A stretch of DNA of 64,000 bases, from assembly GCF_001553455.1 (NCBI RefSeq), contig NZ_BBOX01000138.1:1-64000 (forward strand), written 5' to 3'. The notes beneath the pieces were generated by a model that saw nothing but the letters and a program-made list of their open reading frames with translations, had not been told where the DNA came from and did no database searches. Position 1 is the first letter of the stretch, and every line of letters starts with the position of its first letter. The DNA comes from Streptomyces hygroscopicus subsp. hygroscopicus. Lineage in GTDB: Bacteria; Actinomycetota; Actinomycetes; Streptomycetales; Streptomycetaceae. Shown piece after piece: positions 1 through 64,000 of this stretch. The position numbers and the translations under genes were made by a program.

Positions 1-88
1 GGCCCGGCCCGCCGCCGGAACCGGCCCGGCCCGCCGCCGGAACCGGCCCGGCCCTCAGCCGGAACCGGCCCGGCCCTCAGCTCCGCTG
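1..88. repeat. 22-bp tandem repeat overlapping a gene end
   Basis: Four consecutive units begin at 1, 23, 45 and 67. Units 1 and 2 carry GCCGCC where units 3 and 4 carry CTCAGC. The last unit contains the stop codon of the next gene (TCA at 77-79 on the plus strand), and unit 3 holds a second copy of it at 55-57. The array may extend left of the window. Confidence 0.9.
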
Positions 89-745
89 TCCGGCGACCGC
101 CCGGACCGCCTCCACCACCGGCGTCCCGCCGTTGACCAGGTCCAGCGTGCGGTGCGCCGTGCGGGGCTCGTCCAGAAGGGCGGCCAGGACCGCCGCCACA
201 TCGTCGCGGGTGACCTCGCTCCGGCCCGTGTGCTCGGCCAGCTCCACCCGGCCCGTCCCCGGGTCGTCGGTCAGCCGCCCCGGGCGCAGCACGGTCCAGT
301 CGAGGCCGTCCCGGGCGCGGACGTCGTTCTCGGCCGCGGTCTTGGCGCGCAGGTAGGCGGCGAAGACCGGGTCGGTGCCGGGCGGCGGCTCCTGGGAGGT
401 GCCCATCGAGGAGACGAGCAGGAACCGCCGGACCCCCGCCTGTTCCGCCGCGTCCGCGAAGAGCACCGCGGCCCGGTGGTCCACGGTCTCCTTACGGGCG
501 GCACCGCTGCCGGGGCCCGCCCCGGCGGCGAAGACCGCCGCGTCCGCGCCTTCCAGATGCTTGACCAGGTCCTCCGCCGCGGCCGTCTCGAGGTCGCAGA
601 CGACCGGTTCGGTGCCCGACGCCAGCAGGTCGCCCGCCTGTTCCGGCTTGCGGATGACGCCCGCCACTTCGTCTCCGCGTGCGGTGAGCAGCCGCTCCAG
701 CCGCAACGCGATCTGTCCATGTCCACCAGCGATCACAATGCGCAT
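77..745 (-). CDS. NAD(P)H-binding atypical SDR (NmrA/YwnB-like)
   Basis: A 222-aa protein that opens with a Rossmann dinucleotide-binding loop, MRIVIAGGHGQIA, a variant of GxxGxxG. It continues with VCDLE, an FAAGAG segment at the end of the fourth strand, LLVSSMGT and YLRAKTAAEN (the Tyr-x3-Lys pair), then VLRPGRLTDDPGTG. This order is typical of atypical short-chain dehydrogenases that bind NAD(P)H as sugar-epimerase or flavin-reductase-like enzymes or as redox sensors. The substrate cannot be told from sequence. It is followed on the same strand by a 22-bp tandem array that includes its stop codon. The upstream amidohydrolase gene is 24 bp away in the same direction, so the two may be co-transcribed. 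Confidence 0.85.
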   Translation of the reverse strand: MRIVIAGGHGQIALRLERLLTARGDEVAGVIRKPEQAGDLLASGTEPVVCDLETAAAEDLVKHLEGADAAVFAAGAGPGSGAARKETVDHRAAVLFADAAEQAGVRRFLLVSSMGTSQEPPPGTDPVFAAYLRAKTAAENDVRARDGLDWTVLRPGRLTDDPGTGRVELAEHTGRSEVTRDDVAAVLAALLDEPRTAHRTLDLVNGGTPVVEAVRAVAGQRS

Positions 746-769
746 GATCCCGACCGTACGCCGTGCGGC

Positions 770-2047
770 CTACTGTTGCTCGCCGCCGCTCGGCGGCCGC
801 GCCTGCCGGGGCAGGTCGAGCGCCACCGCGGCCGCCGAGTCGCAGTACTCCCGTACCGCGCTGGTACGGGCCACCACCCGGCCCCGGTGCACCACGACTC
901 TGCTGTACGCGAGCGAGAGCGCCCCCGCGAGACCGTCCCCGCGCACCGCGAGCAGCTCGGCGGGGAATCCGGCCTCCACCCGCACCTCGGCCAGCCCCAT
1001 CGCGGCCCGCGCCCGCCCGCACACCGCCTCGTACGCCTCCTCCGGCCGCAGCCCACCCCGGGACGCCAGCAGGAAGGCGGCCTCCAGCGGGTCGCCCCGG
1101 CCGACCGGATTGACCGCGTCCCGCAGCGCCCCGCTGCCCGCGGCCACCCGGACGCCCGCCGCGCGCAGCAGCCGCACCGGCGCGCAGGCGCAGGCGCGCG
1201 CTCCGCGGACGCCCTGGTGCTCCACCGCGGCGCAGTCGCCCTGGGGGAGGCAGACGACGGTCACCCCGGCCGCCGCCAGCCGCTCGGCGATCCGCCCCGC
1301 CATGGTCCCGGGCAGCCGGGACAGCCCTCCGCAGGGGCCGATGGTGACGCCCGGACGCAGTCCGCCGGCCATCGCCGCGAACCGGGCGAGCCGGGCCGGG
1401 TCATCGCCGTCCGTGTGCAGATCGACGGCGCAGCCGTGGCGGGCGGCGAGGTCGAGGACGGCCTCGGCGTGGCCGGTCGGGTCCGGGTCGAGGTCGGGGC
1501 AGCCGCCGAGGACCGCCGCGCCCATCCCCACCGCGTCGCGCAGCATCGCCAGCCCGTCGGCCCCCGCGGTGCCGGTGAGCACCCGGGGCACCGCCACCGC
1601 GCTCACCTCCATGAGCCCGCGCAGGGTCCGGCCGGCCTCCAGGACCGCCTCCAGGGAGCGCAGTCCGTGCACCCCGCCGACGCGGACGTGGGTGCGCAGC
1701 GCCGTGGCCCCGTGGCCGAGCTGGAGCAGGGCGGCCTCGACGGTGCGGCGCTGGACGTCCCCGGGGGCGCAGGGGACCGGGCCCGCCACGTCGGCCGTAA
1801 GGGCGGTGTCGCAGTGGGCGTGGGGTTCGGCGGGGGCGGGGAGCAGCAGATAGCCGTCGAGGTCCAGCCGGGGGCCGGGGACCAGGCTGCCCGCCGTGCC
1901 CACAGCCTCGATCCGGCCGCCGCTGAGCCGGACGTCCACGGTGCGCCCGTCGGCGAGCCGGGCGCCGCCGAGCACCAGCGCGGCGGGCTCGGGGGGCGCG
2001 TCGCCGTTCCTGGGCGGCTGGTGCGGCTGCTGCTGGCTCTCGGGCAT
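770..2047 (-). CDS. cytosine deaminase-like amidohydrolase, probably diverged
   Basis: A 425-aa protein with the amidohydrolase layout: an N-terminal beta-sandwich part (VLGGARLADGRTVDV, GRIEAVG), the first metal motif EPHAHCDT (His76 and His78), a TIM-barrel body, and a C-terminal RGRVVARTS strand. The best family match I can recall is CodA-type cytosine deaminase. Several catalytic positions look replaced: the DVHCDE segment is DLHTDG (His211 kept, Glu lost), the His of the next strand is Pro238, and the metal Asp of the GHDD segment is Gly306. It may be a pseudoenzyme or have a different chemistry. The start at 2047 was chosen because AGGAG lies 7 nt upstream; a 37-residue Arg/Pro-rich extension is open but has no support. 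Confidence 0.8.
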   Translation of the reverse strand: MPESQQQPHQPPRNGDAPPEPAALVLGGARLADGRTVDVRLSGGRIEAVGTAGSLVPGPRLDLDGYLLLPAPAEPHAHCDTALTADVAGPVPCAPGDVQRRTVEAALLQLGHGATALRTHVRVGGVHGLRSLEAVLEAGRTLRGLMEVSAVAVPRVLTGTAGADGLAMLRDAVGMGAAVLGGCPDLDPDPTGHAEAVLDLAARHGCAVDLHTDGDDPARLARFAAMAGGLRPGVTIGPCGGLSRLPGTMAGRIAERLAAAGVTVVCLPQGDCAAVEHQGVRGARACACAPVRLLRAAGVRVAAGSGALRDAVNPVGRGDPLEAAFLLASRGGLRPEEAYEAVCGRARAAMGLAEVRVEAGFPAELLAVRGDGLAGALSLAYSRVVVHRGRVVARTSAVREYCDSAAAVALDLPRQARPPSGGEQQ

Positions 2048-2331
2048 CGCACTCCTGGGATTCGCAGGGCGTACGCGGGGCGCACAGGGGCGCGCGACGG
2101 GTGCGTGACGAGGGCGCCGGCGGTGACGCCGGGGCGCCACGGGTGACGCGCCGAGCATGCGACGGGTGGCGTGCGGGGCACGTGCCGGACGCGTGCGCAG
2201 CCAAGATCACGCGGGTGCGATCCGAAGCCTAGGACGCGGTGCGGGCGGCTTCGCGGAGGACTTCACGGAGGAGCCGAATAGTCGTACCGGTGTGGTGCAT
2301 GAGTCCAGGGTGACGGCGAGCCACTACGGAT

Positions 2332-2360
2332 TTCACCTTCGGCGGCCGAGCGTGTAATGT
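2332..2360 (+). promoter_or_regulatory. candidate housekeeping promoter for tRNA-Thr
   Basis: TTCACC at 2332-2337 and TAATGT at 2355-2360 are separated by 17 bp and lie 12 bp before the tRNA. This fits a HrdB-type promoter. The rest of the 324-bp gap back to the divergent amidohydrolase gene shows no gene. Confidence 0.5.
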
Positions 2361-2371
2361 CTTCATCGCTC

Positions 2372-2444
2372 GCCCCAATAGCTCAGTCGGCAGAGCGTCT
2401 CCATGGTAAGGAGAAGGTCTACGGTTCGATTCCGTATTGGGGCT
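2372..2444 (+). tRNA. tRNA-Thr (anticodon GGT)
   Basis: A 73-nt cloverleaf: acceptor GCCCCAA pairs with TTGGGGC, discriminator T. The anticodon stem TCTCC/GGAGA encloses loop ATGGTAA, giving anticodon GGU for ACC/ACU codons. The T loop is TTCGATT. CCA is not encoded. Confidence 0.95.
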
Positions 2445-2504
2445 CTGATGTGTGAGGTTTCCCGTTCGGCTACGCTGGTCGAGCGGGGAGTCGAATCGCA
2501 TCGC

Positions 2505-2577
2505 AGCGGTGTAGCTCAGTCGGTAGAGCAAGCGGCTCATAATCGCTGTGTCACCGGTTCAAGTCCGGTCACCGCTA
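2505..2577 (+). tRNA. tRNA-Met, elongator (anticodon CAT)
   Basis: A 73-nt cloverleaf: acceptor AGCGGTG pairs with CACCGCT, discriminator A. The anticodon stem AGCGG/TCGCT encloses loop CTCATAA (CAU). The acceptor starts with a paired A-U and there is no run of three G-C pairs in the anticodon stem, so this is the elongator rather than the initiator. It lies 60 nt after tRNA-Thr, likely in one transcript. Confidence 0.94.
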
Positions 2578-2582
2578 CTGAC

Positions 2583-2628
2583 AGTAGCCGATTGTGGGGT
2601 CGGTCCTTCGATCGGCTACTCTTTCTGC
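2583..2628 (+). terminator. hairpin after tRNA-Met, terminator or rpmG attenuator
   Basis: AGTAGCCGAT (2583-2592) pairs with ATCGGCTACT (2611-2620), followed by the pyrimidine-rich CTTTCTGCGTT. It can end the tRNA transcript or attenuate read-through into rpmG. Confidence 0.55.
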
Positions 2629-2664
2629 GTTAATCCCCTAGTCCGTTCGTCAAGGAGCACTCAC

Positions 2665-2829
2665 GTGGCTGCCACCGACGTCCGCCCGAAGATCACGCTG
2701 GCCTGCGTGGAGTGCAAGGAGCGGAACTACATCACCAAGAAGAACCGGCGCAACGACCCGGATCGTCTTGAGATCAAGAAGCACTGCCCGCGTTGCAACG
2801 CGCACACCGCGCACCGTGAGACGCGATAG
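2665..2829 (+). CDS. rpmG: 50S ribosomal protein L33, zinc-binding form
   Basis: A 54-aa component of the large ribosomal subunit near the E site. It keeps two Cys pairs, CVEC (residues 14-17) and CPRC (41-44), so this is the zinc-containing C+ paralogue. The GTG at 2665 has AAGGAG 7 nt upstream, and the length is normal. A strong hairpin terminator follows directly. Confidence 0.96.
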
Positions 2830-2845
2830 CAATAAGCTCTCGTTC

Positions 2846-2880
2846 GAGGCCGCCCCCACTCGCGGGGGCGGCCTCGTTTC
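2846..2880 (+). terminator. intrinsic terminator after rpmG
   Basis: GAGGCCGCCCCC and GGGGGCGGCCTC flank a short loop, followed by GTTTCGTT. This is a typical rho-independent structure, 17 nt after the rpmG stop. Confidence 0.85.
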
Positions 2881-2912
2881 GTTGGTCATCCAATCGCAGG
2901 AGGTGTGCGCCG

Positions 2913-3383
2913 ATGGCGCTCGACCAGTCCTTCGTGGGACGGAGCTACCCGCCCACCGCCCCGTACGAGGTCGGCCGGGAGAAGATCCGGGAATTCGCCG
3001 AGTCCCTCGGCGACACCAATCCGGTCTACACCGACCCCGAGGCGGCCCGCGCCCTCGGCTACCCCGATGTGATCGCCCCGCCGACGTTCGTTTTCACCAT
3101 CACCTTCAAGGCGGCCGGGAAACAGGTCATCGAGGACCCGCAGCTGGGACTGGACTACAGCCGGGTGGTCCACGGTGACCAGCGGTTCGAGTACACCCGC
3201 CCGGTCCGCGCGGGGGACCGGCTGACGGTCACCTCGGCCATCGACTCGATCAAGTCGCTGGCCGGCAACGACATCCTGTCCGTCCGCGGTGAGGTCCACG
3301 ACGAAGCAGGTGATCATGTGGCGACGTCGTTCACGACGCTGGTGGCCCGCGCCGCCGACGCAGAGGTGGAGGAGAGCAGATGA
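2913..3383 (+). CDS. MaoC-like dehydratase subunit, HadA/FAS1-like N-terminal type
   Basis: A 156-aa hotdog-fold protein of the family that pairs a non-catalytic subunit with a catalytic MaoC subunit in (3R)-hydroxyacyl dehydration (mycobacterial HadAB is the model). Visible features are FVGRSYPPTAPYEVGREKIREFAESLGDTNPVYTD, the central helix segment ALGYPDVIAPPTF, and a late beta strand ending in FTTLVAR. It has Tyr where the catalytic hydratase motif has His (NPVYTD versus NPIHWN next door), which suits a structural subunit. AGGAGG stands ahead of the ATG. It overlaps the next gene by 4 nt (ATGA), so the two are translationally coupled. Confidence 0.88.
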   Translation: MALDQSFVGRSYPPTAPYEVGREKIREFAESLGDTNPVYTDPEAARALGYPDVIAPPTFVFTITFKAAGKQVIEDPQLGLDYSRVVHGDQRFEYTRPVRAGDRLTVTSAIDSIKSLAGNDILSVRGEVHDEAGDHVATSFTTLVARAADAEVEESR

Positions 3384-3814
3384 CGGCCAGGATCTCGTAT
3401 GACGCCGTGGAGGTCGGCACCGAGGTGCCGGTGCGCGAGTTCCGGGTGAACCGCGCCGACCTCGTGCGGTACGCGGGCGCGTCGGGCGACTTCAACCCGA
3501 TCCACTGGAACGAGACGTTCGCCAAGGAGGTCGGCCTCCCCGACGTCATCGCGCACGGCGCCTACACCATGGCCGAGGCGGCCCGGGTGGTGAGCGACTG
3601 GGCCGGCGACCCCGGCGCCCTCGTCGAGTACGGCGTCCGCTTCACCAGGCCGGTCGTCGTCCCCAACGACGACAAGGGCGCGGTCATCGAGATCGGTGCC
3701 AAGGTCGCCGCCAAGCTGGACGACGAGGCCCGTACGGTGCGCCTCGACATCACGGCGACGAGCGCCGGCCAGAAGGTGCTGGGCCGGGCCCGCGCCGTGG
3801 TGCGGCTCGCCTGA
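3380..3814 (+). CDS. MaoC-like dehydratase, HadB-like catalytic subunit
   Basis: A 144-aa hotdog protein carrying the hydratase 2 motif SGDFNPIHWNETFAKEVG, with the Asp and His of the catalytic dyad, followed by LPDVIAHGAYTMA. It is expected to act with the product of the overlapping upstream gene as a heterodimer on a 3-hydroxyacyl thioester, in fatty-acid or polyketide-like metabolism; the exact substrate is unknown. The pair sits between rpmG and murB, where Streptomyces genomes usually carry it. Length and start are unambiguous because of the ATGA overlap. Confidence 0.9.
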   Translation: MTARISYDAVEVGTEVPVREFRVNRADLVRYAGASGDFNPIHWNETFAKEVGLPDVIAHGAYTMAEAARVVSDWAGDPGALVEYGVRFTRPVVVPNDDKGAVIEIGAKVAAKLDDEARTVRLDITATSAGQKVLGRARAVVRLA

Positions 3815-3981
3815 GCCCTGGAGCGCGCGGGAGCGGCCCACGGGCGGATGGCGGCACGCGGGAGCGTGTGAGGCCCGTCCGGGCCCCCTCACGGGCCTCA
3901 CAGCCGCCCGGCCCCGGCCTTCCCGTACGGGAGGCGGCCACCCCCGTAGGCCCCAGGAGGCGCCCCCGTACTCTTGAGCGC

Positions 3982-5037
3982 GTGCAGGAACTCCACGACG
4001 CCCCCCTCGCGCCCCTCACCACCTTCCGCCTCGGCGGACCGGCCAACCGGCTGATCACGGCCACCACCGATGACGAGGTGATCGCCGCGGTCCGGGAGGC
4101 CGACGCGGCCGGGACCCCGCTGCTGGTGATCGGCGGCGGCAGCAATCTGGTCATCGCCGACAAGGGCTTCGACGGCACCGCCCTGCACATCGCGACCAGC
4201 GGCTTCACCCTCGACGGCACCCGCCTGGAGCTCGCCGCGGGCGAGAACTGGTCGGACGCCGTGGCCCGTACGGTCCGGGCGGGGCTCGCGGGCATCGAAT
4301 GCCTCGCCGGAATCCCCGGTTCCGCCGGGGCGACGCCGATTCAGAACGTCGGCGCCTACGGCCAGGAGGTCGCCGCCACGATCACCGAGGTGATCGCCTA
4401 CGACCGCCGCGCCGACGAGGTCGTCACCCTCCCGAACGCCGAATGCGCCTTCTCGTACCGCCACAGCCGCTTCAAGGCCGAGCCCGACCGCCATGTGGTG
4501 CTCCGGGTCCGCTTCGGGCTGGAGGACGCCGGCGGGCTGTCCGCCCCCGTCCGGTATGCCGAGACCGCGCGGGTGCTCGGCGTCGAGGTGGGGGACCGGG
4601 TGGACGCCGCCGTCGCCCGCGAGACCGTCCTGGGGCTGCGCGCGGGCAAGGGCATGGTGCTCGACCCGGAGGACCACGACACCTGGTCCGCGGGGTCGTT
4701 CTTCACCAACCCGGTGCTCACCGAGGACGCCTACGCCGCCTTCCTCGCCCGCGTCGCCGAACGCCTCGGCCCGGAGGCCGCGCCGCCCGCCTTCCCGGCG
4801 GGCGAGGGGCTGATCAAGACCTCCGCGGCCTGGCTGATCGACAAGGCGGGCTTCGGCAAGGGCTACGGCACCGGCCCCGCCCGCATCTCCACCAAGCACA
4901 CGCTCGCCCTCACCAACCGGGGCGAGGCCACGACCGAGGACCTGCTGGCCCTGGCCCGCGAGGTGGTGGCCGGGGTCCGGGACGCCTTCGGGGTGACCCT
5001 GGTCAACGAGCCGGTGACGGTCGGCGTGAGCCTGTGA
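3982..5037 (+). CDS. murB: UDP-N-acetylmuramate dehydrogenase MurB
   Basis: A 351-aa FAD enzyme that reduces UDP-GlcNAc-enolpyruvate to UDP-MurNAc in peptidoglycan precursor synthesis. FAD-binding PCMH domain: TTFRLGGPANRL, VIGGGSNLVIAD, IPGSAGATPIQNVGAYGQEV. C-terminal catalytic domain: SYRHSRFK, SAGSFFTNP with the proton-donating Ser, KTSAAWLIDKAGFGKG, and a final NEPVTVG segment. The GTG at 3982 fits known family N-termini; an upstream extension to 3868 is open but lacks motif support. The stop codon lies in a 14-bp tandem duplication (5027-5040 and 5041-5054). The gene converges on add across a shared hairpin. Confidence 0.95.
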   Translation: MQELHDAPLAPLTTFRLGGPANRLITATTDDEVIAAVREADAAGTPLLVIGGGSNLVIADKGFDGTALHIATSGFTLDGTRLELAAGENWSDAVARTVRAGLAGIECLAGIPGSAGATPIQNVGAYGQEVAATITEVIAYDRRADEVVTLPNAECAFSYRHSRFKAEPDRHVVLRVRFGLEDAGGLSAPVRYAETARVLGVEVGDRVDAAVARETVLGLRAGKGMVLDPEDHDTWSAGSFFTNPVLTEDAYAAFLARVAERLGPEAAPPAFPAGEGLIKTSAAWLIDKAGFGKGYGTGPARISTKHTLALTNRGEATTEDLLALAREVVAGVRDAFGVTLVNEPVTVGVSL

Positions 5038-5054
5038 ACCTGAGCCTGTGAACC
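5027..5054. repeat. 14-bp tandem duplication containing the murB stop
   Basis: TGAGCCTGTGAACC occurs twice without a gap. The first copy contains the murB stop codon (5035-5037). The offset of 14 is not a multiple of three, so the second TGA is not an in-frame reserve stop. Confidence 0.95.
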
Positions 5055-5086
5055 CCCACCTCCGGAAATCCGTAGGTGGGGGTTCA
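5049..5086. terminator. bidirectional terminator between murB and add
   Basis: TGAACCCCCACCT (5049-5061) pairs with AGGTGGGGGTTCA (5074-5086) in a 13-bp perfect stem. It lies between the convergent genes and can serve both strands. Confidence 0.8.
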
Positions 5087-5119
5087 GCCACCTCCGGAGA
5101 TCCGTAGGTGGGGGTTCAG
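5056..5119. repeat. 32-bp tandem duplication containing the add stop
   Basis: Two adjacent copies (5056-5087 and 5088-5119) differ at one base. The second includes the add stop codon (5116-5118, minus strand) and the first a copy of it (5084-5086). The duplication repeats the right arm of the terminator hairpin. Confidence 0.93.
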
Positions 5120-6129
5120 CCCGCCAGCCAGTCGTCGATCTCCGTCAGCAGCCGCCGCCGGACCTCCTCCGGGGCGGCCGAACCGCGCACCGACTGCCGC
5201 GCCAGCTCCGCCAGCTCGGCGTCGGTGAAGCCGTGGTGCTTGCGCGCCAGCTCGTACTGCGCCGCCAGCCGTGAGCCGAAGAGCAGCGGGTCGTCCGCGC
5301 CGAGCGCCATCGGCACCCCCGCGTCGTACAGCGTCCGCAGCGGGACGTCCTCCGGCTTCTCGTAGACCCCGAGCGCCACGTTGGACGACGGGCACACCTC
5401 GCAGGTCACCTGGCGCTCGGCGAGCCGGGCGAGCAGCCGCGGGTCCTCCGCCGCGCGCACCCCGTGGCCGACCCGGACCGCGCCGAGGTCGTCCAGGCAG
5501 TCCCGCACGCTGCTGGGGCCCGACAGCTCACCGCCGTGCGGCGCCGCCAGCAGCCCGCCGTCCCGGGCGATGGCGAAGGCCCGGTCGAAGTCGCGGGCGA
5601 AACCGCGCCGCTCGTCGTTGGAGAGGCCGAAGCCGACGACCCCGCGGTCCGCGTAGCGCACCGCGAGCCGGGCGAGGGTGCGCGCCTCCAGCGGATGCTT
5701 CATGCGGTTCGCGGCGACCAGCACCCGGATGCCGAGACCGGTGTCCGCGGAGGCGCTCTCGACCGCGTCCAGGATGATCTCCATCGCCGGGATCAGCCCG
5801 CCCAGGCGCGGGGCGTACGAGGTGGGGTCGACCTGGATCTCCAGCCACTGGGCCCCGTCCCGCACGTCCTCCTGGGCCGCTTCGCGCACCAGCCGCCGGA
5901 TGTCGTCGGCCTCGCGCAGGCAGGACCGGGCGATGTCGTACAGCCGCTGGAAGCGGAACCATCCGCGCTCATCGGTGGCGCGCAGCTTCGGCGGCTCGCC
6001 GCCGCTCAGCGCCTCGGGCAGGTGGACGCCGTACTTGTCGGCGAGTTCGAGGAGGGTTCCGGGGCGCATGGAGCCGGTGAAATGGAGGTGCAGATGCGCT
6101 TTGGGGAGCAGGTGTACATCGCGTGCCAT
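5116..6129 (-). CDS. add: adenosine deaminase
   Basis: A 337-aa zinc enzyme that converts adenosine to inosine in purine salvage. All metal and active-site motifs are present: KAHLHLHFTGS (first metal pair), APHGGE (His plus catalytic Glu), VGHGVRAAED (catalytic His region), and LGADDP (metal Asp). CEVCPSSN lies between them. The ATG at 6129 (MARDVHLLPKAH) matches the family N-terminus; no clear Shine-Dalgarno precedes it. It lies downstream of aspC on the same strand, but a long hairpin at 6195-6241 separates them. Confidence 0.94.
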   Translation of the reverse strand: MARDVHLLPKAHLHLHFTGSMRPGTLLELADKYGVHLPEALSGGEPPKLRATDERGWFRFQRLYDIARSCLREADDIRRLVREAAQEDVRDGAQWLEIQVDPTSYAPRLGGLIPAMEIILDAVESASADTGLGIRVLVAANRMKHPLEARTLARLAVRYADRGVVGFGLSNDERRGFARDFDRAFAIARDGGLLAAPHGGELSGPSSVRDCLDDLGAVRVGHGVRAAEDPRLLARLAERQVTCEVCPSSNVALGVYEKPEDVPLRTLYDAGVPMALGADDPLLFGSRLAAQYELARKHHGFTDAELAELARQSVRGSAAPEEVRRRLLTEIDDWLAG

Positions 6130-6194
6130 CTGCAGATACTGCCGTACGACCGGATACGCCGGTACCCGCTTTCCCCGAACGGGGGGTGTGCTGA

Positions 6195-6241
6195 GGCGGA
6201 ACGGGCCGGATCCGCCTCCGCGGATTCCGGCCCGTTCCGCC
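6195..6241 (-). terminator. long hairpin between aspC and add
   Basis: GGCGGAACGGGCCGGATCCGC (6195-6215) pairs with the segment at 6220-6241 with one bulged base and a 4-nt loop. There is no U-tract. It probably ends or processes the aspC transcript. Confidence 0.7.
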
Positions 6242-6280
6242 GCGCGCCCGGGCGGACGCGACGGACGCGATCGACGCGGC

Positions 6281-7519
6281 TCAGGCGCGCGCCTCGCCCA
6301 GCAGCTTCTGCACCCGGGAGACGCCCTCGACGAGGTCCTCGTCGCCCAGCGCGTAGGACAGCCGCAGATAGCCCGGGGTGCCGAACGCCTCACCCGGCAC
6401 CACCGCGACCTCGGCCTCCTCCAGGATCAGCTCCGCCAGCTCGACGGTGGTCCCGGGCCGCTTGCCGCGGATCTCCCTGCCGAGCAGCCCCTTGACCGAG
6501 GGGTAGGCGTAGAACGCGCCCTCCGGCTCCGGGCACTCCACGCCGTCGATCTCGTTCAGCATCCGCACGATGGTGCGGCGGCGGCGGTCGAACGCCTCGC
6601 GCATCGCGGCCACGGCGTCCAGGTCGCCCGAGACGGCGGCCAGCGCGGCGACCTGAGCGACATTGCTCACATTGGAGGTGGCGTGCGACTGGAGGTTGGT
6701 CGCGGCCTTGACGACGTCCTTGGGGCCGATGATCCAGCCGACCCGCCAGCCGGTCATCGCGTAGGTCTTGGCGACACCGTTGACCACGATGCACTTGTCG
6801 CGCAGCTCGGGCACCACGACCGGCAGCGAGTGGAACTCCGCCTCTCCGTAGACCAGGTGCTCGTAGATCTCGTCGGTCAGCACCCACAGCCCGTGCCCGG
6901 CGGCCCAGCGGCCGATCTCCTCGATCTGCTCACGGCTGTAGACGGCGCCGGTGGGGTTGGAGGGGGAGACGAAGAGCAGCACCTTGGTGTGCTCGGTGCG
7001 GGCCGCCTCCAGCTGCTCGACGGAGACGCGGTAGCCGGTCGTCTCGTCGGCGACGACCTCCACCGGGACACCGCCGGCCAGCCGGATCGACTCCGGGTAG
7101 GTGGTCCAGTAGGGCGCGGGGACGATGACCTCGTCGCCCGGGTCGAGGATCGCGGCGAACGCCTCGTAGATGGCCTGCTTGCCACCGTTGGTCACCAGGA
7201 CCTGGGCCGCCTCGACCTCGTACCCGCTGTCCCGCAGCGTCTTCGCGGCGATCGCCGCCTTGAGCTCGGGCAGCCCGCCGGCCGGGGTGTAGCGGTGGTA
7301 CTTCGGATCGCGGCAGGCCGCCGCCGCGGCGTCGACGATGTAGTCGGGCGTGGGGAAGTCGGGCTCGCCCGCGCCGAAACCGATCACCGGACGGCCCGCG
7401 GCCTTGAGGGCCTTGGCCTTGGCGTCGACGGCGAGGGTCGCGGACTCGGAGATCGAGCCGATCCGGGCCGATACCCGCCGTTCGGTCGGGGACTGTACTG
7501 GGGGAGTAGCAGCGGTCAT
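6281..7519 (-). CDS. aspC: aspartate aminotransferase (class I PLP enzyme)
   Basis: A 412-aa fold-type I aminotransferase that interconverts aspartate and 2-oxoglutarate with oxaloacetate and glutamate. Visible motifs: [15 protein letters not shown] (substrate and PLP contacts), [32 protein letters not shown] (Asn that contacts PLP), [12 protein letters not shown] (Asp and Tyr at the pyridine ring), and [16 protein letters not shown] with the Schiff-base Lys. Near the end LRLSYAL carries the carboxylate-binding Arg. The start at 7519 ([11 protein letters not shown]) gives the usual length. No Shine-Dalgarno is visible, so it may be leaderless. It diverges from the tRNA-Trp/secE transcript. 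Confidence 0.93.
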
Positions 7520-7586
7520 GCATGCATCGTCGCAGACGGGAGAAATGGGCGGCACACGGGTTTGCGGAGACTTCGCGCGCTTCTCG

Positions 7587-7616
7587 TTCGACGCCCGGCC
7601 GTCAAGCACGTACACT
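7587..7616 (+). promoter_or_regulatory. candidate promoter for tRNA-Trp/secE
   Basis: TTCGAC at 7587-7592 and TACACT at 7611-7616 have an 18-bp spacer and lie about 85 bp before the tRNA. It is the best HrdB-like pair in this gap, but it is not close to the tRNA 5-prime end. Confidence 0.35.
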
Positions 7617-7700
7617 CATCCGTCGTTGGCCGATCAACAGCCGCATCCGACCGCACACTCCGTGCAGCCGGGTGTATGCGGTAGGTTGGGAGTGCCGCAA

Positions 7701-7773
7701 AGGGTCGTAGCTCAATTGGTAGAGCACTGGTCTCCAAAACCAGCGGTTGGGGGTTCAAGTCCCTCCGGCCCTG
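7701..7773 (+). tRNA. tRNA-Trp (anticodon CCA)
   Basis: A 73-nt cloverleaf: acceptor AGGGTCG pairs with CGGCCCT, discriminator G. Anticodon stem CTGGT/ACCAG, loop CTCCAAA, anticodon CCA. T loop TTCAAGT. Its position just before secE is the standard actinobacterial arrangement. Confidence 0.96.
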
Positions 7774-7880
7774 CTACACGCACGTTGATCAGGGTGCGTG
7801 CATGCGTACGCAAGGACAAGCACCGCTGTGCGGCCGGGCCGGACGCGGCACGGCCACGACCCGGATTCAGGTGAGGACGA

Positions 7881-8171
7881 GTGACGGAAGCCCTTGGCTC
7901 CACCGCGACGCCTGAGAGCGGTCGTCCCGAGGACGAGGTGGCGACCAAGCGGGGTCGTCGTGGTGGTAAGCGTGCCAAGAAGGGGCCGTTCGGTCGGCTT
8001 GCGCTTTTCTACCGCCAGATCATCGCTGAGCTGCGGAAGGTCGTCTGGCCCACGCGCAGCCAGCTGTCGACGTACACCAGTGTGGTGATCGTTTTCGTCG
8101 TCATCATGATCGGCATCGTGACCGTGATTGACTATGGGTTCAACAACGCCATCAAGTACGTCTTTGGCTGA
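7881..8171 (+). CDS. secE: preprotein translocase subunit SecE
   Basis: A 96-aa single-span SecE of the short actinobacterial form; it clamps SecY in the membrane. A basic linker (TKRGRRGGKRAKKG) leads to the amphipathic helix with the conserved ELRKVVWPTR (residues 50-59) and one membrane segment at about 65-84. The start is GTG at 7881 with GAGGA a few bases upstream. It precedes nusG by 82 bp, likely in one operon. Confidence 0.96.
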   Translation: MTEALGSTATPESGRPEDEVATKRGRRGGKRAKKGPFGRLALFYRQIIAELRKVVWPTRSQLSTYTSVVIVFVVIMIGIVTVIDYGFNNAIKYVFG

Positions 8172-8253
8172 GACCCCCGCGAAAGGCGGCCGCCGCCCGG
8201 CGTCGCCTCTTTCGCACGTTCCACCCCTTTGAAGCCAGGAAGAAGCAGCCACC

Positions 8254-9099
8254 GTGTCTGACCCGAACCTGAACGACGCCGCCGAGCCCGTCGAGTCCCG
8301 TGAGGACGAGCTCGACATCGTCGAGGCGGCGGACTCCGACCAGGCTGAAGCAGCCGACGCCGCGGCGGGCGCGCCGGCCGAGGAGGAGGCGCTCCACGTC
8401 GAGGGCGAGGACGCCATCGAGGCGGAGAAGGCCGACGCGGCCGAGTCCGAAGACCTGGAGGAGGCTCCGGCCGAGGCCGCGGCCGATCCGGTCGAGGCGC
8501 TCCGCGAGGAGCTGCGCGGGCTGCCCGGTGAGTGGTACGTGATCCACACCTACGCGGGCTACGAGAAGCGCGTGAAGGCCAACCTGGAGCAGCGTGCCGT
8601 CTCGCTCAACGTCGAGGACTTCATCTACCAGGCCGAGGTCCCCGAGGAAGAGATCGTCCAGATCAAGAACGGCGAGCGCAAGAACGTCCGGCAGAACAAG
8701 CTGCCCGGCTATGTGCTCGTCCGCATGGACCTGACGAACGAGTCGTGGGGTGTCGTCCGCAACACCCCGGGCGTCACCGGCTTCGTGGGCAACGCCTACG
8801 ACCCGTACCCGCTGACCCTGGACGAGATCGTCAAGATGCTCGCCCCCGAGGCCGAGGAGAAGGCCGCCAAGGCCGCCGCCGAGGAGAGCGGCCTGCCGGC
8901 GCCGAGCCGCAAGGTCGAGGTCCAGGTGCTGGACTTCGAGGTCGGCGACTCGGTCACGGTCACCGACGGCCCGTTCGCGACCCTTCAGGCGACGATCAAC
9001 GAGATCAACGCCGACTCGAAGAAGGTCAAGGGTCTGGTGGAGATCTTCGGCCGCGAGACCCCGGTCGAGCTGAGCTTCGACCAGATCCAGAAGAACTAA
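8254..9099 (+). CDS. nusG: transcription termination/antitermination factor NusG
   Basis: A 281-aa protein with a Glu/Asp/Ala-rich N-terminal extension of about 85 residues, common in actinobacteria. The NGN domain, which binds the RNA polymerase clamp, starts at about 89 ([21 protein letters not shown]) and includes [11 protein letters not shown] and [12 protein letters not shown]. The C-terminal KOW domain is [13 protein letters not shown] through [17 protein letters not shown] start with AGGAAGAAG upstream. A hairpin terminator separates it from rplK. Confidence 0.97.
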
Positions 9100-9117
9100 G
9101 AGCTCATACGAGAACTT

Positions 9118-9166
9118 CCGAACAGGTCAGACGGGCTTTCGCGGCCGGTCTGACCTGCTCGGTTTT
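9118..9166 (+). terminator. intrinsic terminator between nusG and rplK
   Basis: CAGGTCAGAC (9124-9133) pairs with GTCTGACCTG (9148-9157), followed by CTCGGTTTT. It lies 24 nt after the nusG stop. Confidence 0.8.
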
Positions 9167-9264
9167 AAGGCGCACAGCTATACCCGTTATCGTTGTGCGG
9201 TATGCCTCCATCCGGATGATCCGGTTCGGAGGCGAACACCCTCTCACTAGGACCCGGAGAGAGC

Positions 9265-9699
9265 ATGCCTCCCAAGAAGAAGAAGGTCACGGGGCTGATC
9301 AAGCTCCAGATCCAGGCCGGCGCCGCGAACCCGGCCCCGCCGGTCGGCCCCGCGCTGGGTCAGCACGGCGTCAACATCATGGAGTTCTGCAAGGCCTACA
9401 ACGCCGCGACCGAGTCGCAGCGTGGCATGGTCGTGCCGGTGGAGATCACGGTCTACGAGGACCGCTCCTTCACCTTCGTGACCAAGACCCCGCCGGCCGC
9501 CAAGCTGATCCTCAAGGCCGCGGGCGTGGAGAAGGGCTCCGGCGAGCCGCACAAGACCAAGGTCGCCAAGATCACCCGCGACCAGGTGCGTGAGATCGCC
9601 ACCACCAAGATGCCCGACCTGAATGCCAACGACCTGGACGCCGCCGAGAAGATCATCGCCGGCACCGCCCGTTCCATGGGCATCACGGTCGAGGGCTGA
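9265..9699 (+). CDS. rplK: 50S ribosomal protein L11
   Basis: A 144-aa protein of the GTPase-associated center; it binds 23S rRNA helices 43/44 and is the thiostrepton target site. Motifs: [27 protein letters not shown] in the N-terminal domain with its proline-rich switch, and [19 protein letters not shown] in the RNA-binding domain. CGGAGAGAG precedes the ATG. It is followed by rplA 95 bp later. Confidence 0.98.
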
Positions 9700-9794
9700 C
9701 ACCTCCGTAGCGAGGGCCGACAGCCCCCGCGGCCACGTGTGGCAGGGCCAAGCGCTGGCCCGGACCACGAACTCCACAGACATCAGGAGCAACA

Positions 9795-10514
9795 GTGAGC
9801 AAGCGCAGCAAGACCCTCCGCGCTGCGGACGCCAAGATCGACCGGGAGCGCACCTACGCCCCGCTCGAGGCCGTCCGTCTCGCGAAGGACACCTCCACGA
9901 GCAAGTTCGACGCGACCGTCGAGGTCGCCATGCGTCTGGGCGTCGACCCGCGCAAGGCCGACCAGATGGTGCGCGGCACCGTGAACCTGCCGCACGGCAC
10001 CGGTAAGACCGCCCGGGTCCTGGTCTTCGCGACCGGTGACCGTGCTGCGGCCGCGGAGGCCGCCGGCGCCGACATCGTCGGCTCCGACGAGCTCATCGAC
10101 GAGGTGTCCAAGGGCCGTCTGGACTTCGACGCCGTCGTCGCCACCCCGGACCTCATGGGCAAGGTCGGCCGTCTGGGCCGGGTGCTCGGTCCGCGTGGTC
10201 TGATGCCGAACCCGAAGACCGGCACCGTCACCCCGGACGTGGCCAAGGCGGTCACGGACATCAAGGGCGGCAAGATCGAGTTCCGCGTCGACAAGCACGC
10301 CAACCTGCACTTCATCATCGGCAAGGTGTCCTTCGACGAGGCCCAGCTGGTGGAGAACTACGCCGCGGCGCTCGAGGAGATCAACCGTCTCAAGCCGTCC
10401 GCCGCGAAGGGCCGCTACATCAAGAAGGCGACCCTGACCACCACGATGGGCCCCGGCATCCCGCTGGACGCCAACCGCACCCGCAACCTGCTGGTCGAGG
10501 AAGAGGCCGTCTGA
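9795..10514 (+). CDS. rplA: 50S ribosomal protein L1
   Basis: A 239-aa protein forming the L1 stalk that helps release deacylated tRNA. Recognisable segments: [70 protein letters not shown], and the final [14 protein letters not shown] start with AGGAGC upstream. In many bacteria L1 represses the rplKA mRNA; no clear operator was identified here. A 16-bp terminator stem follows. Confidence 0.98.
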
Positions 10515-10550
10515 GGCCGCCCCTGAACCGGCGCACCACGGTGTGCAACC

Positions 10551-10590
10551 GCCGGGCCCCCGCATCTCGTCGATGATGCGGGGGCCCGGC
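10551..10590 (+). terminator. strong terminator after rplA
   Basis: A 16-bp perfect stem: the arms GCCGGGCCCCCGCATC (10551-10566) and 10575-10590 close an 8-nt loop. It isolates rplKA from the lipoprotein gene. Confidence 0.85.
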
Positions 10591-10666
10591 GCGTTCCGTT
10601 GTCGGCCCCCTCCGCTACAGTGCACTCTGCACAGACGTAAAAGAGAAATAAAAACTAGGGGGAACC

Positions 10667-11554
10667 GTGCGCGGTACTCATGTCGGTATGCGATGGGCCA
10701 TAGCCGCCGGAAGCGTCGCTCTGATGGTTGGCCTCACCGCGTGCGGGAGCGACAAGTCCGGCGACGACAAGGCCGGCGACAAGACGGGCGAGAAGAGCGG
10801 CCAGTCCGCGATGAGCCCGCTGGCGGCGCTCAAGCTGGCCTCGCAGCAGACGGACAAGAAGCACTCGGCCAAGGTCGAGGGCACCACGAAGATGGGCGAG
10901 CAGAACTCGCAGATGTCCGGCGCGATGGACTGGTCCAACGGCATCCGGGCCAACATGTCCATCACCCAGCGCGGCGGCGCCGTCGCCTCCTCCCCGGTCG
11001 AGGGCAAGCCGATGGACGCCCGCTACACGCCGGACGCGATGTTCCTGAACATGGGTGACCAGTTCGCCGCGCAGGCCGGCGGCGGCAAGCACTGGGTGAA
11101 GTACGACTACGACGTGCTGGCCCAGAAGGCGGGCCCCTCGGGCGCCTTCCTGAAGGACCAGATGCAGAACAACAACCCCTCCCGCTCGGTGGAGCTGCTG
11201 CTGGCCACGGGCAAGGTCAAGAGCGTGGGCACCGAGGACGTGAAGGGCGTCAAGGCGACGCACTACACGGGCACGGTCAAGGTCTCCGAGATCGCCAAGA
11301 TGCAGTCCAAGGAGCTGAGCCAGTCGGACCTGGACGCCCTGCAGAAGCAGCTGGAGACCTCGGGCATGGACACCGAGACCATCGACCTGTGGGTGGACGG
11401 CCAGAACCTGCTGGTGAAGAAGCGTGAGCAGGCGCAGAGCAACAACGGCGCCTATGACTCCACGGTCTTCTACACGGACTACGGCACCGCGGTGACGGTC
11501 GACGAGCCATCCTCCTCGGACACCGTGGACTTCCAGGACATGCTCCAGCAGTAG
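10667..11554 (+). CDS. putative secreted lipoprotein
   Basis: A 295-aa protein with a lipoprotein signal peptide: basic N-terminus, hydrophobic WAIAAGSVALMVG and lipobox GLTAC with Cys26 as the lipidated residue, then a Lys/Asp/Gly-rich linker. The mature part (SAKVEGTTKMGEQNSQMSGAMDW, MDARYTPDAMFLNMGDQ, THYTGTVKVSEIAK, IDLWVDGQNLLVKKRE) resembles the LppX/LprG-like half-barrel lipoproteins of actinobacteria, some of which bind lipids; this assignment is by pattern only. GTG start with AGGGGGAA upstream. Streptomyces commonly keep lipoprotein genes here, between rplA and rplJ. No membrane segment beyond the signal. Confidence 0.85.
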   Translation: MRGTHVGMRWAIAAGSVALMVGLTACGSDKSGDDKAGDKTGEKSGQSAMSPLAALKLASQQTDKKHSAKVEGTTKMGEQNSQMSGAMDWSNGIRANMSITQRGGAVASSPVEGKPMDARYTPDAMFLNMGDQFAAQAGGGKHWVKYDYDVLAQKAGPSGAFLKDQMQNNNPSRSVELLLATGKVKSVGTEDVKGVKATHYTGTVKVSEIAKMQSKELSQSDLDALQKQLETSGMDTETIDLWVDGQNLLVKKREQAQSNNGAYDSTVFYTDYGTAVTVDEPSSSDTVDFQDMLQQ

Positions 11555-11561
11555 AGCCGAT

Positions 11562-11591
11562 TTGCCTGGCCGCGGCCCGTTCGCGTAGTCT
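11562..11591 (+). promoter_or_regulatory. promoter of rplJ-rplL
   Basis: TTGCCT at 11562-11567 and TAGTCT at 11586-11591 with an 18-bp spacer, just upstream of the L10 leader. The predicted start near 11598 would place the whole leader in the transcript. Confidence 0.6.
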
Positions 11592-11597
11592 CCTACA

Positions 11598-11735
11598 GAA
11601 GCCAAAGACCGCTGGTTGTCGCCGTGCCCCCGGAAGGGGAAGCGGTGGCTGAAGGATCCGCTAGCTGCGGACGACCTGCGTAGGTGACTGTGGTTGCACT
11701 CCCGGAACGGGCCGCGGGTCCGTATCGGTCGAGTA
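11598..11735 (+). ncRNA. ribosomal protein L10 leader (autoregulatory RNA)
   Basis: The stretch GCCAAAGACCGCTGGTTGTCG followed by AAGGATCCGC...GCGGACGACCTGCGTAGGTGACTG carries the marks of the L10 leader: AAAGACCGC at the 5-prime side and GCGTAGGTGA at the kink-turn-like 3-prime side. The L10-(L7/L12) complex binds this RNA in place of its 23S rRNA site and represses rplJL. It stands directly before a terminator-like hairpin and rplJ. Confidence 0.8.
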
Positions 11736-11764
11736 CGCCCCGAGCGCCTGCGCCGGGGCGTTTT
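11736..11764 (+). terminator. attenuator hairpin in the rplJ leader
   Basis: CGCCCCG (11736-11742) and CGGGGCG (11754-11760) form a stem ending in TTTT. Coming after the L10 leader and 68 nt before rplJ, it looks like the expression switch of that leader. Confidence 0.65.
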
Positions 11765-11831
11765 CGCGTTGTCTCAGTCTCCTTCCTTCAGGCCGAAGCG
11801 GTCCTCATCACCCGGAAGGAGGCCGAGGCTC

Positions 11832-12395
11832 ATGGCGAGTCCTGACAAGGTCGCAGCCGTCGACGAGATGCGGGAGAAGTTCCGCAGCTCCAACGCGGCT
11901 GTCGTGACCGCGTACACCGGTCTCACCGTCGCGCAGCTCAAGGAGCTGCGCCGTTCGCTCGGTGAGAACGCTCAGTACCGTGTGGTGAAGAACACGCTGA
12001 CCAAGATCGCGGCCAACGAGGCCGGGATCAACCAGCTCGACGACCTGTTCTCGGGTTCGTCGGCCGTCGCCTTCGTGACCGGTGACCCGGTCGAGGCGGC
12101 GAAGGGTCTCCGTGACTTCGCCAAGGAGAACCCCGCTCTCGTCATCAAGGGCGGTGTCCTTGACGGCAAGGCGCTGTCCGCCGACGAGATCAAGAAGCTC
12201 GCGGACCTCGAGTCCCGTGAGGTGCTGCTCGCCAAGCTGGCGGGTGCGATGAAGGCCAAGCAGTCCCAGGCTGCCGCGCTCTTCCAGGCCCCGCTGTCCA
12301 AGCTCGTCCGGACCGCCGAGGCGCTCCGGCAGAAGCAGGCCGAGCAGGGCGGTGCCGAATCCCCGGCTCCCGCCGAGGCCGAGGCCGCCGAGTAG
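11832..12395 (+). CDS. rplJ: 50S ribosomal protein L10
   Basis: A 187-aa base of the L7/L12 stalk. [37 protein letters not shown] and [13 protein letters not shown] form the rRNA-binding domain; the C-terminal helix that docks L7/L12 dimers is in the [12 protein letters not shown] region, followed by an Ala/Glu-rich tail. The ATG at 11832 has AAGGAGG 9 nt upstream, which settles the start over an open upstream extension. It is preceded by the L10 leader and followed by rplL at 85 bp. Confidence 0.97.
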
Positions 12396-12480
12396 TCAAG
12401 GCCCCGGTCGCAGCGGGCCCGGAAGCCCGCCGACATGTACATCCGGCACCACCTGCCGAATTAGTGGAAGGACCGCCATC

Positions 12481-12870
12481 ATGGCGAAGCTCAGCCAGGA
12501 AGACCTGCTCGCGCAGTTCGAGGAGATGACCCTCATCGAGCTCTCCGAGTTCGTGAAGGCCTTCGAGGAGAAGTTCGACGTCACCGCCGCCGCCCCGGCC
12601 GCCGTCGTCGCCGCCGCTCCGGGTGCCCCGGGCGCCGCTGCCCCGGCCGAGGAGGAGAAGGACGAGTTCGACGTCATCCTCACCGGCGCCGGCGACAAGA
12701 AGATCCAGGTCATCAAGGTCGTGCGGGAGCTGACCTCGCTGGGTCTGAAGGAGGCCAAGGACCTCGTCGACGGCACCCCGAAGCCGGTCCTCGAGAAGGT
12801 CAACAAGGAGCAGGCCGACAAGGCCGCCGAGTCCCTCAAGGGCGCCGGCGCCTCCGTCGAGGTCAAGTGA
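12481..12870 (+). CDS. rplL: 50S ribosomal protein L7/L12
   Basis: A 129-aa stalk protein that recruits translational GTPases. An N-terminal dimerisation domain ([31 protein letters not shown]), an Ala/Pro hinge ([19 protein letters not shown]), and the C-terminal factor-binding domain ([25 protein letters not shown]). Normal length and complete. Confidence 0.98.
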
Positions 12871-13268
12871 TCTCACGGCCCGCCGCCACACGCCGGTAGC
12901 GCGGGGGCGGCGAGGTCTGATTCACGCCAGGGGCGATCACCCGTTCGGGTGGTCGCCCTTCGGCGCTTCCGTGACGGCTGCATTGCCTTACGGGCTTGTG
13001 GAGGTATGGTGATCTTCGTTGCCCGTCGCCACGCCCTGTGACGATCTCGCCGGAGTGGGGGGCCTTGACGAACGGCACGCAGCGCGCAATTCTCAGGACG
13101 CGACGTCACATCGATCCGTAAGTCCGAGGCATGGATCGTCGGCGGAGCGGGCAGTATCGATATGCGCATCGAGCGCTTGGGCTGCCAACAGGGCGTATGA
13201 AGACAACGAGGGGCGCGCCCCCTCACCGGAGGGAGAGATTGGCACTGCCGGTCTCAGAAACTCGGCGC
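12871..13268 (+). other. rplL-rpoB intergenic region, proximal part
   Basis: About 400 bp without a convincing gene between rplL and the rpoB promoter. It holds a hairpin at 12931-12960 and is less GC-biased than its surroundings. In Streptomyces, as elsewhere, rplJL read-through and a separate promoter both feed rpoBC. Confidence 0.6.
12931..12960 (+). terminator. hairpin between rplL and rpoB
   Basis: GGGCGATCACCCG and CGGGTGGTCGCCC (12931-12943 and 12946-12958) pair with one G-U, followed by TTCGG. It probably attenuates rplJL transcription before rpoB, which would set the excess of L7/L12 over polymerase. Confidence 0.7.
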
Positions 13269-13297
13269 TGGACATCAGTGTGCCAAGTGGCTACACT
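13269..13297 (+). promoter_or_regulatory. promoter of rpoBC
   Basis: TGGACA at 13269-13274 and TACACT at 13292-13297 with a 17-bp spacer, a good match to the HrdB consensus. It leaves a leader of about 155 nt before the TTG start of rpoB. Confidence 0.65.
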
Positions 13298-13458
13298 GAC
13301 CCTTTGCGCTGCCTGTTAGCTGCTCCCTGCCCGTCACCAGGGGCATACCCACCTTCGAGCACTACCGATGGAAACACCCTGACCAGGGATTTCATCCATG
13401 AGTTCGCGGTGGGACCGGTACGCGCGTAGTGAGTCCGAGCCCTCGGAAGGACCCCCTC

Positions 13459-16941
<3,483 letters not shown>

Positions 16942-17041
16942 CGGGTCTGGCCGGGGCGGTTCGTACCGCGACTGCCCCGGCCTCTCCCCGGACCCCCAGT
17001 CAGACCCGAAGACACGACCCTGAAAGAGGGATTGACGACAA

Positions 17042-20941
<3,900 letters not shown>

Positions 20942-20967
20942 GGCCGGTATCGACCAGGCACCGCTCA

Positions 20968-21001
20968 CCGGGCGGTCACCCCTCGCGGGGTGGCCGCCCG
21001 G
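20968..21001 (+). terminator. terminator after rpoC
   Basis: CCGGGCGGTCACCCC (20968-20982) pairs with GGGGTGGCCGCCCGG (20987-21001) around a TCGC loop, 26 nt past the rpoC stop. It lies inside the degraded tail of the antisense LAL pseudogene. Confidence 0.75.
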
Positions 21002-22277
21002 CGGCGTGTGCGGGGGTGTCGGGGGTGTCGGGGCCGGCGGGGGTGTCGCCGGCCAGCAGCACCCGGCCCCGCAGGTAGTGCTCGGCCTGGTAGGCGGAGT
21101 CGCTCAGCCTGCGTTGTTCGCGGTGGGGGCGGCGTTGTTCCGGTTGGTGGAGTCGTGGGGTGTGGTGCCGGATGTGGTGTTGGGTCATTCGGTGGGTGAG
21201 CTGGCGGCGGCGCATGTGGCGGGGGTGTTGTCGCTGGGGGATGGGTGTCGGTAGGTGGAGGCGCCGCTTCCCGCAGCACCGGCACCGTCCAGGGCGCGTC
21301 GGTCTGGTCGCAGGTGATCAGGTGGGCGGCGACGGTCGTCGCCTGGGCGCCCTCCTGGTACAGCAGCCCGGCGGCCCGGCGGTGCAGCCGGGTGCGGTCC
21401 TTCCCGGCGATGTTGTCGAGCACGGCGGCGCGGGCGGCCGGATGCCGGAAGTGGCCGTCCGCCAGCAGCCCGGCCATGGTCAGCACCTCCACGACGTGGT
21501 CGGCCTGGGGCGGTTCGATGTCCAGGAGGCGGGCCAGCAGCGCGGGGGTTCCGGCGTCGCCGAGTACCGTGAGCCCCTGGGCGCCTTCCAGCACATCGGG
21601 TCCGCAGCGGTGGACGCAGACCAGCACGGCCTCGCGGAAGGCGTCGGCGACGACGGGCCCGGCCGGGGCCTTGGCGGAGATCCGCCCGGCGACCCTCGCA
21701 TGGTCCTCCAGCAGCGCCCGGATCAGCAGCGGATTGCCCCCGCTGATCGCCGCGCAGGCGGTATGCGGCGGGCTGGACGGCCAGGTGTCCGCGTGGTCCG
21801 CGAGCAGTTCGGCGACACCGGCGGGGGACAGCGGGCCCAGCCGGATGCGGCGGCAGTGCGAGTGGCTGAGCAGTTCGGCGCGGAAGGAGTCGAGCGCGGG
21901 CTCCAGCACCGCCCACTCGTTGAGCACGAGGAGGATCGGCTTCGCCGCGAGGCGTCTGGTCAGGGAGGAGAGGAATTGCAGGGACAGTCGGTCGGCGTAC
22001 TGGACGTCGTCGATCCCCACGACGAGGGGGCCCTGGGCGGCCAGGTCCAGGAGCAGGGTGCAGAACTCGTGAATGACGCGGGCGTGCTGCTGCTCAAGGG
22101 TTTCCGTTCCTTGACCGGGCCGTTCCGTCACACATCCCGGGCGAAGACGTTCATCAGGCTGGTCTTTCCACAGGCCACTGCCCCCGTCACCAGGGCGACC
22201 CCTCCTTCGCCTGCCAGGCAGGTCGACAGCATGGATCGCAGCTGAGTGAGTTCGCCCATCCGTTCGGCCAGCTCCAC
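20976..22277 (-). pseudogene. broken LAL-family (large ATP-binding LuxR) regulator
   Basis: Remnants of a pathway-specific LAL activator. From 22277 (GTG, with GGGGGA upstream) one frame reads VELAERMGELTQLRSML, EGGVALVTGAVACGKTSLMN (Walker A) and then stops at 22128-22130. Another frame resumes with HARVIHEFCTLLLDLAAQGP, LVVGIDDVQYADRLSLQFL (Walker B), LVLNE, ISGGNPLLIRALLEDH and AAHLITCDQTDAPWTVPVL. The stretch normally found between Walker A and Walker B is missing, so an internal deletion and frame shift are likely. The remainder of the roughly 900-aa protein, including the LuxR DNA-binding helix-turn-helix, is gone. At 21105-21252 a PKS fragment interrupts it on the opposite strand; a short tail ([20 protein letters not shown]) continues beyond. 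Confidence 0.8.
21105..21252 (+). pseudogene. modular polyketide synthase acyltransferase-domain fragment
   Basis: The plus strand reads [20 protein letters not shown], then [20 protein letters not shown], then VLSLGDGCR and a stop. GHSVGE is the active-site Ser motif of malonyl/methylmalonyl-loading AT domains of type I PKSs, and the flanking residues match the AT consensus closely. Only about 49 codons remain, with no PKS sequence on either side. It is inserted antisense in a LAL regulator relic. Codon use (GTG, GTT, TTG runs) differs from the neighbours and looks like PKS DNA. Confidence 0.85.
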
Positions 22278-22747
22278 AAATCCCCCTTTGCGAGTCACGG
22301 TCGTCGCGGTGAATGGCATGCGCGATTGCACTGCGTGCATCACAGTCGATGGTGTGGCCTGGTCGCAGAACGGTCGAGCTCAAAAAGAGCGCCTTACTGA
22401 TCCATTACTAATTCCGATGCCACTGTGTGCCGCCATCTCACCATTTATGTCGGGGCGGCGTGGACATGTCGTGCGGAAAACATGACGTTCCTCGCACTGG
22501 CGTCCTGAAGTGGGCATTGGAGCTGGGCCGGGTTCGCTGGGGAGTCCAGGTTGACCTGCGGCGACGCCATCAGGTTGGGGCCCGGGGCGGTCGCTGTCAA
22601 CACCGGACGGCCCATCGACTGGAGTCCCAGGGGTTGGTCTAGGGGTTTACCGGGCGAATTACATCCGTAGGATGGGCAAATGCCTGGTGGCGCGCGCCTC
22701 GGGAATTACGCAGGGGGCGCTTTTCGAACCCTGGAGCGGGAGAGTCG
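22278..22747. other. intergenic region between two pseudogenes
   Basis: No supported gene. The part at about 22375-22450 is AT-rich for this chromosome (for example CTGATCCATTACTAATTCC), as expected for the former promoter region of the LAL gene. The rest shows no repeat or motif I recognise. Confidence 0.5.
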
Positions 22748-23220
22748 ATGCTGTTCTACACCGGTCATTTCGGTTCGTTCGACGGGAACGGTCGGCAGGA
22801 TATTCTCGTCCGGCATGGGGGCGAATTATTCGTCTACCCGGGATCCGGTGCGCTGAATGGTTTGAAAACGTACGGTGAATTCGTGAAGATCGGCACCGAC
22901 ATTCAGCCCGACCACTATCTCTGGGTGGGTGCCGGTGACCTCACTGGACACCCTGGCGGAACCGGTCCACATCGGCGGGAAGCTGCCGGAGGTCGCCTAC
23001 GACACGATCGCCCTCGCCGATATGAACCCCGACGGAAAAACCGACATCAACGGCGACGGCCGGCCGGACCTGCTCGGACTGCGGCAGGACGGCACCCTGG
23101 TGGCCCACGCCCACAGCGGCGCCTTCGACCCGGAGAACCCCACCGCCGTCCTCCGGGAGCCGGTGGTGGTGGCGAAGGGCCGGCACGGCGAAGGGCCGGC
23201 ACGACGTGACCGCCATCAGC
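22748..23220 (+). pseudogene. frameshifted FG-GAP/VCBS repeat protein fragment
   Basis: Two reading frames carry halves of a beta-propeller repeat protein. From 22748: FYTGHFGSFDGNGRQDILVR, GELFVYPGSG and DHYLWVGAGDLTG, the usual Streptomyces FG-GAP repeat pattern. Just after DLTG the similarity jumps to another frame (from about 22930): DTIALADMNPDGKTDINGDG, RPDLLGLRQDGTLVAHAHSG, where the calcium-binding D-x-N-x-D-G signature recurs. No signal peptide is found in front, and the repeat spacing is compressed, so 5-prime and internal deletions are likely. Intact relatives are secreted or surface proteins. Confidence 0.75.
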
Positions 23221-23255
23221 TGACCCCGCCATCAGCCGACCCCGCGATCAGCTCA

Positions 23256-23290
23256 GGGGAGACGACACCGCCCGGTGTCGTCTCCCCTTC
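23256..23290 (+). terminator. terminator upstream of the str operon
   Basis: GGGGAGACGACACCG (23256-23270) pairs with CGGTGTCGTCTCCCC (23273-23287), followed by TTCTGTG. It insulates rpsL from the decayed island. Confidence 0.8.
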
Positions 23291-23343
23291 TGTGTCCCCG
23301 TACGCGTCCCTTCTTCGTCCGTGTGGGCCCCATAGCATTTGTT

Positions 23344-23372
23344 TTGACCGGAGTCCATGCGGTAGGTAAGCT
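23344..23372 (+). promoter_or_regulatory. promoter of the str operon (rpsL)
   Basis: TTGACC at 23344-23349 and TAAGCT at 23367-23372 with a 17-bp spacer. This gives a leader of about 210 nt before rpsL. Confidence 0.6.
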
Positions 23373-23462
23373 CACACCTCGTGCCTGGGGTGTGCCCGGG
23401 TCCTGGTGTATGCGCTCTCCGGACGGCTTCGGCCGGGGGTGCCACAGCTCGGGATGCCGAGG

Positions 23463-23556
23463 CGAGACGCCGACTCATACGCACTTTCCGTCTCGCGGAG
23501 GTTGTATGGGGTCTGCGACACACCCGACCGCGTGGGTCGGAGAAATCCCAGGTTAG
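23463..23556 (+). promoter_or_regulatory. rpsL leader element shared with rpsJ; possible 16-aa leader peptide
   Basis: GCGAGAC (23463-23469) can pair with GTCTCGC (23490-23496), immediately before a GGAGG at 23497-23501 and an ATG at 23506. From the ATG a short frame reads MGSATHPTAWVGEIPG and stops at 23554-23556, 36 nt before rpsL. Positions 23513-23541 match the rpsJ leader at 36316-36344 with one mismatch; the core is the hairpin CCGACC-GCGTG-GGTCGG (23524-23540). It could be an RNA control element, a leader peptide gene, or both. Confidence 0.6.
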
Positions 23557-23592
23557 CTTTACCGAGACTGGCACACAGAAACCGGAGAAACG

Positions 23593-23964
23593 GTGCCTAC
23601 GATCCAGCAGCTGGTCCGCAAGGGCCGCCAGGACAAGGTCGAGAAGAACAAGACCCCCGCCCTCGCGGGGTCGCCGCAGCGCCGTGGCACATGCACCCGC
23701 GTGTTCACCACGACGCCGAAGAAGCCGAACTCGGCGCTCCGCAAGGTCGCGCGTGTCCGGCTGAGCAGTGGGATCGAGGTCACCGCCTACGTCCCGGGTG
23801 AGGGGCACAACCTGCAGGAGCACTCCATCGTGCTCGTGCGTGGCGGTCGTGTGAAGGACCTGCCGGGTGTTCGCTACAAGATCATCCGCGGCTCCCTCGA
23901 CACGCAGGGCGTCAAGAACCGCAAGCAGGCTCGCAGCCGCTACGGCGCCAAGAAGGAGAAGTAA
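23593..23964 (+). CDS. rpsL: 30S ribosomal protein S12
   Basis: A 123-aa decoding-center protein. [19 protein letters not shown] and [16 protein letters not shown] carry the lysines (about positions 43 and 88) where streptomycin-resistance mutations fall; both are wild type here. GTG start; GGAGAAA lies just upstream. First gene of rpsL-rpsG-fusA-tuf. Confidence 0.98.
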
Positions 23965-23966
23965 GA

Positions 23967-24437
23967 ATGCCTCGTAAGGGCCCCGCCCCGAAGCGCCCGG
24001 TCATCATCGACCCGGTCTACAACTCTCCTCTGGTGACCTCCCTCATCAACAAGGTGCTGCTGAACGGCAAGCGCTCCACCGCCGAGCGCATCGTGTACGG
24101 CGCCATGGAGGGCCTGCGGGAGAAGACCGGCAACGACCCGGTCATCACCCTCAAGCGCGCGCTGGAGAACGTGAAGCCGACCCTCGAGGTCCGCTCCCGC
24201 CGTGTCGGTGGCGCCACCTACCAGGTGCCGGTCGAGGTCCGCCCCGGCCGTTCCTCCACCCTCGCCCTGCGCTGGCTCGTGGGCTACTCGCGCGCCCGTC
24301 GTGAGAAGACCATGACCGAGCGGCTCATGAACGAGCTGCTGGACGCCAGCAATGGTCTGGGCGCCTCCGTCAAGCGGCGTGAGGACACCCACAAGATGGC
24401 CGAGTCCAACAAGGCCTTCGCGCACTACCGCTGGTAG
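23967..24437 (+). CDS. rpsG: 30S ribosomal protein S7
   Basis: A 156-aa primary 16S rRNA-binding protein of the 30S head. [63 protein letters not shown] and [20 protein letters not shown] are standard S7 segments. It starts 2 nt after the rpsL stop. In E. coli S7 represses this operon at the rpsL-rpsG junction; the very short gap here leaves no room for the same structure. Confidence 0.98.
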
Positions 24438-24475
24438 TCGCTACCCCATCGAGAACCGAGAGAAGACTGAGCCAT

Positions 24476-26596
<2,121 letters not shown>

Positions 26597-26657
26597 GGCG
26601 GGTTCATCCGCATTCCTCACCCTTTAGGCTGGAAGCACAAGGCATCGGGGCTCTCAT

Positions 26658-26684
26658 CGTGGAGCGCGGTCACCGCGTTCCACG
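26658..26684 (+). promoter_or_regulatory. hairpin in the tuf leader
   Basis: CGTGGAGCGCGG (26658-26669) pairs with CCGCGTTCCACG (26673-26684), 12 bp with one G-U and a 3-nt loop, in the 224-bp gap between fusA and tuf. There is no U-tract, so it is more likely a processing or regulatory structure than a terminator. A weak -10-like TAGGCT at 26625-26630 upstream could mark a tuf promoter. Confidence 0.45.
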
Positions 26685-26820
26685 ACGGCCCCGGGCGCCG
26701 GCCCCCCATACGAATACGGCGAAGGGCATCCCCCTCGGGGTCCTGGCCGGTTCGGTAAGACCACCTGAACCCATCCGCAAAGCGTGGATGCGTACAGAAC
26801 CACTCCACAGGAGGACCCCA

Positions 26821-28014
<1,194 letters not shown>

Positions 28015-28037
28015 CCTGACGCTCCCCGGAGCTCGTA

Positions 28038-28076
28038 AAGAGCCCCATTCGCCTCTGGCGAGTGGGGCTCTTTCGT
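28038..28076 (+). terminator. terminator of the str operon
   Basis: A 16-bp stem, AAGAGCCCCATTCGCC (28038-28053) with GGCGAGTGGGGCTCTT (28057-28072), loop TCT, then TCG. It is a strong rho-independent terminator. Confidence 0.88.
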
Positions 28077-28131
28077 ATGTGGGTACCCGGCCGTCCACAT
28101 CGAAGCCGCGTTCGACTTCGGGAGCGAACAG

Positions 28132-28785
28132 ATGATGACCAATGGCAAGATCGCGGTCGCGATCACGGGAGGCTATCTCCTTGGACGCACGAAGAAGGCC
28201 AAACTCGCCGTGGGGCTGGGCATGTTGCTGGCCGGGAAGAAGATCGCGCTGGATCCGCAGCAGCTGAAGAAGGCCCTCGCCGAGACGCCGCTGCTGAGCG
28301 GCCTCAACGGACAGGTGCGCAAGGAGCTCGCCGACGCCACGCGGCAGGCCGCGACGAAGGCCGTGTCCGACCGGGTGAACGGCCTCGCCGATGCGCTGCA
28401 CGAGCGCACGGCGGCGCTGCGCGGCGGAGGCGCGGAGGAGCGGGGCGAGGACGAGGAGCCCGCCGAGGAGGAGGGCGCCGAGGGGACGGAGGGTGGTCCC
28501 AAGGAGGAGGGACCCGAGGACGAGCGGGGTGCTGAGGACGAGCGGGGTGCCGAGGGGGCGGAAGCCGACGCGGAATCCGAACCCGAGCCGAAACCCAAGC
28601 CGCCGAAGCCTCCCCGCAAGGCGGCGGCCAAGGCCCCGGCCCGTCCGGCGAAGAAGACCGCCGCGTCCGGTGCGAGCAGGGCGAAGAAGACCGCGAAGAC
28701 CGCGAAGACCGCCAAGAGAGCGAAGAGCGCGAAGACAGCGAAGACGGCCAAGGCCGCGAAGACCGCCGGGGGCCGCAATGGCTGA
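28132..28785 (+). CDS. membrane-associated/low-complexity protein with Lys/Ala-rich histone-like tail
   Basis: A 217-aa protein of unknown role. The first ~60 residues, [20 protein letters not shown] followed by [20 protein letters not shown], form two short hydrophobic stretches around basic residues, then a helix-forming region ([37 protein letters not shown]). A Glu/Gly-rich spacer (about 100-150) leads to a Lys/Ala/Thr tail of KTAK-like repeats (about 155-217) similar to histone H1. I recall relatives next to SRPBCC genes in Streptomyces, some near gas-vesicle genes; none are seen here. It overlaps the next gene by 8 nt, so the two are coupled. Either of two adjacent ATGs could be the start. 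Confidence 0.7.
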
Positions 28786-29881
28786 CACCCTGGGCAAGCT
28801 CAAGGACGACCTCGTCAAGAACCCGGCCACCGACCGTCTCAAGGACGAGCTGCGCGACTACGTCCAAGCGCGGGCGACGCAGGCGATCTCCGGTCTCGGC
28901 ACCGGCCTCGCCAAGGGCGCGCAGTCCCTCGCCGAGGGCAAGCCCCCGGGGCAGGCCCTGGTGAAGACCGGCTCGTCCCACCTGAAGGAGTCGCTGAAGG
29001 AGTCCCTGAAGGGTTCGCTGAAGGAGAAGGTCAAAGGGGTGTTCGGCAAGGGCCGGAACAGGAGCGGAGGCGGCAAGTCCAAGAGCGTGACGATCGTCGA
29101 GGACATCGACGTCGGGGTGCCGGTCCGCGAGGCGTACGACCAGTGGACCCAGTTCCAGGAGTTCAGCACCTTCGCCAAGGGCGTCGTCAGCGTCGAGAAG
29201 GCCGACGACACCAGCAGCAACTGGAAGGTGAAGGTCGCCAAGTCCACCCGCAGCTGGCACGCGAACGTCACCGAGCAGGTGCCCGACCAGCGCATCAGCT
29301 GGACCACGGAAGGCGCGAAGGGCACCGTCAAAGGCGTCGTCACCTTTCACCCGCTCGGCGACAACCTCACCCGGGTGCTGCTGGTCCTGGAGTACTTCCC
29401 CAAGGGCCTCTTCGAGAAGACCGGCAACATCTGGCGCGCCCAGGGCCGCCGCGCACGGCTCGACCTGAAGCTCTACCGGAAGTTCATCATGATGCGCGGT
29501 GAGGCCACCGACGGCTGGCGCGGCGAGATCCAGGACGGCGAGGTCGTGGTGGACCACGAGACGGCCGTGGAGGAGGAAGAGCGCGACAAGGCCGAGGGAG
29601 ACGCCGAGGGTGACGGCGCGCCGGAGGCGGAGTACGAGGAGGAGCCCGAAGACGCTGGTCCCGAGCCGGACGAGGAGGCGGGGGCCGAGGAGGACGGGGA
29701 GCCGGAGGCGGCCCGGGAGCCCGACGAGGAGGCCGAGGAGCCCGAGGCATACGAGGAGGAGCCCGAGGCGTACGCGTACGACGAGGATGAGGACGAGGGC
29801 GAGGACGAGGAGTTCGAGGAGGAGCCCGACGAGTCCGGGGAACCCCGCCCCCGGCAGCGCGCCGCCGCGGCCCGCGGCTGA
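28778..29881 (+). CDS. SRPBCC (START-like) family protein with acidic tail
   Basis: A 367-aa protein. Residues about 1-100 are helix-forming and Lys-rich ([40 protein letters not shown]). At about 105-240 lies a polyketide cyclase/START-like fold: [75 protein letters not shown], which suits binding of a hydrophobic ligand. The last ~130 residues are almost only Glu/Asp/Ala/Pro. The ATG overlaps the upstream gene end (ATGGCTGA). Opposite tail charges in the two products suggest they associate; that is inference. A hairpin follows. Confidence 0.78.
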
Positions 29882-29921
29882 CCACCCACCGGCCCGCCCC
29901 CGACCGAGGCCGGAACATCCT

Positions 29922-29957
29922 GGGCCCCACCCGTACGAGAGACGGCGGGTGGGGCCC
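29922..29957 (+). terminator. hairpin after the SRPBCC gene
   Basis: GGGCCCCACCCG (29922-29933) pairs with CGGGTGGGGCCC (29946-29957) across a 12-nt loop, about 40 nt after the stop codon. Confidence 0.65.
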
Positions 29958-30051
29958 GGCCGCGTCGGGAGCGCAGACCGGACGCGCGCCGGATGAGCAC
30001 CGGGGGCGGCGGAGCGGGGACGCGGGCCGGTGCCGGGCCGGGATGCCGCGG

Positions 30052-30236
30052 CACCGAAGGGCGCTCGAACCACGCTGGGAAGGGCCCTTCCCGGAGGTGG
30101 CCCGGGTCCCTGCCGGGCGGCGTCGGCGCGTGGACCGGGGAGCGGGCCGGGGGCGGAGCGGAGGCGGCACCGAGGTGCGCCTGAACCACGCCGGAAACGG
30201 CATCCCCCGGCGAGGCCCGGGTCCCCGCCGGGGACG
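30052..30236. repeat. imperfect ~60-bp direct repeat pair
   Basis: Two related stretches, about 30049-30118 and 30160-30236, share GCACCGA...GCTCGAACCACGC / GCGCCTGAACCACGC and GGCCCGGGTCCC...GCCGGG. They lie in a gene-free, extremely GC-rich 609-bp gap (29882-30490) that shows no convincing gene on either strand. Confidence 0.65.
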
Positions 30237-30249
30237 GTCCCCGGCACCC

Positions 30250-30480
30250 GGGCCGGACGCGAATGCCGGGGACGACCCGAAGGCCGTGCCCCATGGCGCG
30301 GGCCAGGAGCCGTGCCCCATGGCGCGGGCCGGACGCGAATGCCGAGGACGCGATGCCGGGGACGCGGCCCGGGGGCCGTGCCCCCTTGGCGCGGGCCGGG
30401 AGCCGTGCCCCATGGCGCGGGTCGGACGCGAATGCCGGGGACGCGACCCGGGGGCCGTGCCCCATGGCGCGGGGCGGGAA
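30250..30480. repeat. interspersed GC-rich repeat array with CCATGG cores
   Basis: Two alternating units: GCCGTGCCCCATGGCGCGGG at about 30283, 30309, 30402 and 30454, with a variant at 30375 that reads CCCCCTTGG, and GGACGCGAATGCCGGGGACG at 30254, 30331 (one change) and 30424. They fill the region downstream of the PIG-L gene stop. Unit order and spacing are irregular, unlike CRISPR. Confidence 0.85.
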
Positions 30481-30490
30481 GGCCGGGGTG

Positions 30491-32680
30491 TTACGCGCGT
30501 GACGTGGGACGGGGGCGCCAGATCCAGGGGGAGGCGTCCGGCGCGATGCCGACCACGTGGACGCGCTCGCGGCCGTCCGCCAGCAGTGCCGGGGCGCCGA
30601 CCGGGATCAGGTGGCCGGGGGAGCGCAGCGGCCTGGCGCTCGGGCCGGTGCCGTACTGGACCTGCACCTCTCCGCCCAGGTCCCGGCCGAGCAGCAGCAG
30701 CGTCTTCGCCTCGGGGCGGCCGGACGGCTGGGCGACGGTGTGTGCGGCGATCGACCCGTAGCCCTCGAAATGCCGCACCGTGCGGGCGGTGTCGCCGTGG
30801 ACGGTGGGCACCGTGGCCGCGGGGGTGCGGTAGACCAGCGCGAGCCCCCCGGCGGGGTCCACCGCGGCGCCCAGCGGATCGCCGCCGGGGCCCGGCAGAC
30901 CGGCCGGTGGGAGCAGTGCGACCGGGCCGCCGGTCCGTTCCTGGGCCCAGTGGTGGACGGTGTCGCGGCCGGAGGCGAAAACATGGACCCGCCCCTCGGC
31001 GTCGAGCAGCGCGGTCAGCCCGTCCTGGATCTCGGCGCCGCCGAGCCGCTGCCAGGGACCCCAGCGGCCGTCGGCGTCCCGGACCCGGGTGGCGAGACCC
31101 TTGTCCGCGGTCCGTACGAACAGGTGGACCCGGCCGTCAGAGGTGGCCACCGCCGCCGGGCAGCCGACCCGGCGGCCGTGCTCGGTGCTGGTCTCGGGGG
31201 TGCCGAGTCCGGTCCAGGCGCGGAACGGGCCGTCCGGGCCGCGTTGTTCCAGCACCACGATCTCGCGCTGGTCGGCCAGGCCCTGCCCGGCCAGCGCCGC
31301 GAACCGCAGGGCGATCAGCACCTGCCGTCCCGCGCTGTCCCGCACCGCGGTGAGCGCCGGGGCGAGCGGTCCGCCGCCGAGCCCCAGCGGCGCCCCGAAC
31401 CGTCCGCTGCCGGGCGCCGTCTCGCGCCACCGCACGGCCTGGGTGCCGAGCACCCCGTACGCCACGAGCCGGCCCTGGGCGTCGGTGGTGGGGGCGAGCG
31501 GGGTGGTGGGGTAGCGGTAGTGGGTGGAACGGATCCAGCCCTTGCGGTTCTGCAGCGGGCGCAGACCCCCCTGGCTGTAGTCGCCGCAGCCGGCCGGGTC
31601 GCCGCAGTCCCAGTCCGGGGCCCCGCCGTAGGACTTGATCGCCCGCGCCTTCTGGGCGAGCACGGCGGGCGGCAGATTGTGCGGCCAGCGCTGGTTGTAG
31701 TACCCGCGGAACGCGGTGGTGGTGAAGCGCGGGGCGCGCTTGTCCCGCCCGGTGGAGGCGGCCACCCACTGGGCGATCGCCTTCCAGGTGAACAGCGCGA
31801 CCGGGGTGTGGTCGCGGTGGTCGGAACAGCCCGGCTGATCGTTGTCCTTGGGGTGCAGGGCGTCGTGCACCTGGAAGTCGGGGTCCGGGTCCAGGGTGTG
31901 GATCAGCGTGGGCCGGTAGCGGTCCATGATCTCGGCGAGCACGTCGACCAGCGTCTGATGGCCGTACGAACTCGGGTGCGCCACGGGGGAGCCGGTGGCC
32001 GGCAGGGTGCGCATCACCGTGCCCGGGGTGCTCCACAGCGCGGGGATCCGTACGCCGCCCTCCGACAGCATCGCGATGTTGAGGAAGATCAGCCGGACCC
32101 GGCGGGCGTTGCCCACCAGGGTGTTGGTCTCCGCCGTGACCCCGCCGGGCAGCCGCAGCACCGACCGCTGCCAGGGTGTGAACTGGTCCAGCCCCATCAT
32201 CCGCGCGTACGCCTGCCGCAGCCCCTGATGGCGGGAGGCGGAGTACGCGGCCTTGTTCGGCCGTGGGATCGGCGTCCCCGGCGCGTGGTTGATCCCCACC
32301 GCCTCACCGGCCGTGACGTACACGCTCACCACCGGCACGCCGGAGCGCAGCACGTGCTCGGCGTCCGGGTTCATGAAGTACAGATCGTCGTCGGGGTGCG
32401 CCATGACCTGCAGCAGCAGCGCGTCCTTGGCGCCTACCGCCGAGGTGAAGGGCTCCGCCGCCCCGGGCGCGGTGGCCTGGGCGGGCGCGGCGGGCGCGGA
32501 GGCCGTGGTACGCGAGCGGCCGGCGCTGCACCCGGCGATCCCGGCGGCTCCCGCGGCGGTGAGTGCCGCCAGCGCGGCGAGCGTCTGCCGGCGGGTGGTC
32601 CGCCTTTCCGGCAGTGTCCATCGACTGTTCAATTCGGCGACCCTGTCACTTCGGCAGCGCGTAGTTTCCGGCTGCTCCAT
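30491..32680 (-). CDS. Tat-exported PIG-L family deacetylase lipoprotein with propeller-like C-terminus
   Basis: A 729-aa protein. A twin-arginine-type signal (TRRQTLAALAALTAAGAAG) ends in a lipobox with Cys51, so it is probably exported folded and lipid-anchored. The PIG-L/LmbE zinc hydrolase domain follows: VMAHPDDDLYFMNPD (His95, Asp98 region), IMDRYRPTLIHTLDPDPDFQ, and CSDHRDHTPVALF, supplying metal ligands for N-acetylglucosamine-type deacetylation. From about residue 430 on, repeated blocks such as VATSDGRVHLFVRTADKGLA, WGPWQRLGG and GRVHVFASGRDTVHHW resemble a fucose-lectin/PLL beta-propeller. The natural substrate is not known. The start at 32680 has no clear Shine-Dalgarno. Confidence 0.88.
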   Translation of the reverse strand: MEQPETTRCRSDRVAELNSRWTLPERRTTRRQTLAALAALTAAGAAGIAGCSAGRSRTTASAPAAPAQATAPGAAEPFTSAVGAKDALLLQVMAHPDDDLYFMNPDAEHVLRSGVPVVSVYVTAGEAVGINHAPGTPIPRPNKAAYSASRHQGLRQAYARMMGLDQFTPWQRSVLRLPGGVTAETNTLVGNARRVRLIFLNIAMLSEGGVRIPALWSTPGTVMRTLPATGSPVAHPSSYGHQTLVDVLAEIMDRYRPTLIHTLDPDPDFQVHDALHPKDNDQPGCSDHRDHTPVALFTWKAIAQWVAASTGRDKRAPRFTTTAFRGYYNQRWPHNLPPAVLAQKARAIKSYGGAPDWDCGDPAGCGDYSQGGLRPLQNRKGWIRSTHYRYPTTPLAPTTDAQGRLVAYGVLGTQAVRWRETAPGSGRFGAPLGLGGGPLAPALTAVRDSAGRQVLIALRFAALAGQGLADQREIVVLEQRGPDGPFRAWTGLGTPETSTEHGRRVGCPAAVATSDGRVHLFVRTADKGLATRVRDADGRWGPWQRLGGAEIQDGLTALLDAEGRVHVFASGRDTVHHWAQERTGGPVALLPPAGLPGPGGDPLGAAVDPAGGLALVYRTPAATVPTVHGDTARTVRHFEGYGSIAAHTVAQPSGRPEAKTLLLLGRDLGGEVQVQYGTGPSARPLRSPGHLIPVGAPALLADGRERVHVVGIAPDASPWIWRPRPTSRA

Positions 32681-32881
32681 GTGAGAGGACGATCGGTGAT
32701 CTTGACAGGTTGTCCCCTGGCCAGGAGGTCTCGGTCACAGATTGGGCACACCGCCGCCACGGGGCCACCGCATACCGCCGAGTGCCGGCCCTCGGCCCTC
32801 GGCCCTTCGGCCACGTCAGAGCGCTTTTCGGCGCGCCGACCTCCCCGGGCGCGCGGTCCGCCGCACCAGCACGCGCGCCGG

Positions 32882-33322
32882 CTACCGGTAGCGCGGCAGG
32901 TTCTCCGTCGAGATGGTCCACTCGCCGATCGTGACGTCCTCCCCGTAGACGAAGTCCTTCCGGGTCGCGTAGCGGGGGCCGTGCGGGGTGGAGTGGATGT
33001 CGGACAGTACGGCGCCCTCACCCGTACGGGGGTCGAAGATTGGTTCGGGCCGTGGCCGAACGGAACGGCGCCGCGGCCGGGGTGGGGCGCCGGGGCCGGG
33101 GCTGGTTGCCGGGCGCGGGTTTCGTTTCGCGCCTTCGGCGCAATTGAGCAGCGGGGCAGGGGCGGGGGCGCGGGCCGTGCCGCCGGCCGCCGGGTCGGTG
33201 GGAGCGGGCGCCGGCGGCGGCATCCGTGTTCGGGAGCCGGGCCGTCGCCGGGCCGCCGGACCCATTCCACCGGACCCATTCCAGGGGGGGTGGGAGTACC
33301 CCCCTGAATATTGATTGACCAA
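32882..33322 (-). CDS. hypothetical protein, possibly a mosaic or degenerate gene
   Basis: An open frame of 146 aa. The last ~55 residues (EPIFDPRTGEGAVLSDIHST, RYATRKDFVYGEDVTIGEWT, ISTENLPRYR) look like real protein; the ending is reminiscent of Uma2-family C-termini, but I cannot assign it. The N-terminal ~90 residues are Pro/Ala/Arg-rich and run through one copy of a 23-bp inverted repeat (33128-33150), so they may be non-coding. The ATG at 33322 lies at the edge of an AT-rich patch that could hold its promoter. Confidence 0.4.
   Translation of the reverse strand: MVNQYSGGYSHPPWNGSGGMGPAARRRPGSRTRMPPPAPAPTDPAAGGTARAPAPAPLLNCAEGAKRNPRPATSPGPGAPPRPRRRSVRPRPEPIFDPRTGEGAVLSDIHSTPHGPRYATRKDFVYGEDVTIGEWTISTENLPRYR
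33128..33150 (+). repeat. 23-bp inverted repeat, left copy
   Basis: Contains the self-complementary GCGCCTTCGGCGC (a UUCG-type mini-hairpin) followed by AATTGAGCA. The exact reverse complement is at 33500-33522. Similarity continues imperfectly into GC-rich flanks. Confidence 0.85.
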
Positions 33323-33358
33323 TTAGTTGCGTTAGGTCAAGCGTTTTTTAGAGGGGTA
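33303..33358. other. AT-rich patch with TTGACC/GGTCAA inverted pair
   Basis: An island of low GC in very GC-rich surroundings. TTGACC (33315-33320) and GGTCAA (33334-33339) are complementary, and a T-run follows at 33344-33349. A 33283-33305 hairpin (AGGGGGG with CCCCCCT) adjoins it. It could be a promoter or operator for the minus-strand frame starting at 33322. Confidence 0.45.
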
Positions 33359-33499
33359 CCCGGAGGGGCCGCCCCTCGGACCCACCGGCCCGTACTCCGG
33401 ATCGGACCGTATGTTCCCCCGTCGCCGAGCCGCCACGGCCTCAACACCCAACCGGCCCGGCAGCCGGCGGGTCCGCCCCGCCCCCATCCCCCCGACCCA

Positions 33500-33522
33500 T
33501 GCTCAATTGCGCCGAAGGCGCG
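33500..33522 (-). repeat. 23-bp inverted repeat, right copy
   Basis: Perfect reverse complement of 33128-33150. The 314-bp stretch 33323-33636 between the two minus-strand frames holds this repeat and the AT-rich patch; I see no gene in it. Confidence 0.85.
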
Positions 33523-33636
33523 AGACGGCGCCGCGCCTCGGACTCAGCACAAAGGCCACCGTGGGCGATCTGCTGCTGGAGCTCTCCAGTCGCTTCGCCG
33601 CCCCGACGACGCCCCTCACGCCGACCTGACGCCCTG

Positions 33637-34650
33637 TCAGGCAGCGGTCGGCGCGAGGGCCCCTCCGGGTTCTCGGCAGTCCCGGCAGCGGCCGGGCTTC
33701 GGGGCACGGAAGGCCCGGTCACAGCCGTCACAGTTCTGGAGGGGGACGACCGCCGGGCGCGAGGTGGGCTGGGCGGCTGGGAGAGGCGGCGGCAGCAGCG
33801 CCGTGAGGCGGTGGGCGAGCAGGGCGGCCGGGTGACGCAGGTCGGGCGGGAGGCCCGCACTCAGTGCACGGCGTACGGCCTCGGGGGCGGCGCCGCGCTC
33901 CAGCCAGGTGGTGACGGCGGGGGCGAGACGGCGCACATCCCGCTCGGGCAGGAGTAAGCGGTCGTCGTCGCGGCGCAGCTCCGCGAGGAGCGATGTTGCG
34001 GCGCGGGCGGGGGTCGTCCCGGTGGGCACGGCGTCGACCTGGGTGGTCCGCGGGCGCGGCGGCACGGGAGGCGCCACCGGAACACGTGGCGGGGGCGGGA
34101 CGGGCGGGGCGGGCGGTACGGGGGCGGAGCCGGTCCGGGACGGTGATGCCTGGCCGGGAGAGGTCCGGGGCGTGCGGCCGGAATCCGCCCGGGAGGGTGG
34201 TGCCTGGCCGGGATCGGCCACGGGCGGCGGTGCGGGCGGCCCGGCCGCCTCGCGCAGCCGGGGCTCCCCGGCGCGGCGGCGGGCGCGGGTGGCCCCGGGG
34301 TCGTTGTACGAGAACGTCCGGGTGACGATCCGTCCCTCGGGCGTACGCTCCCGGACCCGCTCGAGGTACCCGCACAGCTCCAGCTCCCGCAGCGCGGCGG
34401 CGATCCGGTCCCGCCCCTCCGGGAACCTTCCGGCCAGCGTCCTGATGTCCACCTGGGCGCCGTCGGGCAGCGACTGGATGTGCGCACCGAGCCCGATCGC
34501 GGTCAGGGAGAGCTCGCGGTGCTGGGTGAGGTGGTTGCCGATGATCGTGTACCGGGTGGGTTGGTGCTCACTCACATGAGTGAGTCCGCCGGCGGATCGG
34601 CGAACCAGGGAAAGAGCGCGCGGGGGCGCGCTAGGCTGCTGTTCAGCCAT
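33637..34650 (-). CDS. winged helix-turn-helix protein with C-terminal zinc ribbon
   Basis: A 337-aa probable DNA-binding protein. The start at 34650 gives MAEQQPSAPPRALSLVRRSA. After TRYTIIGNHLTQHRELSLTA, the segment IGLGAHIQSLPDGAQVDIRT and LAGRFPEGRDRIAAALRELE forms a winged helix resembling replication-initiator or DnaD-like modules, ending in RTFSYNDPG. A long Pro/Arg-rich linker (about 135-215) leads to a helical part with LLLPERDVRRLAPAVTTWLE and a final CxxC...CxxC zinc ribbon (NCDGCDRAFR, CRDC). This architecture is common and multicopy in Streptomyces; a function is not established. No clear Shine-Dalgarno precedes the start. Confidence 0.75.
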   Translation of the reverse strand: MAEQQPSAPPRALSLVRRSAGGLTHVSEHQPTRYTIIGNHLTQHRELSLTAIGLGAHIQSLPDGAQVDIRTLAGRFPEGRDRIAAALRELELCGYLERVRERTPEGRIVTRTFSYNDPGATRARRRAGEPRLREAAGPPAPPPVADPGQAPPSRADSGRTPRTSPGQASPSRTGSAPVPPAPPVPPPPRVPVAPPVPPRPRTTQVDAVPTGTTPARAATSLLAELRRDDDRLLLPERDVRRLAPAVTTWLERGAAPEAVRRALSAGLPPDLRHPAALLAHRLTALLPPPLPAAQPTSRPAVVPLQNCDGCDRAFRAPKPGRCRDCREPGGALAPTAA

Positions 34651-35343
34651 CGGGAAGCGCCTACTTCCTCGTTGGTCAGGCCCTCGAACGGGAAGCCACT
34701 CCCGGCCGAGGGCCGTCGCATGTCTGGGGTTGTCGAGCCCGAGCCTGCCCTGCCGAACGGCCTGTGCGCCAGCGGGAGCGGACGGGATCACCCGTGCGGG
34801 TGACCAGGGTGAGGTTTGGATGGGTTGGGTGGGTTCTTTCCGGCGGTTCTTGGTCTTTGATCTCCCGTAGCCCCGGGATATCGGCTACCGGCGCCAGGGA
34901 TGCCGGACGCCGGTGCGGGTGCGGGCGGACGAGGGCCCCCGGCTCGCGTTCACGCCGGACGCGTTGGACCCGCTTCGTGACCTACGCGTCCGCGCGCTGA
35001 TCCGCTGATCCGCTGATGCGGAGCTCCCGGTGCCGTTCGGGCCGGGAGCTCTCGTGTGCCTCTCACGCAACGGTGTGGTGGTGCGATGTCCGGCCGTCGT
35101 CCTAGCGAGCCTCTATGGTGGCGCTGCCCTCTACTGCGCGCTTCCCCGCGCCGAGTTCACGGGGATGCCGATTCTGCTGACGGACGAAGAGGACGCCTAT
35201 CCGCCCGGGGTGCTCACCGTCGACATCGAGTCGCCCGGCATGCTGGGCTCTCACTGAGCCTGCCTGCTACCTGCTGCCTGCCCTGCGCGTGAGCGCGGCG
35301 GCCAGCGGGCCGGTCGGCCGTCAACCTCGCGCCGTTCGGTTCC
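34651..35343. other. gene-poor region upstream of the Uma2 gene
   Basis: About 690 bp with no gene I can support. At 34879-35011 the plus strand reads RVRADEGPRLAFTPDALDPL before a stop, a possible remnant of a small regulatory protein of the DUF397 sort. A frame at 35030-35257 (GVLTVDIESPGMLGSH at its end) has no family I know. A short direct repeat GCTGATCC lies at about 34996-35014. Confidence 0.4.
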
Positions 35344-35374
35344 TCCCTATGTGCGGCATTGCCGCACATAGGGA
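35344..35374. promoter_or_regulatory. 31-bp palindrome, candidate operator
   Basis: The arms TCCCTATGTGCGGCA (35344-35358) and TGCCGCACATAGGGA (35360-35374) are perfectly complementary around a single central T. It lies 47 bp before the Uma2 start. With a 1-nt center it cannot form an RNA hairpin without unpairing the middle, so a dimeric protein site is likely. Confidence 0.7.
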
Positions 35375-35421
35375 CGCTACCGTGGATGCAAGGGTCGAAG
35401 ATCTCGTCCATGGGAGGAATC

Positions 35422-36009
35422 ATGACCGCCGAACCGCAGCGCACCACCTGGCCCGTGCCGCCGCCGGACGGCTACACCGTGGACGATCTCTACAATCTGC
35501 CCGACCTCCCGCCGCACACTGAGTTGATCGACGGGAGTTTGGTCTTCGTGAGCCCGCAGCGGGTTTTTCATACGCTGGCGATGTATCTGCTGGACACCGG
35601 ACTGCATCAGACCGTGCCGGACGAGTTCCGGGTGCGCCGGGAGATGACCGTCGTGCTGGGCCCTCGCAACGCCCCCGAGCCCGATCTTCTGGTGGTGCGC
35701 GCGGAAGCGGAACAGAACGATGAGCAGACCCGGTACGAAGCAGCCGACGTGCTGCTCGCCGTGGAGGTCGTCTCGCCGGACTCCGAGGACCGGGACCGCG
35801 AGGCCAAGCCCCTCAAGTACGCCGCTGCGGGCATTCCCCACTTCTGGCTGGTCGAGAAGGCGGGCCGGGGTCGACGGCCGACGGTCCACACCTATGAGCT
35901 GGACCCGGTCACCAAGTCCTACACGAACACCGGCATCTACCACGAGCGGCTGAAGCTGACCGTCCCGTTCACGATCGACATCGACCTCACCGCGATCGAT
36001 CACCTGTAG
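35422..36009 (+). CDS. Uma2 family (PD-(D/E)XK-like) endonuclease
   Basis: A 195-aa protein of the Uma2/DUF820 family, which keeps a restriction-endonuclease-like fold and is strongly expanded in Streptomyces and cyanobacteria. Visible: GYTVDDLYNLPDLPPHTELI (Glu at strand 1), DGSLVFVSPQRVFHTLAM, APEPDLLVV (the PD), VLLAVEVVSPDSEDRDREAK (ExV..S motif), KYAAAGIPHFWLVE. The ATG at 35422 has GGGAGGA upstream. Biological role is not settled for the family. A large palindrome sits in its promoter region. Confidence 0.88.
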   Translation: MTAEPQRTTWPVPPPDGYTVDDLYNLPDLPPHTELIDGSLVFVSPQRVFHTLAMYLLDTGLHQTVPDEFRVRREMTVVLGPRNAPEPDLLVVRAEAEQNDEQTRYEAADVLLAVEVVSPDSEDRDREAKPLKYAAAGIPHFWLVEKAGRGRRPTVHTYELDPVTKSYTNTGIYHERLKLTVPFTIDIDLTAIDHL

Positions 36010-36284
36010 AGCGGACGAGCGCCGAGTTTGAACCGCCCCCCGCAGGGGGTACGCTTCCGGGCTCCCTGATTGGCATCCGGAGAGCCCCGTATGGCACACT
36101 AACCAGGTTGCTCGGTTGAGTGCCGATGCTGCGCGCCTCCCGCCGGGAGGACCGGAAGCGAGTCCCACAGTACTCGTCGCCCCTGATCAGGGGCGGAAGT
36201 ACGGGAATCTTCCGGGAAGTGTCAGCGGGGCCCCAGCCAGGCGCCCGGTGGGTGACTTTCTCCCCCAGCAACCCCCTTCACCAG
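36010..36284 (+). other. upstream part of the rpsJ leader
   Basis: Gene-free. TTGGCA at 36070-36075 and TATGGC/CACTAA around 36090-36102 offer only imperfect promoter matches. The S10 operon promoter is expected in this stretch, because a single long operon begins at rpsJ. Confidence 0.4.
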
Positions 36285-36346
36285 GGATCTCCGTTGCGGA
36301 GATTTATGAGAAGGGCTGCGACACGCCCGACCGCGTGGGTCGGAAG
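36285..36346 (+). promoter_or_regulatory. rpsJ leader element shared with rpsL
   Basis: ATCTCCG (36287-36293) pairs with CGGAGAT (36297-36303), covering the GGAG that precedes an ATG at 36306. From there [13 protein letters not shown] is encoded, matching ATHPTAWVG of the rpsL leader, but no nearby stop follows and the frame is out of phase with rpsJ. Positions 36316-36344 match 23513-23541 with one mismatch, including the hairpin CCGACC-GCGTG-GGTCGG (36327-36343). It lies about 70 nt before rpsJ. Confidence 0.6.
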
Positions 36347-36414
36347 TGAGGGGAGCGGGACGCGAAGGCCACCGGGTCCCAGAGCGTTACGAGAGACAGG
36401 ACTACGAAGTAGCC

Positions 36415-36723
36415 ATGGCGGGACAGAAGATCCGCATCCGGCTCAAGGCCTACGACCACGAGGTCATCGACTCCTCGGCGAAGAAGATCGTCGAGACGGT
36501 GACCCGCACTGGTGCGTCGGTCGCGGGCCCGGTGCCGCTGCCCACAGAGAAGAACGTGTACTGCGTCATCAAGTCGCCGCACAAGTACAAGGACTCGCGC
36601 GAGCACTTCGAGATGCGTACGCACAAGCGCCTCATCGACATCCTCGACCCCACGCCGAAGACGGTCGACTCGCTCATGCGTCTCGACCTGCCGGCCGGCG
36701 TCGACATCGAGATCAAGCTCTGA
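36415..36723 (+). CDS. rpsJ: 30S ribosomal protein S10
   Basis: A 102-aa protein, also known as NusE, which joins antitermination complexes. [58 protein letters not shown] and [11 protein letters not shown] are typical. The ATG at 36415 gives the standard length. First gene of the S10 operon. Confidence 0.98.
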
Positions 36724-36736
36724 GGTGACGCGCGAG

Positions 36737-37381
36737 ATGGCTAAGCAGATCAAGGGCGTCCTGGGCGAGAAGCTCGGCATGACGCAGGTGTGGGACGAGA
36801 ACAACCGCGTCGTCCCGGTCACTGTCGTCAAGGCCGGTCCCTGCGTCGTGACCCAGGTCCGTACCGCTGACGCGGACGGCTACAGCGCCGTCCAGATCGC
36901 CTTCGGCGAGATCGACCCGCGCAAGGTGAACAAGCCCCTCAAGGGCCACTTCGCCAAGGCCGATGTGACCCCGCGCCGCCACCTGGTGGAGCTGCGTACC
37001 GCCGACGCCGGTGAGTACACGCTCGGCCAGGAGGTCACCGCCGAGGTGTTCGAGTCCGGTGTCAAGGTCGACGTGACCGGCACCAGCAAGGGCAAGGGCA
37101 CCGCCGGTGTCATGAAGCGCCACGGCTTCGGCGGCCTCGGCGCCGGCCACGGCACCCAGCGCAAGCACCGCTCGCCGGGCTCCATCGGTGGCTGCGCCAC
37201 CCCGGGCCGCGTGTTCAAGGGCCTGCGCATGGCCGGCCGCATGGGCAATGAGCGGGTCACCACCCAGAACCTGACCGTCCACGCCGTTGACGCGGAGAAG
37301 GGTCTGCTCCTGATCAAGGGAGCGGTTCCTGGTCCGAACGGCGGCCTCGTCCTGGTCCGTACCGCGGCCAAGGGGGCCTGA
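36737..37381 (+). CDS. rplC: 50S ribosomal protein L3
   Basis: A 214-aa protein that reaches the peptidyl-transferase center. [20 protein letters not shown] opens the beta-barrel; the extended loop [20 protein letters not shown] carries the conserved tip residues, followed by [19 protein letters not shown] and [18 protein letters not shown] 13 nt after rpsJ. Confidence 0.98.
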
Positions 37382-37389
37382 GGTAACCG

Positions 37390-38043
37390 ATGAGCACCAT
37401 TGACATCCTTTCGCCGGCAGGCGACAAGGCCGGGACCGTCGAGCTCCCCGCGGAGATCTTCGACGCGCAGGTCAGCGTCCCGCTGATCCACCAGGTCGTC
37501 GTCGCCCAGCTGGCCGCTGCCCGCCAGGGCACGCACAAGACCAAGACCCGTGGCGAGGTCCGCGGCGGTGGCAAGAAGCCGTACCGCCAGAAGGGCACCG
37601 GCCGCGCGCGCCAGGGCTCGACCCGCGCGCCGCAGTTCGCCGGCGGTGGCGTCGTGCACGGTCCCGTGCCGCGCGACTACAGCCAGCGCACCCCGAAGAA
37701 GATGAAGGCCGCCGCGCTCCGCGGTGCCCTCTCCGACCGGGCGCGCCACGACCGGATTCACGTCGTGACCGGCGTGGTCGACGGCGGGATCTCCACCAAG
37801 GCCGCCAAGGCCCTGCTGGGCAAGATCAGCGAGCGCAAGAACGTGCTGCTGGTCGCCGAGCGGAGCGACGAGGCCGCGTGGCTGTCCGCCCGCAACCTGC
37901 CCCAGGTGCACATCCTGGAGCCGGGCCAGCTGAACACGTACGACGTGCTCGTCTCCGACGACGTGGTCTTCACCAAGGCCGCCTTCGAGTCCTTCGTGGC
38001 TGGTCCCAAGGCCGCTGAGAAGACTGAAGGGAGCGCCGCCTGA
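37390..38043 (+). CDS. rplD: 50S ribosomal protein L4
   Basis: A 217-aa protein whose extended loop lines the exit tunnel: [40 protein letters not shown]. In E. coli L4 represses the S10 operon by acting on the leader; whether the leader here is such a target is unknown. The stop overlaps the rplW start (TGATG). Confidence 0.98.
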
Positions 38044-38369
38044 TGAGTGAGGCGACCGCTGTCACCAGCAAGACCTTCACCGACCCCCGCGACGTTCTCG
38101 TCAAGCCGGTGGTCTCGGAGAAGAGCTACGCGCTGCTGGACGAGAACAAGTACACGTTCATCGTCGACCCGCGCGCGAACAAGACCCAGATCAAGCAGGC
38201 CGTCGAGGCGGTCTTCTCGGTCAAGGTCACCGGGGTCAACACGATCAACCGCCAGGGCAAGCGCAAGCGCACCCGCACCGGTTTCGGCAAGCGCAAGGAC
38301 ACCAAGCGCGCCATCGTGACCCTCGCCGAGGGCGACCGCATCGACATCTTCGGCGGCCCGGTCTCCTAA
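38043..38369 (+). CDS. rplW: 50S ribosomal protein L23
   Basis: A 108-aa protein at the tunnel exit, docking site of trigger factor and [43 protein letters not shown] and the basic loop [20 protein letters not shown] are present. It starts within the rplD stop, indicating translational coupling. Confidence 0.98.
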
Positions 38370-38417
38370 CCGGAGATCGGAACGTCCAGAAGTCCGGAAT
38401 CTTCCGAGGACTGAGAA

Positions 38418-39254
38418 ATGGGTATCCGCAAGTACAAGCCGACGACCCCGGGCCGTCGTGGCTCCAGCGTCGCCGACTTCGTCGAGATCACGCGGTCCAC
38501 GCCGGAGAAGTCGCTGGTCCGCCCGCTGCACAGCAAGGGTGGTCGTAACAACGCCGGCCGCATCACGGTCCGCCACCAGGGTGGCGGTCACAAGCGTGCG
38601 TACCGCGTGATCGACTTCCGCCGTCACGACAAGGACGGCGTCCCGGCGAAGGTCGCGCACATCGAATACGACCCCAACCGCACCGCGCGCATCGCGCTGC
38701 TGCACTACGCCGACGGCGAGAAGCGCTACATCCTCGCCCCGCGTGGCCTGAAGCAGAACGACCGTATTGAGAACGGCCCCGGCGCCGACATCAAGCCCGG
38801 TAACAACCTCGCGCTGCGCAACATCCCGGTTGGTACCACGCTCCACGCCATCGAGCTGCGGCCCGGCGGCGGCGCGAAGTTCGCCCGTTCCGCGGGTGCC
38901 TCCGTGCAGCTGCTGGCGAAGGAGGGCTCCATGGCCCACCTGCGCATGCCGTCCGGTGAGATCCGCCTGGTCGACGTCCGCTGCCGCGCCACCGTCGGCG
39001 AGGTCGGCAACGCCGAGCAGTCGAACATCAACTGGGGCAAGGCCGGCCGCATGCGCTGGAAGGGCGTCCGCCCGACCGTTCGTGGTGTGGTCATGAACCC
39101 CGTCGACCACCCGCACGGTGGTGGTGAGGGCAAGACCTCCGGTGGTCGCCACCCGGTCTCGCCGTGGGGTCAGAAGGAGGGCCGTACGCGCTCGCCGAAG
39201 AAGGCCAGCAACAAGTACATCGTCCGCCGCCGCAAGACGAACAAGAAGCGCTAG
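38418..39254 (+). CDS. rplB: 50S ribosomal protein L2
   Basis: A 278-aa protein needed for peptidyl-transferase assembly. Conserved blocks: [40 protein letters not shown], and [20 protein letters not shown] with the conserved His residues near the active center; basic tail [18 protein letters not shown]. 48 nt after rplW. Confidence 0.98.
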
Positions 39255-39266
39255 GAGCGGGTTCAG

Positions 39267-39548
39267 ATGCCGCGCAGTCTCAAGAAGGGGCCCTTCGTCG
39301 ACGACCACCTGATCAAGAAGGTGGACACGCAGAACGAAGCAGGCACCAAGAACGTCATCAAGACCTGGTCCCGCCGCTCGATGATCGTCCCGGCCATGCT
39401 CGGCCACACGATCGCGGTGCACGACGGCCGCAAGCACGTCCCGGTGTTCGTCACCGAGTCGATGGTCGGCCACAAGCTCGGCGAGTTCGCGCCGACCCGC
39501 ACCTTCCGCGGCCATGAGAAGGACGACCGCAAGTCGCGTCGTCGCTGA
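39267..39548 (+). CDS. rpsS: 30S ribosomal protein S19
   Basis: A 93-aa head protein. [40 protein letters not shown], and [20 protein letters not shown] are diagnostic. It lies 12 nt after rplB in the same operon. Confidence 0.98.
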
Positions 39549-39588
39549 TCAGCGGAAAAGACTCATGACAGACACCGAAGGGACAACC

Positions 39589-39936
39589 ATGGAAGCCAGG
39601 GCCCAGGCGCGGTACATCCGCGTCACGCCCATGAAGGCCCGCCGCGTGGTGGACCTCATCCGTGGCATGAGCGCCACGGAGGCCCAGGCGGTCCTGCGTT
39701 TCGCCCCGCAGGCCGCGAGCGTGCCGGTCGGCAAGGTGCTGGACAGCGCCATCGCCAACGCCGCGCACAACTACGACCACACCGACGCCGACAGCCTCTA
39801 CATCTCCGAGGCGTACGTCGACGAGGGCCCGACCCTGAAGCGGTTCCGCCCGCGTGCCCAGGGGCGTGCCTACCGGATCCGCAAGCGGACCAGCCACATC
39901 ACCGTGGTCGTCAGCAGCAAGGAAGGAACCCGGTAA
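39589..39936 (+). CDS. rplV: 50S ribosomal protein L22
   Basis: A 115-aa tunnel-lining protein: [20 protein letters not shown], the beta-hairpin [20 protein letters not shown] (macrolide-resistance region, wild type) and [12 protein letters not shown]. An ATG at 39565 would add eight residues; 39589 was chosen because GAAGGGA precedes it and it gives the usual N-terminus. The TAA overlaps the rpsC ATG by one base. Confidence 0.96.
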
Positions 39937-40763
39937 TGGGCCAGAAGGTAAACCCGCACGGGTTCCGGCTCGGCATCACCACCGACTTCAAGTCGCGCTG
40001 GTACGCCGACAAGCTGTACAAGGACTACGTCAAGGAAGACGTCGCCATCCGCCGGATGATGACGAAGGGCATGGAGCGCGCGGGTATCTCCAAGGTGGAG
40101 ATCGAGCGCACCCGTGACCGCGTCCGCGTCGACATCCACACCGCCCGGCCGGGCATCGTCATCGGCCGCCGCGGCGCGGAGGCCGACCGTATCCGCGGCG
40201 AGCTGGAGAAGCTCACCGGCAAGCAGGTGCAGCTCAACATCCTCGAGGTGAAGAACCCCGAGATCGACGCTCAGCTGGTGGCCCAGGCCGTCGCCGAGCA
40301 GCTCTCCTCCCGCGTCTCCTTCCGCCGTGCCATGCGCAAGTCGATGCAGAGCTCGATGAAGGCCGGCGCCAAGGGCATCAAGATCCAGTGTGGTGGCCGT
40401 CTCGGCGGCGCCGAGATGTCCCGCTCGGAGTTCTACCGCGAGGGCCGGGTGCCGCTGCACACGCTCCGCGCGAACGTCGACTACGGCTTCTTCGAGGCCA
40501 AGACCACCTTCGGCCGCATCGGCGTCAAGGTGTGGATCTACAAGGGCGACGTGAAGAACATCGCCGAGGTCCGCGCCGAGAACGCCGCCGCCCGCGCCGG
40601 CAACCGTCCGTCGCGTGGCAGCGACCGCCCGCAGCGCCGTGGTGGCGAGCGCGGTGGCCGCGGCCGTAAGCCGCAGCAGTCGGCCGCGCCCGCCGAGGCC
40701 GCCAAGGCCGAGGCGCCCGCCGCGGCGGCGGCCGAGCCCAGCGCAGCCGGAAAGGAGAGCTGA
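39936..40763 (+). CDS. rpsC: 30S ribosomal protein S3
   Basis: A 275-aa protein at the mRNA entry site. [22 protein letters not shown] domain [19 protein letters not shown]-terminal domain [20 protein letters not shown] and [15 protein letters not shown]. The tail after residue 220 is a low-complexity Arg/Gly then Ala/Glu/Pro extension typical of Streptomyces. Confidence 0.98.
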
Positions 40764-40767
40764 CCCC

Positions 40768-41187
40768 ATGCTGATCCCTCGCAGGGTCAAGCACCGCAAG
40801 CAGCACCACCCCAAGCGGTCCGGCATGGCCAAGGGCGGTACGGAGCTGGCGTTCGGCGAGTACGGCATCCAGGCCGTCACCCCGGCGTACGTCACCAACC
40901 GTCAGATCGAGGCCGCTCGTATCGCGATGACCCGCCACATCAAGCGTGGCGGCAAGGTCTGGATCAACATCTACCCGGACCGTCCGCTGACGAAGAAGCC
41001 CGCTGAGACCCGTATGGGTTCCGGTAAGGGTTCGCCGGAGTGGTGGGTCGCGAACGTCAAGCCCGGTCGGGTGATGTTCGAGCTGTCCTACCCGAACGAG
41101 AAGACTGCGCGTGAGGCGCTCACCCGCGCTGCTCACAAGCTCCCGATGAAGTGCCGGATCGTGCGGCGCGAGGCAGGTGAGTCGTGA
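40768..41187 (+). CDS. rplP: 50S ribosomal protein L16
   Basis: A 139-aa protein contacting the A site. [40 protein letters not shown], and [20 protein letters not shown] include the conserved Arg loop. It overlaps rpmC at TGATG. Confidence 0.98.
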
Positions 41188-41411
41188 TGGCGGCCGGTAC
41201 CAAGGCGTCCGAGCTGCGTGAGCTGAACAACGAGGACCTCGTTGGCAAGCTCCGTGAGGCCAAGGAAGAGCTGTTCAACCTCCGCTTCCAGGCGGCGACC
41301 GGACAGCTCGAGAACCACGGCCGGCTGAAGGCCGTCCGCAAGGACATCGCCCGGATCTACACCCTGATGCGGGAGCGCGAGCTCGGCATCGAGACGGTGG
41401 AGAGCGCCTGA
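41187..41411 (+). CDS. rpmC: 50S ribosomal protein L29
   Basis: A 74-aa helical hairpin: [61 protein letters not shown] at 41187 was preferred over GTG at 41184 because it gives the family N-terminus and AGGTGAG lies upstream. Confidence 0.95.
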
Positions 41412-41698
41412 TGAGCGAGACGAATGTGACTGAGAACGCAACGCAGAACCGCGGCTTCCGCAAGACCCGTGAGGGTCTGGTCGTCAGCGACAAGATGGAC
41501 AAGACCGTCGTCGTCGCCGTCGAGGACCGCGTCAAGCACGCGCTGTACGGCAAGGTCATCCGCCGTACCAACAAGCTCAAGGCGCACGACGAGCAGAACG
41601 CCGCGGGTGTCGGCGACCGCGTCCTCCTGATGGAGACCCGGCCGCTGTCCGCGACCAAGCGCTGGCGCGTCGTCGAGATCCTCGAGAAGGCCAAGTAG
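41411..41698 (+). CDS. rpsQ: 30S ribosomal protein S17
   Basis: A 95-aa OB-fold protein: [64 protein letters not shown] overlap with rpmC. It is the last gene of the S10 part; three hairpins separate it from rplN. Confidence 0.98.
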
Positions 41699-41700
41699 GT

Positions 41701-41800
41701 AATTCCCGCAAGGGAATTCCAAGAACCGCAGCCTGCGGGGATTCCCCCGCAGGACAGTTCCGCCAGGCTCGGCGGGGGCTCCTTCCCGGAGCCCCCGCCG
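41701..41800 (+). terminator. three consecutive hairpins between rpsQ and rplN
   Basis: Stem A: AATTCCC (41701-41707) with GGGAATT (41712-41718). Stem B: CCTGCGGGG (41732-41740) with CCCCGCAGG (41745-41753). Stem C: 13 bp, CGGCGGGGGCTCC (41770-41782) with GGAGCCCCCGCCG (41788-41800). None has a U-tract. They mark the S10/spc boundary and may act as processing or attenuation sites. Confidence 0.75.
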
Positions 41801-41828
41801 GGAACCGGCAGACGATCAGGAGATAGAC

Positions 41829-42197
41829 GTGATCCAGCAGGAGTCGCGACTGCGTGTCGCCGACAACACGGGCGCGAAGGAGATCCTTTGCATCCGTGTT
41901 CTCGGTGGCTCCGGTCGCCGCTACGCGGGCATCGGTGACGTCATCGTCGCCACCGTCAAGGACGCGATCCCCGGTGGCAACGTGAAGAAGGGTGACGTCG
42001 TCAAGGCGGTCATCGTGCGCACCGTCAAGGAGCGCCGCCGCCCGGACGGTTCGTACATCCGCTTCGACGAGAACGCGGCCGTCATCCTCAAGAACGATGG
42101 CGACCCCCGCGGCACCCGTATCTTCGGCCCGGTGGGCCGTGAGCTGCGCGAGAAGAAGTTCATGAAGATCATCTCGCTCGCGCCGGAGGTGCTGTAA
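41829..42197 (+). CDS. rplN: 50S ribosomal protein L14
   Basis: A 122-aa protein at the subunit interface: [63 protein letters not shown] start with AGGAGATAG upstream. First gene of the spc segment. Confidence 0.98.
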
Positions 42198-42200
42198 CCG

Positions 42201-42524
42201 ATGAAGATCAAGAAGGGCGACCTGGTCCAGGTCATCACCGGTAAGGACAAGGGCAAGCAGGGCAAGGTCATCGCGGCCTTCCCGCGCGAGGACCGCGTCC
42301 TGGTCGAGGGTGTCAACCGGGTCAAGAAGCACACCAAGGCCGGACAGACCGCTCGTGGTTCGAAGACCGGCGGCATCGTGACGACCGAGGCCCCGATCCA
42401 CGTGAGCAATGTTCAGCTCGTGGTGGAGAAGGACGGCAAGAAGGTCGTCACCCGCGTCGGATACCGCTTCGACGACGAGGGCAACAAGATCCGCGTTGCC
42501 AAGCGGACCGGTGAGGACATCTGA
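42201..42524 (+). CDS. rplX: 50S ribosomal protein L24
   Basis: A 107-aa KOW-domain protein that initiates 50S assembly: [40 protein letters not shown]. It starts 3 nt after rplN and overlaps rplE by 1 nt. Confidence 0.98.
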
Positions 42525-43084
42525 TGACTGCCACCACCACTGCACCGCGTCTCAAGACGCGCTACCGCGAAGAGATCCAGGCCAAGCTGCAGGAGCAGTT
42601 CTCCTACGGGAACGTCATGCAGATCCCGGGTCTGACCAAGGTCGTGGTCAACATGGGTGTGGGCGACGCCGCCCGCGACTCCAAGCTGATCGAGGGCGCC
42701 ATCCGCGACCTCGCCACGATCACCGGCCAGAAGCCCGCCGTGACCAAGGCTCGCAAGTCCATCGCGCAGTTCAAGCTGCGTGAGGGCCAGCCGATCGGCG
42801 CCCACGTCACCCTCCGTGGTGACCGCATGTGGGAGTTCCTGGACCGTCTGGTGTCGCTCGCGCTGCCGCGCATCCGCGACTTCCGCGGTCTGTCGCCGAA
42901 GCAGTTCGACGGCCGGGGCAACTACACCTTCGGTCTCACGGAGCAGGTCATGTTCCACGAGATCGACCAGGACAAGATCGACCGCGTCCGGGGTATGGAC
43001 ATCACCGTGGTGACCACGGCGACCAACGACGAAGAGGGCCGCGCCCTGCTGCGTCACCTCGGCTTCCCGTTCAAGGAGGCGTGA
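42524..43084 (+). CDS. rplE: 50S ribosomal protein L5
   Basis: A 186-aa 5S rRNA-binding protein contacting P-site t[43 protein letters not shown], and FPFKEA at the end. ATGA overlap with rplX. Confidence 0.98.
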
Positions 43085-43087
43085 GCC

Positions 43088-43273
43088 GTGGCGAAGAAGG
43101 CTCTCATTGCCAAGGCCGCCCGCAAGCCCAAGTTCGGCGTGCGTGCGTACACGCGCTGCCAGCGCTGCGGACGTCCGCACTCCGTCTACCGCAAGTTCGG
43201 CCTGTGCCGCGTGTGCCTTCGTGAGATGGCTCACCGCGGCGAGCTGCCGGGCGTGACCAAGAGCTCCTGGTAA
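43088..43273 (+). CDS. rpsN: 30S ribosomal protein S14, zinc-binding (type Z)
   Basis: A 61-aa short S14. [20 protein letters not shown] supplies the four zinc Cys, so this is the C+ form; zinc-free paralogues in Streptomyces are Zur-controlled and located elsewhere. GTG start 3 nt after rplE. Confidence 0.97.
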
Positions 43274-43481
43274 TCCGTCCATACGGACGGATACCGGGCT
43301 CTCGGTAAGCAAATGGATGACGAGGCCCGCCCGCCCGCTCCCGTAGAGTGGAAGGGTTGGGCGCTCGTCGCCCAGAATCCTTACTACGCCGTAGGTCCCC
43401 GCGCCGCACCCGTGCCCACCCTGTGTGGGTGAGAGGGATGGCGCAGATAGGAAACCCCGGCGAGAGAGGCCGAAGGCCATC
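43274..43481 (+). promoter_or_regulatory. rpsN-rpsH intergenic leader with hairpins
   Basis: CCGTCC-ATAC-GGACGG (43277-43292) forms a small hairpin after rpsN, and CCCACCC/GGGTGAG-type complementarity lies at about 43415-43435 before rpsH. In E. coli S8 regulates spc translation at rplE; a comparable S8 target here is unproven. Confidence 0.4.
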
Positions 43482-43880
43482 ATGACCATGACCGATCCGA
43501 TCGCAGACATGCTGACGCGTCTGCGAAACGCGAACTCGGCGTACCACGACTCCGTCGTGATGCCCCACAGCAAGATCAAGTCGCATATCGCGGAGATCCT
43601 CCAGCAGGAGGGCTACATCACCGGCTGGAAGGTCGAGGACGCCGAGGTCGGCAAGAACCTCGTCCTCGAGTTGAAGTTCGGTCCGAACCGCGAGCGCTCG
43701 ATCGCCGGCATCAAGCGGATCTCGAAGCCGGGCCTGCGGGTCTACGCAAAGTCCACCAACCTGCCGAAGGTGCTCGGCGGCCTGGGCGTGGCGATCATCT
43801 CCACGTCGCACGGGCTCCTCACCGACAAGCAGGCCGGCAAGAAGGGCGTGGGTGGGGAAGTCCTCGCCTACGTCTGGTAA
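43482..43880 (+). CDS. rpsH: 30S ribosomal protein S8
   Basis: A 132-aa primary 16S rRNA binder: [59 protein letters not shown]. The ATG at 43482 gives the normal start; the frame upstream to 43425 is not supported. Confidence 0.98.
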
Positions 43881-43900
43881 CCAGGGAACGGAGGAAGCAC

Positions 43901-44440
43901 ATGTCGCGCATTGGCAAGCTGCCCATCCAGGTTCCCGCTGGTGTGGACGTCACCATCGATGGCCGCACGGTCGCCGTGAAGGGTCCCAAGGGCTCTCTCT
44001 CGCACACCGTCGCCGCGCCGATCGAGGTCGCCAAGGGTGAGGACAACACGCTCGTTGTCTCCCGCCCCAACGATGAGCGTCAGAACAAGGCCCTGCACGG
44101 CCTGTCCCGCACGCTGGTGGCGAACATGATCACCGGCGTGACCCAGGGCTACAGCAAGGCGCTCGAGATCAGCGGTGTCGGCTACCGCGTCCAGGCGAAG
44201 GGCTCCAACCTGGAGTTCTCCCTGGGCTACAGCCACCCGATCCTGGTCGAGGCCCCCGAGGGCATCACCTTCAAGGTGGAGTCCCCGACCAAGCTGAGCG
44301 TCGAGGGCATCGACAAGCAGAAGGTCGGCGAGGTCGCCGCGAACATCCGCAAGCTGCGCAAGCCCGACCCGTACAAGGCCAAGGGCGTGAAGTACGCGGG
44401 CGAGGTCATCCGCCGCAAGGTCGGAAAGGCTGGTAAGTAA
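43901..44440 (+). CDS. rplF: 50S ribosomal protein L6
   Basis: A 179-aa protein near the factor-binding site: [73 protein letters not shown] precedes the ATG. Confidence 0.98.
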
Positions 44441-44443
44441 GCC

Positions 44444-44827
44444 ATGGCATACGGTGTGAAGATCGCCAAGGGCAACGCCCGCAAGGCTGCCGCCGTCAAG
44501 CGCCGTCACATCCGCGTCCGCAAGCGGGTCTCCGGTACGCCGGCCCGTCCCCGCCTGGTCGTGACGCGGTCCAACCGTCACATGGTGGCGCAGGTCATCG
44601 ACGACATCGCGGGCCACACCCTGGCCTCGGCGTCGACGCTGGACAGCTCCATCCGTGCGGCCGAGGGCGACAAGAGCGCCCAGGCGCAGCGGGTCGGCGC
44701 CCTGGTGGCCGAGCGGGCGAAGGCCGCGGGCATCGAGGCCGTCGTGTTCGACCGCGGTGGCAACCAGTACGCCGGGCGGATCGCCGCTCTGGCGGACGCC
44801 GCCCGCGAGGCCGGGCTGAAGTTCTGA
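44444..44827 (+). CDS. rplR: 50S ribosomal protein L18
   Basis: A 127-aa 5S rRNA-binding protein with a basic N-terminus ([20 protein letters not shown]), [40 protein letters not shown]. It lies 3 nt after rplF. Confidence 0.98.
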
Positions 44828-44870
44828 GCCCCGGTTCCAACGCAAAGCGGAAACGAGAGAGGTAAATCCA

Positions 44871-45476
44871 ATGGCTGGACCCCAGCGCCGCGGTGGCGGC
44901 GCCGGTGGCGGCGAGCGGCGGGACCGGAAGGACCGGCGGGACGGCGGCGCTGCCGCCGAGAAGACCGCTTACGTCGAGCGTGTTGTCGCGATCAACCGCG
45001 TCGCCAAGGTTGTGAAGGGTGGTCGTCGCTTCAGCTTCACCGCGCTGGTCGTGGTGGGCGACGGTGACGGCACCGTGGGTGTCGGTTACGGCAAGGCCAA
45101 GGAGGTGCCGGCCGCGATCGCCAAGGGCGTGGAGGAGGCCAAGAAGCACTTCTTCAAGGTCCCCCGGATCGCCGGCACCATCCCGCACCCGATCCAGGGT
45201 GAGGAGGCCGCGGGTGTCGTGCTGCTGAAGCCGGCGTCCCCCGGTACCGGTGTGATCGCCGGTGGCCCGGTGCGCGCCGTGCTGGAGTGCGCGGGCATCC
45301 ACGACGTGCTGAGCAAGTCGCTCGGTTCGTCGAACCCGATCAACATCGTGCACGCCACGGTGGCCGCTCTGCAGGGCCTGCAGCGCCCCGAGGAGATCGC
45401 CGCCCGCCGTGGCCTGCCGCTCGAGGACGTCGCCCCCGCCGCTCTGCTGCGGGCGCGTGCCGGGGTGGGTGTGTGA
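44871..45476 (+). CDS. rpsE: 30S ribosomal protein S5
   Basis: A 201-aa protein of the mRNA entry and ram region. An Arg/Gly-rich N-terminus ([20 protein letters not shown]) precedes [20 protein letters not shown], the S5 motif [20 protein letters not shown] (spectinomycin loop), and [15 protein letters not shown]. Complete. Confidence 0.98.
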
Positions 45477-45478
45477 GC

Positions 45479-45661
45479 ATGGCCCGCCTGAAGATCACGC
45501 AGACGAAGTCCTACATCGGCAGCAAGCAGAACCACCGCGACACGCTGCGGACGCTCGGGCTCAAGAAGCTCGGCGACGTGGTCGTCAAGGAGGACCGCCC
45601 CGAGTTCCGCGGCATGGCCCAGGCCGTGCGGCACCTCGTGACGGTCGAGGAGGTCGACTGA
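45479..45661 (+). CDS. rpmD: 50S ribosomal protein L30
   Basis: A 60-aa protein: [43 protein letters not shown] at 45479, 2 nt after the rpsE stop; normal length. Confidence 0.97.
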
Positions 45662-45662
45662 G

Positions 45663-46118
45663 ATGGCGGAGAGCAACCCGCTGAAGGTCCACAACCTCCG
45701 GCCCGCCCCGGGCGCCAAGACCGCCAAGACCCGTGTCGGTCGTGGTGAGGCGTCCAAGGGTAAGACCGCTGGTCGTGGCACCAAGGGCACCAAGGCCCGC
45801 TACCAGGTTCCGGAGCGCTTCGAGGGTGGGCAGATGCCCCTCCACATGCGGCTCCCGAAGCTCAAGGGCTTCAAGAACCCCTTCCGTACCGAGTACCAGG
45901 TCGTGAACCTGGACAAGCTGGCCGCGCTCTACCCCGAGGGCGGCGAGGTCACCAAGGACGACCTGGTCGCCAAGGGTGCGGTGCGGAAGAACCAGCTCGT
46001 CAAGGTGCTGGGCAACGGTGAGGTCTCCGTGGCGCTCCAGGTGACGGTCGACGCCGTCTCCGGCTCCGCCAAGGAGAAGATCACCGCCGCCGGCGGCACC
46101 GTCACCGAACTCGGCTGA
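45663..46118 (+). CDS. rplO: 50S ribosomal protein L15
   Basis: A 151-aa protein: [60 protein letters not shown]. It starts 1 nt after rpmD. A strong hairpin follows, so secY is probably expressed from its own leader. Confidence 0.98.
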
Positions 46119-46131
46119 GCACGGTGCACAC

Positions 46132-46171
46132 CCAACCGGGGATGCCCCAGATATGGGGCATCCCCGGTTGG
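46132..46171 (+). terminator. 18-bp perfect hairpin between rplO and secY
   Basis: CCAACCGGGGATGCCCCA (46132-46149) pairs with TGGGGCATCCCCGGTTGG (46154-46171), loop GATA. No U-tract. It is the boundary of the spc ribosomal genes and secY. Confidence 0.8.
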
Positions 46172-46322
46172 TCGTTCCAAGGGGGGCCAGGTCGCCGGTA
46201 AGGTGGCGTGCGTTGTTACCTTCCGCGCGGTACGTCTCCGTGCGGGACCTGGCTGATAAGTATTCGTCGATCCTCAAGACCGTCACCTCTCGCGCAAGCA
46301 CGCGGGGGGCGCAGGAGGCAAT

Positions 46323-47636
46323 GTGCTCACCGCGTTCGCCCGGGCGTTCAAGACGCCCGACCTGCGCAAGAAGCTGCTGTTCACGCTGGGCATCATCGTG
46401 CTCTTCCGGCTCGGGCAACACATCCCGATCCCGGGCATCGACTACAAGAACGTCCAGACGTGCATGGACCTCGCCAAGGGCCAGCAGGGGCTGTTCGGCC
46501 TGGTCAACATGTTCAGTGGTGGCGCACTGCTCCAGATCACCATCTTCGCGCTCGGGATCATGCCGTACATCACGGCGAGCATCATCCTGCAGCTGCTCAC
46601 CGTGGTGATCCCGCGTCTCGAGGCCCTCAAGAAAGAGGGCCAGACCGGGCAGGCGAAGATCACGCAGTACACCCGTTATCTGACCATCGCGCTCGCGATC
46701 CTCCAGGGCACCGGGCTGGTGGCCACCGCCCGCAGCGGCTCGCTCTTCCAGAGCTGCCCGGTCGGCGGCCAGATCGTCCGCGATGACTCGATCTTCACCA
46801 CCGCCGTGATGGTCATCACGATGACCGCGGGCACCGCGCTGATCATGTGGCTGGGCGAGCTGGTGACCGACCGCGGCATCGGCAACGGCATGTCGATCCT
46901 GATGTTCGTCTCGATCGCCGCCGGTTTCCCCAGCGCGATGTGGAGCATCAAGCAGCAGGGCAAGATCATGGGGGGCTGGCTCGAGTTCAGCCTGGTCATC
47001 CTCTGCGGTCTGGCCATGGTCGCCCTGGTGGTCTTCGTCGAGCAGGCGCAGCGCCGGATCCCCGTGCAGTACGCCAAACGCATGATCGGCCGTCGCTCCT
47101 ACGGCGGTACCTCCACCTACATCCCGATGAAGGTGAACCAGGCGGGTGTGATCCCCGTGATCTTCGCCTCGTCCCTGCTGTACATCCCGGCACTGATCGT
47201 CCAGTTCTCCAACTCGAAGGCCGGCTGGGCGACCTGGATCTCGCAGAACTTCGTCAAGGGCGATCATCCGATCTATATCGCCACGTACTTCCTGCTGATC
47301 GTCTTCTTCGCGTTCTTCTATGTCGCCATCAGCTTCAACCCCGAAGAAGTTGCCGACAACATGAAGAAGTATGGTGGGTTCATCCCGGGTATCCGGGCTG
47401 GTCGTCCCACCGCGGAGTATCTGAGCTACGTGCTGAACCGCATCACGTGGCCCGGTGCGCTCTATCTGGGCTTGATCGCCCTGGTGCCCACGGTGGCGCT
47501 GGTGACGCTCAACGCCAATCAGAACTTCCCGTTCGGCGGCACGAGCATCCTCATCATCGTGGGTGTCGGCCTGGAGACTGTGAAGCAGATCGAGAGCCAG
47601 CTTCAGCAGCGACACTACGAAGGGTTCCTCCGCTGA
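46323..47636 (+). CDS. secY: preprotein translocase subunit SecY
   Basis: A 437-aa ten-span channel of the Sec translocon. Landmarks: FRLGQHIPIPGID after the first span, MFSGGALLQITIFALGIMPY with the plug and pore region, ASIILQLLTVVIP, WLGELVTDRGIGNGMSILMF, and the cytosolic C5 loop NPEEVADNMKKYGGFIPGIR with its SecA-contacting Arg. GTG start with AGGAGG 4 nt upstream. It overlaps adk by 1 nt (TGATG). Confidence 0.98.
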   Translation: MLTAFARAFKTPDLRKKLLFTLGIIVLFRLGQHIPIPGIDYKNVQTCMDLAKGQQGLFGLVNMFSGGALLQITIFALGIMPYITASIILQLLTVVIPRLEALKKEGQTGQAKITQYTRYLTIALAILQGTGLVATARSGSLFQSCPVGGQIVRDDSIFTTAVMVITMTAGTALIMWLGELVTDRGIGNGMSILMFVSIAAGFPSAMWSIKQQGKIMGGWLEFSLVILCGLAMVALVVFVEQAQRRIPVQYAKRMIGRRSYGGTSTYIPMKVNQAGVIPVIFASSLLYIPALIVQFSNSKAGWATWISQNFVKGDHPIYIATYFLLIVFFAFFYVAISFNPEEVADNMKKYGGFIPGIRAGRPTAEYLSYVLNRITWPGALYLGLIALVPTVALVTLNANQNFPFGGTSILIIVGVGLETVKQIESQLQQRHYEGFLR

Positions 47637-48292
47637 TGCGAATCGTCCTCGTCGGGCCTCCGGGAGCCGGCAAGGGTACGCAGGCCGCGTACCTTGCCGA
47701 GAAGCTGTCGATCCCGCATATCTCCACCGGCGACCTGTTCCGCGCGAACATCAGCCAGGGCACCTCCCTCGGCAAGCAGGCGCAGGAGTACATGAGGGCC
47801 GGGCAGCTGGTACCGGACGAGGTCACCGTCGCCATGGCGGAGGACCGCCTGAATCAGCCGGACGCGCAGCGGGGCTTCCTGCTGGACGGGTTCCCGCGGA
47901 ACCAGTTCCAGGCCGAGGCGCTGGACAGCTATCTGACGGACCGCGCCCAGTCGCTGGACGCGGTGCTGGACCTCGAGGTCCCCGAGTCCGAGGTGATCAA
48001 GCGCATCGCGGGCCGCCGCACCTGCCGTAACGACAGCTCGCACACCTTCCACGTGGAGTACAAGCCGCCGAAGGCGGAGGGCGTCTGCGACAGCTGTGGC
48101 GGCGAGCTGTACCAGCGCGAGGACGACAGTGAGGAAACGGTCCGCAAGCGCCTTGAGGTCTACCACCGGGAGACCGAGCCGATCATCGACTACTACAAGG
48201 CCAAGGGCCTGGTCGTGACGATCTCGGCGCTCGGCAAGGTGGCCGAGGTCACCCAGCGGGCGATGGACGCCCTGGGGGCGAAGGCGGCCTAG
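47636..48292 (+). CDS. adk: adenylate kinase
   Basis: A 218-aa kinase: 2 ADP to ATP plus AMP. P loop VGPPGAGKGTQA, AMP site STGDLFR, FLLDGFPRN, and a long LID (RRTCRNDSSHTFHVEYKPPK to GVCDSCGGELYQREDD) whose Cys, His, Cys, Cys set probably binds zinc. The start overlaps the secY stop. Its stop codon falls in a 17-bp tandem duplication. Confidence 0.97.
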   Translation: MRIVLVGPPGAGKGTQAAYLAEKLSIPHISTGDLFRANISQGTSLGKQAQEYMRAGQLVPDEVTVAMAEDRLNQPDAQRGFLLDGFPRNQFQAEALDSYLTDRAQSLDAVLDLEVPESEVIKRIAGRRTCRNDSSHTFHVEYKPPKAEGVCDSCGGELYQREDDSEETVRKRLEVYHRETEPIIDYYKAKGLVVTISALGKVAEVTQRAMDALGAKAA

Positions 48293-48308
48293 GGGCGAAG
48301 GCGGCCTA
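48275..48308. repeat. 17-bp tandem duplication containing the adk stop
   Basis: GGGGCGAAGGCGGCCTA at 48275-48291 and 48292-48308 are identical and adjacent. The adk stop is 48290-48292; its copy is 48307-48309. Confidence 0.95.
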
Positions 48309-48326
48309 GGGGCCGCGCCTGACACC

Positions 48327-48358
48327 GGCCGCGGTGCCCCGTACGGGGCACCGCGGCC
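48327..48358 (+). terminator. 32-bp palindromic hairpin after adk
   Basis: GGCCGCGGTGCCCCGT (48327-48342) is directly followed by its reverse complement (48343-48358), then CCCCTTGCG. It probably ends the secY-adk transcript ahead of map. Confidence 0.78.
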
Positions 48359-48517
48359 CCCTTGCGCGGCTGAGCCGCCGCCGCTCCCGCGGAGGTGTCG
48401 CCCGCCGCGGGGGTGCTCAACTGATGGTTGCTGTCGGGTACGGCCGCGGGCCTTTGGGGTCTCGCGGCCGTACTGTTGAGCGATAGCAGGAATGACGACT
48501 GAACGCGGAAGGCCCCT

Positions 48518-49354
48518 ATGGTGGAGATCAAGACTGCCGAGCAGATCGCCAAGATGCGCGAGGCGGGCCTGGTCGTCGCGGCCATCCACGAGGCGACCCG
48601 GGCGGCGGCCGTGCCCGGCGCCAGCACCAAGGACCTGGACGACGTCGCCCGCAAGGTGATCGCCGACCACGGCGCCAAGTCGAATTTCCTCGGCTACGGT
48701 GGCTTCCCCGCCACCATCTGCACCTCGGTCAACGATGTCGTGGTGCACGGCATCCCGGACCGGGAGACCGTCCTTCGGGACGGCGACATCATCTCCATCG
48801 ACGCGGGCGCGATCGTGGACGGCTGGCACGGCGACGCCGCCTTCACCGTCTTCGTGGGCACCGGTCACGCCCCGGAGCTGCACGAGCTGAGCCGGGTCAC
48901 CGAGGAGTCGATGTGGGCCGGGATCGCCGCGGTCCGCAAGGGCAACCGACTGGTCGACATCTCCAAGGCGATCGAGGGCTACATCCGCCGCCAGCCCCGC
49001 CCGGCCTACGGCAAGTACGGGATCATCGAGGACTACGGCGGCCATGGCATCGGCAGCCAGATGCACATGGACCCGCATCTGCTGAACTACGTCTCCAAGA
49101 AGCGCGGCAAGGGCCCCCGGCTGGTCCCCGGCTTCTGCATCGCGATCGAGCCCATGGTGAGCCTGGGCACCGCGAAGACGCACGTCCTGGCCGACGAGTG
49201 GACGGTCAAGACGGACGACGGGACCTGGTCCAGCCACTGGGAGCACTCGGTCGCGCTGACCGAGGAGGGCCCGCTGGTGCTGACCGCCGTGGACGGCGGC
49301 AGGGCCAAGCTGGCCGAGCTGGGCGTGCAGGCCGCGCCCGACCCGCTGGGCTGA
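48518..49354 (+). CDS. map: methionine aminopeptidase, type I
   Basis: A 278-aa dinuclear-metal peptidase that removes initiator Met. The metal ligands are visible: SIDAGAIVDGWHGDAAFT (two Asp), GGHGIG (His), IAIEPM (Glu) and EHSVALTEEG (Glu); a substrate-side His lies in VVVHGIP. It starts at ATG 48518 (a GTG follows immediately). Its last ~27 bp plus 5 bp downstream are repeated at 49395-49426. Confidence 0.96.
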   Translation: MVEIKTAEQIAKMREAGLVVAAIHEATRAAAVPGASTKDLDDVARKVIADHGAKSNFLGYGGFPATICTSVNDVVVHGIPDRETVLRDGDIISIDAGAIVDGWHGDAAFTVFVGTGHAPELHELSRVTEESMWAGIAAVRKGNRLVDISKAIEGYIRRQPRPAYGKYGIIEDYGGHGIGSQMHMDPHLLNYVSKKRGKGPRLVPGFCIAIEPMVSLGTAKTHVLADEWTVKTDDGTWSSHWEHSVALTEEGPLVLTAVDGGRAKLAELGVQAAPDPLG

Positions 49355-49426
49355 CGCCCGCGTGGTCGAACGCGAGGTGTGACGGCAGAGCGTCCAGGCC
49401 GCGCCCGACCCGCTGGGCTGACGCCC
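49328..49426. repeat. 32-bp direct repeat containing the map stop
   Basis: 49328-49359 and 49395-49426 are identical, 67 bp apart start to start. Each has a copy of the 3-prime end of map including its TGA. Confidence 0.95.
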
Positions 49427-49469
49427 CCGAGGGCATAAAGATCTCAAAATCGGGGCATGATGCCTCGGA

Positions 49470-49499
49470 TTCGTGTTTCGGGAAGCGCTGACGTAGACT
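49470..49499 (+). promoter_or_regulatory. candidate promoter for infA-rpmJ-rpsM
   Basis: TAGACT at 49494-49499 is a strong -10; TTCGTG at 49470-49475, 18 bp upstream, is a weak -35. The sequence before it (ATAAAGATCTCAAAATC) is AT-rich for this chromosome. Confidence 0.5.
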
Positions 49500-49570
49500 G
49501 ACACGTCGGCTCACGCATGCCCTCCCGCATGCCGCGAGCCGATCAAGGTAGCCGATCCCGAAAGCAGGAC

Positions 49571-49792
49571 ATGGCCAAGAAGCAAGGCGCCATCGAAATC
49601 GAGGGCACCGTGATCGAGTCTCTGCCGAACGCGATGTTCAAGGTGGAGCTCCAGAACGGTCACAAGGTCCTCGCGCACATCAGTGGCAAGATGCGTATGC
49701 ACTACATCCGCATCCTGCCCGATGACCGGGTGGTCGTGGAGCTGTCTCCGTACGACCTCACGCGCGGACGGATCGTCTACCGCTACAAGTAG
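49571..49792 (+). CDS. infA: translation initiation factor IF-1
   Basis: A 73-aa OB-fold factor that occupies the A site during initiation: [50 protein letters not shown] at 49571. Confidence 0.98.
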
Positions 49793-49820
49793 ATCTCACG
49801 ACCCGGAGAACCTCACACCC

Positions 49821-49934
49821 ATGAAGGTCAAGCCGAGCGTCAAGAAGATCTGCGACAAGTGCAAGGTGATCCGCCGCCACGGCCGGGTCATGGTCATCTG
49901 CGACAACCTGCGCCACAAGCAGCGCCAGGGCTGA
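49821..49934 (+). CDS. rpmJ: 50S ribosomal protein L36, zinc-binding form
   Basis: A 37-aa protein: [20 protein letters not shown] then [17 protein letters not shown]. Cys11, Cys14, Cys27 and His32 form the zinc site, so this is the C+ paralogue. It lies 28 nt after infA. Confidence 0.97.
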
Positions 49935-50131
49935 CGTACACCGACCGGTAGACCTGCATCACTCGCAGCATCTTCGCGCGACGTCACAACGCTTCGTACA
50001 TACGCAGTCACCCGTTCCCGCCCCGCGGGGACGACACCCCCGGTCGGAGGCCGGGGACCCGTCAGCCGTGTCGAACGGCGGCCGGGAGTGGTGCTGCGGA
50101 AGACCTCCGACAACCATCTGGAGCCAGATTC

Positions 50132-50512
50132 ATGGCACGCCTCGCAGGCGTTGACCTCCCGCGCGACAAGCGCGTCGAGGTCGCCCTCACCTACGTCTTC
50201 GGCATCGGTCGCACCCTTGCCCAGCAGACGCTCGCCAACACCGGTGTGAACCCGGACACCCGCGTTCGCGACCTGGCCGAAGAGGACCTGGTCAAGATCC
50301 GCGAGTACGTGGACAACAACATCAAGACCGAGGGTGACCTCCGTCGTGAGATCCAGGCCGACATCCGCCGCAAGGTCGAGATCGGCTGCTACCAGGGTCT
50401 TCGTCACCGCCGCGGCCTTCCGGTCCACGGCCAGCGCACCAGCACCAACGCCCGCACCCGCAAGGGCCCGCGTCGCGCCATCGCCGGCAAGAAGAAGCCG
50501 GGCAAGAAGTAG
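50132..50512 (+). CDS. rpsM: 30S ribosomal protein S13
   Basis: A 126-aa head protein contacting P-site t[43 protein letters not shown], and the helix-turn region [20 protein letters not shown]. The 197-bp leader before it holds only small GC hairpins (around 50037-50055). First gene of the alpha operon. Confidence 0.98.
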
Positions 50513-50578
50513 TCCACACCGGACGCTGACAAGCGGTCCGAGCTGTAGGACCGACCACCTCCACGGGAGAATTCCAGA

Positions 50579-50983
50579 ATGCCTCCGAAGAGCAGGACGG
50601 CCGGCGCCAAGAAGGTGCGCCGCAAGGAAAAGAAGAACGTCGCCCACGGGCACGCTCACATCAAGAGCACGTTCAACAACACCATCGTCTCGATCACGGA
50701 CCCGACCGGGAACGTGATCTCCTGGGCCTCGGCCGGCCACGTCGGCTTCAAGGGCTCGCGCAAGTCCACTCCGTTCGCCGCGCAGATGGCCGCCGAGTCG
50801 GCCGCCCGCCGCGCGCAGGAGCACGGCATGCGCAAGGTCGACGTGTTCGTCAAGGGTCCGGGCTCCGGCCGCGAGACCGCGATCCGCTCGCTCCAGGCCA
50901 CCGGCCTGGAGGTGGGCTCGATCCAGGACGTCACTCCGACTCCGCACAATGGATGCCGCCCGCCCAAGCGTCGGCGCGTCTGA
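50579..50983 (+). CDS. rpsK: 30S ribosomal protein S11
   Basis: A 134-aa platform protein: [58 protein letters not shown] at the C-terminus. 66 nt after rpsM. Confidence 0.98.
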
Positions 50984-51011
50984 CCGGCTGAAGTAGGAGA
51001 CAACAGAAACA

Positions 51012-51638
51012 ATGGCGCGTTACACCGGGGCCGACTGCAAGCGTTGCCGTCGGGAGAAGCAGAAGCTCTTCCTCAAGGGGAGCAAGTGCGAGAGCGCGAA
51101 GTGCCCGATCGAGATCCGTCCTTACCCCCCGGGTGAGCACGGTCGCGGGCGCACCAAGGACAGCGAGTACCTGCTGCAGCTCCGTGAGAAGCAGAAGGCG
51201 ACCCGCATCTACGGTGTCCTTGAGAAGCAGTTCCGTGGTTACTACGCGGAGGCGAACCGGAAGACCGGCAAGACCGGCGAGAACCTGCTTCGCATCCTCG
51301 AGACCCGACTCGACAACGTGATCTACCGGGCCGGCTTCGCCAAGTCCCGCGACCACGCCCGTCAGCTGGTCCGCCACGGCCACATCAATGTGAACGGCCG
51401 CAAGACCGACATCCCGTCGGCCCGCGTCACCGTGAACGACATCATCGAGGTCCGTCCGAAGTCCCGGACCCTGACCCCCTTCCAGGTGGCTCAGGCCGAG
51501 GCGGGCGAGCGCACCGTGCCGGCGTGGCTGGAGGCCATTCCGTCGCAGCTGCGGATCCTCGTGCACGCGCTGCCCGAGCGCCAGGTGATCGACACCCAGG
51601 TGCAGGAGCAGCTGATCGTCGAGCTCTACTCGAAGTAG
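51012..51638 (+). CDS. rpsD: 30S ribosomal protein S4, zinc-binding form
   Basis: A 208-aa primary 16S binder: MARYTGADCKRCRREKQKLF then KGSKCESAKC gives four Cys for zinc. The S4 RNA-binding domain is TRLDNVIYRAGFAKSRDHAR, QLVRHGHINVNGRKTDIPS. In E. coli S4 represses the alpha operon; no pseudoknot was identified here by eye. Confidence 0.97.
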   Translation: MARYTGADCKRCRREKQKLFLKGSKCESAKCPIEIRPYPPGEHGRGRTKDSEYLLQLREKQKATRIYGVLEKQFRGYYAEANRKTGKTGENLLRILETRLDNVIYRAGFAKSRDHARQLVRHGHINVNGRKTDIPSARVTVNDIIEVRPKSRTLTPFQVAQAEAGERTVPAWLEAIPSQLRILVHALPERQVIDTQVQEQLIVELYSK

Positions 51639-51647
51639 CAGCCGGCG

Positions 51648-51711
51648 CCCGCCGGCCTGGCCGGCGGGTGTGAGGGGCGGGCGGTACGACGCCGTGTGGC
51701 GCGTACCGCCC
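51648..51711 (+). terminator. two hairpins between rpsD and rpoA
   Basis: CCCGCCGGCC (51648-51657) with GGCCGGCGGG (51659-51668), and GGGCGGTACG (51679-51688) with CGTACCGCCC (51702-51711). A -10-like TACCAT lies right after at 51713, so attenuation plus a secondary rpoA promoter is possible. Confidence 0.6.
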
Positions 51712-51768
51712 GTACCATAGAAGGGTTCGGCGTCAAATAGCGGGCGCCGAAGACTGGAGGCAAAACCC

Positions 51769-52791
51769 ATGCTGATCGCTCAGCGTCCCTCGCTGACCGA
51801 AGAGGTCGTCGACGAGTTCCGCTCCCGGTTCGTGATCGAGCCGCTGGAGCCGGGCTTCGGCTACACCCTCGGAAACTCCCTGCGTCGTACGCTCCTCTCC
51901 TCGATCCCCGGTGCGGCCGTCACCAGCATCCGGATCGACGGGGTCCTGCACGAGTTCACCACCGTGCCGGGCGTCAAGGAGGACGTCACCGACCTGATCC
52001 TCAACATCAAGCAGCTGGTCGTCTCGAGCGAGCACGACGAGCCGGTCGTGATGTACCTGCGCAAGCAGGGCCCGGGTCTGGTCACCGCCGCCGACATCGC
52101 GCCGCCGGCCGGTGTCGAGGTGCACAACCCCGACCTGGTCCTGGCCACGCTGAACGGCAAGGGCAAGCTGGAGATGGAGCTGACCGTCGAGCGCGGTCGC
52201 GGCTATGTCTCCGCCGTGCAGAACAAGCAGGTCGGCCAGGAGATCGGCCGTATCCCGGTCGACTCCATCTACTCGCCGGTGCTCAAGGTCACCTACAAGG
52301 TCGAGGCGACCCGTGTCGAGCAGCGCACCGACTTCGACAAGCTGATCGTCGACGTCGAGACCAAGCAGGCCATGCGGCCGCGGGACGCCATGGCGTCGGC
52401 CGGCAAGACCCTGGTCGAGCTGTTCGGCCTGGCCCGCGAGCTGAACGTGGACGCCGAGGGCATCGACATGGGTCCGTCCCCGACGGACGCCGCGCTCGCC
52501 GCCGACCTGGCGCTGCCGATCGAGGAGCTCGAGCTCACCGTCCGTTCGTACAACTGCCTCAAGCGCGAGGGCATCCACTCCGTGGGTGAGCTGGTGGCCC
52601 GGTCCGAGGCGGACCTGCTCGACATCCGGAACTTCGGCGCCAAGTCGATCGACGAGGTCAAGGCGAAGCTGGCCGGTATGGGCCTGGCGCTCAAGGACAG
52701 CCCGCCCGGATTCGACCCGACCGCCGCGGCGGACGCCTTCGGCGCCGACGACGACGCGGACGCCGGTTTCGTGGAGACCGAGCAGTACTAG
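51769..52791 (+). CDS. rpoA: DNA-directed RNA polymerase subunit alpha
   Basis: A 340-aa subunit. The N-terminal assembly domain includes [20 protein letters not shown] and [20 protein letters not shown]. The C-terminal domain, which binds UP elements and activators, is [60 protein letters not shown]. Acidic tail with [12 protein letters not shown]. Complete. Confidence 0.98.
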
Positions 52792-52903
52792 AACCCGCTG
52801 GTCCGCTGTGGCTGAGGTCGCGTCCTCAGCCGCCGGACGGGCTGGATTCCGTTCACTGACACCGGTACCTGATACGGCCGGTGCAGACATCTAGGAGAGA
52901 CAC

Positions 52904-53446
52904 ATGCCGAGGCCCACCAAGGGCGCCCGCCTGGGCGGCAGCGCTGCGCACGAGCGGCTCCTGCTGGCGAACCTCGCCACCGCGCTGTTCGAGCACGGCC
53001 GGATCACCACCACCGAGGCGAAGGCCCGCCGCCTGCGCCCGGTCGCGGAGAAGCTGGTCACCAAGGCGAAGAAGGGCGACCTTCACAACCGCCGTCTGGT
53101 GCTCCAGACCATCCGCGACAAGAGCGTCGTGCACACCCTCTTCACCGAGATCGCGCCGCGCTACGAGAACCGGCCGGGTGGCTACACCCGCATCACCAAG
53201 ATCGGTAACCGCCGTGGCGACAACGCCCCGATGGCGGTCATCGAGCTGGTCGAGGCGCTGACCGTGCAGCAGGAGGCCGTGGGCGAGGCCGAGGCCGCCA
53301 CCAAGCGCTCCGCCAAGGACGCCGCCGGTGACCAGGCCGCCGCGAACCTGAAGAAGGACGAGGCCGCCGAGGCCCCGGCCACCGAGGCTCCGGCCGCCGA
53401 GGCCGAGGCCACCGAGGCTCCGGCCGAGGAGAGCAAGGACGCCTGA
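52904..53446 (+). CDS. rplQ: 50S ribosomal protein L17
   Basis: A 180-aa protein. The first ~125 residues are L17 ([60 protein letters not shown]). The remaining ~55 form an Ala/Glu-rich low-complexity tail, as in other Streptomyces. ATG 112 bp after rpoA with AGGAGAG. Confidence 0.98.
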
Positions 53447-53464
53447 GCGTTTCGCAGGCCGTAC

Positions 53465-53505
53465 GGACGGGCCCGCCCCCGCGACACCGGGGGGCGGGCC
53501 CGTCC
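53465..53505 (+). terminator. terminator between rplQ and truA
   Basis: GGACGGGCCCGCCCCC (53465-53480) pairs with GGGGGCGGGCCCGTCC (53490-53505), a 16-bp stem ending about 20 bp before truA. Confidence 0.75.
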
Positions 53506-53525
53506 CGCATGGAGAGGAACCATTG

Positions 53526-54392
53526 GTGACTGACGAGGCGGCGCCCGGCTTCGTACGGGTCCGGCTGGACCTCGCCTACGACGGCGCGGACTTCTCGGGC
53601 TGGGCCAAGCAGCGCGAACGGCGCACCGTGCAGGGCGAGTTGGAGAGCGCGCTGCGGACGGTGACGCGCTCCTCCGAGACCTATGAACTGACCGTCGCGG
53701 GCCGCACCGACGCGGGGGTGCACGCCCGCGGCCAGGTCGCGCACGTGGATCTGCCCGAGACCCTGTGGGCCGAGCACCGGGACAGGCTGCCGCGCCGGCT
53801 GGCCGGCCGGCTGCCCCACGACATACGGGTCTGGCGGGTCACCGAGGCTCCGCCCGGGTTCAACGCCCGCTTCTCCGCGATCTGGCGGCGCTACGCCTAC
53901 CGGGTCACCGACCACCCCGGCGGGGTCGATCCGCTGCTGCGCGGCCATGTGCTGTGGCACGACTGGCCGCTGGACGTGGACGCCATGAACGCGGCCTCCG
54001 AGCGGCTCCTGGGCGAGCACGACTTCGCCGCGTACTGCAAGCGGCGTGACGGCGCCACCACCATCCGCACCCTCCAGCGGCTGGACTGGACGCGCGGAGC
54101 GGACGGCATCGTCACGGCGACGGTGCGGGCGGACGCCTTCTGCCACAACATGGTGCGCTCGCTGGTGGGCGCCCTGCTCTTCGTCGGCGACGGGCACCGG
54201 CCCCCGGAGTGGCCGGCCCAGGTGCTCGCCGCAGGCGTGCGCGACTCGGCCGTCCACGTCGTCCGCCCCCACGGCCTGACCCTCGAAGAGGTCGGCTATC
54301 CGGCCGATGACCAACTCGCGGCCCGCAACCGGGAGTCCCGCAACAAGCGCTCCCTGACGGGCGCGACGGCGCTCGGTTCCGGCTGCTGCTGA
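53526..54392 (+). CDS. truA: tRNA pseudouridine(38-40) synthase TruA
   Basis: A 288-aa enzyme that isomerises uridines in the anticodon arm. The catalytic Asp is in [19 protein letters not shown]. Other family marks: [70 protein letters not shown] at 53526 was preferred; the TTG at 53523 is adjacent and cannot be excluded. It ends the ribosomal supercluster before the accessory insertion. Confidence 0.95.
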
Positions 54393-54400
54393 ACCGGCAG

Positions 54401-54425
54401 GTGTCGGCGCGGGAGCAGTGGGTAC
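54401..54425 (+). promoter_or_regulatory. possible stress-sigma (SigB-type) promoter
   Basis: GTGTCG (54401-54406) and GGGTAC (54420-54425) are 13 bp apart, near the GTTT-N14-16-GGGTAY pattern known for Streptomyces SigB-like promoters. It lies ~140 bp before the stressosome operon. The spacer is short, so the call is tentative. Confidence 0.35.
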
Positions 54426-54565
54426 TCGCCCCGCGCATCGTGTCGGCTGGACCGGGGCGGCTGTCAAGGCGCCGCGCGGTACGGCATGATGCGGCTTCCG
54501 GGGCCCTCGGAAGATCGATAAAATTTGGCAGCCGACAACGGTCGCCGACCGCGAAAGGGATCCGC

Positions 54566-55444
54566 GTGACTACCAGCGAGGCCGCTGTACGGGAGCGCCT
54601 GACCAGGGCGCTCCAGGAGCGTGACGAGGAGATCGCCGATCGCTGGGTCGAGCTGCAGATGGAGCAGGCCCTGCTCGACACCGACATCGGCGAGGCCGAG
54701 CTCCGCGAGGAGGCCGACGCGTTGATCAAGGCGCTGGTCCCGGGGCTGCAGAGCGGCGTGCCGGTGGACCGGGTGGTGACCTCCACTCCGGTCCTGTACG
54801 AGGCCGTGGTCGGGCTGTCCTTGCGGCGGGCGCGGGCCGGGGCCACGCCGACGGCCACCTCGCTCGCGGTGCTCGCGCTCAAGGAGGCCCTGTTGCGGGC
54901 GGTGCAGCGGGACACCCGTGACGCCGAGGAGCTGTTCGCCTCGGCGGTCTTCATGAACCGGCTGCTCGACGTGGCCGGGGCGCTGTCCTTCGAGACGTAT
55001 GTGGAGGGCCGGGAGGAGATCATCCGCCGGCAGAGCCAGCAGCTGATGGAGCTGTCGACGCCGGTGGTGCGGCTGTGGCGCCAAGTGCTGGCCGTTCCGC
55101 TGATCGGCACCCTGGACACGGCCCGGACCCAGGTGGTCATGGAGAACCTCCTCCAGGCCATCCAGGACCATGAGGCGCTGGTCGCGATCGTCGACATCAC
55201 GGGTGTGCCGACGGTGGACACCGCCGTCGCCCAGCACCTGATGCAGACCGTCAACGCGGTCCGGCTGATGGGCGCGGACTGTGTCATCAGCGGGGTCCGG
55301 CCCTCGATCGCCCAGACCATCGCCCAGCTCGGCATCGATCTGTCCACCATTTTGACCCGCGCGACCCTGGCGGACGCGCTGGCCGCCGCGATCAAACTGA
55401 TCGACGGGCCCGGCCCCGACGGTGACGAAGGAGACGGCCGGTGA
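54566..55444 (+). CDS. RsbR-type stressosome protein (N-terminal sensor plus STAS)
   Basis: A 292-aa protein. The N-terminal part (ALQERDEEIADRWVELQMEQ, FMNRLLDVAGALSFETYVEG) is an all-helical sensor like RsbR_N. A linker REEIIRRQSQQLMELSTPVV leads to the STAS domain: VPLIGTLDTARTQVVMENLL, VDITGVPTVDTAVAQHLMQT with the phosphorylatable Thr, GADCVISGVRPSIAQTIAQL, GIDLSTILTRATLADAL. These match RsbR closely. GTG at 54566 has AAAGGGA upstream; an in-frame extension to 54401 is not needed. Its stop overlaps the next gene's GTG. Confidence 0.9.
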   Translation: MTTSEAAVRERLTRALQERDEEIADRWVELQMEQALLDTDIGEAELREEADALIKALVPGLQSGVPVDRVVTSTPVLYEAVVGLSLRRARAGATPTATSLAVLALKEALLRAVQRDTRDAEELFASAVFMNRLLDVAGALSFETYVEGREEIIRRQSQQLMELSTPVVRLWRQVLAVPLIGTLDTARTQVVMENLLQAIQDHEALVAIVDITGVPTVDTAVAQHLMQTVNAVRLMGADCVISGVRPSIAQTIAQLGIDLSTILTRATLADALAAAIKLIDGPGPDGDEGDGR

Positions 55445-55851
55445 CCGGTCAGCCCCAGCCCGGAGTTCCGATTCTGCGACTGGGCGATGTCCTGGTCACC
55501 GGCCTGCTCAATGAGCTCGACGACCGGACCGCCGTCGCCTTCACCGAGGAGCTGACCGAGCGGATCTCGGCCGAGGGCGCCCGCGGTGTGCTCATCGACA
55601 TCTCCCGGCTGGAGATCATCGACTCCTTCGTGGCCCGGACGCTGATGGAACTGACCACGGTCGCCCGGCTGCTCGGGGCCCGGGTGATCGTGGCCGGGAT
55701 GCGACCGCCAGTGGCGATCACCCTGGTCGAGCTGGGGATCGAACTGGTCGGTGTGGAGACCGCACTCAATCCGGAGCAGGGCTTGGCCGCGCTGGGGTGG
55801 CGGCAGGCCCCGCAGCCTCCGGAAGGGGCCCGACGTGGCACTGCCAGGTGA
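55441..55851 (+). CDS. RsbS-type STAS domain protein
   Basis: A 136-aa single-domain STAS protein: VPILRLGDVLVTGLLNELDD, VLIDISRLEIIDSFVARTLM with the Ser at the RsbS phosphorylation position, ARVIVAGMRPPVAITLVELG. It is expected to form the stressosome core with RsbR and to hold RsbT until phosphorylated. It overlaps both neighbours (4 nt and 17 nt). Confidence 0.9.
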   Translation: MTGQPQPGVPILRLGDVLVTGLLNELDDRTAVAFTEELTERISAEGARGVLIDISRLEIIDSFVARTLMELTTVARLLGARVIVAGMRPPVAITLVELGIELVGVETALNPEQGLAALGWRQAPQPPEGARRGTAR

Positions 55852-56314
55852 ATCCATTCTCGCTTCCCGCGGCACCAAGGTGTCCGCGCGGGCACAGAGC
55901 CGGCGCCCGCCCGCGCCGGCCACGTATCCGGTGCGCACGGAGGAGGACCTGCTGACGGTCCGCCACGCGGTGCGCGCGGCCACCGTCGAGGTGGGCTTCG
56001 GCCTGGTGGACCAGACCCGCGTGGTCACGGCCGCCAGCGAGCTGGCCCGGAACGCGTACGTCCACGGCGGCGGTGGCACGGTCACCCTGGAGTATCCGCA
56101 CGAGCCCTCCGGACGGCGGGGGCTGCGGCTGATCGTCAAGGACGACGGCCCGGGCATCGCGGACCTCGACGCGGCGCTGACCGACGGCTTCACCACCGGC
56201 ACGGGCCTGGGCCACGGTCTGGGCGGCGCCCGGCGGCTGATGGACGAGTTCACGGTGCGCACCGGCCGCGGCGAGGGCACCGTGGTGGTCGCCACGCGCT
56301 GGACGGTGCGGTGA
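55835..56314 (+). CDS. RsbT-type serine/threonine kinase (HATPase)
   Basis: A 159-aa GHKL kinase. The N box is ASELARNAYVHGGGGTVTLE; the ATP-lid region is VKDDGPGIADLDAALTDGFT then GTGLGHGLGGARRLMDEFTV. It should phosphorylate the RsbR/RsbS STAS domains and, when released, activate a downstream phosphatase. GTG at 55835 with GGAAGGGG before it places the start inside rsbS. Confidence 0.88.
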   Translation: MALPGESILASRGTKVSARAQSRRPPAPATYPVRTEEDLLTVRHAVRAATVEVGFGLVDQTRVVTAASELARNAYVHGGGGTVTLEYPHEPSGRRGLRLIVKDDGPGIADLDAALTDGFTTGTGLGHGLGGARRLMDEFTVRTGRGEGTVVVATRWTVR

Positions 56315-57330
56315 GCCACCCGTTCACGGCGCCCACCGCCCAGGTGCGCGTCGACCACCACAGCGCCGTGCACCTGGCCGCCGAGACGGCGCGCGAGGTG
56401 GCCCGGGGCTGCGAACTGCCCGGTGCGCTGCCCGACCAGGCGGCGGTGATCGCCTCCGAGCTGGCGACCAATCTGAACAAGCACGCCAGCGACGGCACGC
56501 TGTACGTCCAGCCGCTGCCGCTGGGCCACGGGGTGGAGATCCTCGCCGCCGACCGCGGCCCCGGGATGCAGGACCCCGAGCGCTGTCTGGCCGACGGCTA
56601 CACCACCACCGGAACGCTGGGGGTGGGGCTCGGCGCCGTCAGCAGGATGGCGACCCACTTCACCCTCCGCAGCGCCGACGGCCCCGAGCCGGGCACCTGG
56701 GTGTGCGCCCGGCTCGCCCCGCCGGGTGAGCGGCGGCCCGAGTGGCAGGGGGTGGGCTCGGTGTGCCTGCCCGCCGAGGGGGAGGAGGAGTGCGGTGACG
56801 CCCGCGCGATCGTCGACACGGACTCCGGCCGTACCGCGGTCGTCCTCGACGGCCTCGGCCACGGCCGGCTCGCCGCCGAGGCGGCCCAGGCGGCCCTGCG
56901 GACCTTCCACGCCGAACCGGACCGGCCGCTGCCGGAGGTGCTCGCCCGGATGAACCGGGCGCTGCGGCACACCCGCGGGGCCGCCGTGGGGCTGCTGCGG
57001 CTGCACCCGGACCGCGCCGACTACTGCGGTATCGGCAACATCCGCGCCCTGGCCCTGAGCCCCGGGGGCGTGTCGCACCGGCTGACCGGGCAGCCCGGGG
57101 TCGTCGGCTGGGGCATGCCCACCCCGCGCGTGCACGGCTTTCCGCTGCCCCAGGGGGCCACGGCGGTGCTGCACAGCGACGGTGTCGACGCACGCTGGGC
57201 GCTCGACCCGCCCCCCTTCGTGCTCCGTCTGCCGCCGCCCCTGCTGTCCGCCGCACTCGCCCATGGCCATCGCCGCGTCCGCGACGACGCCACGGTTCTC
57301 GCGGCCAGGTCACCCTTAAGGCTTCCATGA
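56311..57330 (+). CDS. fused HATPase / PP2C-like phosphatase (RsbX/SpoIIE-like)
   Basis: A 339-aa two-domain protein. Residues about 15-130 are a second GHKL ATPase (VIASELATNLNKHASDGTLY, ADRGPGMQDP, GTLGVGLGAVSRMATHFTL). Residues about 150-335 are a PP2C/SpoIIE phosphatase with metal-binding Asp motifs: TAVVLDGLGHGRLAAEAAQ, AVLHSDGVDARW, and RRVRDDATVLAA. Such proteins feed back on stressosome phosphorylation. GTG start overlapping rsbT by 4 nt. Confidence 0.85.
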   Translation: MSHPFTAPTAQVRVDHHSAVHLAAETAREVARGCELPGALPDQAAVIASELATNLNKHASDGTLYVQPLPLGHGVEILAADRGPGMQDPERCLADGYTTTGTLGVGLGAVSRMATHFTLRSADGPEPGTWVCARLAPPGERRPEWQGVGSVCLPAEGEEECGDARAIVDTDSGRTAVVLDGLGHGRLAAEAAQAALRTFHAEPDRPLPEVLARMNRALRHTRGAAVGLLRLHPDRADYCGIGNIRALALSPGGVSHRLTGQPGVVGWGMPTPRVHGFPLPQGATAVLHSDGVDARWALDPPPFVLRLPPPLLSAALAHGHRRVRDDATVLAARSPLRLP

Positions 57331-58598
57331 CGACCAGGACCCTCACCTGCGCCACGACGGCCGGGCTCACCCGGGCCGTCCGGGCGCTGGCCCGGGAGCA
57401 CGCCCTGGACCCGGCGGTCCGGGGACGCCTCGTGCTGTCCGCCGCCGAGGCCGCCGGGGCGGCGCTGCGCGCCGGGCGGGAAACCGCCCTGGAGTGGACG
57501 TACGACCCGGATGAGGGTGTGCTCACGGTGGTGCTGCGGACGCCGCCCGGCGTGACGGGCCCGGTGGCCGCGGCGGACCTTCCGATGGCCGCCGACGCGG
57601 TGACCGGGGAGGAGGTGGTGTGGCGCCTCCCGGCGTCCCCACCGCCCCCCGGCTCCGCCGCGCCCGGGGCGGACGCCGGGGAGAACGCCGGGCAGGACGC
57701 GGGGCAGGACGCCGGGCAGGACTTCGACGAGGCCGCCCTCGCCGCGGAGGAGCTGCGGGCCGTGGTGGCCGCCGCCGACGCGCTCACCGCCGAGCACCGC
57801 CGTCTGAAGGACGAACTCGCCGAGACCAACAGCGGAGTGCTCGCGCTCTACGTCCAACTGGACGAGCGGGACGAGCAGTTGCGCACCGCGTACGGCCAGA
57901 CCCTGCGGGAGCTGGAGGACGCGCTGCGCCCGCCGCCCATCAAGGCCGACGGGCTCGAACTCGCCGTGCACTACGAGCCGGCCGGCACCGACGCGCCCAC
58001 CGGCGGGGACCTCTACGACTGGTTCGTGCTGCCCGACGGCACCGTCCACATCACCATCGTGGACGCGCTGGGCCATGGGGTGACCAGTACGCGCAGCGCG
58101 CTCAACGTCACCCACGCGGTGCGCACCCTGGCCCTGGAGGGGCACCGTCTCCAGTCGATCGTGGGCCGCACCGACGAGATCCTGCGCCCCTTCGACCGGT
58201 CCGTGATGGCCACCGTGCTGCTCGCCCGGATCGATCCGGCCACCGGTGAGCTGTGGCTGGCCAATGGGAGCCATCCGCCCGCGCTGCTGCTGCGCCGGGA
58301 CGGGACGGCCCGGTATCTGGAGGCCCGGGGGCGGGGTATCGGCTTCCCGCTGCCCGGGAGCGAGACGCCGCTGACCGAGCGGCTGGCCCCCGGGGACCTC
58401 CTCCTGCTCTACACCGACGGTCTCACCGAGAGCCGCCGGGACCCGATCGAGGGGGAGAAGCGCCTGATCGAGGCCGCGCACAAACATCTGCAGAGCCCGA
58501 CGGAGGAGGTCCCCGGCGCCATCGCGGAGGACATGCACACGGTGATCCTGCATCCGGATGACACCCTCGCGCTGGCGGTGCGGTTCACCGGCCAGTGA
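57327..58598 (+). CDS. PP2C/SpoIIE family phosphatase (RsbU-like)
   Basis: A 423-aa protein. The N-terminal ~100 residues resemble a degenerate HATPase lacking N-box residues; a Gly/Asp/Gln tract with three (A)GQD units follows (about 117-131), then a coiled-coil (LTAEHRRLKDELAETNSGVL). The phosphatase domain carries all metal motifs: GGDLYDWFVLPDG, VDALGHGVTST, LYTDGLTES, DDTLALAV. By analogy with RsbU it would dephosphorylate an anti-sigma antagonist, leading to sigma-factor release. ATGA overlap with the previous gene. No sigma factor lies adjacent. Confidence 0.88.
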   Translation: MTTRTLTCATTAGLTRAVRALAREHALDPAVRGRLVLSAAEAAGAALRAGRETALEWTYDPDEGVLTVVLRTPPGVTGPVAAADLPMAADAVTGEEVVWRLPASPPPPGSAAPGADAGENAGQDAGQDAGQDFDEAALAAEELRAVVAAADALTAEHRRLKDELAETNSGVLALYVQLDERDEQLRTAYGQTLRELEDALRPPPIKADGLELAVHYEPAGTDAPTGGDLYDWFVLPDGTVHITIVDALGHGVTSTRSALNVTHAVRTLALEGHRLQSIVGRTDEILRPFDRSVMATVLLARIDPATGELWLANGSHPPALLLRRDGTARYLEARGRGIGFPLPGSETPLTERLAPGDLLLLYTDGLTESRRDPIEGEKRLIEAAHKHLQSPTEEVPGAIAEDMHTVILHPDDTLALAVRFTGQ

Positions 58599-58735
58599 GG
58601 CGGGCCGGTGCCCGGGGACGGCGGCGGTCCCGATGGCCCCGGCCGATGGTCCGGGCCGGGACCACCGGTCCCATCGGAGCCCGGACCACCGAGCGGGGTC
58701 AGGGACCCGGTCAGTGGCCCGGGGCAGCGGTCTGA

Positions 58736-59263
58736 TCAGTGATCGGCGGCCGGGCCGAGGCGCTGCCGCGGGATACGGCCCTGCTGACCCTCCCGCCGCG
58801 GCGGGACCAGGCGCGGGAGCGGGCGCTGGTCATGCGGCTGCGCCCGGACCAGCTGCTCGAACAGCGGCCGCGCCGCGACCAGCGCCTCCCGCATCCGCTC
58901 GGTGTCGGTCCCGCCCTGGTCGACCCGCGCCGCCATGGCGTGCAGCCGGCGGTAGCCGTCGGTCTCGTCGGGATGACGGACGGACAGCGCGTCCATCCGT
59001 TTCTCGTCGGACTCGGCCGGATAGCCGCGGTCGACGGCCAACGCGCCCAGCAGCCGGTCGGCTTCGCGCAGCGCCCATCCGGGGGAGTCCACGAACCGCT
59101 CCTGCAGGCCCGCCCACCGTGCCGCGTACTGCTCCCTGGCTTCGGGAGGCAGGCTCCGGACCGGCAGATCGCCGCGGCGGCCCTGCCGCACGGAGGGGGC
59201 GATCACAAGGCCCGCCATGGCGGCCAGGGCCGCCAGCAGGATGATGAGCGTGACTGTTGACAT
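58736..59263 (-). CDS. small membrane-anchored protein of unknown function
   Basis: A 175-aa protein with one N-terminal membrane segment (VTLIILLAALAAMAGLVIAP). The soluble part has the pattern EAREQYAARWAGLQERFVDS, LREADRLLGALAVDRGYPAE, SVRHPDETDGYRRLHAMAAR, MREALVAARPLFEQLV, which recurs in small secreted or membrane proteins of Streptomyces; no function is established. ATG at 59263. It is antisense to, and convergent with, the stressosome operon. Confidence 0.75.
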   Translation of the reverse strand: MSTVTLIILLAALAAMAGLVIAPSVRQGRRGDLPVRSLPPEAREQYAARWAGLQERFVDSPGWALREADRLLGALAVDRGYPAESDEKRMDALSVRHPDETDGYRRLHAMAARVDQGGTDTERMREALVAARPLFEQLVRAQPHDQRPLPRLVPPRREGQQGRIPRQRLGPAADH

Positions 59264-59362
59264 CGTGGTGCCTTCCGCAGAGATTTCCCTCGCTCGAGGC
59301 TGATATCACCGAGTGTTACCGGTGAACTCCGCGGCAAACACCGCACGGATCGACCAAGGCCC

Positions 59363-61465
59363 TCAATTCCCCGTGGTGGAGGAGGTGATGATGAGGTCAC
59401 CGGTGCGGGTGAGGTGAGGGCGGACACCGTGGGTGACCGGGAACAGATCGGTTTTGTCGCGGTCCACGATGTCGCCGACCACGCGGCCGATCCGGATCGG
59501 GCTGTCGGTCGCGGCCGACTTATGGAGCGTCAGGGTCCAGCCCGCGGTGCCCTCGTCGTCCGTACGGGCCTCCTGGATCCGCTGGTACGGGACGGTGAAG
59601 CGGAACCGGCCGCCGTCCAGCGCCGTGACCCCGGTGAGGAAGGTGCCGGCCGGGCCCCGGGACGGGGTGGCCACCGCGACCGGGGCGGCGCCGGGCCCGA
59701 AGCGCGCCCCGTGCAGGGTGCCCTCGACGACGATCCCCTCCGCGTCGGGGCGGATCACCCGGGCATCGGCGTGGGCCGGACGCCGCCAGGTGCGCAGCGC
59801 GAGATAGCCGTCGACGGTGCGGTAGGGGATCCACCAGGTGAACGGGGAGCCGGGCAGCGGCTCCAGGCCGAGCAGCCCGCGCCCCTCGGCGTAGCGGCAC
59901 ACCACCCGGCGGCGGGCGCCGTCGGCGGGGCGGACCACATGCAGATCCCAGCGGCCCTCGGCGAGGTCGAGCGCCGTGCGGTCCAGGGTGCCCGTCCAGG
60001 GCGCGGACGGATCGGCGCCGGCCGGGGGCAGCAGCGGAACGCGGAAGGGGGCCTCGTCGCTCTTCCGGCGGGTGACGGTCAGCTCCAGCTCGCCGCCCTG
60101 CACCTCGGAGGGTTCCACCAGCACCGACAGATCGCCCCCGGCGGTGACCCGGCAGGACGCCACGGGCCGCAGCGGCTTGCGGACCAGCTGTTTGACCGCG
60201 CCCTTGAGGGTGGACGTCAGCGGTGTCCCGGCCGCCCGGCCCCGCATCGCCGGCACCACCCGGCGCCGGTGGGCCGGGGCGGCGGTGCCGCGGGCGGTGC
60301 GGAGTTCCTCGATGAGCCGCTCGTACGCGGCCGCCACCCGCTCCGGTGCGTACCGCCGCGCCGCGCCGCGGGCCGCCTCGCCCATCGACCGGCGCAGTTC
60401 CTCGTCCTCGATCAGGGTCAGCAGCCCCTTGGCGATGCCGTCGGCGTCGCCGACCGGCACCAGCAGGCCGTCCCGCCCATCGGTGATGATCTCGCCGGGC
60501 CCGTGCGGGCAGTCGGTGGCGACCACGGGCACCCCGCAGTGCATCGCCTCGACGATCGTCATACCGAAGGACTCCTCGCGGGAGGTGACGGCGGCGATCG
60601 AGCCCTTGGCCCACTCGGTCTCGATGGGGGAGTAGGCGCCCATGAGGGTGATGGCGTCGGCCAGTCCGAGCTCGTCGATCTGGCGGCGCAGCGCCGGGAG
60701 CTGGGGGCCGCGGCCGTAGATGCGCAGGTGCCAGTCGGGGTGTTTGGCGGCGACCGTCGCCCAGGCGGCCACCAGCAGGTCGTACCGCTTGACGGGGATG
60801 AGCCGGCCCGCGGCCACGACGAGTTTGGTGCGGCCGTCGGAGGGCTCGATCCCGGTGGCGGGCACCGCGTTGGGCAGGGCGGTCAGCCGGGTGGTGACGC
60901 CGGGCAGGTGGGCCCGGTGGGTGGCCGCGTCGGCCTCGGAGACGGAGGTGTACGCGTCGAGGTGGGGTATGGCGGCGTCGCAGGCGGCGCGGATCTCGGC
61001 GCGGTGGGTTCCGTGGAGGCGGTGCTCCTGGCCGATCAGCAGATAGCGGTCGGCCCGGCCGAGCGCGGCGAGGTAGACGACCAGCCCGGGGCGGGTGGCG
61101 ATGACGACATCGGCGTCGGTGTGCCGGAGGTGGTCGGCGACGCGTTCGTCGGTGAGGGCGTTGAAGTTGGTGGTGCCCCTGGCCTCGGCGGCGGGGACAT
61201 GGGCGCTGGGCCGGGTCAGCAGCGGATGGCCGAGGTCGCCGCCCCGGGCGCGGGTGGCGTCGGCGGTGCCCTCGTGCGGGCGCAGGTCGATCAGGGGCCT
61301 GAGCCGCACGGCGGGGTGGAGGGGGAGGTTGGGGGTGTCGATGGTGCGGATCAGGGAGACGATCTCCACGGTGTGGCGGGCGGCGAGCGCCCCGGCCACG
61401 TTGAAGGTCGACCGGATCGTGCCACCGATGCCATAGGCGTTGTGGAGCAGGAAAGAAATCTTCAC
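59363..61465 (-). CDS. GT4-family glycosyltransferase with extra C-terminal beta-rich half
   Basis: A 700-aa protein. MKISFLLHNAYGIGGTIRST opens a GT-B fold. The nucleotide-sugar binding half has KLVVAAGRLIPVKRYDLLVA, LRIYGRGPQLPALRRQIDEL and the EX7E motif in REESFGMTIVEAMHCGVPVV, then GRDGLLVPVGDADGIAKGLL. After about residue 390 come ~310 residues with repeated short beta-strand patterns (LSVLVEPSEVQGGELELTVT, WDLHVVRP, IVVEGTLHGARFGPG, GTAGWTLTLHKSAAT), unlike a plain GT4 enzyme and resembling wall-polymer GTs with accessory beta domains. The start at 61465 (GTG) excludes an Arg-rich upstream frame. Confidence 0.85.
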   Translation of the reverse strand: MKISFLLHNAYGIGGTIRSTFNVAGALAARHTVEIVSLIRTIDTPNLPLHPAVRLRPLIDLRPHEGTADATRARGGDLGHPLLTRPSAHVPAAEARGTTNFNALTDERVADHLRHTDADVVIATRPGLVVYLAALGRADRYLLIGQEHRLHGTHRAEIRAACDAAIPHLDAYTSVSEADAATHRAHLPGVTTRLTALPNAVPATGIEPSDGRTKLVVAAGRLIPVKRYDLLVAAWATVAAKHPDWHLRIYGRGPQLPALRRQIDELGLADAITLMGAYSPIETEWAKGSIAAVTSREESFGMTIVEAMHCGVPVVATDCPHGPGEIITDGRDGLLVPVGDADGIAKGLLTLIEDEELRRSMGEAARGAARRYAPERVAAAYERLIEELRTARGTAAPAHRRRVVPAMRGRAAGTPLTSTLKGAVKQLVRKPLRPVASCRVTAGGDLSVLVEPSEVQGGELELTVTRRKSDEAPFRVPLLPPAGADPSAPWTGTLDRTALDLAEGRWDLHVVRPADGARRRVVCRYAEGRGLLGLEPLPGSPFTWWIPYRTVDGYLALRTWRRPAHADARVIRPDAEGIVVEGTLHGARFGPGAAPVAVATPSRGPAGTFLTGVTALDGGRFRFTVPYQRIQEARTDDEGTAGWTLTLHKSAATDSPIRIGRVVGDIVDRDKTDLFPVTHGVRPHLTRTGDLIITSSTTGN

Positions 61466-61771
61466 GGTGATGTACGCGCAGCGGGCCTGAGCTGCCGCGC
61501 GTGCCCTCCCCTCCGAGGCCGCGCTGTGTTTCTGGTTCCGAACCAGGCTGCATTGGGCCGGTATGGGGCCGGTGTGATGCCGGTGTGGAGCCAGTAAGGA
61601 CCGATCGGTCGGTAAGACAGGCTGGAGCCGCGAAGGTTGCTTATGCGCGTGGTGATATGGCATCAACCACATTCGCGTAATGGAACACAACCTTCCCGGG
61701 GTTCTGGGAGTCGGCGGGGTGTCCGTGCGGTAGCTGTACGGGATCGATATTGATCGGGGGTGGACGGACCG
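61466..61771. other. intergenic region upstream of the glycosyltransferase
   Basis: About 300 bp without a supported gene. It contains GGTCGGTAAGACAG and AT-rich stretches near 61650-61690 that could carry divergent promoters; no clear -35/-10 pair was found. Confidence 0.4.
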
Positions 61772-61885
61772 ATGAACGAGTCCGGTGCGAAGCGGACCGT
61801 GGGCGCGGCCGTCGCCGTGGTGACGGCGCTGGGGCTGATGACCGGCTGCGGCACTACGGTCCGGGCGGCGCCGGGCGCACGCTGA
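61772..61885 (+). pseudogene. truncated lipoprotein gene start
   Basis: Reads MNESGAKRTVGAAVAVVTAL then GLMTGCGTTVRAAPGAR and a stop. It has a good lipoprotein signal and lipobox (LMTGC), but only 10 residues follow the Cys. In the next frame similarity-like text continues (GRTLKDLREAVTACRDRLP), so a one-base loss just before the stop is plausible. Further coding-like sequence (DGFPADDGEGGKADVEEAAA) follows after a 13-bp repeat. Confidence 0.6.
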
Positions 61886-61900
61886 AGGACCTGCGCGAGG

Positions 61901-61952
61901 CCGTGACCGCCTGCCGTGACCGCCTGCCGTGACCGTTTGCCGTGACGGCTTC
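61901..61952. repeat. 13-bp tandem repeat, four units
   Basis: CCGTGACCGCCTG at 61901, 61914, then variants at 61927 and 61940. Thirteen is not a multiple of three, so each unit shifts the frame of the lipoprotein remnant. The remaining gap to 62278 shows no supported gene. Confidence 0.85.
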
Positions 61953-62250
61953 CCGGCCGACGACGGGGAGGGCGGGAAGGCGGACGTCGAGGAGGCGGCG
62001 GCGCTCGGCGCCCCGGAGGCCGGGGACGAGGCGATGGCCTTCGGCATTGCACGGCGCGGGCGGGGAGGCGGCCGTCATCAGCTGCGCGGCGGTGCGGTCG
62101 GGGCCGCGGCCGTCGGTGTTCTCCGGGTTCTCCGGGGCGGACATCTCCGGCCCGCGATGTCCGGGATCCCGGAAGGGCTGGTGAACGCCCAGGTGGCCGC
62201 GCGGGCCACCGCCCCGCAGCGGATCCGCCCGGTGCGGCCGTCCGCCGGCC

Positions 62251-62294
62251 GGTCAGTCGGTGGCGGCCCGCCGGTCGGTCAGTCGGTGGCGGCC
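62251..62294. repeat. 18-bp direct repeat containing a stop codon
   Basis: GGTCAGTCGGTGGCGGCC occurs at 62251-62268 and 62277-62294. The second copy contains the stop codon (TCA, 62279-62281) of the next minus-strand gene. Confidence 0.93.
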
Positions 62295-63133
62295 GCCTCC
62301 GCCGACGCCTGGGCGTTTCCGCGGGCCAGGATGCGGTTGAAGGTGTAGTCGGCCACGTCACGGCCCGCCTGGAGGGTCACGGTGTCCGACGCGGTGACCG
62401 CCTTCCCCGACGTGTAGCCGGAGATCGTGAAGTAGGCGTACCGCCCGATGGCGTTCGCCGAGGTCTGGCAGGCGGTGCGGCGGCAGAAGACCGGCACGCC
62501 CCCGCCCGCGAGCGAGGCGACATTGGGCTTGTACTGGTCCTTGGCCCGCTCGGCGGCCGCCTTGCCGTCGAAGACGGCGACACCGACCGTCACCGCGACG
62601 CCGTCCCGGGAGAAGGTGGCCCGCAGCAGCTCACGGCAGCCGTTGTTCACCAGGACCGAGCCGAGCTGCCCCTGGGTGGCGGTGGCGCAGCTGGTCGTGG
62701 CGGCGGTGGACGCCTTGGCGTACGAGCGGTTGTCCTTCGCGGCGCTCTTCTCCGGGAAGAGGGTGGCCGGGCTCAGCGGCGCCTTGTCCCGCCGGGCGCT
62801 GGAGATGATGTCCAGCGGCTTCGGCGGCGCCGGCGGGGCGACGTCGGAGAAGGAGGGCTCGGCCGTGGCCGACTCGCTGGGCAGGTCCTGGGGGGAGGGC
62901 AGGCCGCCGGCCGCGTCCCCGCCGCCCTTGCCCTTGTGGCCGCTGCTGGCCACGGCGGTGGCGACGATTGCGGCGACGGCGGCGGTCGCCAGCACCCCGC
63001 CACCGATGAGGAACAGCTTGCGGCGGCGGTCGCGGGCGGCGGACTGGTCGGCGAGCGCCGCCCAGTCCGGCGTCGACTGCTGAGGCGGTTGAGATCCCCC
63101 GGGCCCGTAAGGCCCCCCTTGCCCAAAGCTCAT
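62279..63133 (-). CDS. membrane-anchored protein of unknown function upstream of rplM
   Basis: A 284-aa protein. A Gly/Pro/Gln-rich cytoplasmic start (MSFGQGGPYGPGGSQPPQQS) is followed by a basic flank and one membrane segment (about 40-62, FLIGGGVLATAAVAAIVATA), then a Ser/Pro linker and an outer domain with two likely disulfide pairs: TTSCATATQGQLGSVLVNNG, CRELLRATFSRDGVAVTVGV, VFCRRTACQTSANAIGRYAY. Known homologues sit in this same position in Streptomyces, without an assigned role. Start at 63133; MRAM nine bases upstream is an alternative. Divergent from rplM. Confidence 0.8.
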   Translation of the reverse strand: MSFGQGGPYGPGGSQPPQQSTPDWAALADQSAARDRRRKLFLIGGGVLATAAVAAIVATAVASSGHKGKGGGDAAGGLPSPQDLPSESATAEPSFSDVAPPAPPKPLDIISSARRDKAPLSPATLFPEKSAAKDNRSYAKASTAATTSCATATQGQLGSVLVNNGCRELLRATFSRDGVAVTVGVAVFDGKAAAERAKDQYKPNVASLAGGGVPVFCRRTACQTSANAIGRYAYFTISGYTSGKAVTASDTVTLQAGRDVADYTFNRILARGNAQASAEAAATD

Positions 63134-63302
63134 GGCGCGCATCTTAAACCGGCCGGGTGACGCGGGGGACCCGTCGGCGAGGGCGCTCTGCGGCGCGCGC
63201 ACCGGGCGCGAGGCGGGCGTACGGCGGTGGGGGGCGGGCGCGAGGCGGCTCCACGGCGGCGGGGGCGGGTGCGCGGACCAGCGGACCAGGCGCGGGGGCG
63301 TT

Positions 63303-63332
63303 TTGACCCGCGTAGGGGCGGGCCGGTATTCT
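63303..63332 (+). promoter_or_regulatory. promoter of rplM
   Basis: TTGACC at 63303-63308 and TATTCT at 63327-63332 with an 18-bp spacer. The ~205-nt leader to rplM (63340-63544) is gene-free; I did not identify an L13-type control structure in it. Confidence 0.6.
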
Positions 63333-63544
63333 GCCAGTTCGTTATGCGTATTGGCTTGCTCGTTCTCACGTGAGAGGCCGTTACGCCGGTCCACCGGGCC
63401 GATGACCAGCGGCAGGCACGCGGATGCGTCACCGATGTGCGGCCAAGGCTGTCGTGATCGTCCGGGTGGCCTTGTCCGGACCCGTCCCTCCGGTCCTCGC
63501 GGATCCGGGGAGACCCACTCACTGAAGAAGCGAAGGCTACGACC

Positions 63545-63988
63545 GTGCGTACGTACAGCCCCAAGCCCGGCGACGTCCAGCGTCAGTGGCACGTCATCGA
63601 CGCCACCGACGTGGTTCTGGGCCGTCTGGCCTCCCAGGCCGCCACCCTTTTGCGGGGCAAGCACAAGCCGGTGTACGCACCGCATGTCGACGCTGGTGAC
63701 TTCGTCATCATCATCAACGCCGACAAGGTGCACCTCTCCGGCAACAAGCGGACCCAGAAGATGGCGTACCGCCACTCCGGCTACCCGGGTGGTCTGCGCT
63801 CCATCCGCTACGACGAGCTGCTGGAGAAGAACCCGGAGAAGGCCGTCGAGAAGGCCATCAAGGGCATGCTCCCCAAGAACACCCTGGGCCGTCAGATGCT
63901 CTCGAAGCTGAAGGTGTACTCGGGCGACCAGCACCCGCACGCCGCTCAGCAGCCCGTCCCGTTCGAGATCACTCAGGTCGCGCAGTAG
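63545..63988 (+). CDS. rplM: 50S ribosomal protein L13
   Basis: A 147-aa early-assembly protein: [83 protein letters not shown] start with GAAGG upstream. Its usual partner rpsI would lie just beyond the window. Confidence 0.98.
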
Positions 63989-64000
63989 TCCCGGCCACCC

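Follow-up and report, generated by a model that had tools for sequence, protein, structure and literature searches.

The boxA/nut and put antitermination RNAs are short cis signals of the leader, present once per transcription unit, which act on RNA polymerase; the put RNAs are structured, those of the put type presenting two conserved stem-loops. In the leaders of ribosomal-protein genes, mimicry of the ligand's rRNA site is common, though not universal. In Escherichia coli, as described in the portion of PMC10931766 used here, S7 represses the str operon and L4 the S10 operon, so that two proteins and two sites are involved, the S10 site being in the leader and the S7 site between rpsL and rpsG. 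Other cis elements placed before ribosomal-protein genes are the L17 leader of RF03132 and the 20 candidate leaders given in PMC7247131; in the portion of PMC7247131 used, these leaders have structures supported by covariation, and its Table 1 holds no rpsL or rpsJ leader in Actinobacteria. For Mycobacterium tuberculosis, the consulted part of PMC3207917 reports likenesses between the leaders of rpoA and rpsM and between those of infA and infC, which were read as coordinate regulation; these also are leaders of translation genes, but of different genes, and a likeness between rpsL and rpsJ was not found in that part. A paper on mycobacteria mentions, in the sections used, that almost no information exists on such regulation in Actinobacteria (PMC8470358).

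Here we describe a 25-nt element present in both the str and the S10 leader of Streptomyces hygroscopicus subsp. hygroscopicus. It appears to be a control signal, so far undescribed, that would couple the two operons. Both copies lie in the window, by which we mean the whole stretch of 64,000 nucleotides that was analysed. The operons are those controlled by S7 and L4 in E. coli, and the E. coli S10 site is likewise in a leader (same portion of PMC10931766), but unlike the two E. coli sites the present element is a single one, found before either rpsL or rpsJ. No Rfam 15 family reached its gathering score over either leader; at E ≤ 1 there was no match at rpsL and there were two at rpsJ, far below cut-off, one of them an lncRNA model with 20.6 of 50 bits. 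The open-access literature gave neither a description of the element nor any of six written forms of the motif (subscription papers and preprints being outside the scope of this search), and no description was found in the consulted parts of PMC8470358, PMC10931766, PMC3207917 and PMC13236596. Elsewhere in the window, the L17-Actino-Proteobacteria leader (RF03132, 53.4 bits) was recognised at 52837-52886, 5' of rplQ.

The element and its recurrence across the class

An earlier note on this DNA had drawn attention to two 29-nt blocks, at 23513-23541 and 36316-36344, differing by one mismatch and preceding the genes of S12 and S10. The blocks, the single mismatch and the identity of the genes were all confirmed. 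The element defined within them, CGACAC(A/G)CCCGACCGCGTGGGTCGG, is conserved over 25 nt at 23516..23540 (+), 77 nt 5' of the start of rpsL, and at 36319..36343 (+), 96 nt 5' of the start of rpsJ. The rpsL gene (23593..23964, +), with a GTG start at 23593, leads the str unit, and rpsJ (36415..36723, +) leads the S10 unit. Position 6 of the element (23522 and 36325 in the window) separates the two copies steadily within the genus, being A in 17 of 20 rpsL copies and G in 18 of 20 rpsJ copies; among 19 genomes outside the genus, base agreement between both copies of one genome was not seen.

When the 9.46-Mb assembly was searched with the 26-mer GCGACACNCCCGACCGCGTGGGTCGG and up to three mismatches allowed, matches occurred solely at the rpsL and rpsJ leaders, and the reversed control pattern gave none. 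The 17-mer CCGACCGCGTGGGTCGG occurs twice, both times exactly; with up to two mismatches 0.23 occurrences are expected, and two copies were reached in 2 of 100 shuffles. The 14-nt 5' half of the element is found exactly in the window at these two leaders only, and with up to three mismatches it gives 59 matches there for 63.9 expected.

The same 26-mer, at up to three mismatches, was present in 120 of 121 genomes of the genus (118 of 118 good ones) and in 252 of 296 genomes of the class (233 of 267 good ones; 92 of 114 genera), both counts including the window's own genome, so that the recurrence is more than chance. Outside the class, 26 of 225 genomes matched, all with two or three mismatches, for 12 with the reversed control, and nine of these matching loci, when examined for the window's ribosomal-protein, fusA, tuf and rpo genes, were without str/S10 genes. 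Among the named genomes, an exact 20-mer gave at least 122 matches in at least 120 stretches. Of the 122 matches listed, 116 lay at most 400 nt upstream of rpsL (47) or rpsJ (69); three more were cut by the edge of the locus and three lay elsewhere. The earlier note had asked whether the block also stands ahead of other ribosomal-protein genes; its sharing by the two leaders was upheld among these matches, with 3 of 122 elsewhere. The matches listed at the two genes come from Streptomyces, Mycobacterium, Mycolicibacter, Nocardia, Rhodococcus, Micromonospora, Frankia, Nocardioides, Arthrobacter, Brevibacterium and Candidatus Nanopelagicales, and one from a bin labelled Acidimicrobiales, a label taken as given.

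Diverged copies extend this picture. A profile of the element found in each of 15 small genomes a single strong match (E ≤ 5.4e-5), always 5' of rpsL (15/15), the second-best match in any of them having an E of 0.028; no second recurrent site was seen among the candidates scored, mostly 150 per genome. The small genomes of one family (f25) keep the core as C(G/A)ACAC.... Eleven of 13 class genomes which failed the 26-mer pattern have a recognisable diverged element 5' of rpsL or rpsJ. Among those failing it, L181 presents a partial match 353 nt 5' of rpsJ, and L182 has no element 5' of rpsL in a locus that does not include rpsJ. In four more non-matching genomes rpsL itself was not found.

Sequence conservation, pairing and reading frames

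Conservation was studied on 153 copies (102 rpsL, 51 rpsJ) selected by a match within three substitutions. In this sample there is no variation in ACAC (with one exception), in CCCG, in CG or in the G of position 18; G or T predominates at positions 14 and 17, and position 6 is occupied by A or G. The conserved pattern is ACAC-CCCG----CG-GG. An alignment of 62 of the 64 distinct variants, two being omitted, has 10 invariant columns out of 25.

The earlier note had stressed a perfect hairpin with a 6-bp stem, CCGACC/GGTCGG, and had looked to compensatory changes in it. Within the genus the five inner pairs are indeed kept in 54 of 54 and 42 of 42 leaders and the outer pair in 52 and 41, and the stem is the sole prediction of a consensus fold of the genus leaders. 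Outside the genus it breaks freely. Over the 62 variants none of the six pairs was altered on both sides and 78.0% of the cells were paired, for 79.2% after shuffling; the expected covariation is therefore absent, and the compensated hairpin was rejected as a conserved feature. The right arm is conserved less than the left, and the strongest mutual information is between adjacent columns. From this linear conservation, which comes without compensated pairs, we read the element as one recognised by its sequence; conceivably the stem was unable to vary since its 5' arm is fixed.

Other pairings were considered and abandoned. The alternative stems CCC/GGG and CCCG/CGKG are uninformative, since each of their pairs either never varies or does not form. 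In the two variants with G at position 17 that were tested, the minimum-energy structure is an extended hairpin, CGAC..GTCG; 27 of the 73 G-type copies disrupt it, as do all 80 T-type copies at one pair. The 6-bp stem is kept in 62 of 80 copies with T at position 17 and in 30 of 73 with G, a difference which disappears over distinct variants (6/21 versus 9/43, P 0.54). An outer helix enclosing the element in rpsL leaders from outside the genus seemed strong when compared with permuted partners (mean -14.00 versus -12.63, sd 0.30), but dinucleotide shuffles gave mean z values of -0.11 and -0.24 and hence no support.

The same note had proposed a 16-aa leader peptide starting from an ATG at 23506. 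This ATG and its 16-codon frame do exist in the window, the frame closing at 23556, 36 nt 5' of the rpsL GTG. For this and the later counts of frames, distances, promoters and rRNA likeness, a single representative was counted for leaders identical over 250 nt, the collections of named and other genomes being overlapping, and the shuffles of the orientation, frame, promoter and rRNA tests preserved base composition only. An ATG at -10 is present in just 3 of 308 distinct copies, all of them rpsL, and the peptide does not survive this comparison. Closed frames running through the element number 47, 44 and 41 in 162 rpsL leaders, for 43.2, 44.6 and 42.1 with shuffled flanks, and 38, 30 and 47 in 146 rpsJ leaders, for about 38 each after shuffling. 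There is thus a modest rpsJ excess in the frame of the earlier note (47/146 versus 37.9), and in another frame 20 ATG-started frames were counted for 11.9; these small excesses notwithstanding, the peptide was rejected on the frame counts. Conservation of codons fails as well, the variable sites 6, 12, 14 and 17 fitting no single codon frame. Nor did we see the hallmarks of a leader-peptide attenuator: no small ORF is conserved (3/308), and a scan of the rpsL and rpsJ leaders of the window found no terminator-like site. The upstream GCGGAGrTT...ATG proved not to be a general feature, this flank differing between species.

Placement of the element in leaders and transcription units

The start of the element is separated from the gene by a median of 90 nt at rpsL (161 of 162 rows) and 95.5 nt at rpsJ (146 rows), with a range of 53 to 293 nt, which places it away from the ribosome site. 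One rpsL row (L241) is a mis-assigned rpsJ copy and is present in the frame, distance and promoter sets of 162. A putative rpsL promoter, TTGAC-N18-TAAGCT, lies at 23344..23372 (+); a strict sigma-70 scan of the window did not pick it up. The corresponding pattern, TTGAC-N17..19-TANNNT, was found in 134 of the 162 distinct rpsL leaders and in 13 of 1620 shuffled ones, ending 21 to 295 nt 5' of the element in those having it, and in 26 of 146 rpsJ leaders. Its presence upstream in so many rpsL leaders makes transcription of the element likely; at rpsL it is probably part of the untranslated leader RNA.

The surroundings of the two copies present features of their own. The rpsL promoter region (GTTTTGACC ... 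TANNNT) recurs over the class, with TTTTGACC in 41 of 83 leaders compared, as does a GTGCC(T/C)GG hairpin directly 3' of it, the two together covering 23344-23400 in the window. This hairpin region holds CCTGGG-GTGTG-CCCGGG at 23384..23400 (+), whose pairing is predicted and which lies close to where the rpsL transcript presumably begins; GTGCCTGG is present in 20 of the 83 leaders, and this 5'-end hairpin may be a second feature of the rpsL leader. The rpsJ leaders have in common, near their presumed start (36095-36117 in the window), GGCA(T/C)ACT and CAGGTTGCTCGG, with GGCATACT in 16 of 33 and CAGGTTGC in 10 of 33. Closer to the element, hairpins of variable sequence are predicted by folding at 23481..23509 (+) in the rpsL leader, with an outer and an inner stem, and at 36274..36315 (+) in the rpsJ leader, with CCCTTC..GAAGGG as outer and ATCTCC..GGAGAT as inner stem. 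The stretches concerned fold better than shuffles in the genus (-38..-2 of rpsL, mean z -1.27; -45..-16 of rpsJ, mean z -1.15); outside it, the mean z is -1.23 for rpsJ leaders and weak, at -0.47, for rpsL leaders.

The number of copies per locus follows the arrangement of the operons. Both leaders could be judged in 93 of 121 loci (the window and 120 others, the first 60 of these 120 having been taken from genomes already matching the genus or class search). The element stands before rpsL only in 47 loci, before both genes in 39, before rpsJ only in 5 and before neither in 2, of which one (L149) has a diverged copy 5' of rpsL. When the gap between tuf and rpsJ is at most 301 nt, a separate rpsJ copy was seen in 0 of 47 loci; when it is larger, in 44 of 46, or in 24 of 26 without the 20 loci of the genus. 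With transcription units deduced from such gene gaps, this indicates that a single element before rpsL serves a joined str-S10 unit and that a separate S10 unit carries its own copy. The orientation is fixed: among 214 leaders the 20-mer matched the sense strand in 153 and the antisense strand in 3, and shuffled leaders matched in 5 of 5460 trials. In the window the interval from tuf to rpsJ (28014-36415) measures 8.4 kb, the sampled loci of the genus ranging from 459 nt to 12.8 kb, and it contains on the minus strand, at 34651-34880, an Rfam match to the Streptomyces sRNA scr4677 (RF02673, 76.1 bits). The portion of PMC5784534 used gives, for Corynebacterium diphtheriae, a start that was detected and names rpsJ-rpsQ, with 11 genes, as its largest operon.

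Possible function

A signal in nascent RNA that acts on transcription fits the features taken together: one copy per unit, an unvarying orientation, linear conservation, the distance to the start codon and restriction to str and S10. Our leading reading, with a probability of about 35%, is by analogy with boxA and put a cis element of the nascent RNA through which one factor would govern both operons at the level of transcription. The transcription machinery, or a factor that it carries, would recognise mainly the sequence ACAC-CCCG----CG-GG, and the element would in this way set how far RNA polymerase proceeds along the long str and S10 operons. One factor would then govern both operons where these are separate, and for joined operons one copy would be enough. 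More specifically, and tentatively, it could be an anti-pausing or antitermination RNA signal dedicated to str and S10, once per transcription unit, read mainly by primary sequence and unlike boxA, put or any Rfam family. Like boxA/nut and put, the element is a short leader signal found once per unit, with a supposed action on polymerase. The resemblance stops at the sequence: compared with an E. coli form of boxA, the best sites of both leaders have 3 mismatches of 9 (TGCTCGGTT of the rpsJ leader being one with 3), and a mycobacterial form gives 5-6 mismatches of 15. As regards put, folding favours an upstream hairpin in the genus leaders and, outside the genus, at rpsJ but not at rpsL; the element's own stem lacks covariation. 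RNA polymerase of M. tuberculosis pauses widely and leaves incomplete transcripts, according to the part of PMC10937400 used; by analogy, we infer that such pausing is a setting in which a signal of this kind would pay.

A feedback mechanism, with a ribosomal protein as the regulator, has about the same probability as this transcription-level signal. An excess of a protein from either operon (e.g., L4, S7 or S10) would bind the element and repress both units, with the precedent of S7 on str and L4 on S10 in E. coli (PMC10931766, portion used). Among the matches listed the element stands ahead of ribosomal-protein operons only, with 116 of 122 at rpsL or rpsJ, a restriction expected of feedback just as much, and the once-per-unit rule fits it equally. 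However, one protein would then have to control a second operon too, through an element which has no compensated structure and lies 53-293 nt 5' of the start codon. When the element was compared by sequence with the 16S and 23S rRNA of four lineages, no match was better than shuffled, and pairing with rRNA gave runs of 8-11, none of which was common to all lineages at the invariant 5' half. Sequence-type conservation, the dyad CCGACC-N5-GGTCGG with the adjoining CGACAC and an RNA structure devoid of compensatory support would also suit a DNA-binding regulator acting downstream of the promoter; this seems unlikely to us, given that the right arm is conserved less than the left, that the orientation is fixed and that, in the 134 rpsL leaders with the promoter pattern, the element begins at least 21 nt beyond its -10 part. 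Equally improbable is a site of RNA stability or processing, recruiting or blocking a nuclease and so setting the life of both mRNAs: its location in the leaders of two abundant mRNAs agrees with such a role, which alone leaves the restriction to str and S10 unexplained.

Two further explanations carry very little weight. Translation-coupled control through a leader peptide, the mechanism favoured by the earlier note, can point to the closed frame in the window and to the rpsJ excesses, but with the ATG so rarely kept, rpsL closed frames near the shuffled level and variable sites without a common codon frame it is highly improbable, and translation coupling is unlikely where no frame exists. 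Duplication by chance inside one genome agrees with the two copies of the assembly; it is refuted by the class-wide recurrence before rpsL and rpsJ, shuffled leaders matching so seldom, and its probability is negligible. Of the earlier proposal, what stands is the link itself, one element shared class-wide by both leaders and placed once per unit; the peptide and the compensated stem fall away.

Streptomyces, mycobacteria and most of the sampled relatives would share one undescribed control point for their two largest ribosomal-protein operons. The once-per-unit rule renders the idea directly testable, and the growth-rate control of ribosome synthesis in antibiotic producers would become accessible to experiment.
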